Below, one piece after another: positions 1 to 35,153 of a stretch of 35,153 nucleotides of DNA. A program made the position numbers and the translations under genes. The notes under the pieces are model-generated. The model was not told where the DNA came from and ran no database searches. It was given only the letters and a program-made list of their open reading frames with translations. Position 1 is the stretch's first letter. The number at the start of each line of letters is the position of its first letter. The stretch covers positions 1 through 35,153 of the forward strand of contig JACIWQ010000024.1 of the NCBI GenBank assembly GCA_014360895.1, given 5' to 3'. The DNA comes from Thermoflexales bacterium (GTDB lineage: Bacteria; Chloroflexota; Anaerolineae; B4-G1; DUEL01).

Positions 1-33
1 GGCGGCCCGGCCGCCTGCTCCCCCAGCGAGTGA
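1..33 (+). CDS. Possible 3' end of an upstream gene (partial)
   Basis: The first 33 bases read as an open frame ending in TGA (last residues GGPAACSPSE). A hairpin with a T-run lies just downstream on the same strand, which is what one expects after a plus-strand gene. Ten codons are too few to assign a family, and the frame could be chance. Confidence 0.22.
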   Translation, partial: GGPAACSPSE

Positions 34-38
34 TGTGA

Positions 39-73
39 GGTGACGGTCACCTTTAAGATGACCGTCACCTTTT
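39..73 (+). terminator. Rho-independent terminator
   Basis: An 11-bp inverted repeat (GGTGACGGTCA / TGACCGTCACC) with a 9-nt loop is followed directly by TTTT on the plus strand. It lies between a possible plus-strand gene end and the stop of the minus-strand solute-binding protein. The T-run serves the plus strand; on the minus strand the hairpin has no good T-run. Confidence 0.7.
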
Positions 74-79
74 CTGGAG

Positions 80-1831
80 TTACGGCTGGATCTCCACCCA
101 CTCGTAGTAGTCCGCGCCCACGGGCTGCGGGACGTAGCCGCTGACCTTCTTGGAGAAGATGAGCGGCGTCTGGTTGTGGGCGATCCAGATGCGGGCGACG
201 TCGTCGTGGAGCAGTTGCTCCGCCTGCTTGTAGAGCGCCTCCCGCTCGGCCTGGTTGGGGTTGACCAGCGCTTTGTAGAGCAGGACGGCGACCTCCTGGT
301 TGGCGTACCAGCCCTCCCGCTTATCGGGCTGTTTCACCTCATCCTCGGCGCTCAGGCCACCGAAGAAGTAGTTCAGGAAGTTATCCGGGTCGCCGTTGTC
401 GCCACCCCAACCCAGCATATAGAGGCCCATCAGGAGGCCGTTGCGCCGCAGGCCCAGGTAGGTCGGCCAGTCGCCCGCCAGTTCCAGTTGGGCGTTGATG
501 CCGGCCTTGGCCAGGTCCGCCGCCATCGCCTCGCCGATCTCCTTGGGGCTGGGATAGTAGAAGCGGGTCACCGGCATATAGTAGAGTTTCAACGGGATTT
601 TGTCCCCGGCATGGTAGACAATGTTCCCGTCGGCGTCGGCCACGTCCTCCGCGATGGTCACCTCGCTTAGCCCGTCCGGGAAGCCCGCCTCGGCCAGGAG
701 TTGTTTGGAGAGGTCGGGGTTGTACTCCCAGTCCTGGATGGCGTCGTTGTAGCCCCACACGGCGGGCGGGATAAAGGTCTTGGCGACCAGGCCGTACTTG
801 CCGTAGAAGTTCTGGACCAGGGCCTGCTTGTTGATGGCGTGGGCCACCGCCTCCCGCACCCGGACGTCCTGGAATTCCTTGATCTTGAAGTTGAAGGCCA
901 GGTAGGCGGTGTTCAGCGCCGGGCGGGTCAGGATGTAGAGGTTGGGGTCGGCCTCGGCGGCCGCCAAGTCCTCCACCGTCGCCTGCTCGGTGGCGTGGAT
1001 GTCGCCGGCCTTCAGCGCCAGGAAGCGGGCGGAGTCGTCCGGGATCACCCGCCAGACGATTTCGTCAATCTTGGGCCGGCCGCCCCAGTACTCGTCGTTG
1101 GCGACGACGGTGATGTGGTCACCCTCCACCCACTCCTTGAACTTGAAGGGGCCGGTGCCCACGCAGCCGACCTCCGGCATCCCGTACTTCTCGCCGTACT
1201 TCTGGATGGCGGTCGGGCTGGAGATGGCGAACATGTCCATCGCCAGGTTGGCCAGGAAAGGCGCCAGCGGCTGGGAGAGTTTGAAGCGGACGGTGTAGTC
1301 GTCCACCTTCTCCACGGCGGTGATCAGACTGGCGTCGTCAAAGCCGCCCCACATGGCCTCGTAGTACTCAAAGACCTGGCTGGGGAAGTGGTAGGGGTTG
1401 TTGGTGAAGCGCCAGCGCTCAAAGTTGAAGATGACGGCGTCGGCGTTGAAGTCGGTCCCATCGTGGAACTTGACGCCCTGGCGCAGTTTGCAGGTCCATT
1501 CGGTGGCCGTCTCGTTGGGGACGCACTCCTCGGCCAGGGCCGGGATAGGTCTGGTGGAGCCAGGCTCGTACTGATAGAGGGGCTCCAGGCACTGCCCGGT
1601 GACCCGGAAGGACTCGCCGTCGGTGACGATGGCGGGGTCCAGTTGCACCGAGTCGCCGCCCCGGCCGAAGATGAAGCGGACGACCTCGGGGGCCTTGGTT
1701 GGCGCGGGAGTGGGGGGTTGGGTGGCGGCAGGAGGCGGGGCGGTGGTGGGGGTGGCGGTGGGCTTGCAGGCCACCAGGCCCAGGAGCAGAGCGCCAACAG
1801 CCAGAACGGTGAAGATGCGCAGCAGTTTCAT
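80..1831 (-). CDS. ABC transporter solute-binding lipoprotein, peptide/nickel (SBP family 5) type
   Basis: This 583-residue protein is an extracytoplasmic solute-binding protein of the oligopeptide/dipeptide/nickel class. It begins with a lipoprotein signal peptide whose lipobox LVAC places the lipidated cysteine at residue 22, followed by a Thr/Pro/Ala-rich tether to about residue 48. The rest resembles the family 5 fold: an early segment with LDPA, then LKLYYMP-type and GWGGDNGDPDNFL segments near the end, typical of DppA/OppA-like proteins. Length fits the family. Start chosen because AAGGAGGAGAG precedes the ATG. No permease or ATPase gene is visible, so the transporter partners are either left of the window or elsewhere. 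The substrate cannot be told from sequence. Confidence 0.93.
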   Translation of the reverse strand: MKLLRIFTVLAVGALLLGLVACKPTATPTTAPPPAATQPPTPAPTKAPEVVRFIFGRGGDSVQLDPAIVTDGESFRVTGQCLEPLYQYEPGSTRPIPALAEECVPNETATEWTCKLRQGVKFHDGTDFNADAVIFNFERWRFTNNPYHFPSQVFEYYEAMWGGFDDASLITAVEKVDDYTVRFKLSQPLAPFLANLAMDMFAISSPTAIQKYGEKYGMPEVGCVGTGPFKFKEWVEGDHITVVANDEYWGGRPKIDEIVWRVIPDDSARFLALKAGDIHATEQATVEDLAAAEADPNLYILTRPALNTAYLAFNFKIKEFQDVRVREAVAHAINKQALVQNFYGKYGLVAKTFIPPAVWGYNDAIQDWEYNPDLSKQLLAEAGFPDGLSEVTIAEDVADADGNIVYHAGDKIPLKLYYMPVTRFYYPSPKEIGEAMAADLAKAGINAQLELAGDWPTYLGLRRNGLLMGLYMLGWGGDNGDPDNFLNYFFGGLSAEDEVKQPDKREGWYANQEVAVLLYKALVNPNQAEREALYKQAEQLLHDDVARIWIAHNQTPLIFSKKVSGYVPQPVGADYYEWVEIQP

Positions 1832-1865
1832 CTCTCCTCCTTATGTTTCACGTTTCTGAAAGAGT

Positions 1866-1898
1866 TTACAAGAAGGGGTTGGGGAGACCGTTTCGCAT
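1866..1898 (-). CDS. Possible leader peptide (10 codons) upstream of the solute-binding protein
   Basis: Within the roughly 100-nt leader of the solute-binding protein gene, the minus strand has AAAGGAGGTGAT (1920 to 1909), a full 12-base complement to the usual 16S rRNA 3' end. It is followed 10 nt later by ATG and a frame encoding MRNGLPNPFL then TAA. The distance from the GGAGG core to the ATG is longer than ideal. Translation is therefore uncertain, but such a strong ribosome-binding sequence well away from the main start codon is unusual. Confidence 0.35.
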   Translation of the reverse strand: MRNGLPNPFL

Positions 1899-1946
1899 CT
1901 TTCCCGGTATCACCTCCTTTCCGCTGGCTGGGGAGACACACAGTAA

Positions 1947-1974
1947 AGTATACCAGTTGCGGGGGAAATGTCAA
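1947..1974 (-). promoter_or_regulatory. Sigma-70-type promoter of the solute-binding protein gene
   Basis: On the minus strand, TTGACA (1974-1969) and TATACT (1952-1947) are separated by 16 bp. Transcription would start near 1940, giving a leader of about 110 nt. It is divergent from the promoter at 2004-2033. Confidence 0.75.
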
Positions 1975-2003
1975 GAAGCGCCCATCGGCGGGGAAAATCC
2001 CAT

Positions 2004-2033
2004 TTGGCTGAAGATGTGGAAATGTGGTATACT
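2004..2033 (+). promoter_or_regulatory. Promoter-like sequence shared with the intact argF
   Basis: TTGGCT and TATACT are separated by 18 bp. The stretch TTTGGCTGA followed by GAA, G/A and TGTGGTATACT is nearly the same as that in front of the intact argF at 5496-5523. This suggests the truncated argF copy kept its original promoter region. Confidence 0.55.
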
Positions 2034-2116
2034 TGATACTCACCAGGGCTGTGGAGCCCCGCAGTACCCGCACCGGTTGCCCTGCGACGCGAAATTTGCA
2101 TGACGGAGGTCCCGAT

Positions 2117-2766
2117 CCCGCTACGTGGACGCCATTATGGCCCGCGTCTTCGCCCACTCGGACGTGGTCACCTTGGCCGAATACTCCCGTGTCCCCGTTA
2201 TCAACGGCCTCTCCGACTACAGCCACCCCTGCCAGGGGCTGGCGGACTTCTTGACCATCATTGAGAAAAAGGGCCGCGACCTGAAGGGGAAGAAACTGGC
2301 CTTTGTGGGGGACGGGAACAACGTGGCGACGTCGCTCCTCTTCGGGGCGACGAAACTGGGGATGGACTTCGCCATCGCCACCCCACCCGGCTACGAACTG
2401 CCTGCCCCGGTCTGGGAATTGGGGCAGAAGTTTGCCGCCGAGAGCGGGAGCTGCCTCCTGGCGACCCACGACCCGGTGGAGGCGGTCCGGGATGCGGATG
2501 TCATCTACACCGACGTCTGGGCCTCTATGGGGCAGGAGGCGGAGGCGGAGATGCGCGCGAAGGTCTTCCCGCCGTATCAGGTCAACGCGGCGCTGGTCGC
2601 AAAGGCCAGGCCCGATGTCATCGTGATGCACTGCCTGCCGGCCCATCGCGGCCAGGAGATCACCGACGATGTTGCCGATGGCCCTCACTCCGTCCTCTGG
2701 GACCAGGCGGAGAACCGGATGCACGCGCAGAAGGCGATCCTGGCGGAGTTGATGGTGGGGGGATAA
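2117..2766 (+). pseudogene. 5'-truncated ornithine carbamoyltransferase (second argF copy)
   Basis: From about 2117 the sequence matches the intact argF at 5568-6494, starting at the codons for [10 protein letters not shown] (residue 95 onward) and running to the stop. The first ~95 residues are missing, including the SxRTR carbamoyl-phosphate-binding motif. The HPCQ and HCLP motifs remain. Without the first motif it cannot be a normal transcarbamylase. The longest open frame starts at GTG 2125 (213 codons), 15 nt after a GGAGG, so a truncated product could still be made. The 132 bases from 2271 to 2402 differ from the intact copy at one position, whereas flanking stretches differ more, suggesting recent duplication or gene conversion. 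The promoter-like region upstream is also shared. No inactivating frameshift lies within the retained part. Confidence 0.85.
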
Positions 2767-2794
2767 AAACCGGGGCGGTGCTGGAGCGCTGACG

Positions 2795-2822
2795 TTGCAA
2801 TTTTCCCAATTTCGGCTACAAT
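2795..2822 (+). promoter_or_regulatory. Promoter for a leaderless transcript
   Basis: TTGCAA (2795-2800) and TACAAT (2817-2822) are spaced by 16 bp. The next gene's ATG is at 2833, only 10 bases after the -10 box, and there is no Shine-Dalgarno sequence. Transcription should therefore begin within a few bases of the start codon, giving a leaderless mRNA. Confidence 0.65.
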
Positions 2823-2832
2823 TCTGATAATA

Positions 2833-4734
2833 ATGAACCCGTGGGCGGCCTGGATTCCACCCTGGCTGCAGGAGTGGGCACAGCAATACCTTCTTCCCTT
2901 CCTGAAAATTCAACTCCGCCAACTGCTGTGGGTCTTCCTTCAGGGGGTGCTGGAAACTTTCTTGCTCTTTGCCCTGCCGACCGCGGCCGTCTTGGGGAGC
3001 CAAAAGGTCTGGGAGGGCCGCTACCGGCTGACCCCTGCGCAGCAGGAGACGGTGGCCCGGTGGGCCCAGGTCGCCGACGCGGTCGCCCAACTGGAGGATG
3101 TCCCTTCGGTTACCCCACTGGTCCTGTGGTATAAAGAGGGAGGGCTGCGGGCCGTCAACCCCGATAACTGCGAGGGGATTATGGGGCTGCATACGGCGGT
3201 CCGTTCCGGCCGACTCCCCTGCTTCCCGCCGGGGCCGATAGACGATGCCGAGGTCGTCCGGCAACTCCGGCTGGGCGCCCGCATCTTCAAAGAACACTGC
3301 CCGGAGGTCCACTACACCACCACCGACCCGGAGACGCTGAAGCGGTGTTATCTCTATTACAACGCGGGCCGCAACACCCGGCTGGACCCGGACCGGTCGG
3401 GCTACGTGATGAACGGCTACGACGCGGCCCACCAGAACATGCTACACCGGTCGGCGTCGGGCCAGGTGGTGCGGTTGCAGGCGCTGGGGGCCTGGCCGGT
3501 CCACCTGGCGATCCAGGCGCAACTGAACTGGAACCCCTTTCCAGGCCTCCCTTCGCCCTTCCTGCCCGTGGTGCGGCTGCTGCAGGAGGGGTGGGACCGT
3601 CTCTGGGCGTGGGCCGCCCCGCCGACGTGGGTCCATCCCCGGCCGGCGGCCGCCGTTTCCTGCTTTGCCCCTGCGGTCGGTGAGTGCTTCGTGGCGCCGC
3701 ACCAGGGGGGAGACGCCGACCTGGCCCCCATCCTGCGGCCCGACGCGCCGGTCCGGTGGGTGGGGGAGGTGGCCTGCGGGGTCTTTCCCGGCGTGGCGAT
3801 GGCGACAGGGCAGGCGGCGCTGTTGCCGGTCCCGATGCCCGGCCGCCTGGCCCGCTACACCGACCAGTGGGGGCAACTGACCCTTCAGGTGGAGAACGAC
3901 GAGTGGATTCTCTGGATTTCCGGCCTGCGCTCCGCAGTGACGGAGCGCGGGGAAGTTCGTGCCGGGGAGCCGCTGGGAACCCTCGGGGGCGGGAAGGAGC
4001 ACCCGTTTTACGTTGCGCTCTACGATAAAGTCGCGGGGGGCTACGTGGACCCCCGGCCTTTTCTAGCTCAGAGTCTTTGTCCGGAAGTAGATGCGACGAT
4101 CCAGCGGAATCTTTTAGTGGAGGAGGAGGGGATGAACAATCTCGCTGCCCTGTTGCCCTTTGTACCCCTGATCTTGGGCCTGGTCTGGGCTCTCTGGCTC
4201 TTCTTCAAGAAAGACATGCTGGCGAAGGGGCCGGTCCAGGTCATCACCTACTTCATTGGGGTCATCCTGGCCCTGTGGATCATCGGCTGGATCGTAGACG
4301 CCTTTCTGCCCCAGTGGGTGGCCCAGCGGCTGGTGAACGCGCGCCAGTCGCAGGACATCCGGACGATCCAGCAGGTGAGCCGGGAGATTCTGAACGAGGC
4401 GGCGGGAAGAGCGCCGACGCCGGTTGTGGTGGTCTACACGCCCGCTCCTGTCGTCCCGACCCCCGTCCCGCCGACCCCGGTTCCGGTCGTCCCATCGCCG
4501 GTCTCTCCGGAGGCCACGCCGCCCCAGGGCTCCGTCGCCCCGACGGTCCCGGTCTTCTCCGCCCAGGCCGCGCCGGGGCCGGGTGAGCAGGTCTACGTCG
4601 TCCGCTCCGGCGACGCCCTCTTCAGCATCGCCCGTCGCTTCGGGGTGAGCTTGCAGGCCCTGCAACAGCGCAACAACATCGTCAACCCCAACGACATCAA
4701 AGTCGGACAGCAACTGATCATTCCGGCGCCGTGA
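2833..4734 (+). CDS. Membrane cell-wall protein: lysozyme-like region, degenerate M23-like region, two TM helices, LysM
   Basis: This 633-residue protein appears to act at the cell envelope. An N-terminal hydrophobic segment (about 28-57) anchors it. Residues ~75-190 resemble a lytic transglycosylase/lysozyme-like domain (WYKEGG, IMGLHTAV, CYLYYNAG). Residues ~300-420 resemble an M23/LytM beta-barrel (VRAGEPLGTLGGG, then YVDPRPFL), but HPFYVALYD stands where active enzymes have HxH, so that part is probably non-catalytic. Two further membrane helices lie at ~437-456 and ~468-490. A long Pro/Val-rich linker leads to a C-terminal LysM peptidoglycan-binding domain (YVVRSGDALFSIARRFGVS). It overlaps the next gene by 4 bases, so the two are translationally coupled. 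Domain calls other than LysM are by motif resemblance only. Confidence 0.75.
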   Translation: MNPWAAWIPPWLQEWAQQYLLPFLKIQLRQLLWVFLQGVLETFLLFALPTAAVLGSQKVWEGRYRLTPAQQETVARWAQVADAVAQLEDVPSVTPLVLWYKEGGLRAVNPDNCEGIMGLHTAVRSGRLPCFPPGPIDDAEVVRQLRLGARIFKEHCPEVHYTTTDPETLKRCYLYYNAGRNTRLDPDRSGYVMNGYDAAHQNMLHRSASGQVVRLQALGAWPVHLAIQAQLNWNPFPGLPSPFLPVVRLLQEGWDRLWAWAAPPTWVHPRPAAAVSCFAPAVGECFVAPHQGGDADLAPILRPDAPVRWVGEVACGVFPGVAMATGQAALLPVPMPGRLARYTDQWGQLTLQVENDEWILWISGLRSAVTERGEVRAGEPLGTLGGGKEHPFYVALYDKVAGGYVDPRPFLAQSLCPEVDATIQRNLLVEEEGMNNLAALLPFVPLILGLVWALWLFFKKDMLAKGPVQVITYFIGVILALWIIGWIVDAFLPQWVAQRLVNARQSQDIRTIQQVSREILNEAAGRAPTPVVVVYTPAPVVPTPVPPTPVPVVPSPVSPEATPPQGSVAPTVPVFSAQAAPGPGEQVYVVRSGDALFSIARRFGVSLQALQQRNNIVNPNDIKVGQQLIIPAP

Positions 4735-5504
4735 GCCGCATCGGGGTCGCTATTCTGGATGGCGCCGAGTGGGTGCTGGCGAACCTGGCCCGTTTGAGGC
4801 TCCTGAGGGGAATCTGCGGGTGGGCGCTGGACCGGCTTCGGCGCTGGCGGGCTGCGCGCGCGGCGCGCCGGCCGCCCTTCGCGCCGATGCCGTCGGCGCT
4901 GGAGCGGGCGGTGGCGTGGATGGCCCGATTCCGGTGGCTGCGCCCCATGATGGAGGGCGTCCTGCCGACGCCCCGTCTTCTCCAGGGGGAGACGGTCCAA
5001 CTGGAGATTCGGATGGCCCCCTACCGGCTGCGCATCGCCCTGGCCCTTTTCCGCGCCGCGCTGGCCCTGGCCGCCTTGCTCCTGCTCGTTCTGGTCGGGA
5101 CGGCGGTGTTGCGGGTCTCGGCCCTGATCCAGGGGGCGGTCGGATTTCTGCTGCTTCTCTCCCTCTACGGAGTGGTCGGTGCTATCCGCCAACTCCTGCT
5201 CTACTACCAGTGGCGGTTCATTCTGACCAACAAGCGCACGATTATCATCGCCCCGGACGCCCGGCGGCGCGGTTTTGCCGACCTGGTCTATCTGAAAGGA
5301 GGCAAGATTCAGGTAGTGGACACGGCCTGGTCGCCCAGTCCCCTCTGGGGGTTCTACCAGGCGATGACCGGGGCGCGGGATGTCATCCTGAGCCTGACCG
5401 GGTATGAATTCAGGCCGGAGGGGGCAGAGGTGAAAGGGGGGCTGCGCTTTCCCGACGTGATGCCCGAGGACATCGTGCGGATGGAGGAACTGATTTTTGG
5501 CTGA
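4731..5504 (+). CDS. Membrane protein with bacterial PH-like domain
   Basis: The 257-residue product starts with GTG at 4731, overlapping the upstream stop (GTGA). An Arg-rich amphipathic N-terminus (1-80) precedes two membrane helices (about 104-127 and 132-152). The C-terminal part has the pattern of a bacterial PH (YdbS/DUF304-type) domain: WRFILTNKRTIII, then LKGGKIQVVDTAWSPSPLWG. Such domains usually sit at the inner face of the membrane and the biochemical role is unknown. The coupling to the LysM protein suggests a joint envelope function. The last codons overlap the -35 region of argF. Confidence 0.75.
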   Translation: MSRIGVAILDGAEWVLANLARLRLLRGICGWALDRLRRWRAARAARRPPFAPMPSALERAVAWMARFRWLRPMMEGVLPTPRLLQGETVQLEIRMAPYRLRIALALFRAALALAALLLLVLVGTAVLRVSALIQGAVGFLLLLSLYGVVGAIRQLLLYYQWRFILTNKRTIIIAPDARRRGFADLVYLKGGKIQVVDTAWSPSPLWGFYQAMTGARDVILSLTGYEFRPEGAEVKGGLRFPDVMPEDIVRMEELIFG

Positions 5505-5523
5505 GCGGGAAGTGTGGTATACT
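5497..5523 (+). promoter_or_regulatory. Promoter of argF
   Basis: TTGGCT (5497-5502) overlaps the stop of the upstream gene; TATACT is at 5518-5523. The 15-bp spacer is short, and TGTGG just upstream of the -10 may compensate. The same block occurs before the truncated argF copy with an 18-bp spacer. The leader would be about 38 nt. Confidence 0.5.
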
Positions 5524-5567
5524 GGGAGTATCCGACCCATCTCTCTCGCAGATGCAGGAGGGTTCCG

Positions 5568-6494
5568 ATGAAACATTTCCTCAGTCTGGCCGACCTTTCC
5601 TCGCAGGAAATGTGGCACCTGCTGGACCTGGCGATAGAACTCAAGGAGGAGTGGAAACGGGGCGGGAACCGCCCCCTGCTCAAGGGCAAAGTCCTGGGGA
5701 TGATTTTCCAGAAACCGTCGCTGCGGACCCGTGTCTCGTTTGACATGGCGATGCTCCACCTGGGCGGGCACGCCCTCTATCTCTCTCCCCAGGAGATTCA
5801 GTTGGGCGTTCGGGAGAGCATCCCGGATGTCGCCCGGGTCCTTTCCCGCTACGTGGACGCCATCATGGCCCGTGTCTTTGCCCATTCGGACCTGCTCACC
5901 CTGGCCCAATACTCCCGCGTCCCGGTCATCAACGGCCTCTCCGACTACAGCCACCCCTGCCAGGGGCTGGCGGACTTCCTGACCATCATTGAAAAGAAGG
6001 GCCGCGACCTGAAGGGGAAGAAACTGGCCTTTGTGGGGGACGGGAACAACGTGGCGACGTCGCTCCTCTTCGGGGCGACGAAACTGGGGATGGACTTCGC
6101 CATCGCCACCCCGCCCGGCTACGAACTGCCCGCGCAGGTGTGGGAGTTGGGGCAGAGATTCGCCGCGGAGAGCGGGAGCCACATCCTGGCGACCCACGAC
6201 CCGGTGGAGGCGGTCCGGGAAGCCGACGTCATCTACACCGATGTCTGGACCTCCATGGGGCAGGAGGCGGAGGCGGAGGTGCGCGCGAAGGTCTTCCCGC
6301 CCTATCAGGTCAACGCGGCGCTGGTGGCGAAGGCCAAGTCCGATGTCATCGTGATGCACTGTCTGCCGGCCCATCGGGGGCAGGAAATCACCGACGACGT
6401 CGCCGACGGCCCCCACTCCGTCCTCTGGGACCAGGCGGAGAACCGGATGCACGCGCAGAAGGCGATCCTGGTGGAGTTGATGGTGGGAGGGTAA
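5568..6494 (+). CDS. argF: Ornithine carbamoyltransferase
   Basis: This 308-residue cytoplasmic enzyme joins carbamoyl phosphate and ornithine to form citrulline in arginine synthesis. All signature motifs are present: SLRTR (51-55, carbamoyl-phosphate binding), HPCQ (129-132), SMG (229-231) and HCLP (264-267, ornithine-side cysteine). Length is normal. ATG 5568 was chosen over the upstream GTG because GCAGGAGGG sits 5 bases before it and the protein then begins as other family members do. No other arginine genes are nearby. The catabolic variant (arcB) cannot be excluded, but no arcA or arcC is present. A truncated paralogue lies at 2117-2766 and a short 3' remnant at 6868-6913. Confidence 0.95.
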
Positions 6495-6515
6495 AAAACC
6501 GCTGGAGGAATTCTG

Positions 6516-6734
6516 ATGGCCGAGGTGATTACGGTTACGCTACCGAAGGAAGTTCAGGTAGCGCTGGAAGAGGTGGTGGAAAAGGAAGGCGTTTCACTTA
6601 ACGCGATCGTCACCGAGGCGCTCCGAGAGTATCTGTTCTTTCGCCGACTTCGCTTGCTGCGGGAACGGATGGTCGCGCAGGCACAGGCACGAGGGATTCG
6701 CACGGAAGAAGACGTCTTCCGGCAGGTCTCATGA
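6516..6734 (+). CDS. Ribbon-helix-helix (CopG-like) antitoxin, orphaned
   Basis: The 72-residue protein begins EVITVTLPKEVQVALEEVV, followed by GVSLNAIVTEALREYL. This is the beta-strand, helix, helix pattern of CopG/Arc-type DNA-binding antitoxins. GGAGG lies 9 bases before the ATG. It starts 21 bases after argF and its stop overlaps the ATG of a wrecked PIN-like toxin (ATGA), the classic toxin-antitoxin arrangement. With the toxin dead it may be a remnant or may act on another toxin. Confidence 0.75.
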   Translation: MAEVITVTLPKEVQVALEEVVEKEGVSLNAIVTEALREYLFFRRLRLLRERMVAQAQARGIRTEEDVFRQVS

Positions 6735-6848
6735 GAGTTGTGCTGGATACAATGTATCACTAGCGATCGGGATTTGCTTGTCCTGCGCCGCTTCGGCTCT
6801 ATTGACATTTTGAGCCCTGCCGAGTTTATGAAGAGCGAAGCAAGGTAA
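6731..6848 (+). pseudogene. PIN-domain (VapC-like) toxin remnant with internal deletion
   Basis: The frame from ATG 6731 reads MRVVLDT and then reaches TAG at 6761. MRVVLDTN is the usual start of PIN toxins, containing the first catalytic Asp. In another frame, 6759-6848 reads TSDRDLLVLRRFG and SPAEFMKSEAR then TAA, which is the usual end of the same family, containing the later acidic residue. About 100 middle codons are gone and the frame is shifted at the join. The product cannot be an active RNase. Family assignment rests on the two ends only. Confidence 0.75.
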
Positions 6849-6867
6849 CTAAACGACCCATCGCTGC

Positions 6868-6913
6868 ACCGGATGTGCGTGCAGAAGGCGATCATGTGGA
6901 GTTGATGGCCGGA
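6868..6913 (+). pseudogene. Short remnant of the argF 3' end
   Basis: This 46-bp stretch matches the end of argF (6443-6489) closely: ACCGGATG, GCAGAAGGCGATC and GTGGAGTTGATGG occur in the same order and spacing, with one small deletion and a few substitutions. It follows the toxin remnant. It implies that the argF 3' end was duplicated here as well, perhaps when the toxin-antitoxin unit arrived or when an argF-toxin-antitoxin block was duplicated. Confidence 0.7.
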
Positions 6914-6929
6914 TCGTAGCGGAGGTGAG

Positions 6930-7871
6930 ATGGCTGTGAGCAGGTCGGCTACGGCGCTGACGGAAGAACAGGTGCGGGAAATCGCCCTCCAGGTGGTGGA
7001 TGAAGAGATAGCGGCCCTCCGGGAGGAACTGGGCCGTCCGGGTCCGGAATGGGGCGATGTCCGACAGGTCTGGCTCGCACTCACTACCCTGGCGGACGCT
7101 CAGCGCCGGACGGAGGAACGGGTGGGGCAACTGGCGGAGGCCCAGGCCCGGACGGAGGCTCAGGTTCGGGCGCTGGCGGAGGCCCAGGCCCGGACGGAGG
7201 CCCAGGTTCGGGTGCTGGCGGAGGCCCAGGCCCGGACGGAGGCTCAGGTTCGGGCGCTGGCGGAGGCTCAGGCCCGGATGGAGGAGGAGTTCCGGAAGTA
7301 TCGGGAGGCCTCCGAGGCCCGCTTTGAGCGGATAGAGGCCGCCCTGGCCCAACTGGCCGAGGCCCAGCGCCGGACGGAGGAGTCCCTTCGCTCGCTGGCG
7401 GAGTTCGTGCACCAACTGGCCGCGCGGACCGAGGAACAGATAGAACAGTTACGCAGTGAGGTGGGGCGGTTGGCCAACCGCCTGGGGCTGGACCTGGAAG
7501 CGGACGCGGAGGAGGTTTTCTGGGCCCTGGCGGAGAGGAAGGGGATGCGAATCCTCGCTCGTCCCACTCCCATTGTGATGGACGGGGAGGTGGACCTCGC
7601 CGTGCCGGTGGAGACGTCCGCAGGGCAGCGTGCCTGGGTCCTGATTGAGGTCAAAGGCCGCTTGCGGAGGGCGGAGGTAGAGGACTGGTTCAAGTGCTTA
7701 AGGAACCCATCGTTCCAGGAAAAACTGCGGCTCCACGGCGTGACCAAGCCCTATCTGCCCTATATGTTTGCCCTTCGGGTTTACCTCGGCGCAGAGGAGA
7801 TGGCGCAGGAAACCGGCATCGGAGTTCTCACTTTCCGCGGGGAGATGGTGCCCGCGCAGCTATGGGAGTAG
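6930..7871 (+). CDS. Coiled-coil protein with C-terminal PD-(D/E)XK nuclease-like domain (DUF3782-like)
   Basis: The 313-residue protein has a long heptad coiled coil (about residues 45-180) containing a 14-residue repeat, LAEAQARTEAQVRA, present about three and a half times. The C-terminal ~120 residues look like a PD-(D/E)XK fold: GEVDLAV supplies the Asp, and WVLIEVKGRL the E-x-K pair. Similar proteins are common in multiple copies in Chloroflexota and cyanobacteria with no known function. GGAGGTG lies just before ATG 6930. Its stop is 3 bases before the glycosyltransferase start, so the two are probably cotranscribed. Nuclease activity is only inferred. Confidence 0.8.
   Translation: MAVSRSATALTEEQVREIALQVVDEEIAALREELGRPGPEWGDVRQVWLALTTLADAQRRTEERVGQLAEAQARTEAQVRALAEAQARTEAQVRVLAEAQARTEAQVRALAEAQARMEEEFRKYREASEARFERIEAALAQLAEAQRRTEESLRSLAEFVHQLAARTEEQIEQLRSEVGRLANRLGLDLEADAEEVFWALAERKGMRILARPTPIVMDGEVDLAVPVETSAGQRAWVLIEVKGRLRRAEVEDWFKCLRNPSFQEKLRLHGVTKPYLPYMFALRVYLGAEEMAQETGIGVLTFRGEMVPAQLWE
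7132..7280 (+). repeat. 42-bp tandem repeat inside the coiled-coil gene
   Basis: The unit (beginning CTGGCGGAGGCCCAGGCCCG) occurs three full times and once partly, with few base changes, and encodes 14 residues (two heptads) each time. Near-identical units suggest recent expansion; copy number may vary between strains. Confidence 0.85.
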
Positions 7872-7874
7872 GCT

Positions 7875-8810
7875 ATGGGCCATCCGCGAATTTCTGTCGT
7901 TGCCCCTGTCTTCAACGAAGAGGAGACCCTGCCCGAGTTCTACCGCCGGGTGCGGGCGGTGATGGACGGCCTGGGAGAGCCCTGGGAACTGGTGCTGGTG
8001 GACGACGGCAGCAGCGACGAGAGTTTCCGGATCTGTCGGGAACTGCACGAACAGGACCCGCGCGTGCGGGTGGTGCGGTTCGCCCGCAACTTCGGCCACC
8101 AGATCGCCATCACCGCCGGGATGGACTACGCCCGCGGCGACGCCGTCGTCACCATTGACTCCGACCTGCAGGACCCGCCGGAGGTCATCCCCGAGTTGGT
8201 GGCCCGCTGGCGGGAGGGGTATCACGTCGTCTACGGCGTCCGCACCGAGCGGGAGGGGGAGACCTGGTTCAAACTCTTCACCGCCCGCCTCTTCTACCGC
8301 CTCATCGCGGCGCTGACCGACATCCGCATCCCGATGGAGGCGGGGGACTTCCGGCTGCTGGACCGGAAGGTGGTGGAGGACATGCGCCGTCTGCGGGAAC
8401 ATCGGCGCTTCATCCGGGGAATGACTTCCTGGGTGGGCTACCGGCAGATCGGCGTCCCCTACCACCGCCATCCCCGCTTCGCCGGGCAGACCAAGTACCC
8501 CTTCCGCAAGATGTTCCGGCTGGCCCTGGATGCCATCACCGGCTTCTCCGACGTCCCCCTGCGGCTGGCCTGGACCTTCGGGGCGGTCCTGCTGGTGCTG
8601 GGCGTCGTGCTGGGCCTGGTCCTGCTGGGGCTGCGGCTGGCCGGGAGGGCGCCGCTGGCCGGTCAGGGGCTGATGCTGACGGTGGCCGTCCTCCTCAGCG
8701 GCACCCAACTTCTCTTCCTGGGCATCATCGGCGAGTACCTGGCCCGCATCTACGACGAGGTCCGCAACCGGCCGCTGTACACCGTGATGGAGGTTCTGGA
8801 AAGCGATTGA
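7875..8810 (+). CDS. GT2 family glycosyltransferase, DPM1/GtrB-like, membrane bound
   Basis: This 311-residue enzyme should transfer a sugar from a nucleotide sugar to a polyprenyl phosphate carrier at the cytoplasmic face of the membrane. It has the GT-A features VVAPVFNEEETLPEF, LVDDGSSDES and TIDSDLQDPPEV (DxD-type metal site), the GDFRLLDRKVVE segment and the YPFRKM motif seen in DPM1/GtrB proteins. Two C-terminal membrane helices (about 233-255 and 269-292) end in EYLARIYDEVRNRP, a typical tail. Start at ATG 7875 gives the usual N-terminus. It may feed the glycan pathway that includes the O-antigen-ligase-like gene at 16124. Confidence 0.92.
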   Translation: MGHPRISVVAPVFNEEETLPEFYRRVRAVMDGLGEPWELVLVDDGSSDESFRICRELHEQDPRVRVVRFARNFGHQIAITAGMDYARGDAVVTIDSDLQDPPEVIPELVARWREGYHVVYGVRTEREGETWFKLFTARLFYRLIAALTDIRIPMEAGDFRLLDRKVVEDMRRLREHRRFIRGMTSWVGYRQIGVPYHRHPRFAGQTKYPFRKMFRLALDAITGFSDVPLRLAWTFGAVLLVLGVVLGLVLLGLRLAGRAPLAGQGLMLTVAVLLSGTQLLFLGIIGEYLARIYDEVRNRPLYTVMEVLESD

Positions 8811-8832
8811 GAGAAACCCGATGAAGCGGTGA

Positions 8833-8880
8833 CATCCTGCACCCTGCATCCTGCATCCTGCTTCCTGCATCCCGCTTCCT
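8833..8880. repeat. Imperfect short tandem repeat, CATCCTGCA-type
   Basis: Five or so copies of a 9-10 base unit resembling CATCCTGCA lie between the glycosyltransferase and the first DUF2207 gene. Similar wording recurs in the signal-peptide region at 11008-11050, where it is coding. No gene is seen in 8811-8989. Confidence 0.6.
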
Positions 8881-8989
8881 GAATCGCCGCGACCTGCGGG
8901 CTCTCTCCTGCGTATAACCTTTTGGGGAGTCGTTCCCCGGAGCGCCTGGCCTTCGGTATGGCCGGTGCTGTTGACCTGTGGGGGGAAAT

Positions 8990-10792
8990 ATGGCCCGCTC
9001 ATATTCGCTCCTCCTGTCCCGCCCTGCCCTGCTGGCCCTTCTTCTGCTCCTGGCCTTTCGGCCCCCGACCCCGGCACTTGCCCAGGGGGAAGAACTGCGC
9101 TGGGAGCGATTGGATGTGGAAATCACCGTCCTTCCCAGCGGGGATTTCTGGGTCCAGGAGACCCACGTCATCCGGTTCATTTCCGGAGACCGGGATTATC
9201 TGATTTTTGAAATTCCGGCCAACCGCCTGACCTCTATCAGCGACGTCCAGGCCTGGGAGGACGGGGAACCCTGCATCACGCAGCGGGAGTACGGGCAGTA
9301 CGAGGAGCGCTGCGAGGTATCCGTCCGCTACGATCAGGGCATCGGGTTGGGAGAGTACGAAGAGGTATACCGTATTCACCTGCTCCTGCCCACTCCCCGC
9401 CCCAGGGCTCTGTACACGTACGAAATCCGGTATCTGGTCCACGGCGGCCTGCGCTACTACGAAGGGGGCGACCAGTTGTGGTGGAAGGCCGTCCGGACCG
9501 ACCGGCTCGCCCCGGTGCTGGCCTCCCAGGTGACGGTGCGGCTGCCGGAAGGGGCATCGGCCGAGAAAGCGGCGGCTTACTCTGCCTATGCGACCGTCTC
9601 CGGAATCGGGACCAACGCGGTGGTCTTTGAGGCGCAGGAGGTGCTGGACCGGGATCAGGAACTGGAGGTGCGGGCGCAGTTTCCCCACGGGGTGGTGGCA
9701 GGGACCGCGCCGACCTGGCAACAGTTGCAGGAGGCAAAACCGTTTATCAACCTGGCCTCGGGAACCCTGGGTGGGCTCACAGCGCTCGGCGGCCTTCTGG
9801 GTGTGCTCTGGCTCTGGCAGCGGAGACGGAGACGGCTGGCCGCCCTGGCCATAGACTATCGGACAGAGCCGCCGTCCGATATGCCGCCGGGGATGGCCGC
9901 CGCGCTGGTGGATGAAGAGTGGGACAGGAAGAGAGTGGTAGCAACCCTCCTGGACCTGGCCCGGCGCGGGTACCTGCGGATTGAAGAGCGCGTAGCACCC
10001 GACCTGGTGTGGACGGACCACATCCTGCACAGAACCGGGAAGCCGGAGGACGACCTGCTTCCGTACGAGCGGATGGTCCTGTCCCGCGCGGTGGGACAGA
10101 AAGGGACGTGCCCGGTGGATGATCTGGGCGTGGATGGGTACCGCTTCTACGTCACGAAAGTTGAGCGGGAGGTCTACAGCCCACTGGTGCGGGACGGGTA
10201 CTTTCGCATCTCGCCGGCAACCGTCCGAACCATTTACAACGTGCTGGGTTTCACGCTCCTGGTATTGGGCCTGACAGGAGGGCCGACGGCATACATCATC
10301 CTGGAAGTAGCCGCCAAAGAGTCTATCGGCGGGGTGGTCTGGCCCTTCGTGGGCCTGGGGGTGGTAGCGATCGCCTTCTTCCTGGCAGTGGATTACGTCT
10401 GGGTCAAAAGCCGCAGGGGAGAGGAAGAGGCCGCGCCTTGGCTGGCCTTCCAGCGATACCTGGAAGGCGAACTGATCGGGGGAGACTTTGCCCAGTTTGA
10501 GGCGTACCTTCCCTATGCGGTGGCGTTCGGGACCTATCCCACCGAGTGGGCCCGGCGCTTCCCGCATCTGGTGGAGGTCCCCGCGCTGGACTGGTACACC
10601 TTCTCCTGGAAAGGCGGCAAGGGCCGCTCCACCGGCGCACCGGAGGGGTTGCCGCCCCTGAAAAGCCTGAGCCAGGCGCGAAGGGTATCCGAACTGGAAG
10701 CCTTCGCCCAGGAACTGGATTCGTTCCTGGAAAGTGCACTCTTTGCCCTTCGCCCTTGGCTGAGGAGGCGGTGGGGAAGTCCGATCCACTGA
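8990..10792 (+). CDS. DUF2207 membrane protein, paralogue 1
   Basis: The 600-residue product has a signal peptide (ending near PALAQG) and an exported beta-rich domain with LDVEITVLPSGDFWVQETHVI, the usual DUF2207 opening (shown here over its first ~20 residues). A membrane helix follows at about 256-276, then a cytoplasmic segment with LVDEEWDRKRVVATLLDLA and RRGYLRIEE, two further helices (~412-433, ~445-467) and a soluble tail. Start at ATG 8990 is preferred over the GTG 12 bases upstream because a G-rich Shine-Dalgarno lies between them. Unlike most members it lacks a glycine-rich C-terminus and ends RRRWGSPIH. Function of the family is unknown. The neighbour at 10966 is a clear paralogue. 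Confidence 0.85.
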   Translation: MARSYSLLLSRPALLALLLLLAFRPPTPALAQGEELRWERLDVEITVLPSGDFWVQETHVIRFISGDRDYLIFEIPANRLTSISDVQAWEDGEPCITQREYGQYEERCEVSVRYDQGIGLGEYEEVYRIHLLLPTPRPRALYTYEIRYLVHGGLRYYEGGDQLWWKAVRTDRLAPVLASQVTVRLPEGASAEKAAAYSAYATVSGIGTNAVVFEAQEVLDRDQELEVRAQFPHGVVAGTAPTWQQLQEAKPFINLASGTLGGLTALGGLLGVLWLWQRRRRRLAALAIDYRTEPPSDMPPGMAAALVDEEWDRKRVVATLLDLARRGYLRIEERVAPDLVWTDHILHRTGKPEDDLLPYERMVLSRAVGQKGTCPVDDLGVDGYRFYVTKVEREVYSPLVRDGYFRISPATVRTIYNVLGFTLLVLGLTGGPTAYIILEVAAKESIGGVVWPFVGLGVVAIAFFLAVDYVWVKSRRGEEEAAPWLAFQRYLEGELIGGDFAQFEAYLPYAVAFGTYPTEWARRFPHLVEVPALDWYTFSWKGGKGRSTGAPEGLPPLKSLSQARRVSELEAFAQELDSFLESALFALRPWLRRRWGSPIH

Positions 10793-10815
10793 ACGGTCCA
10801 GCTCACCCACTGTGC

Positions 10816-10923
10816 ATTAGACTTTATCGGAAATAGCGCCAGATGGCGCAGTGCATATCTTATTTATAGAGAAATCTGCGCTCGTCCGCGTTCATCCGCG
10901 TCCTATTTCCGATGAAGTTCATT
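10816..10923. mobile_element. MITE-like element, copy 1
   Basis: This 108-bp element lies between the two DUF2207 genes. Its ends, TAGACTTTATCGGAAATAG and CTATTTCCGATGAAGTT, are inverted repeats, and an internal palindrome GCGCCAGATGGCGC sits near the left end. Two other copies occur at 21629 and 26074. There is no coding capacity. Its right end supplies an in-frame ATG at 10912 upstream of the second DUF2207 gene. Confidence 0.8.
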
Positions 10924-10965
10924 ATCGGGCACCGGCCCGCCGAAAAGAAAACCTGTGGAGGAAAT

Positions 10966-12831
10966 ATGTCCCGCAAACCCTTCCTGAGGCTCAGAACGCC
11001 GCTCCCGCTTCTTGCTTCCTGCATCCTGCTGCTTCTTGCCTCCTGTCTCCTGCTCCCTCCTCCCGTCTCCGCCCAGTCCAAGTCCTTTGTCTGGGAGCGA
11101 CTGGATGTGGAGATTGCTGTCCTGGAAAGCGGGGACTTCCTGGTCCAGGAGACCCAGGTCATCCGGTTCACTTCCGGGACCTTCACCTATGGCTACCGTG
11201 CCATCCCGGCTAACCGTCTGGATTCCATCAGCGACGTCCGGGTCTGGGAGGACGGGGAGCCCTGCCGGGTCTCCGTCACGAAGGAGGAGGGGGAGTACCG
11301 GATTCGCTGGGAGATGCTGGCCCCGCGCAGCGATTCCCGCCACACCTACGTCCTGCGGTACCTGGTCCACGGAGGCCTGCGCTACTATGCCGGAGGCGAC
11401 CAGTTGTGGTGGAAGGCGGTCTTCCCGGACCGGAGTTTTCCGGTGCAGGCCTCTCGAGTGACGGTGCGGCTGCCGGAAGGGGCAGTAGCGGAGAAAGCGG
11501 CGGCCTACTTCGCCGAGGCAACGGTCTCCGGTATCGGGACCAGTACAGTGGTCTTTGAGGCCCAGGAAGTACTGGACCCGGGGCAGGAGATGGAGGTGCG
11601 GGTGCAGTTCCCCCACGGGGTAGTAGCGGGGAGCGCGCCGGCCTGGCAGTTGGCGGAGGATACCCGTCCGATGATCAATCTGGCACTGGGGGTCGCGGGC
11701 GGGCTCTTCACCGTCGGCGGGCCGCTGCTGGTGCTCTTGCTCTGGTACCTGCGGGGCCGGGACCCGGTGGTGAAACTTCCCACGGACTACCTGACGGAGC
11801 CGCCGTCGGATGCGCCGCCGGGGGTGGCGGGCGCACTGGTGGACGAGAAAGCCGACATGCAGGACATCCTGGCGACGCTGGTGGACCTGGCCCGGCGGGG
11901 GTACCTGGAGATTGAAGAGCGGGCCACGCGGGGGTTGTTGGCCGCATCGTCCGATTTCATCTTCCGCCGGACCGATAAACCCGACGACGACCTGTTGCCC
12001 TACGAGAAGGTGCTCCTGGACCGGCTGGTGGGTCGGAAAGGGGAGCGCCGCCTGGCGGAGTTGAAAAACCGGTTCTACACGGCCATCCCGGAAATTCAGG
12101 AAGGAATCTACGAAGAACTGGTCCGGCGGGGCTATTTCCGGACCTCGCCGGAGACGGTGCGCGACCGCTACGTGGCGTTGGGCGGGATGATGCTGCTCCT
12201 GACATTCATCGGGGGGATGTGCATTGGCGGCTCGCTGATGAAGACGTCGGGCGCGGCGATCTGTCCGTTCCTGGGGCTGGGGCTGACGGCGGTGGCCCTG
12301 ATGGTCGCCGGGCGGCACATGCCGGTCAAAACCCGCAAAGGGGCCGAGGAGGCGGCCCGCTGGCGGGCCTTCAAGCGTTATCTCCAGGAGATGGAGAAGT
12401 ACACCGAGGTCCGGGAGGCCACCGACCAGTTTGAGAAGTACCTGCCCTACGCGATTGCCTTTGGCGTGGACCGGACATGGGTTCAGCGGTTCGCCCGGGT
12501 GGAGGGGACGCCGGTGCCCGCCTGGTACATTCCGTCTCCGGCGTATTACGGCCGTCCGGCGTACGCGACGGGCGGGCGTGGACCGGGGCTGGCCGCGCCG
12601 GTGGGCGCGCCGGGCGGAATGCCCTCGCTGGACAGCATGAGCCGGGGGCTGGGAGCCTCGCTGGACGCCTTCTCCCGGGGCCTGGGCTCCATGCTGGATA
12701 CCGCTGGCAGTGTCTTCGTCAGCGCCCCCTCTTCTCGCGGAGGTGGCTGGAGTGGTGGCTTTGGCGGCGGGGGCGGCGGAGGAGGCGGCGGTGGCGGAGG
12801 AGGCGGCGGTGGCGGCGGTGGGTTCGGATAA
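10966..12831 (+). CDS. DUF2207 membrane protein, paralogue 2, with glycine-rich tail
   Basis: The 621-residue product shares the layout and much of the sequence of its neighbour: signal peptide (to about VSAQS), exported domain (LDVEIAVLESGDFLVQETQ), membrane helix near 245-265, cytoplasmic part (RRGYLEIEER) and two more helices (~405-450). It ends in a run of about 30 residues made almost only of glycine after SGGFGG, the usual DUF2207 tail. ATG 10966 has GGAGGAAAT just before it; the longer frame from 10912 starts inside the MITE and is rejected. The two paralogues are tandem, separated by the MITE, so the element may affect their joint expression. Confidence 0.87.
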   Translation: MSRKPFLRLRTPLPLLASCILLLLASCLLLPPPVSAQSKSFVWERLDVEIAVLESGDFLVQETQVIRFTSGTFTYGYRAIPANRLDSISDVRVWEDGEPCRVSVTKEEGEYRIRWEMLAPRSDSRHTYVLRYLVHGGLRYYAGGDQLWWKAVFPDRSFPVQASRVTVRLPEGAVAEKAAAYFAEATVSGIGTSTVVFEAQEVLDPGQEMEVRVQFPHGVVAGSAPAWQLAEDTRPMINLALGVAGGLFTVGGPLLVLLLWYLRGRDPVVKLPTDYLTEPPSDAPPGVAGALVDEKADMQDILATLVDLARRGYLEIEERATRGLLAASSDFIFRRTDKPDDDLLPYEKVLLDRLVGRKGERRLAELKNRFYTAIPEIQEGIYEELVRRGYFRTSPETVRDRYVALGGMMLLLTFIGGMCIGGSLMKTSGAAICPFLGLGLTAVALMVAGRHMPVKTRKGAEEAARWRAFKRYLQEMEKYTEVREATDQFEKYLPYAIAFGVDRTWVQRFARVEGTPVPAWYIPSPAYYGRPAYATGGRGPGLAAPVGAPGGMPSLDSMSRGLGASLDAFSRGLGSMLDTAGSVFVSAPSSRGGGWSGGFGGGGGGGGGGGGGGGGGGGGFG

Positions 12832-12859
12832 GTAAAACGGTCGCTATAAGGGGCGAGAA

Positions 12860-13228
12860 ATGCTGGAGGGTTACTTTGAATTCCTGGATTCCGGCGAAAT
12901 TCGCATCCGGGGCACCCGGATTGGCCTGGAAATTGTCCTTCGGGACTATCTGCAGGGTGCCAGTCCGGAGGAAATCGTCCTTCGGTACCCCACACTTTCC
13001 CTGGAACAGGTTCACGCCGCCATTCTTTATTATCTGCGGAATCGGGAGAGGGTGGAGCAGTACATCCGGGAGTGCTGGCAGCAGGGTGAAGAGGCCTGGC
13101 AGGAGCAGCAGCGGGCTCCATCAGAGTTTGTTCGTTCCCTGCGGCAGCGGTTGGAGAAATACCGCTTGATTTGGCAGGTATGTACCGCGGAGGAGTTTCT
13201 TGATCGGGCTCTGTATCTACCCTTGTGA
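12860..13228 (+). CDS. DUF433-domain protein with C-terminal extension
   Basis: The 122-residue protein has the DUF433 pattern: IRIRGTRIGLEIVLRDYLQG, ASPEEIVLRYPTLSLEQVHAA, ILYYLRNRERVEQYI, in that order. DUF433 proteins are small helix-turn-helix-like antitoxins that normally precede a PIN-like DUF5615 toxin. Here no toxin follows; instead the protein has about 50 extra charged residues at its C-terminus. The start at ATG 12860 follows GGGGCGAGAA. It may be a solitary regulator. A normal DUF433-DUF5615 pair lies 560 bp downstream. Confidence 0.78.
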   Translation: MLEGYFEFLDSGEIRIRGTRIGLEIVLRDYLQGASPEEIVLRYPTLSLEQVHAAILYYLRNRERVEQYIRECWQQGEEAWQEQQRAPSEFVRSLRQRLEKYRLIWQVCTAEEFLDRALYLPL

Positions 13229-13240
13229 CGGGAGGACACA

Positions 13241-13741
13241 ATGACCACTGGCCGTACCCTGGGCCTCATTCTCATCATCGGCGGCATTGTCCTGTGCGTG
13301 CTGATTGCGGCGGTCGTCCTGACCTCCGCGCAGACGACTGGCGGGCGCGTGCTGGGCGCCGTCCTCGGGGCTCTCCTGGGAGCGCCGATGGTCGCTATCG
13401 GCGCCTTCATGCTCATCCGCGGCCAGCAGGAGGCGCGGGAACTGGCCGTCGTGGAGCAGCAGAAGAAACTCCTGGGCATGGTGCGCGCCCAGGGCCGGGT
13501 CAACATCGCCGAGGCCGCCCTGGAACTGCGGGTGAGCCGGGACACCGTCCGGGAGTGGGTCTACGACCTGGTCAACAAAGGGCTCTTCACCGGCTACATC
13601 AACTGGGACCAGGGCGACCTCATCTCGGTGGACGCGGCGCAGATGCGGACCAACAAATGCCCTCACTGCGGCGGCGAACTGGAACTGGCGGGCAAGGGCG
13701 TGGTCCGCTGCCCGTACTGTGGGACGGAGATATTCCTGTAG
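13241..13741 (+). CDS. Membrane protein with winged-helix-like segment and zinc ribbon
   Basis: The 166-residue protein has two N-terminal membrane helices (about 8-28 and 35-60). A segment at 75-110 (MVRAQGRVNIAEAALELRVS, then RDTVREWVYDLVNKGLFTG) looks like a small PCI/winged-helix fold. The C-terminus holds CPHC and CPYC, a likely structural zinc ribbon. GGGAGG precedes ATG 13241. Similar proteins occur in Chloroflexota without assigned role. Its place ahead of the SPFH protein suggests a membrane-associated function, but this is inference. Confidence 0.7.
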   Translation: MTTGRTLGLILIIGGIVLCVLIAAVVLTSAQTTGGRVLGAVLGALLGAPMVAIGAFMLIRGQQEARELAVVEQQKKLLGMVRAQGRVNIAEAALELRVSRDTVREWVYDLVNKGLFTGYINWDQGDLISVDAAQMRTNKCPHCGGELELAGKGVVRCPYCGTEIFL

Positions 13742-13791
13742 GGCACAAGTCGCAGTCCTGCGGCGGGTGACTCGGAAAGGGGGGGTAGGCA

Positions 13792-14043
13792 ATGGAGATC
13801 CGCCATTACCGTTTTGACCGCATAACGCTGGATCCGGACAAGTGCTTCGGTAAACCTTGCATTCGTGGATTGCGGATTCCCGTGTCCTCTATCCTGAGTT
13901 ACCTGAGCTCGGGAATGACGGTAGAGGACATCCTGAAGGAATGGCCGGAACTGGAGCCGGAAGACATCTATCAGGCCCTCGGATACGCGGCCTGGATGAT
14001 GGAGGAGCGGTTCATCCCGCTGGTAGAGGTAGTGGCCCGATGA
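13792..14043 (+). CDS. DUF433 antitoxin
   Basis: The 83-residue protein carries [20 protein letters not shown], the hallmark DUF433 opening, then [20 protein letters not shown] and [15 protein letters not shown]. It is the likely antitoxin to the gene that starts at its stop codon with a 4-base overlap (ATGA). The family is thought to bind DNA and repress its own operon. Confidence 0.9.
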
Positions 14044-14405
14044 AGTTTCTGCTTAATATGAACATACCCCGTAGCCTGGGTGTCTTGCTGGCGGTAGAGG
14101 GCCATACTTGTCGTCACGCCGGAGACATCGGGATGAGTCAGGCCAGCGATGAGGCGATTCTTCAGGAAGCCAGAGCACAAAGCGAGGTTATTCTCACCCA
14201 CGACCTAGATTATGGCCATCTGCTGGCCCTTTCTGGAGAGCCCTCTCCTTCTGTGGTTATCTTTCGGCTGCGTAACTCCCATCCTAAAAACCTGCTCATC
14301 CGGCTGATGAGCGTTTGGGCCGAGATTGAGGAGCCACTCCAGAAAGGCGCTATCGTGATTCTGGAAGATGCAGCGGTACGTGTGCGATTGTTGCCGATCG
14401 GATAG
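14040..14405 (+). CDS. DUF5615 PIN-like toxin
   Basis: The 121-residue protein starts [17 protein letters not shown], and later has [19 protein letters not shown] and [15 protein letters not shown]. This is the DUF5615 (Mut7-C/PIN-like) pattern, a putative RNase toxin. The first acidic position, usually Asp in LLDxNLP, reads Asn here (LLNMNIP). The second acidic group THDLDYG is intact. The start is set by the ATGA overlap with the DUF433 gene, so the two form one operon. Confidence 0.88.
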
Positions 14406-14427
14406 ACCTCATCCAGAAAGGAGAAAA

Positions 14428-14958
14428 ATGAGCGACCTCTATAAGCGAGTCAGCGAAGCCCGCACCGGGTTGGAGAAACTGCTGGGGCAAATCCCCGGGT
14501 ACAAGGGCTACAAGGAGAAGGAAATGCGCCGGGAGTCCGATAAACTCCTGCGCCAGGCGGTGGCGGCCCGTATGGAGGCCCAACGCCGCCGGATGGACGA
14601 ACTCCAGCGGCGGCTCATCAGCGTCGGGCGCCTGGAGTACCTGGACGACCTGGGAGTGGCCATTACCCAACTCCAGACCTTCATAGACCGGGTCCGGCGG
14701 GCCACCTACGGCTATAGCGGCCTCTTTGATGCCACCCGCGTCCGGGAGGAGGAACTGGACCGCCTCTACGACTTTGACCACCAACTGCTGGACTACGGGG
14801 ACCGGCTCTCGGCCGCGCTGGACAACGTGGAGACCGCCATCCCGTCCGGCGAGGGGCTGGCCGAGGCCCTGCGCGCCGTCCAGAGCATCTGCGCCGAGGC
14901 CAACAACACCTTCAGCATGCGGGAAGAAGTCATCCTGAGCAGCTCCCAGGGCGCATAA
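14428..14958 (+). CDS. Coiled-coil protein of unknown function preceding SPFH protein
   Basis: The 176-residue protein is charged, helical and has no signal peptide or membrane segment. Residues 10-75 and 100-145 look like helical hairpins (KEKEMRRESDKLLRQAVAAR; EEELDRLYDFDHQLLDYG). I do not recognise a named family. AAAGGAG lies before ATG 14428. It is 35 bases upstream of the SPFH gene, and similar pairs of helical and SPFH genes suggest a joint role, for example as a partner of the SPFH scaffold. Confidence 0.7.
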   Translation: MSDLYKRVSEARTGLEKLLGQIPGYKGYKEKEMRRESDKLLRQAVAARMEAQRRRMDELQRRLISVGRLEYLDDLGVAITQLQTFIDRVRRATYGYSGLFDATRVREEELDRLYDFDHQLLDYGDRLSAALDNVETAIPSGEGLAEALRAVQSICAEANNTFSMREEVILSSSQGA

Positions 14959-14980
14959 TACGCAATACGGAATACGGAAC
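14957..14980. repeat. Three-copy 8-bp direct repeat, AATACGSA-type
   Basis: AATACGCA, AATACGGA and AATACGGA follow one another between the coiled-coil gene and the SPFH gene, just before its AAGGAGGT. Short repeats of this wording are typical intergenic filler in this kind of genome. Confidence 0.6.
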
Positions 14981-14993
14981 ATAAGGAGGTAAC

Positions 14994-16037
14994 ATGGCAC
15001 GGATTTTTGACATCATTGAACTTCCCGACGAGATGGCGGGCGACATCGTCCGGCGCTTTCCGGAGCAGGGGTCCGGGGACTTCCGCATCGGCTCCCAGGT
15101 CATCGTCCGGGAGAGCCAGGCGGCCGTCTTCTTCCGGGACGGGAAGGCGCTGGACGTCTTCGGGCCGGGGCGGCACACCATCACCACGGCGAACATCCCC
15201 CTGCTGGTCAACCTCATCGGCAAGGCCTTCTCCGACCGGACCCCGTTCACGGCGGAGGTCTACTTCGTTTCCACGCGCGAGTTTCTGGACCTGAAGTGGG
15301 GGACGCCGGAGCCCATCACCATCCGGGATGCCGTCCTGCGGATGGCCCGCCTACGGGCCTTCGGGACGTTCGCCATGCAGGTCGCCGAACCGCAACTCTT
15401 CGTCAACCAGATTGTCGGCGCGCAGCGGCTCTATCGGACCGCCGACATTGAGCGGTTCCTGCGCAGCATCATCATCACCAAACTGACCGACCTGCTGGGG
15501 GAGTTGGGCCGCTCCATCCTGGACATCCCGGCGATGGTAGAGGAACTGGCGATGGGCGTGCGGGCCAAGGCGGAGCCGGACTTCGCCGCGCGGGGGCTGC
15601 TCCTCAAGTCCGTCTACATTGAATCCATCAGCCCGACGGAGGAGACGGCGAAAGCCATTGACCAGGCGGCGGCGATGGGCGCCATCGGCGATATGGATGC
15701 CTACCTGAAGTACCAGGCGGCGCTGGGGATGCGGGAGGCGGCCCAGCAGGGCGGGGCCGGCGGCCTGACGGGCGCCGGGGTCGGCCTGGGGGCCGGCGCG
15801 GCGATGGGCATTACCATGGCCCAGATGATGGGCCAGGCCATGCAGAAGCCCGCGCAGCCTGCCGAGCCCGCCGCGGCGCCAGCGGCTCCTAAGACCCCGC
15901 AGACGGCCGAGGAAGTTCAGGCGCTACTGGATAACCTGGACGCCCAGTTGGCCAGCGGGGCCATCTCCGAGGCGACCTACCAGAAACTCTATGCCAAATG
16001 GGAGGCGAAACTGAAGGAACTGCAGGGCGGGAAGTAG
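14994..16037 (+). CDS. SPFH/Band 7 protein, YdjI-like, with SHOCT-like tail
   Basis: The 347-residue protein resembles the YdjI/virion-core-like SPFH group: an N-terminal IFDIIELPDEMAGDIVRRFP, IVRESQAAVFFRDGKALDVF, GPGRHTITTANIPLL and FLDLKWGTPEPITIRD, all in the family order. An Ala/Gly-rich stretch (245-275) and a Pro/Ala linker lead to a short C-terminal helical pair, EEVQALLDNLDAQLASGAIS, like a SHOCT domain. It has no zinc ribbon of its own; a zinc-ribbon protein is encoded at 13241. SPFH proteins build large membrane-associated assemblies. AAGGAGGT lies before the ATG. Confidence 0.88.
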   Translation: MARIFDIIELPDEMAGDIVRRFPEQGSGDFRIGSQVIVRESQAAVFFRDGKALDVFGPGRHTITTANIPLLVNLIGKAFSDRTPFTAEVYFVSTREFLDLKWGTPEPITIRDAVLRMARLRAFGTFAMQVAEPQLFVNQIVGAQRLYRTADIERFLRSIIITKLTDLLGELGRSILDIPAMVEELAMGVRAKAEPDFAARGLLLKSVYIESISPTEETAKAIDQAAAMGAIGDMDAYLKYQAALGMREAAQQGGAGGLTGAGVGLGAGAAMGITMAQMMGQAMQKPAQPAEPAAAPAAPKTPQTAEEVQALLDNLDAQLASGAISEATYQKLYAKWEAKLKELQGGK

Positions 16038-16039
16038 AC

Positions 16040-16090
16040 GTGCCAGGCACTTTCAAGAGAATGTGGGACAACTGCTCGCAGTTGTCCCAC
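16040..16090. repeat. Two-part palindrome module, copy A
   Basis: GTGCCAGGCAC (16040-16050) is followed by a 28-bp near-perfect palindrome (16063-16090) with arms GTGGGACAACTGC and GCAGTTGTCCCAC and a 2-base centre, then ACAAAC. The same two parts in the same order occur at 30761-30832. It lies between the SPFH stop and the start of the O-antigen-ligase-like gene. Confidence 0.8.
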
Positions 16091-16123
16091 AAACGTACAG
16101 GTAGAAAATCCGCGTCCTTTCCC

Positions 16124-17587
16124 ATGAGGACCCCAACAGCCTGGCCGACCAAACCGCTCCTGGAAGGCACCGGGTTGCTGCTGGCCCTGGCGGCTGGCTG
16201 GTTTCTGGCGCGACTCCCCCTTCCGATGGCAGTGGCCCTGTTCGGCCTGGCCGCGCTGGTCGTGGGGACGGTCGCTGAGCCGCTGGTGGGAGTGGTGGCG
16301 GGCATTTTCGTGGGCCTTCTGCGCGCCTACCTGCAGCGAGAACTCCCCCAGATACCCGCCCAGATGGGCCATTTCTTCATTGCCCTGGCCCTGGCCGCCC
16401 ACTGGGCGCGCGGCCTGCTCTATCGTCGCCTCCCCCTACCGGTCGGACGGGAGCATCCGGCCTTGTCGCTCTTCCTGCCGATAACGGCCTTCCTGGGCGT
16501 GACGGCCCTTTCCCTCTGGAACGCCACCGAGCCGTTTCTGGACTTCGGCTTGCCGGAACTGGTCAAGTGGGCCGAAATCGGACTGGTCCTCTGGCTAGTG
16601 GCCGAACGGGCCACCCCCCGTGCGCTCCCTGCGCTGATCGGGGGCATCCTGACGGTGGGCGTCTTCCAGGCCGGGGTCGGGCTCTACCAGTTCGCCTTCC
16701 TGGAGGGGCCGAAGCCCTTCCTCATCCCCGGCACCGAGTTCTACCGCGCCTACGGCACCTTTGACCAGCCCAACCCCTACGCCGGGGCCATCGGGATGAT
16801 GCTGGCGCTGACGGTGGGGGTGCTGGGGGTCCAGGCGCTGGAATGTGCCGGGCACTTCTCCGGATGCCGGGCACAGCAGAGGTGGGCAGGCCTGGCCGTC
16901 CTGCTGAGCGGGAGCGCGCTGCTGGGCGGGGCGCTGGTGGCCTCATGGAGCCGGGGGGCGTGGATTGGCTTTGTGGCCGCACTGGCCGGGATGGCCCTGG
17001 CCCTTCCCCGAAAGGCCCGCTGGGGAGTCATCCTATCGGTCGGACTGGTGACGCTGTTTCTGGCCCTCTATGCTACCGGCCTGCTCCCGGAGCGGGTCGC
17101 GGCTCGCCTGACCGAATTCGCCGCCGACCTGCGGCTGCAGGACGTGCGGGGCGTGGGCATCAACGACGCCAACTACGCGGTGATAGAGCGGCTGGCCCAC
17201 TGGCAGAGCGCGGTGGAGATGTGGCGCGCCCATTTCTGGACCGGGGTGGGATTGGGGGGATATGAGCCGGCCTATCCGGCCTTCGCGCTGATCAACTGGC
17301 CCCTCCCCCTGGGGCACGCCCACAACATCTACCTGAACATGCTGGCAGAGACAGGCCTCTTGGGCCTGATGGCGTACCTTCTTTTCTGGGGAGTGGTTTT
17401 CTGGCAGACGTGGCGGGCGACCCGCCGCGCCACCGGCCTGGCCCGGGGCGTGGCGATAGGACTGCTGGGAGCCTGGACTCATCTGACCGTCCACCACCTC
17501 TTTGATAACCTCTACGTCAACAATGTCCACCTGCTGGTGGGGTTGCTGCTGGGCATGCTAACAGTGGTGCGGACGGCCGAGACATAA
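16124..17587 (+). CDS. O-antigen ligase/polymerase-like polytopic membrane protein (Wzy_C family)
   Basis: The 487-residue protein has about twelve hydrophobic helices and a periplasmic-type loop near 310-380. The segment RAYGTFDQPNPYAGAIGMM and later GVGLGGYEP and GHAHNIYLNMLAETGLLGL are the hallmarks of the WaaL/Wzy_C family, which transfers or polymerises lipid-linked glycan at the outer membrane-face side. ATG 16124 was picked because upstream residues derive from the palindrome module; no clear Shine-Dalgarno is seen. Residues ECAGHFSGCRAQQ are encoded by an inserted palindrome (16844-16875) of the dispersed family. The tail KTAT-free end is followed by a terminator at 17591. Confidence 0.85.
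   Translation: MRTPTAWPTKPLLEGTGLLLALAAGWFLARLPLPMAVALFGLAALVVGTVAEPLVGVVAGIFVGLLRAYLQRELPQIPAQMGHFFIALALAAHWARGLLYRRLPLPVGREHPALSLFLPITAFLGVTALSLWNATEPFLDFGLPELVKWAEIGLVLWLVAERATPRALPALIGGILTVGVFQAGVGLYQFAFLEGPKPFLIPGTEFYRAYGTFDQPNPYAGAIGMMLALTVGVLGVQALECAGHFSGCRAQQRWAGLAVLLSGSALLGGALVASWSRGAWIGFVAALAGMALALPRKARWGVILSVGLVTLFLALYATGLLPERVAARLTEFAADLRLQDVRGVGINDANYAVIERLAHWQSAVEMWRAHFWTGVGLGGYEPAYPAFALINWPLPLGHAHNIYLNMLAETGLLGLMAYLLFWGVVFWQTWRATRRATGLARGVAIGLLGAWTHLTVHHLFDNLYVNNVHLLVGLLLGMLTVVRTAET
16844..16875. repeat. Palindrome of the GTGCCRGGCAC family inside a coding region
   Basis: Arms TGTGCCGGGCA and TGCCGGGCACA with a 10-base loop lie within the O-antigen-ligase-like gene, where they encode CAGHFSGCRAQ between two membrane helices. 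The wording matches the intergenic copies at 17591 and 30300. The reading frame is kept. Confidence 0.8.
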
Positions 17588-17590
17588 AAG

Positions 17591-17626
17591 AACGTGCCAG
17601 GCACTTCCGGAAATGCCTGGCACGTT
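17591..17626. terminator. Bidirectional terminator-like palindrome, copy C
   Basis: A 36-bp near-perfect palindrome with 13-base arms AACGTGCCAGGCA and TGCCTGGCACGTT sits in the 55-bp gap between two convergent genes. It probably forms a hairpin ending both transcripts, though there is no long T-run. Confidence 0.6.
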
Positions 17627-17642
17627 CCTGTCCCCAAATCCG

Positions 17643-19031
<1,389 letters not shown>

Positions 19032-19856
19032 TTACGGGAACACGACGATCCGGGCGTCGTCAAAAAATGCCGCCTTGTGAGGAACGGCCCAGTCCGGGCG
19101 AGCGAAGACGCAGACGGTGACCCGTCCCTCGCTTCCGACCCGCACCCGGGGGGAGCGCAGCACGACCAGGTCGTCGCTCTGATTGATGGAACGGATCTCG
19201 CTCCACCGCGCGCCCTCGCAGGATGACCGGCCCGATGGGTCAATCCCCGCCCGTACCTGGATGCCCCCCTCGTCGGCGTACCCTTTGGCTTTGATCTCAA
19301 ACTGAACCTGAGTTCCAGGGGTGATGGTGATGACCTGGAAAAAGGTCAACTGGAACTTAGCATACTGGTCGGTGGACTCAATCTGGAGTGTGTTGCCGGT
19401 GATGAAGCGGACCGGATCGTCGGCATATTTGAATTTGGGATAGGCATAGGAGTTATTGGGGTCATACGGTTCACCCGAATGCCAGTTGACGAAAGGCTCC
19501 ACCACCCAGCCGGGAATTTCGTAAAGAGTAATCTGGTCAAAGGTACCGTTGACCAGTTCAGGGGGCGGGATGGGCGTAGGGGTAAGAGTCGGGAACGGTG
19601 TGGGCGAAGGGCGTGGCGTGGGTGGAGGTTGTGTGGGACGGGGAGTGGGGGTGGGAGCGGGGGTGTACGTGGGCGTCGGCGTAAAGGTCGGCGGCAGGAT
19701 GGACGTCGCGGTCGGAGAAGGTGTGAGGGCAAGCATGGCCTCCTGGCGCTGGGCCGCCAGGCGAGGGGTCCAGATAACGGCCGCGAGCATGCCGCCCAGC
19801 ACCAGGCAATCTGCCAGCCCCAGCAGGATAATGATCATCCACTGCCTGCGTGTCAT
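19032..19856 (-). CDS. Membrane-anchored protein with Pro/Thr stalk and beta-sandwich-like C-terminal domain
   Basis: The 274-residue protein begins MTRRQWMIIILLGLADCLVL, an N-terminal membrane anchor, then has a Thr/Pro-repeat stalk (about 45-95; TPTP, PTPR units). The remainder (ELVNGTFDQ, WVVEPFVNWHSG, FQLTFFQVITITPGTQVQF, VTVCVFARPDW) looks like a jelly-roll domain of carbohydrate-binding type. ATG 19856 follows AAGGAGGAGC and is chosen over the longer frame. It lies between the PstS-like gene and the GH1 gene. A sugar-binding role is suggested by context only. Confidence 0.7.
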   Translation of the reverse strand: MTRRQWMIIILLGLADCLVLGGMLAAVIWTPRLAAQRQEAMLALTPSPTATSILPPTFTPTPTYTPAPTPTPRPTQPPPTPRPSPTPFPTLTPTPIPPPELVNGTFDQITLYEIPGWVVEPFVNWHSGEPYDPNNSYAYPKFKYADDPVRFITGNTLQIESTDQYAKFQLTFFQVITITPGTQVQFEIKAKGYADEGGIQVRAGIDPSGRSSCEGARWSEIRSINQSDDLVVLRSPRVRVGSEGRVTVCVFARPDWAVPHKAAFFDDARIVVFP

Positions 19857-19887
19857 CGCTCCTCCTTGCAGGACCACCGGGTCTGTA

Positions 19888-20775
19888 TTATCTCAGTGGG
19901 ACAAATCCCAGGGTCGGGACGATGGCCTGGCCCTCCGTCAGAATCCAATCCAGATATGCCTTGACCACCCCGGTCGGCTCGCCCGCAGTGTACATGTACA
20001 GCGGGCGGGAGACCGGATAGGTGCCGTCATTGACCGTCTCCACGGACGGCAGGACGAATGGGCCGCCGGGGTCCCGCCCGACCGCGAGCACTTTCTGGTC
20101 TGGCGTCACGTACCCCAGGCCGTCGTAGCCGATGGCGTTGGGATTCTGGCGCACCTCGGTGCTGATGCCCTCCGACGAGGGCATCAGCAGCGTGTCCGGG
20201 GAGAAGAGCAGGTCGCTCTTGGGGTCCCCCAGTCGGACGACGTGCTCCAGAAAGTAGACGTACGTTCCGGAGTTGGACTCCCGGGAGAGGAGAACGATGG
20301 GCCGGTCTTCGCCGCCGACCTCCTTCCAGTTGGTGATTTTTCCGGTGTAGATGTCCGAAATCTGCTGGAGGGTGAGATGGTTCACCGGGTTGGAGGGGTG
20401 GACGACGACGGCGATCGCGTCCAGTGCGACGGTAAACTCCACCGGCGTGATGCCGTTGGCCCGCGCGGCCTCTATCTCCTCCGGCTTCATGGCCCGGGAC
20501 GCGTTGGCGATGTGGGCGGTGCCGTTAATGAGCGCGGCGATGCCTGTCCCCGACCCTCCGCCGGTGACGGAAATGCGCACCTCCGGGTGCTCCTGCATGT
20601 AGGCCTCCGCCCAGGCCAGGGCCAGATTGACCAGGGTGTCGGAGCCGATGTTGACGATGGTCTGGACGGGGGCCGGGGTCTCCGTCGGTGACGATGGGGA
20701 GGAGCGGCACCCGACCAGCAGGCCTCCCAGGGCCAGGGCAACCAGCAGCCAGCGGTGACGGTTCAGGAGACGCAT
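19888..20775 (-). CDS. PstS-like phosphate-type solute-binding lipoprotein
   Basis: The 295-residue product has a lipoprotein signal with lipobox LVGC (Cys23) and the type 2 periplasmic-binding fold of PstS: IVNIGSDTLVNLALAWAEAY, VTGGGSGTGIAALINGTAHI, then SDIYTGKITNWKEVGG and SRESNSGTYVYF. These include the anion-binding loops. In the PstS family it would bind phosphate or another oxyanion. ATG 20775 was chosen over an upstream TTG because the latter overlaps the nitrilase-like gene end and adds a non-signal N-terminus. No pstC, pstA, pstB or phoU is nearby. It is 19 bases downstream of the nitrilase-like gene. Confidence 0.9.
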   Translation of the reverse strand: MRLLNRHRWLLVALALGGLLVGCRSSPSSPTETPAPVQTIVNIGSDTLVNLALAWAEAYMQEHPEVRISVTGGGSGTGIAALINGTAHIANASRAMKPEEIEAARANGITPVEFTVALDAIAVVVHPSNPVNHLTLQQISDIYTGKITNWKEVGGEDRPIVLLSRESNSGTYVYFLEHVVRLGDPKSDLLFSPDTLLMPSSEGISTEVRQNPNAIGYDGLGYVTPDQKVLAVGRDPGGPFVLPSVETVNDGTYPVSRPLYMYTAGEPTGVVKAYLDWILTEGQAIVPTLGFVPLR

Positions 20776-20794
20776 CGCTTCTGGGGCGCGTCGG

Positions 20795-21607
20795 TCAGTA
20801 CTTGCGCACAATGGCCCGATACGACATCGGCTGGCGGCACTGGAGAATCTGCGTCTCCTCCCGCTGCCGCCGGACCTCGTTCAGGTCCAGCCGGGCCACC
20901 GCATACCCTTCCACCGGCTCGTCCACAATCCCGTGGATGTGGCCGGTGGGGCCGATGATGGCGCTCTGGCCGAAAAAGGTGTAGGAGGGTTCTTCCCCGA
21001 CCCGGTTCGCGGCCGCCACAAAGACGGCGTTTTCGTACGCGCGCGCTTTCAGATACGTGTGCCACTCCTCCTGGCGGGGCGTCTCCCAGTTCGCCAGCAC
21101 CACCAGTAGTTCGGCCCCGTCCAGAACCAAACTGCGGGCCACTTCCGGAAAGGCCAGGTCCCACCCGATCATCAGCCCGATGACGCCGAAATCGGTCTCA
21201 AAGGGCATCAGGCGATAGCCGGGGCGAAAAGCCATCCGCTCCTCCCCCCGCAGGTGGATTTTGTTGTATTGGCCGATGACCTCACCGTCCGGCCCGATGA
21301 GCACGGCGGAGTTATAGAGGATGCTCTCCACCCGCTCTTTGGTCACCAGACCGAAGGCGACGTGGACGCCGTAGTCGGCGGCGCGCTGGCCGATGAGGTT
21401 GACGGCCGGGCCGGGCACCCGCTGGGCCATCTGGGGGAAGCGCGGCCCCACCTCGTAGCCCGTCGTCACCAGTTCCGGAAAGACGATGAGGTCCACCGGT
21501 TGTTCGGTGGCAATGCGGCGGATGAATTCGCCCATTTTGGCCAGGTTCTCCTCCATCTGGCCGAGAACCGGCAACATCTGGACGGTCGCAACGGTGATTT
21601 CCGGCAT
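20795..21607 (-). CDS. Nitrilase-superfamily protein without the catalytic cysteine
   Basis: The 270-residue protein has the overall sequence of a carbon-nitrogen hydrolase: Glu45 in FPELVTTGY and Lys116 in YNKIHLRGEE match the first two members of the Glu-Lys-Cys triad. The third position, usually Cys in a motif like MICWD, reads MIGWD: residue 148 is Gly (codon GGG at 21166-21164). Active members need this Cys, so the protein is probably not an amidase, unless the codon is a sequencing error. AAAGGGAG precedes ATG 21607. It heads a four-gene minus-strand unit that ends with GH1. A MITE-like element lies just upstream. Confidence 0.88.
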   Translation of the reverse strand: MPEITVATVQMLPVLGQMEENLAKMGEFIRRIATEQPVDLIVFPELVTTGYEVGPRFPQMAQRVPGPAVNLIGQRAADYGVHVAFGLVTKERVESILYNSAVLIGPDGEVIGQYNKIHLRGEERMAFRPGYRLMPFETDFGVIGLMIGWDLAFPEVARSLVLDGAELLVVLANWETPRQEEWHTYLKARAYENAVFVAAANRVGEEPSYTFFGQSAIIGPTGHIHGIVDEPVEGYAVARLDLNEVRRQREETQILQCRQPMSYRAIVRKY

Positions 21608-21628
21608 GTGTGCTCCCTTTTAGAGAAG

Positions 21629-21737
21629 AATAGACTTTATTGGAAATAGCGCCAGGTGGCGCAGCACGCATCCTTTTGCTAAGGAAAATCTGCGCTCGTC
21701 CGCGTTCATCCGCGTCCTATTTCCAATGAAGTTTATT
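21629..21737. mobile_element. MITE-like element, copy 2
   Basis: This 109-bp copy lies between the 3' end of pyrG and the start of the nitrilase-like gene. Left end AATAGACTTTATTGGAAATAG and right end CTATTTCCAATGAAGTTTATT are inverted repeats over 21 bp with two mismatches. Compared with copies 1 and 3 both arms changed together (TCGG to TTGG, CCGA to CCAA), keeping the pairing. On the minus strand its first bases provide the TAA stop of pyrG (21735-21733). Confidence 0.82.
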
Positions 21738-23358
21738 GGGCAACATTCGCATCCGCAGGGCGATAATACCCGGCAGCGGCGGCGATAAACGCACGGAAGA
21801 GCGGGGGGGGGGGGGGGGGGCGGGAGCGGAATTCCGGATGGAACTGGCTCCCCAGCATGAACGGATGGTCCGCCACCTCCGCAATCTCTATCAGTTGGCC
21901 ATCTGGCGAGAGGCCGCTGAACACCAATCCCCCCCGCTCCAGCAGGTCGCGGAAGCGGTTGTTGACCTCAAAGCGATGGCGGTGGCGCTCCCGGACCTCG
22001 TCCACGCCATACGCGGCGGCGGCGCGGGTGCCGGGGACTAACCGACAGGGATAAAGCCCCAGCCGCATCGTCCCGCCCAGGTCCACCACTCCCCGCTGTT
22101 CCGGCAACAGGTCAATCACCGGGTAAGGGGTATGGGGGTCAAATTCGGTGCTGTTGGGGGAGTCGTTCCCCACCACCCGCCGGGCCGCCTCAATCACCAT
22201 CACCTGCATCCCCAGGCAGAGGCCCAGGTAGGGGACCTGCCGGTCCCGCGCCCAGCGCGCGGCCAGGACCTTCCCCTCAATTCCCCGATACCCGAATCCA
22301 CCGGGGACGACGACGCCGGCAACGCCCTCCAGCAGTTCCCAACCCCGTCCTTTTTCCAGGTCCTCCGAGTTGATCCAGCGGATGTCCACATCGTAGCCCA
22401 GGGCCAGGCCGGCATGGCGCAGGGCCTCCCGGACGCTGATGTAGGCATCGTGCAACTGGACGTACTTACCGACAATGGCGATGGGGAGAGTGGGTTTGGG
22501 GCGGTGGACTTCTTCCACCAGGCGGCGCCAGTCGGAAAGGTCAGGAGCGCTGCCTCCCAGGCCCAGCCGTCGGGCGATGAATTCGCCCACCCCGGTATCC
22601 TCCAGAAGTAGGGGCACCTCATAAAGGACGGGCGTGGTGACCATCGGCACCACCGCTTCCGGCTCCACGTCGCAGAAGAGGGCGATTTTCTCCACCAGCC
22701 CCCGGTCCACCGGATAGTCGGCCCGGGCGACAATCATATCCGGATGGATGCCCATAGAGCGGAGTTCCCGCACGCTGTGCTGGGTGGGCTTGGTCTTCAG
22801 TTCGCCGGTCGCGCCGATATACGGCAGAAAGGTCACGTGGACGAAGAGGGTGTTCTCCCGCCCCACGTCCCGGCGCATCTGGCGCAGCGCCTCCAGGAAC
22901 GGCTGCCCCTCAATGTCCCCCACCGTCCCCCCGACCTCCACAATCACCACGTCGGCTTCGGAGACGCGGCCTACCAGCATGATGCGCCGCTTGATCTCGT
23001 CGGTAATGTGGGGGATGACCTGGATGGTGCCGCCCAGGTAATCGCCGCGCCGCTCCCGGGCGATGACTTCGGCGTAGACCTGCCCGGCGGTGACGTTGCT
23101 GGCCCGGGTGAGGTTTTCGTCAATGAACCGTTCGTAGTGACCCAGGTCCAGGTCGGTCTCCGCCCCGTCGTCGGTGACGAAGACCTCCCCGTGCTGGTAG
23201 GGGGACATGGTGCCGGGGTCCACGTTGAGGTACGGGTCCAGTTTCTGGATGGTGACGCGCAGTCCCCGGGCTTTGAGGACGCGGCCGATAGCCGCCGCCG
23301 TCACCCCTTTCCCCACGCTGGAGAGCACACCACCAGTGCAGAAAATATATTTGGGCAT
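21733..23358 (-). CDS. pyrG: CTP synthase
   Basis: This 541-residue enzyme makes CTP from UTP, ATP and glutamine. The N-terminal synthetase domain opens KYIFCTGGVLSSVGKGVTAA and has the DPGTMSPYQHGEVFVTDDGA block; the C-terminal glutamine amidotransferase domain has GLCLGMQ with the catalytic Cys and HPEF with the His-Glu pair. Length is normal. Near its end an 18-G run (C on the coding strand) encodes RSRPPPPPPLFRAF, where other family members have a less regular proline/arginine segment. Its last codons and stop read into the end of a MITE-like element. It follows the Roadblock gene by 34 bases and is probably cotranscribed with it. Ribosome-binding site is weak (AGGACG). Confidence 0.96.
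   Translation of the reverse strand: MPKYIFCTGGVLSSVGKGVTAAAIGRVLKARGLRVTIQKLDPYLNVDPGTMSPYQHGEVFVTDDGAETDLDLGHYERFIDENLTRASNVTAGQVYAEVIARERRGDYLGGTIQVIPHITDEIKRRIMLVGRVSEADVVIVEVGGTVGDIEGQPFLEALRQMRRDVGRENTLFVHVTFLPYIGATGELKTKPTQHSVRELRSMGIHPDMIVARADYPVDRGLVEKIALFCDVEPEAVVPMVTTPVLYEVPLLLEDTGVGEFIARRLGLGGSAPDLSDWRRLVEEVHRPKPTLPIAIVGKYVQLHDAYISVREALRHAGLALGYDVDIRWINSEDLEKGRGWELLEGVAGVVVPGGFGYRGIEGKVLAARWARDRQVPYLGLCLGMQVMVIEAARRVVGNDSPNSTEFDPHTPYPVIDLLPEQRGVVDLGGTMRLGLYPCRLVPGTRAAAAYGVDEVRERHRHRFEVNNRFRDLLERGGLVFSGLSPDGQLIEIAEVADHPFMLGSQFHPEFRSRPPPPPPLFRAFIAAAAGYYRPADANVAQ
21803..21820. repeat. 18-base G homopolymer inside pyrG
   Basis: A run of 18 consecutive G bases on the plus strand lies within the last 30 codons of pyrG (minus strand), coding for a proline run. 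Such a tract is prone to slippage or to sequencing and assembly error. A change of one base would alter the C-terminus. Confidence 0.9.
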
Positions 23359-23392
23359 CGTCCTGGTCTGTTCTCTACCGTCTGGGGTCTGA

Positions 23393-23764
23393 CTACAGCA
23401 TCCGCTCCAGGTCCTCGGCGGCGCGGCGCATCTCCAGGAAGACCAGGCCCAGTTTGGCGGTGGAGCGGGCCATCACCGTCAGGACGGCGTCCGTGCCGAC
23501 GGCGGCCAGGAGGACATACCCGCCCGCGCCTTTGACGTAGACCTGGTCCAACTCGCCCCGTCCCAGTTCCCCGGCGATGCGCTCGCCCAGGGAGAGCATG
23601 GCGGCGGACATGGCCGATACCCGGTCTTCCTCCACGCCAGAGGGGAGGGCCGAGGCGATGGTCAGGCCGTCCACGCTGACCAGCGCGGACGCTTCCACAT
23701 CCGGCGTGCTCCGCTGCAATTCCTGCAACCGCTCTACCAGTTTTTCTGAGCGCGCTCTTGGCAT
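23393..23764 (-). CDS. Roadblock/LC7-domain protein
   Basis: The 123-residue protein has the Roadblock/LC7 pattern: LVERLQELQRSTPDVEASAL, VSVDGLTIASALPSGVEEDR, then YVLLAAVGTDAVLTVMAR. Related proteins (MglB and others) control small GTPases or serve as scaffold subunits. No Ras-like GTPase is encoded next to it. ATG 23764 has a G-run just before it. A strong promoter lies at 23813-23841, and pyrG follows. Confidence 0.87.
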   Translation of the reverse strand: MPRARSEKLVERLQELQRSTPDVEASALVSVDGLTIASALPSGVEEDRVSAMSAAMLSLGERIAGELGRGELDQVYVKGAGGYVLLAAVGTDAVLTVMARSTAKLGLVFLEMRRAAEDLERML

Positions 23765-23812
23765 ACCCCCCACCCCCTGAGATATGGAGCCTGCTCCGGA
23801 ATCACAGCACAG

Positions 23813-23841
23813 ACTATATCACGGAAAAAGGGAGATGTCAA
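23813..23841 (-). promoter_or_regulatory. Sigma-70-type promoter for the Roadblock gene and pyrG
   Basis: On the minus strand, TTGACA (23841-23836) and TATAGT (23818-23813) are separated by 17 bp, an excellent match. The leader is about 45 nt and includes a small GGAGC/GCTCC hairpin. Confidence 0.8.
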
Positions 23842-23894
23842 ACTCTGGGATAGGGCTTCGGCGTGTTCCTGAAAGATGCTCTTTTGCAGCGGAA

Positions 23895-24416
23895 TTATTT
23901 GGGATCGGCGTTCTCCTCTGCACCGTTTTCAGCGTTTTCCAACAACCAGAGCGGGAGGGATTTGCCCAGGTATCGTTTCATGTGCTGCAGATGGGTGCCG
24001 GCCCAGTAAATCCGTCCGCAGGTCGGGCAGACCCCGAACCGTTTCTGCGTTTGCAGGACGTAGGGGGGTACCCGGTCGGCGACCTGCTGGGGAGTGGCGG
24101 ACTCCAGCGGCACGTTACAGAGGCTACAGCGAGAGAGGGCCGGGTGGGGGGGGGGTCCCAACGTCTCCACCACCTGCCGGACCTGTTCCGGCACTCGCTC
24201 CGACTCTATGAGCAGCGTCCGCAGGCCCCGCCGGGTTGCCAGCGCGCGGTCCCGGGTCAGGAGGATGCGGCCTTCCGCGCGGGCGCGGCGGGCCAGTTCC
24301 AGGTCGTCGGCGTCGTTCTCGTAGGCGGTATCATACCCCAGGAGCCGGAGCCAGCGCGCCAGCCGCCCCAGCATCCCGTCGGCCAGAAGGCGGAGAGAGT
24401 CGTCCATATTGGTCAT
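23895..24416 (-). CDS. Mut7-C RNase-domain (DUF82-like) protein with zinc ribbon
   Basis: The 173-residue protein starts with a Mut7-C PIN-fold domain: RLLADGMLGRLARWLRLLGY, ENDADDLELARRARAEGRIL, LTRDRALATR. Two acidic groups (the LLADGML Asp and TRD) fit the predicted nuclease site. A treble-clef-like zinc ribbon follows, CSLCN and CPTCGRIYWAGTH. It is probably a soluble RNase-like protein; target unknown. It may start at ATG 24416 or at the internal ATG 24407. Confidence 0.87.
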   Translation of the reverse strand: MTNMDDSLRLLADGMLGRLARWLRLLGYDTAYENDADDLELARRARAEGRILLTRDRALATRRGLRTLLIESERVPEQVRQVVETLGPPPHPALSRCSLCNVPLESATPQQVADRVPPYVLQTQKRFGVCPTCGRIYWAGTHLQHMKRYLGKSLPLWLLENAENGAEENADPK

Positions 24417-24451
24417 CCGATCACCCGGGGTCAGAGGGATGATGCGCTCTT

Positions 24452-24479
24452 ATTATCTCACAACTTGCCAGAAAGTTAA
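24452..24479 (-). promoter_or_regulatory. Promoter of the Mut7-C gene
   Basis: On the minus strand, TTAACT (24479-24474) and GATAAT (24457-24452) are spaced by 16 bp. It is divergent from the promoter at 24497-24525, only 18 bases away. Confidence 0.5.
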
Positions 24480-24496
24480 AGTGCCCCCTCTGGGGT

Positions 24497-24525
24497 TTGA
24501 CAAAATTACCTATTGGGTGTATAGT
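24497..24525 (+). promoter_or_regulatory. Sigma-70-type promoter of the cyclase lipoprotein gene
   Basis: TTGACA (24497-24502) and TATAGT (24520-24525) are spaced by 17 bp. Transcription from near 24532 gives a leader of about 225 nt before ATG 24757. The leader has no riboswitch I recognise. It does hold a short frame from ATG 24686, after GAGAGGAGGTG, that overlaps the start of the main gene and ends in TGA. Confidence 0.75.
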
Positions 24526-24756
24526 GAGCATAGAATCCACATCCGGTTTCCCGCTTTCCTGCTTTTCGTCCAGCTTCATCCTGACCCGTCCTCACCCCGA
24601 CGCGGAGCGCTCTCAGCGGAGATGACCCGGTCCATCTATCGGTGTGTTTGTGTCCCTGCAGAGAGAGGAGGTGCTGCTTCAGAATATGGACTTCTTTCCG
24701 ACCCCTGTCGTCCGCGCCGTACCCTATCCCCTTGCAGCTACACAAGGAGGTCAACT

Positions 24757-25590
24757 ATGCTCAAAAAAATCTTCTCCCTATCTCTGATCGCTCTGCTGCT
24801 TATTGCCTTTCTTTCAGGCTGTGCCCCCAAGCCCAAAGAGCCCTCGCTGATGGAAATCTACGCTGTCCTGAAGAACAAGCAGTTCGTAGACCTTACCCAT
24901 GCCTTCCACCCTGGCATCCCCCACTGGCCGGGCTTCCCGGACGAGAAACGGACCACCCTTTACTGGTATGAAGAGGGCAAGGGCACCCTGGGCTCCGGCT
25001 TCTACGCCGAGGAGTTCTGTCATGTGGGACAATGGGGCACCCACGTGGACCCGCCTGCTCACTTCATCAAAGGACTGCGTACCGTGGACCAGATTGACGT
25101 CAAGGAGATGATTCTCCCCCTGGTCGTCATAGACATCCATGAGAAGGTGGCGCAGAACCCGGATTACACTGTCACGATGGACGACGTGAAGGCGTGGGAG
25201 GCAAAGTACGGACCCATTCCCGAAGGCGCGTTCGTCGCCCTGCGCACCGACTGGTCCAAACGCTGGCCCGATATGGCCGCGATGCGAAACGAGGACATGC
25301 AGGGGATTGCCCACTATCCAGGTTGGAGCATGGAGGTGCTGAAGTACCTCTACGAGGAGCGCAAGATTACTGCCTCGGGCCACGAGACGACGGATACCGA
25401 CCCGGGCATCGCGACCAGCAAAGGGGATTACTCCCTGGAGGCCTATATCCTGAACACCAACCATTTCCAGATTGAACTCCTGACCAACCTGGATAAGGTC
25501 CCGGAATACGGAGCGCTGGTCGTGGTGGCCTTCCCGAAGCCGAAGGATGGCTCCGGCTTCCCGGCGCGGGTCTTCGCCATTCTGCCATAA
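24757..25590 (+). CDS. Exported cyclase-family (kynurenine formamidase-like) lipoprotein
   Basis: The 277-residue protein has a lipoprotein signal with lipobox LSGC (Cys22), then a cyclase/formamidase domain: FVDLTHAFHPGIPHWPGF, and HVGQWGTHVDPPAHF containing the metal-binding HxGTHxDxPxH pattern (His95, Asp98, His102). ASGHETTDTDPG supplies the later catalytic His. Members of the family hydrolyse N-formyl-kynurenine or similar amides or lactones with a metal ion, normally in the cytoplasm; a lipid-anchored exported form is less usual. AAGGAGG precedes ATG 24757. Substrate not deducible. Confidence 0.9.
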   Translation: MLKKIFSLSLIALLLIAFLSGCAPKPKEPSLMEIYAVLKNKQFVDLTHAFHPGIPHWPGFPDEKRTTLYWYEEGKGTLGSGFYAEEFCHVGQWGTHVDPPAHFIKGLRTVDQIDVKEMILPLVVIDIHEKVAQNPDYTVTMDDVKAWEAKYGPIPEGAFVALRTDWSKRWPDMAAMRNEDMQGIAHYPGWSMEVLKYLYEERKITASGHETTDTDPGIATSKGDYSLEAYILNTNHFQIELLTNLDKVPEYGALVVVAFPKPKDGSGFPARVFAILP

Positions 25591-25876
25591 AATAGGGTTG
25601 GGCGCCCTCTCGGCGATAGCTCATCTGCGTCCCTCCGCGCTGATCTGCGCCCTTCAGAAAAACCGCAAATTTCCATAGAGCGGGATTGACAGGAACTATG
25701 CCAAAAAGCCCTGATGGCCCTCCTCCCCCGGGTCCGGGAAGCGCTGGGAGGCGGCGATATGTCCTGGTGGGACCTCTGTCCCGCCTGTCGGCGCAGGGTT
25801 CTGGCCGATAACGTTGTCCAGGCCGCTGGCCCACGAATTGCGGACTGATTGCGGCCTGGCGAATTTAAGGTAGAAT
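25591..25876. other. Gene-free stretch with a diverged CATCTGCGTCC-type repeat
   Basis: No gene was recognised. 25620-25652 (beginning CTCATCTGCGTCCCTCCGCG) resembles the interior of the MITE-like elements but lacks their inverted ends. At 25849-25876, TTGCGG and TAGAAT spaced by 16 bp form a promoter-like pair just before the hairpin at 25877. A short frame from 25699 is proline-rich and looks like chance. Confidence 0.4.
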
Positions 25877-25922
25877 GGGGTTTGCCGTAGCGGCCCTCGG
25901 TCGTTATGGCAAACCCCTTTTT
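25877..25922 (+). terminator. Long hairpin with T-run
   Basis: Arms GGGGTTTGCC (25877-25886) and GGCAAACCCC (25908-25917) pair perfectly and continue inwards, with G-U pairs, to about 19 bp around a CTC loop; TTTTT follows. It is a strong terminator for the plus strand, about 290 bases after the cyclase stop. A promoter-like pair precedes it directly, so it could also mark a very short RNA. Confidence 0.75.
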
Positions 25923-25956
25923 CATTCAACGGCATTTTGCAACTTAACCATCTTAC

Positions 25957-26056
25957 GCCCGACCGTGAACGGTCGGGCTCAGATGCAAAGCCCCACGGGC
26001 GATCAGAAAGCCCCGAAGAAGCTTCGCAGGGTGAGCCCGATGCTTTAGCGTCGGGC
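25957..26056 (+). ncRNA. Candidate structured RNA locus with three hairpins
   Basis: Three consecutive hairpins lie within 100 bases: GCCCGACCG/CGGTCGGGC with TGAA loop (25957-25978), CGAAG/CTTCG with AAG loop (26013-26025) and GCCCGATGC/GCGTCGGGC with TTTA loop (26035-26056). First and last have the same 9-4-9 design. The layout and the TTTA-loop end hairpin resemble the right ends of IS200/IS605-type elements, where TnpB guide RNA is encoded, but no tnpB is left. The strand is not certain. A MITE-like element begins 17 bases downstream. Confidence 0.35.
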
Positions 26057-26073
26057 GAAACGCAGCGCCCATT

Positions 26074-26181
26074 ATTAGACTTTATCGGAGATAGCGCCAG
26101 GTGGCGCAGCACGTATCTTCTTTATAAGAAAATCTGCGCTCGTCCGCGTTCATCCGCGTCCTATTTCCGATGAAGTTTATT
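26074..26181. mobile_element. MITE-like element, copy 3
   Basis: A 108-bp copy with ends TAGACTTTATCGGAGATAG and CTATTTCCGATGAAGTTTA, internal palindrome GCGCCAGGTGGCGC and the shared interior AATCTGCGCTCGTCCGCG. It lies 63 bases before the likely start of the M24 peptidase and supplies an upstream in-frame ATG at 26170. TA dinucleotides at both outer ends hint at TA target duplication, as in Tc1/IS630-type transposition. Confidence 0.82.
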
Positions 26182-26244
26182 GCCGGAACAATTTGCCCAG
26201 TTGCATTCTGCCGTTGGACTTCCACCGTGATTCCTGGAGGAGAT

Positions 26245-27417
26245 TTGAACAACCGGCTGAACGGGTTGCGAAGAGGTCTGGCTGACGCGGGGTTGGATGC
26301 CGCTGTGCTGGTCCATCCCCGGGACGTCCTCTACTACGCCGGGACGGCCCGTCCGGCCACGCTGGTGGTGGGGCCGCAGGAGGCTGTCCTCCTGGTGCGC
26401 CGGGGGCTGGATCTGGCCCACCGGGAGGCCACCCTGGAGCGGGTGGAGCCGGGGGGCGGCTGGGATACCGTCGCGGCAGTGCTGGCGGCCCAGGGGCTGA
26501 CCGGCGGCACCCTGGGGGCCGACCTGGATGTGATGCCCGCCCAACTCTACCGGCGGATGCGGGATGCCCTGCCCGGCTGGGAGATAGAGGACGTGAGCCC
26601 TCTGGTCCTGGCCCAGCGCATGGTCAAAGACCCGGAGGAAATCCGGGCCACGGAGCGGGCGGCGGCCGTCGCCGATGCGGGCCACGCGGCCCTGCCCCCT
26701 ATCCTCCGTCCCGGCATGAGCGAACTGGCCCTGGCGGCAGAGGTGGAGGCCGCGCTGCGGCGAGCCGGCCACGAGGGCTACCAACCCTTGCGCTACCCCG
26801 GCGCGCGCGGCGGCGGCGTCCTCCTGATGAGCGGCGAAAACCTGACCGTGCGCGGCGGCCACGGCCTGGTCATCACCGGCGCCGGCCTGAGCCCGGGCAC
26901 CCCCTACGGCCCCTCCCGTCGGGAAGTCCGCCCGGGCGACCTGGTGGTGCTGGACATCGGCGCCACCTACGACGGCTACACCGCCGACGAATCCCGGACC
27001 TATGTGGTGGGGCGGGCAACGGCGGCCCAGGAGGCCCTCTTTGAGGCCGCGCTGGCGGTGGAGGAGGCCGTTTTCTCCGCCCTTCGCCCCGGCGTCCCTG
27101 CTGCCGAGGTCTACGCGGCGGCGGAGGCGGTAGCGGCCCGGGGCGTGCCCCCTCACTTCCCGCCAGGACGCCTCTCCCTGCCGGGCTTCGTCGGCCACGG
27201 CCTGGGCCTGGAAATAGATGAACCCCCCGTCCTCTGGCCGCGCGAAGAGACCCCCATCGCAGCCGGGATGGTCCTGGCGGTGGAGGTGGAACTGAATGCC
27301 CCCGCCGACGGTCTGATGGCCAAAGTGGAGGATACCCTCGTCGTGGAGACGGAGGGTCCCCGTCTTCTCACCCACGCGCCGCGCCGACTGCAGGCTTGCC
27401 TTCTGAGTGAACCGTAG
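26245..27417 (+). CDS. M24 family metallopeptidase, Xaa-Pro aminopeptidase-like
   Basis: The 390-residue enzyme has an N-terminal creatinase-like domain (1-130) and a C-terminal pita-bread peptidase domain. The five metal ligands are visible: Asp in VVLDIGATYDGY, Asp in TADESRTYVV, His in GFVGHGLGLE, Glu in VLAVEVEL and Glu in KVEDTLVV. It should remove N-terminal residues before proline or cleave related dipeptides in the cytoplasm. TTG 26245 after GGAGGAG is the likely start, though spacing is short; the frame is open back to ATG 26170 in the MITE, which would add 25 unrelated residues. Precedes metG by 122 bases that hold 21-bp repeats. Confidence 0.9.
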   Translation: MNNRLNGLRRGLADAGLDAAVLVHPRDVLYYAGTARPATLVVGPQEAVLLVRRGLDLAHREATLERVEPGGGWDTVAAVLAAQGLTGGTLGADLDVMPAQLYRRMRDALPGWEIEDVSPLVLAQRMVKDPEEIRATERAAAVADAGHAALPPILRPGMSELALAAEVEAALRRAGHEGYQPLRYPGARGGGVLLMSGENLTVRGGHGLVITGAGLSPGTPYGPSRREVRPGDLVVLDIGATYDGYTADESRTYVVGRATAAQEALFEAALAVEEAVFSALRPGVPAAEVYAAAEAVAARGVPPHFPPGRLSLPGFVGHGLGLEIDEPPVLWPREETPIAAGMVLAVEVELNAPADGLMAKVEDTLVVETEGPRLLTHAPRRLQACLLSEP

Positions 27418-27420
27418 TAG

Positions 27421-27525
27421 AATAGCTGGTAGCCGGAAGGGAATAGCTGGTAGCCGGAAGGGATTAGCTGGTAGCCGGAAGGGGATAGCCGGTAGCCGGA
27501 AGGGATTAGCCGATAGCCGGAAGTT
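27421..27525. repeat. 21-bp tandem repeat, five units
   Basis: Five units in exact 21-bp phase, each close to AATAGCTGGTAGCCGGAAGGG, fill the gap between the M24 peptidase stop and the metG ribosome-binding site. The last two are more diverged. A single unit of the same wording lies at 34640-34660. Confidence 0.9.
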
Positions 27526-27539
27526 GTCCGGAGGAGCCA

Positions 27540-29300
27540 ATGCCCGAAAAGATTCTCGTCTGTGTCGCATGGCCCTACGCCAACGGAGACCTGCACGTCG
27601 GCCACCTGGCGGGCGCCTACCTGCCCGCCGATATTTTCGCCCGCTACCACCGTCTGGCCGGCAACGATGTCCTCATGGTCTCCGGCTCCGACTCCCATGG
27701 CACCCCCATCACCGTCCGGGCCGAAAAGGAGGGGGTCTCCCCGCGCGAACTCTTTGAGCGCTACCACGCCCGTTTCCTGGATACCCAGCAGCGCATCGGC
27801 ATCAGTTATGACCTGTTTACCCACACCGACACGGAGAACCACTACCGGGTGGCGCAGGACATCTTCTTGCGGCTCCTGGAACGGGGCTACATCTACCGTC
27901 AGACCCAGGTCCAACTCTACTCGGAGGCCAGCGGTGTCTTCCTGCCCGACCGGTACGTGGAGGGGACCTGTCCCCACTGTGGCTACACCGAGGCGCGCGG
28001 CGACCAGTGCGACAACTGCGGGCGGCTCCTGGACCCGCTGGACCTCATCAACCCCCGCAGCAAGATAGACGGCAGTACCCCCGTCCCCCGGGAGACGGAG
28101 CATTTCTTCCTGGACCTGCCCGCCCTGCAGGAGCGCATCGCGGCCTACCTGAACGAGGACAAGGAGCACTGGCGGCCCAACGTCCTGGCCTTCTCCCGCA
28201 ACTACGTCGCCGCCGGGCTCCAGGGCCGGCCCATCACCCGCGATATTGAGTGGGGCATCCCCGTCCCCCTCCCCGGCTACGAGGGCAAGCGGCTCTACGT
28301 CTGGTTTGAGGCGGTCATCGGCTACCTCTCCGCCAGCATTGAGTGGGCCCGCAACCAGGGCCGCCCCGAGGCCTGGAAAGAGTGGTGGTACGACCCCGCC
28401 GCCCGTTCCTTTTACTTCATCGGCAAGGACAATATCCCCTTCCACACCATCATCTGGCCCGCCCAGTTGATGGGGATAGAGCGATTGTACGAGGACAACC
28501 CTGCCCGTCGCCTGAACCTTCCCTACGACGTCCCGGCCAACGAATTTATGAACTTGGAGCGGGACAAGTTCTCCAAGAGCCGGGGGATTGTCATTGAACT
28601 CCCTGTCTACCTGGACCATTTCGCGCCGGATCCGCTGCGGTACTACGTGGCCTCGGTGATGCCTGAGACGCGGGATACGGACTTTCTCTGGGACGACTTT
28701 GTCCGCCGCAACAACGACGAACTGCTGGCGACCTGGGGCAACCTCTGCCATCGGGTGCTCACCTTCGCCCACCGGCACTTTGAGGGCCGGGTGCCGGTAC
28801 CGGGATTGATGGACCGGGCCGACGTGGGCCTGCTGGCCCGGATAGATGTGGCCTTCGGCCCCATCGGCCGGATGCTGGCCGGATGCCAGTTCCGCGCCGC
28901 CCTGGGCGAGGCCATGGCCCTGGCGCGGGAGGTCAACAAGTACCTGGAGGAGAAAGGCCCATGGTTCCAGATCAAGGAGGACCGGACGGCGGCCGGGACC
29001 ACCATCTACGTCGCCCTGCGGGCCATTGACTCCCTGAAGATTCTGCTAGCTCCCTTCATCCCCTTCTCCTCCGAAGCGCTCCACCAGTACCTGGGCTACG
29101 AAGGGACGCTGTTCGGTCGGCAATATGTTGCCACCTTCCGGGAGAACGACCGGGTCCACGACGCGCTCTGCTACGACCCTGCCGGAGCGGTGGGACGGTG
29201 GGCCCCCAGCGAACTGCCGGCCGGTCAGCCCCTCCGTCCCCCCCAGCCGCTCTTCCGGAAACTGGAAGTAGAGGAGGTGCGGGCCGTCTTCGGCCTGTAG
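27540..29300 (+). CDS. metG: Methionyl-tRNA synthetase
   Basis: This 586-residue class I enzyme charges tRNA-Met. The HIGH-type motif reads HVGH (19-22) inside WPYANGDLHVGHLAGAY, and the KMSKS-type motif reads FSKSRG near residue 344. A zinc knuckle with CPHC and CDNC lies at about 144-161. The anticodon-binding helical domain follows; there is no C-terminal EMAP/Trbp111-type tRNA-binding domain, so the enzyme is the short form. GGAGG lies 7 bases before ATG 27540. The upstream 21-bp repeat array occupies its leader. Confidence 0.95.
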   Translation: MPEKILVCVAWPYANGDLHVGHLAGAYLPADIFARYHRLAGNDVLMVSGSDSHGTPITVRAEKEGVSPRELFERYHARFLDTQQRIGISYDLFTHTDTENHYRVAQDIFLRLLERGYIYRQTQVQLYSEASGVFLPDRYVEGTCPHCGYTEARGDQCDNCGRLLDPLDLINPRSKIDGSTPVPRETEHFFLDLPALQERIAAYLNEDKEHWRPNVLAFSRNYVAAGLQGRPITRDIEWGIPVPLPGYEGKRLYVWFEAVIGYLSASIEWARNQGRPEAWKEWWYDPAARSFYFIGKDNIPFHTIIWPAQLMGIERLYEDNPARRLNLPYDVPANEFMNLERDKFSKSRGIVIELPVYLDHFAPDPLRYYVASVMPETRDTDFLWDDFVRRNNDELLATWGNLCHRVLTFAHRHFEGRVPVPGLMDRADVGLLARIDVAFGPIGRMLAGCQFRAALGEAMALAREVNKYLEEKGPWFQIKEDRTAAGTTIYVALRAIDSLKILLAPFIPFSSEALHQYLGYEGTLFGRQYVATFRENDRVHDALCYDPAGAVGRWAPSELPAGQPLRPPQPLFRKLEVEEVRAVFGL

Positions 29301-29368
29301 CACCGGCAAAGTCCCGCGTGTTGGAACTTGCGGGAAGTTTCCTTAATCCTGAGTGAGAAAGGAGCAAA

Positions 29369-30046
29369 ATGAAGCAGCATCGGATTCTCCTTGGTGGAGC
29401 GCTGCTGGTGCTGGCGGCGATGGCCTGCTCCCTGCCCGGCCTGGGCACGCCGCCGTCCATCGGCGAGCCGGGCGCTGGCGGTGGCGCGCCGAAGGCCCTC
29501 TTCCAGGACGACTTCAGCGACCCCAAATCCGGCTGGGAGGTCGGGGAGTACGACGCTGGCAAGGTGGGTTACGGCGACGGCTACTACTACGTCGTCTCTT
29601 ACGGGGACGGAGACACAATGTGGGGCGTCGCCAACCGGTCCTTCACCGACGTGGTGATAGAGGTGGATGCCACCCAGGTCTCCGGTCCCGCCAACAACAA
29701 CACCGACTACGGCGTCATCTGCCGGACGGCAGACCCGGAGAGCGGAACGGGCTACTATCTGCTGATCTCCGGCGACGGCTACTACGCCATTGCCAAGGGG
29801 ACGGATGAAGGGTATGAGTGGCTGGTAGATTTCACCGAATCCAGCGCTATCCGGCAGGGGAATACGTCCAACCACATCCGCGCCGTCTGCCAGGGCTCCA
29901 AACTGAGCCTGACGGTCAACGGCGTCCTGGTGGCGGAAGCGGAGGACTCAGAATTCACCAGCGGCGACATCGCCCTGACCGCCACGTCCTATGAGAATAC
30001 CCCCACCGAGGTCCGCTTTGACAACCTGGTGGTTACAAAGCCGTGA
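29369..30046 (+). CDS. Lipoprotein with concanavalin-like/LamG-type domain
   Basis: The 225-residue protein has a lipoprotein signal with lipobox AMAC (Cys20), a Gly/Pro tether, then FQDDFSDPKSGWEVGEYDAG, DYGVICRTADPES, GYYLLISGDGYYAI and LSLTVNGVLVAEAEDSEF, the pattern of a single beta-sandwich of the concanavalin/3-keto-disaccharide hydrolase kind. Many such proteins occur in Chloroflexota as outer-surface binding proteins of unknown ligand. GAAAGGAG precedes the ATG. It is 68 bases after metG. Confidence 0.8.
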   Translation: MKQHRILLGGALLVLAAMACSLPGLGTPPSIGEPGAGGGAPKALFQDDFSDPKSGWEVGEYDAGKVGYGDGYYYVVSYGDGDTMWGVANRSFTDVVIEVDATQVSGPANNNTDYGVICRTADPESGTGYYLLISGDGYYAIAKGTDEGYEWLVDFTESSAIRQGNTSNHIRAVCQGSKLSLTVNGVLVAEAEDSEFTSGDIALTATSYENTPTEVRFDNLVVTKP

Positions 30047-30095
30047 CCAGAATTCCCTCAGGCTTCATAGCCCAAGGGGGATGGGGGGGTAACGA

Positions 30096-30128
30096 GCAGT
30101 TTATGGCGACTTTGCCGTCGCAAACTGC
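30096..30128 (+). terminator. Hairpin after the lipoprotein gene
   Basis: GCAGTTT plus GCGAC pair with GTCGC plus AAACTGC around a TTTGCC loop, with a 3-base bulge. Only TTGTCAT follows, so termination is plausible but not strong. Confidence 0.4.
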
Positions 30129-30173
30129 TTGTCATCTCCACTGGAGCGGTCTGCCCAAAACTGAAGTTGGGGC

Positions 30174-30202
30174 TTGCCAAAATCGCCGAACACCGGTATA
30201 AT
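30174..30202 (+). promoter_or_regulatory. Promoter of tRNA-Pro
   Basis: TTGCCA (30174-30179) and a perfect TATAAT (30197-30202) are spaced by 17 bp, placing the transcription start about five bases before the tRNA. Confidence 0.8.
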
Positions 30203-30213
30203 ACGGGCGCATT

Positions 30214-30291
30214 CGGGGCGTAGCGCAGTCCGGTTAGCGCGCAGCGTTCGGGACGCTGAGGTCCGGGGTCCAAATCCCCGCGCCCCGACCA
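30214..30291 (+). tRNA. tRNA-Pro (anticodon CGG), encoded CCA
   Basis: The 78-base gene folds as a full cloverleaf: acceptor CGGGGCG/CGCCCCG, D stem GCGC/GCGC, anticodon stem CAGCG/CGCTG with loop TTCGGGA (CGG, reading CCG), T stem CGGGG/CCCCG, discriminator A and encoded CCA. The T loop reads TCCAAAT, so the position normally U55 (pseudouridine) is C, which is rare. Stems are otherwise intact. Confidence 0.95.
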
Positions 30292-30299
30292 ATAGAAAA

Positions 30300-30333
30300 G
30301 AAGTGCCCGGCACCTGAAAGTGCCGGGCACTTC
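30300..30333. terminator. Bidirectional terminator hairpin, GTGCCSGGCAC family, copy D
   Basis: Perfect 14-base arms GAAGTGCCCGGCAC and GTGCCGGGCACTTC around CTGAAA lie between tRNA-Pro (+) and the stop of the DUF6504 gene (-). TATTTAT follows on the plus strand and a CTTTTCTATT stretch on the minus strand, so it can end both. Confidence 0.8.
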
Positions 30334-30336
30334 TAT

Positions 30337-30714
30337 TTATCGCTCCAGAATCTGTCGCCACAGGAACCACGCTCCCTTCCGCCCCCCCGGCCCCTGGGGT
30401 GCGCGGTCGTAGTAGAGGTCAAAGACGTCCCCTTCCGCCGTGCGGACGCGATAATAATCCCGCCCCACGCCCCAGGTGCCGCGCCGCTCGGCGGCCTTCG
30501 CCCGGTACGAGCCCCGCTCCTTCACGTAGAAGGCCAGGCTCTTGCCGCGCAGGTGGTAATCGTGCCACTCCTGGAGGACTGCTACCACCCGATACGTCCG
30601 CCCTTCCCAGACGAATCCGTCCGGTGGGCCGGGCCGCTTCTCCAGCGCAGGCGGGCGGTCGTGGATGACCTCCACCGGGACGCCGATAAAACGGGCCGGA
30701 AGGTCGGAATCCAT
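30337..30714 (-). CDS. DUF6504-type small protein
   Basis: The 125-residue soluble protein contains ARFIGVPVEVI, FVWEGRTYRVVAVLQEWHDY, then VGRDYYRVRTAEGDVFDLYY and WFLWRQILER. This fits small DUF6504-type proteins found in Chloroflexota and actinobacteria, some next to translesion polymerase genes. Role unknown. GGGGGGAG lies before the ATG. It ends at the shared terminator with tRNA-Pro. Confidence 0.7.
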   Translation of the reverse strand: MDSDLPARFIGVPVEVIHDRPPALEKRPGPPDGFVWEGRTYRVVAVLQEWHDYHLRGKSLAFYVKERGSYRAKAAERRGTWGVGRDYYRVRTAEGDVFDLYYDRAPQGPGGRKGAWFLWRQILER

Positions 30715-30730
30715 GCTCCCCCCTGTGGGC

Positions 30731-30916
30731 GACCGCGAGGGTCAACGATACTAACCCTGAACGTGCCAGGCACTTTCAGAAGTGCCTGGCACGTGCCAGG
30801 CAGATATGGGACAACTGCAAGCAGTTGTCCCACAAACAGTGCAGATGTAGCGCCGGCCGCCAGGCCAGTGCAGGCAAATAGCCTGCGCTCCGCGTTCGCA
30901 CTATGACCGCGAGGGT
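30731..30916. repeat. Palindrome module copy E bounded by 12-bp direct repeats
   Basis: GACCGCGAGGGT occurs at 30731-30742 and again at 30905-30916. Between them lie a hairpin with 15-base arms ACGTGCCAGGCACTT and AAGTGCCTGGCACGT (30761-30794) and a second palindrome with arms TGGGACAACTGC and GCAGTTGTCCCA (30807-30832), then ACAAAC. The order matches copy A at 16040-16090. The direct repeats could be target duplication or two halves of another common repeat. Confidence 0.7.
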
Positions 30917-30921
30917 TGCCC

Positions 30922-31710
30922 CTACACTCCCCGGTACAACCCCCCGTCCACCAACAGACTGATACCGGTGATGTACGAGGCGGCGGGGGACGCCAGAAAG
31001 GCGACCGCACGGGCCACCTCCTCCGGGGTCGCCATGCGGCCCAGAGGGATGGCGGCGGTGATTTTCGCCTCCTCCGCTTCCACCGTCGTGCCGTTGCGGG
31101 CCGCCCGGTCTGCCAGCAACTGCACCACCCGCTCTGTCCGGGTCCAGCCCGGGCAGACGGCGTTCACCCGGATGCCGTCCGGCGCCAGTTCGTCGGAGAG
31201 AGTCTTGACCAGTCCCACCACGGCCATGCGCAAGCTGTTGGAGAGAATCAGGTTGGGCAGCGGTTGCTTCACGCTGACAGAGGTCATGGCGACGATAGCG
31301 CCCTCTTTCTGGGCCCGCATGGTAGGGACGACGGCCTGGCAGAGGCGGACGACGCTCATCAGGGTCAGTTGGACGGCGGCCTCCCAGTCGGCGGGGGTCA
31401 GTTCCAGGAAGCGGCCTGGGGGAGGGCCTCCGGCGTTGGTCACCAGGATGTCTATCCGGCCGAAGCGGGCGCGGGCGGCCTCCACCACCCGCTCCGCGCC
31501 CTGCGGGTCGGCGACGTCGGCGGGGACGGCGACCACTTCGGCGCCGGTGGCCGCGCGGATGGCCTGCGCGGCGGTCTCCAGTGGTCCCTCCTGACGGGCA
31601 CAGATGACCACTTGAGCGCCCTCCCGGGCCAGTTCAGCGGCCACTGCCCGGCCCAGCCCCCGGCTGGCGGCGGTCACCACCGCGACTTTGCCCTGCAGTC
31701 CCAGGTCCAT
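30922..31710 (-). CDS. SDR-family protein lacking the YxxxK motif
   Basis: The 262-residue protein has the SDR cofactor loop TAASRGLGRAV (13-23), NAGG (92-95) and CPGW, and by length resembles FabG-like reductases. The usual Ser-Tyr-Lys triad is altered: Ser144 is present, but the Tyr and Lys positions read Ser157 and Arg161 (within LILSNSLRMAVVGLVK). A recognised SDR subgroup has this NLxLSNxLR pattern and its chemistry is not clear to me. GGGAGGGAG precedes ATG. It follows the epimerase gene by 33 bases on the same strand. Confidence 0.88.
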   Translation of the reverse strand: MDLGLQGKVAVVTAASRGLGRAVAAELAREGAQVVICARQEGPLETAAQAIRAATGAEVVAVPADVADPQGAERVVEAARARFGRIDILVTNAGGPPPGRFLELTPADWEAAVQLTLMSVVRLCQAVVPTMRAQKEGAIVAMTSVSVKQPLPNLILSNSLRMAVVGLVKTLSDELAPDGIRVNAVCPGWTRTERVVQLLADRAARNGTTVEAEEAKITAAIPLGRMATPEEVARAVAFLASPAASYITGISLLVDGGLYRGV

Positions 31711-31743
31711 GCACTCCCTCCCAGAGATTGAGTCTCGCGATGA

Positions 31744-32712
31744 TCAGCAATAGCCCGCCTCCCGCAGCCAGGTCACTGCATCTCGCAGAGTCTCTTCAAA
31801 TGGGCGGAGCGTCCACCCCAATTCTTGGTGGGCCTTGCTGCTATCGTACCAATGATAGCGGGCGAAGACGTGGTAAAAGGTTCGGCTGAAAATTGCCCCA
31901 TCCGTCAATGGCTCCCCCACGACGCAGAGAATCCAGAGGAGCCCATTGGGCATCACCCAGCGGGGAGGACGGCGGCCCAGCATATGGGCCAGTTGGGCGA
32001 AAAATTCCCGGTAAGTCATCCGGTAACCACCAGCAAAGTAGCGCTCACCGATGCGGCCTCGCTCCATGCCCAACACCAGCGCCTCAGCTGCATCCCGAAC
32101 GTCCACGAAACTCATCCCCCCACAGGTGGCGAAAAACAGTTGCTTTTTGACAAAAGCAGTGATGATTTGGGAGGAGGAAAGGTAGACGTCCCCGGGGCCC
32201 AGGCAGTAGCCAGGGTAGACGCTGATAACAGGGAGGCCATCTTCCACCCGCTCCCGCACGGCCAGTTCAGCGGCCCGTTTCGCCTCAAAATACCCCACTT
32301 CAGTGTTTCCCAGGTTGTAGGAAGCATCTTCTGTGATAGGGCGTGGGCCGTCGGAGGCACCGATGGCAGTTGTGCTTCCCAGGTAGACAATGCGGGGCAC
32401 TCCTGCTTCTCGTGCGGCGTCCATCAGGCAAATGGTGGCCTGGACATTATCCCGGAACAGTCGTGCCCGCTGGCTGGGGCGCGGGGAGACGAATCCCGCC
32501 GCATGGTATAATTGCTCGCAGCCTTCCAGGGCGCGCCGCAGTGTCGCTGGCTCCAGAAGGTCCCCTTCTATGACCTCCACGTCCAGGCCGTCCAGGTTGA
32601 CCCGACTGCTGGTGGGGCGGACAATCACCCTGGGACGGATACCCCGCATGTTGAGTCGGGCGACAACGTGCGAACCGATAAACCCTGTGGCACCGGTGAC
32701 AACAACGTTCAT
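31744..32712 (-). CDS. Extended SDR: NAD-dependent epimerase/dihydroflavonol-reductase-like
   Basis: The 322-residue protein has VVTGATGFIGSHVVARL with the nucleotide-binding GxxGxxG and the catalytic YFEAK (YxxxK). YHAAGFVSP, SVYPGYCLGPGD and the C-terminal RPPRWVMP resemble HpnA/dihydroflavonol reductase-like members of the extended SDR group. It acts on an unknown NAD(P)-linked sugar or isoprenoid-like substrate. GGAGAAG precedes the ATG. It lies 74 bases after the AOR stop, with a GC-rich hairpin in the gap. Confidence 0.88.
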   Translation of the reverse strand: MNVVVTGATGFIGSHVVARLNMRGIRPRVIVRPTSSRVNLDGLDVEVIEGDLLEPATLRRALEGCEQLYHAAGFVSPRPSQRARLFRDNVQATICLMDAAREAGVPRIVYLGSTTAIGASDGPRPITEDASYNLGNTEVGYFEAKRAAELAVRERVEDGLPVISVYPGYCLGPGDVYLSSSQIITAFVKKQLFFATCGGMSFVDVRDAAEALVLGMERGRIGERYFAGGYRMTYREFFAQLAHMLGRRPPRWVMPNGLLWILCVVGEPLTDGAIFSRTFYHVFARYHWYDSSKAHQELGWTLRPFEETLRDAVTWLREAGYC

Positions 32713-32745
32713 TCGGGCTTCTCCGAGATGGTCTGACCCAGATGT

Positions 32746-32779
32746 GGGTGCGGCGGCCCGTAGGGCCGCCGCCGCACCC
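32746..32779. terminator. GC-rich hairpin after AOR
   Basis: GGGTGCGGCGGCCC and a complementary GGGCCGCCGCCGCACCC with a GTA turn form a strong hairpin between the AOR stop and the epimerase start. It lacks a T-run, so termination is partial at best. Confidence 0.45.
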
Positions 32780-32786
32780 CCGCTCC

Positions 32787-34616
32787 CTACGGGAGCCCCA
32801 ACTCTGCCCGTTTCTCCGGCGTGGGAATCCCGTTCTCGTCCCAGCCCCGCAGGCGGTAGTACTCCGGCAGCATCCGGTCCAACTCCACCACATGCCCCTT
32901 CGCCGGCCCCTCCGGCATCGGCTCATACAGCATCCGGGGCGGAAGGGTGTCGTCGGCCCGGGAGAACCCCGCCCGCACCAGGAACATCCGCTCCAGGTTG
33001 TAGACCCGCTCCCCGGCCCGGAGCAGCGTCTCCTCATCGTACCCGGCGCCGGTGGCGTACTCCATCAGCCGGGAGATGCGCACTGGCTCCACGTTGTACG
33101 TCGGCTCAAAGAGATAGCGGATGCTCAGGAAGACGCAGAGCCCCGTTGCATCTATGATGGTGAAAATGTCCTCAAAGTACTTCACCAGCCGGGGTTTGTC
33201 TTCCCAAGAGAGAGGGTCCACCTTCTTGGGGACGCCGAAGACCTCCATGTAGGCCGTATCCCCGGCCATATGGGAGGCGCCGATATTGGAGGTGGCGTAG
33301 AGAAGGCCCATCCCCTTGGCCCCGCGCGGGTCGTAGGCAGGGAACTCCTGCTTCTTGGCGCTCATAGAGAACTCCGGATGGCCGTAGTGGGAGGCCAGGC
33401 GGTAACTGCCCTGGGCGATGAGGTCGCCGAAGCCCTCCCGCAGGCCGGCCAGCCGGACCATCTCCACCACCGCCTCGCCGTCTCCGAAGCGCAGGGGGCG
33501 GCCAATATCCGACTCGGGGATGAGGCCCAGTTCGTACATCTCCATCGCGCAGGCGATGGTCACCCCGGCGGAGATGGTGTCCAGGCCCAGTTCGTTGCAG
33601 ACGTAGTTGGCTTTGGTGATGGCGGCCAGGTTGTCCACGCCGCAGGCGCTGCCCAGGGAGCCGATGGTCTCGTACTCCGGCCCCTCCCCTTCGCCGCCGA
33701 AGACCGGGTCCTCCACCCGCGTCACCCGGCCGCAGGCGATGGGGCAACCGTAGCAGGCCTTAGGCCGGATCAGATACTTCTGGTTGAGCGTCCGTCCGGA
33801 GATGGCCTCCGCCCCGGCAAAGACCCCCGTCCGGAAGTTGTAGGTGGGGAGGATGCCCACTTCGTTGGTGACGGGGGGCACATAAGCGGTGCCGTAGGTA
33901 CGCAGAGTGGCCTTTCCCGCCGCCACCGCTTGCTTGACCTCCTCCACTACCTGGTCGGAGAGAGCTTTCAGTTCGGCCGGATGGGCCAGGGGAATGCGGC
34001 GGGTGCCGCGCACGACGACGGCCTTGAGGTTCTTAGAGCCCATGACCGCGCCCACGCCGGAGCGGGCGGCGGCGCGGTGTTTCTCGTTCAGGATGGCCGC
34101 GATGGGCGCCAGTCGCTCCCCCGCCGGGCCGATGCAGGCCACCCGCGCGCGGGGGTCCGTCTCCGCCCGCAGCATGTCTTCGGTCTCAAAGACCGTCCGG
34201 CCCCAGAGGTGGTCGGCGGAGCGAATCTCCACCCGGTCGTCGTTCACCCAGAGGTAAACGGGCCGCTCTGCTCTTCCCTCAAAGATGAACAGGTCAAAGC
34301 CGGTGCGCTTCATCTCGGTGGGGAAGAAGCCGCCGGAGTTGGAGCAGGAGAGCGCCCCGGTGAGCGGGGATTTGGTCACCACCATGTAGCGGTTGCCCGT
34401 GGGGACCGGGGTGGCGGTGAGGGGCCCCGTAGCGAAGACCAGTTTGTTCTCCGGGGAGAGGGGGTCGGCCTTCGGGTCCATCTCGTCGTAGAGGTAGCGG
34501 ATGGCCCACCCCCGCCCGCCGATGAAGTCCCGGGCCATGCGGGGGTCCACCTCTTCTACCCTGGTTTCCCCGGTGGTGAGATTGACTCTGAGGATTCTGC
34601 CGTTCCAGCCGTACAT
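32787..34616 (-). CDS. aor: Aldehyde:ferredoxin oxidoreductase (tungstopterin family)
   Basis: The 609-residue enzyme of the AOR family oxidises aldehydes to acids with ferredoxin, using a tungsten (or molybdenum) bis-pterin and one [4Fe-4S] cluster. N-terminal FIGGRGWAIRYLYDE and FATGPLTATPVPTGNRY, and NEKHRAAARSGVGAVMGSKN are typical. Cluster ligands are Cys288, Cys291, Cys295 (CYGCPIACG) and Cys494 (TGLC). Length is normal. No signal peptide: cytoplasmic. TGGAGGTACC precedes the ATG. The moaD-like gene just upstream suggests cofactor supply in the same operon. Exact aldehyde not deducible. Confidence 0.94.
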   Translation of the reverse strand: MYGWNGRILRVNLTTGETRVEEVDPRMARDFIGGRGWAIRYLYDEMDPKADPLSPENKLVFATGPLTATPVPTGNRYMVVTKSPLTGALSCSNSGGFFPTEMKRTGFDLFIFEGRAERPVYLWVNDDRVEIRSADHLWGRTVFETEDMLRAETDPRARVACIGPAGERLAPIAAILNEKHRAAARSGVGAVMGSKNLKAVVVRGTRRIPLAHPAELKALSDQVVEEVKQAVAAGKATLRTYGTAYVPPVTNEVGILPTYNFRTGVFAGAEAISGRTLNQKYLIRPKACYGCPIACGRVTRVEDPVFGGEGEGPEYETIGSLGSACGVDNLAAITKANYVCNELGLDTISAGVTIACAMEMYELGLIPESDIGRPLRFGDGEAVVEMVRLAGLREGFGDLIAQGSYRLASHYGHPEFSMSAKKQEFPAYDPRGAKGMGLLYATSNIGASHMAGDTAYMEVFGVPKKVDPLSWEDKPRLVKYFEDIFTIIDATGLCVFLSIRYLFEPTYNVEPVRISRLMEYATGAGYDEETLLRAGERVYNLERMFLVRAGFSRADDTLPPRMLYEPMPEGPAKGHVVELDRMLPEYYRLRGWDENGIPTPEKRAELGLP

Positions 34617-34639
34617 GGTACCTCCATTCAGGGGTTAGG

Positions 34640-34660
34640 GGTTAGCCGGTAGCCGGAAGT
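34640..34660. repeat. Single 21-bp unit of the repeat before metG
   Basis: GTTAGCCGGTAGCCGGAAGTT, the same wording as the units at 27421-27525, lies between the moaD-like gene and AOR. Its last base is part of the TAA stop of the moaD-like gene. Confidence 0.75.
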
Positions 34661-34893
34661 TAGCCGCCGCCGATGGCGGGAAACAGACAGAGGACGTCTC
34701 CTTCCTGGAGCACCTGGCCCGGCGGAGGGGTGCGCCCGTTCACCAGGACGACGCTCTCCTCCGGAGGCACGGGCAATTGGGCCAGGACGTCCTCCACCCG
34801 GGCATCCTGGGGGACCTCTGCCTCATACGAAGAAGTACAACCAGGGGGTAGATATTGCTGATAATGGGCCAGCAATTTGATGCGGATTTTCAT
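34660..34893 (-). CDS. MoaD/ThiS-family sulfur-carrier-like protein
   Basis: The 77-residue protein has a beta-grasp pattern (MKIRIKLLAHYQQYLPPG, ARVEDVLAQLPVPPEESVVL, VNGRTPPPGQVLQEGDVLCL) and ends FPAIGGG, the Gly-Gly tail that is thiocarboxylated in MoaD. It likely donates sulfur during pterin dithiolene synthesis for the tungsten cofactor of the AOR encoded 43 bases downstream. GAGGTCC precedes the ATG. No moaE nearby. It could instead serve ThiS-like chemistry, but context favours the pterin role. Confidence 0.85.
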   Translation of the reverse strand: MKIRIKLLAHYQQYLPPGCTSSYEAEVPQDARVEDVLAQLPVPPEESVVLVNGRTPPPGQVLQEGDVLCLFPAIGGG

Positions 34894-34951
34894 GGTCGGA
34901 CCTCTGATGAGCAGGTTTGCATTGTCTCTTCCTACCCCGCGTGGTAATCGT

Positions 34952-34979
34952 ATTGTACTATAGAAACCGACAACGACAA
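34952..34979 (-). promoter_or_regulatory. Promoter of the moaD-AOR operon
   Basis: On the minus strand TTGTCG (34979-34974) and TACAAT (34957-34952) are spaced by 16 bp, about 58 bases before the moaD start. Confidence 0.6.
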
Positions 34980-35101
34980 GCGGCCGCGAGAAGTTTGGCT
35001 TTTTCGCCAGCGGGGACGGCCCTCACTCCCACCTCCGACCCCCCGTTCAACTTTGGCCTTTTTGCCCGTAGTGGCTTCCCATAGCCCGCCGCAAACCCTT
35101 T

Positions 35102-35136
35102 CCCCTCCCCTCGCCCCCGGTGGGAGAGGGGAGGGG
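35102..35136. repeat. Polypyrimidine/polypurine hairpin
   Basis: Arms CCCCTCCCCTC and GAGGGGAGGGG around a 13-base loop form an 11-bp stem close to the right edge. No gene was recognised in 34980-35153. Confidence 0.65.
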
Positions 35137-35153
35137 CCAGGGGTGGGGTGAGG

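Follow-up and report, generated by a model that had tools for sequence, protein, structure and literature searches.

The hairpin block in the stretch shown is one worn copy of a dispersed REPIN-like repeat of ∼100 bp, present in many copies in its own genome and in relatives. We consider it likely that this copy is a non-autonomous element that was moved as single-stranded DNA by a Y1 transposase carrying the motif Y-x3-Q-x2-HH (hereafter HH motif). The original prediction had proposed a relic or a free-standing non-coding RNA, and was to fall if there were neither copies elsewhere nor transcription. Copies are plentiful, so that it does not fall on the first count. The block is not an orphan RNA; the prediction was right in that it is a non-autonomous piece without a gene of its own. 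Throughout, "the window" denotes the whole 35,153-nt stretch of Thermoflexales DNA that was analysed, and positions refer to it.

The hairpin block and its dispersed family

The three hairpins described from the sequence are real and lie where they had been placed: two 9-4-9 hairpins that both begin with GCCCGA, A (GCCCGACCG-TGAA-CGGTCGGGC) and B (GCCCGATGC-TTTA-GCGTCGGGC), enclose a 5-3-5 hairpin at 26,014–26,026 (CGAAG-AAG-CTTCG; features in Table 1). Hairpins A and B also match each other as inverted repeats over 29 nt (76%). The region 25,940–26,070 folds more stably than its shuffled versions on both strands, with z = −4.39 on the plus strand (equalled by 0 of 200 shuffles) and z = −3.15 on the minus strand (1 of 200).

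A 201-base query around the block yielded 39 matching rows in the own genome, 24 of which match the hairpin block itself and correspond to 22 places, the window included. By BLASTN, matches were present in 15 of 60 genomes, the own genome counted. We aligned 25 full-length copies from the own genome and its relatives (alignment A1) and built the covariance model R1 on them, which gave matches in 34 of the 60 genomes, again counting the own one; R1 matches per genome include both strands and derive from 62 candidates scored per genome, and hence are not copy numbers. Across the window, R1 matched a single place, with 103.2 bits on the plus strand, this copy being one of the 25 training sequences; the minus strand of the same copy scored 71.8 bits with this near-palindromic model, of whose training set the copy is part.

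In the element, one hairpin unit, composed of a TNA foot, a 9-bp stem and a TTYA loop, occurs as an inverted pair. The stems of the terminal hairpins are of GCCCG type, the feet point inward, and two small inner hairpins lie between them. In A1 the foot is TNA in 24 of 25 copies at hairpin A and in 21 of 25 at hairpin B, with GTA once, and the loop reads TTTA or TTCA in 20 and 16 of 25 copies, respectively. The 5-3-5 hairpin of the window copy is not typical of the family: most copies carry AGCCCC-GAA-GGGGCT at that place. In the window copy GG is replaced by AA within this second inner hairpin, which the 5-3-5 hairpin overlaps.

Table 1. Features of the element and of the adjoining repeats in the window
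Feature	Positions	Strand	Basis
Decayed left outer end TTGCAACTTAAC, like the terminal inverted repeat of other own-genome copies	25937..25948	+	By eye, degenerate
REPIN-like element, belonging to a dispersed family	25951..26062	+	R1 score; copies in own genome and relatives
Terminal hairpin A, 9-4-9; on the minus strand 5' foot TGA, loop TTCA	25957..25978	+	
Family's first inner hairpin (AGCCC-nnn-GGGCT); the window copy has lost its outermost pair	25989..26001	+	Alignment A1
Family's second inner hairpin (AGCCCC-GAA-GGGGCT), disrupted in the window copy by GG to AA	26009..26023	+	Alignment A1
Terminal hairpin B, 9-4-9; 5' foot TGA, loop TTTA	26035..26056	+	
Different dispersed repeat, 3' of hairpin B and 5' of the right outer end	26073..26179 (approximate)	+	Query rows; by eye
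Right outer end TTGCCGGAACAATTTGCCCAGTTGCA, like a terminal inverted repeat	26180..26205	+	21 own-genome places with ≤3 mismatches, window counted

When the local-hairpin structure was scored on A1, 95.6% of cells were paired, and 46 cells showed changes on both sides of a pair, compared with 12.9 ± 2.5 in shuffled alignments (0 of 500 reaching the observed value) and at most 5 when the partners were slid. Over the 25 copies, five of nine pairs in hairpin A and four of nine in hairpin B changed on both sides. Compensatory changes were restricted to these two terminal hairpins; the first and second inner hairpins had 92.8% and 92.0% of their cells paired, respectively, with no both-side change in the 25 copies. 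RNAalifold favours an alternative fold in which the two inner arms pair with each other over a long range, and the covariation, scored on the local-hairpin structure only, does not separate the two.

We also compared the window with Rfam. At gathering scores there was no match on the block, and the sole match in the window was a tRNA gene (30,214–30,288); at E ≤ 1 the block region gave one sub-threshold microRNA match, which lies on a neighbouring hairpin. The block was accordingly rejected as a known RNA.

Probable insertion site and neighbouring repeats

The flanks of the site (25,845–25,935 and 26,221–26,400) are kept in a genome of the same genus (G001, locus L188), which lacks everything between them and carries ∼90 bp of other sequence instead; an exact empty site was not found, the G001 site consisting of both flanks plus this other sequence. 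No R1 match at E < 1e-3 was obtained at any of eight loci that contain a homologue of the downstream gene (the best had E 0.003); of these loci, L188 and L190 extend just some 210–240 bp upstream of the gene. Because the flanks are kept without the block in L188 and R1 is absent at the eight homologous loci, the block is probably a lineage-specific insertion. Reading by eye gave no clear conserved target site or target duplication.

These data also bear on the reading that the block is a functional RNA or a protein-binding hairpin array (a 3' UTR stabiliser, an attenuator or a nucleoid site) selected in place and non-mobile. Its intergenic position, the strong fold on both strands and the compensatory changes would all suit such a role, but its place is not conserved at the eight homologous loci, the members of its family cluster at one type of transposase gene (see below), and the near-palindromic form of the element explains why both strands score. 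We therefore regard a selected, immobile array as highly unlikely.

The right outer end is common to other own-genome elements and a second dispersed repeat lies alongside the block, so that the site is a repeat mosaic. This second repeat reads TTAGACTTTATCGG...CCGATGAAGTTTA, with the inner core CTCGTCCGCGTTCATCCGCGTCC, and is the sole part of the query matched by 15 of the 39 own-genome rows, including one at window positions 10,816–10,842. Upstream of the block, positions 25,874–25,925 form a strong hairpin followed by a T run, which is kept in the same-genus genome and is probably the terminator of the upstream gene.

An element with terminal inverted repeats, with ends like TTGCCGGAAYAATTTKYCCAGTTGCA, occurs in the own genome (e.g. 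at L045, L046, L028, L022, L033, and L117). Could the block be cargo of a MITE that has ends resembling TTGCARNTTGACAAATTATTCCGGCAAT and is mobilised by an ordinary transposase? In the window copy the right end is good and the left one decayed, with no clear duplication by eye, and among own-genome copies, where such ends were looked for, that on contig C24 has both ends and several others have one. However, an element on contig C200 has both ends and no hairpins, and 8 of 28 ends of the terminal-inverted-repeat element abut half of a hairpin, as though this element inserts into the loop of the REPIN-like hairpin. In other genomes, moreover, the hairpin family clusters at Y1 genes. Weighing these points, we find a MITE origin of the block improbable and favour a REPIN-like element dispersed by a Y1 enzyme.

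Association with HH-motif Y1 transposase genes

Y1 transposase genes (PF01797) were present in 35 of the 60 genomes. At 34 Y1 loci, R1 matches (E < 1e-3) accompanied 9 of the 16 genes with the HH motif and none of the 18 others (Fisher p = 2.2e-4), and the difference persisted when only R1-bearing genomes were included (7 of 12 vs 0 of 10, p = 0.005). We then assembled a second set by comparing ten HH-type proteins with the genome collection and keeping the top 80 of 475 loci, selected on the protein alone; five of these are shared with the first set, and the motif is in frame at 77 of the 80. R1 matches were found at 46 of the 80 loci, comprising 27 of 35 in Chloroflexota, 16 of 42 in Cyanobacteria and 3 of 3 in Desulfamplus.

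Around these 80 loci, R1 density fell steeply with distance from the gene, from 1.32 per kb within 300 bp to 0.27 at 300–600 bp, 0.07 at 600–1000 bp and 0.03 at 1000–1500 bp, and to zero beyond. A test independent of the model gave the same picture: at 40 of 62 loci a repeat is common to the 600 bp on either side of the gene, compared with 1 of 62 for control flanks 1200–1800 bp away (discordant loci 39:0). All of these association tests ignore kinship among the loci.

The association is partial. HH-type loci without an R1 match number 34 of 80 in the second set and 7 of 16 in the first, and presence of the element across the 60 genomes is unrelated to presence of any Y1 gene (21 of 34 R1-bearing genomes vs 14 of 26 others, p = 0.60). 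No Y1 gene was found in 13 of the 34 R1-bearing genomes, which we ascribe to loss or incomplete assembly. Genome-wide searches of the genomes of 17 chosen loci gave R1 matches in 13, with at most 30 per genome; among the seven cyanobacterial genomes searched in this way there were few or none, and four had none at E ≤ 1e-3. Sister copies of the repeat are frequent neighbours of Y1 genes, whose product, a small single-strand DNA transposase, probably spreads them, or once did.

Other repeats were seen at Y1 genes as well. An HH-type Y1 gene of Chlorogloeopsis is flanked by a repeat that, with each strand scored separately, matches 58, 50, and 31 times in three cyanobacterial genomes, which belong to three genera (L250, L234, and L229). 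Four loci with canonical-type Y1 genes of the same class (Y-x3-NP; L110, L111, L112, and L116) likewise have repeats common to both flanks.

Two Y1 genes are present in the own genome. Upstream of the one on contig C21, whose likely start codon is at 203, a 31-bp fragment of the 3' end of the element (C21:118–148) lies 54 bp away and corresponds to window positions 26,046–26,076, that is, the 3' arm of hairpin B and the bases following it; this locus carries the fragment only, without an R1 match. The encoded protein retains intact motifs (DHIH, WQ and YIQNQPLHH) and is similar to transposases of known structure, among them the ISHp608 enzyme. It passes the NCBIfam IS200 transposase model (73 bits, cut-off 55) and fails that of REP_Tyr_transpos (NF047646; 20.8 bits, cut-off 80). 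The second gene (C50:6699–7500), also of HH type, is flanked by a different hairpin repeat (GCGTCAACGAAGGTTGACGC...CCGATTTCCAATCGG) with 25 matches in the own genome; apart from the query itself, four lie on C50.

The kinship of these Y1 genes with IS200 TnpA, together with the TTTA loop, is what remains in favour of the idea that a TnpB- or IscB-bearing element left the block behind, as an orphan right end of IS200/IS605 or as a guide-RNA scaffold. Against it, the TnpB-type domain PF07282 and PF14239 (RRXRR, which we take to be the N-terminal domain of IscB) were not detected in any of the 13 genomes sampled from the genus and family, compared with 9 and 4 of the 60 genomes overall, respectively; of the 34 R1-bearing genomes, three had PF07282 and two PF14239. 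The genomes richest in PF07282 (G032 with 57 matches and G056 with 16) had no R1 match. The covariance model matched (E < 1e-3) at 0 of 30 TnpB loci, a weak control in which 21 loci come from two genomes and 3 from R1-bearing ones. A TnpB or IscB origin is thus not supported, and we judge an orphan end or scaffold to be extremely improbable. Of the original link to IS200/IS605, the tie to the Y1/HuH superfamily that includes the IS200/IS605 TnpA survives; TnpB, IscB and the guide RNA find no support.

Proposed mobility and relation to known systems

Movement of the element by a Y1 enzyme is proposed here from the biochemistry of IS608 and of REPs. When the region becomes single-stranded, for instance on the lagging-strand template, the hairpins would fold and be bound by the Y1 enzyme, which the bases at the 5' foot would guide to a nearby cut site; cutting and rejoining would then let copies land in new intergenic places. 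In IS608 and REPs, according to the account in PMC8266576, the cut site is chosen under guidance from the bases lying 5' of the hairpin, and selection of CT has been proposed for the AG of the tag; the present element, whose foot has a conserved A|G, may fit this proposal. The window copy itself probably dates from an old insertion event between two genes and would be functionless save for possible effects on the mRNA of its neighbours.

The element shares features with several known systems. IS200/IS605 elements have a Y1 HuH transposase, subterminal hairpins and guide bases at the hairpin foot, and the present system resembles them in all of these respects. They are likewise covered by PMC8266576. 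Unlike in IS200/IS605, no unit of left end, gene and right end was seen, the gene is low copy and the repeat high copy, and TnpB is absent from the sampled genomes of the genus and family. TIRYTs and TIRtrons, as outlined by Di Nocera et al. 2013 (PMC3733652), are Y1 genes with flanking inverted repeats that are sometimes dispersed too, an arrangement similar to ours; their repeats are mostly described there as unrelated to REPs, whereas the present repeat is an inverted hairpin pair. The same article lists REPtrons and describes GTAG repeats in Cyanobacteria and in one Chloroflexi species, so that part of the Y1–repeat association may have been seen before.

The transposase corresponds most directly to TnpA-Y1 subclass 1.2, for which the account of Quentin et al. 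2018 (PMC6006769) gives the signature Y-x3-Q-x2-HH with DH[IV]H and WQ. The own-genome gene on C21 shows this signature, as read from its motifs rather than with the authors' profile, and the short protein, low copy number and occurrence in Cyanobacteria agree as well. In the same account, subclass 1.2 is found mostly in Cyanobacteria and Bacteroidetes and is described as having lost its IS character and lacking a REP partner, whereas many of the HH-type genes studied here, from Chloroflexota, Cyanobacteria and Desulfamplus, have flanking repeats, both in the R1 matches and in the model-free comparison of near flanks. Among literature titles and abstracts, we found no link of subclass 1.2 or of Chloroflexota IS200-like genes to REPs. 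On balance, we lean towards the view that subclass 1.2 enzymes disperse a large, mostly undescribed REPIN-like superfamily of their own across the Chloroflexota, Cyanobacteria and Desulfobacterota; REP systems would then have a second origin, derived from IS200, alongside the class-2 RAYTs. If so, subclass 1.2 transposases would gain a partner and hence a testable job, and REP-type genome repeats would appear to have arisen more than once from IS200-like enzymes. The family would also explain a class of Chloroflexota hairpin repeats that might otherwise be taken for orphan RNAs or guide-RNA scaffolds.

The closest parallel to the repeat itself is REPIN/BIME with RAYT (TnpA-REP). In both, a single hairpin unit with a conserved foot occurs as inverted pairs, which are scattered in multiple intergenic copies (here in the own genome, in relatives and in three cyanobacterial genomes), some of them flanking a low-copy Y1 gene; the TTTA loop is shared with the Marinomonas REP as presented in PMC8266576. 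Two inner hairpins per pair and inward-facing TNA|G feet set the present element apart from canonical REPs, whose 5' foot tag GT[AG]G is not that of the A1 copies; a GTA|G foot occurs in 7 of 25 Chloroflexota right-hand hairpins adjoining Y1 genes. The transposase also departs from TnpA-REP (class 2, Y-x3-NP), in that its motif is YIQNQPLHH and its scores fall below the REP_Tyr_transpos cut-off and above that for IS200 transposases. Because it differs from canonical REPs in both the GT[AG]G tag and the transposase class, the element is a REP-like variant rather than a member of that family.
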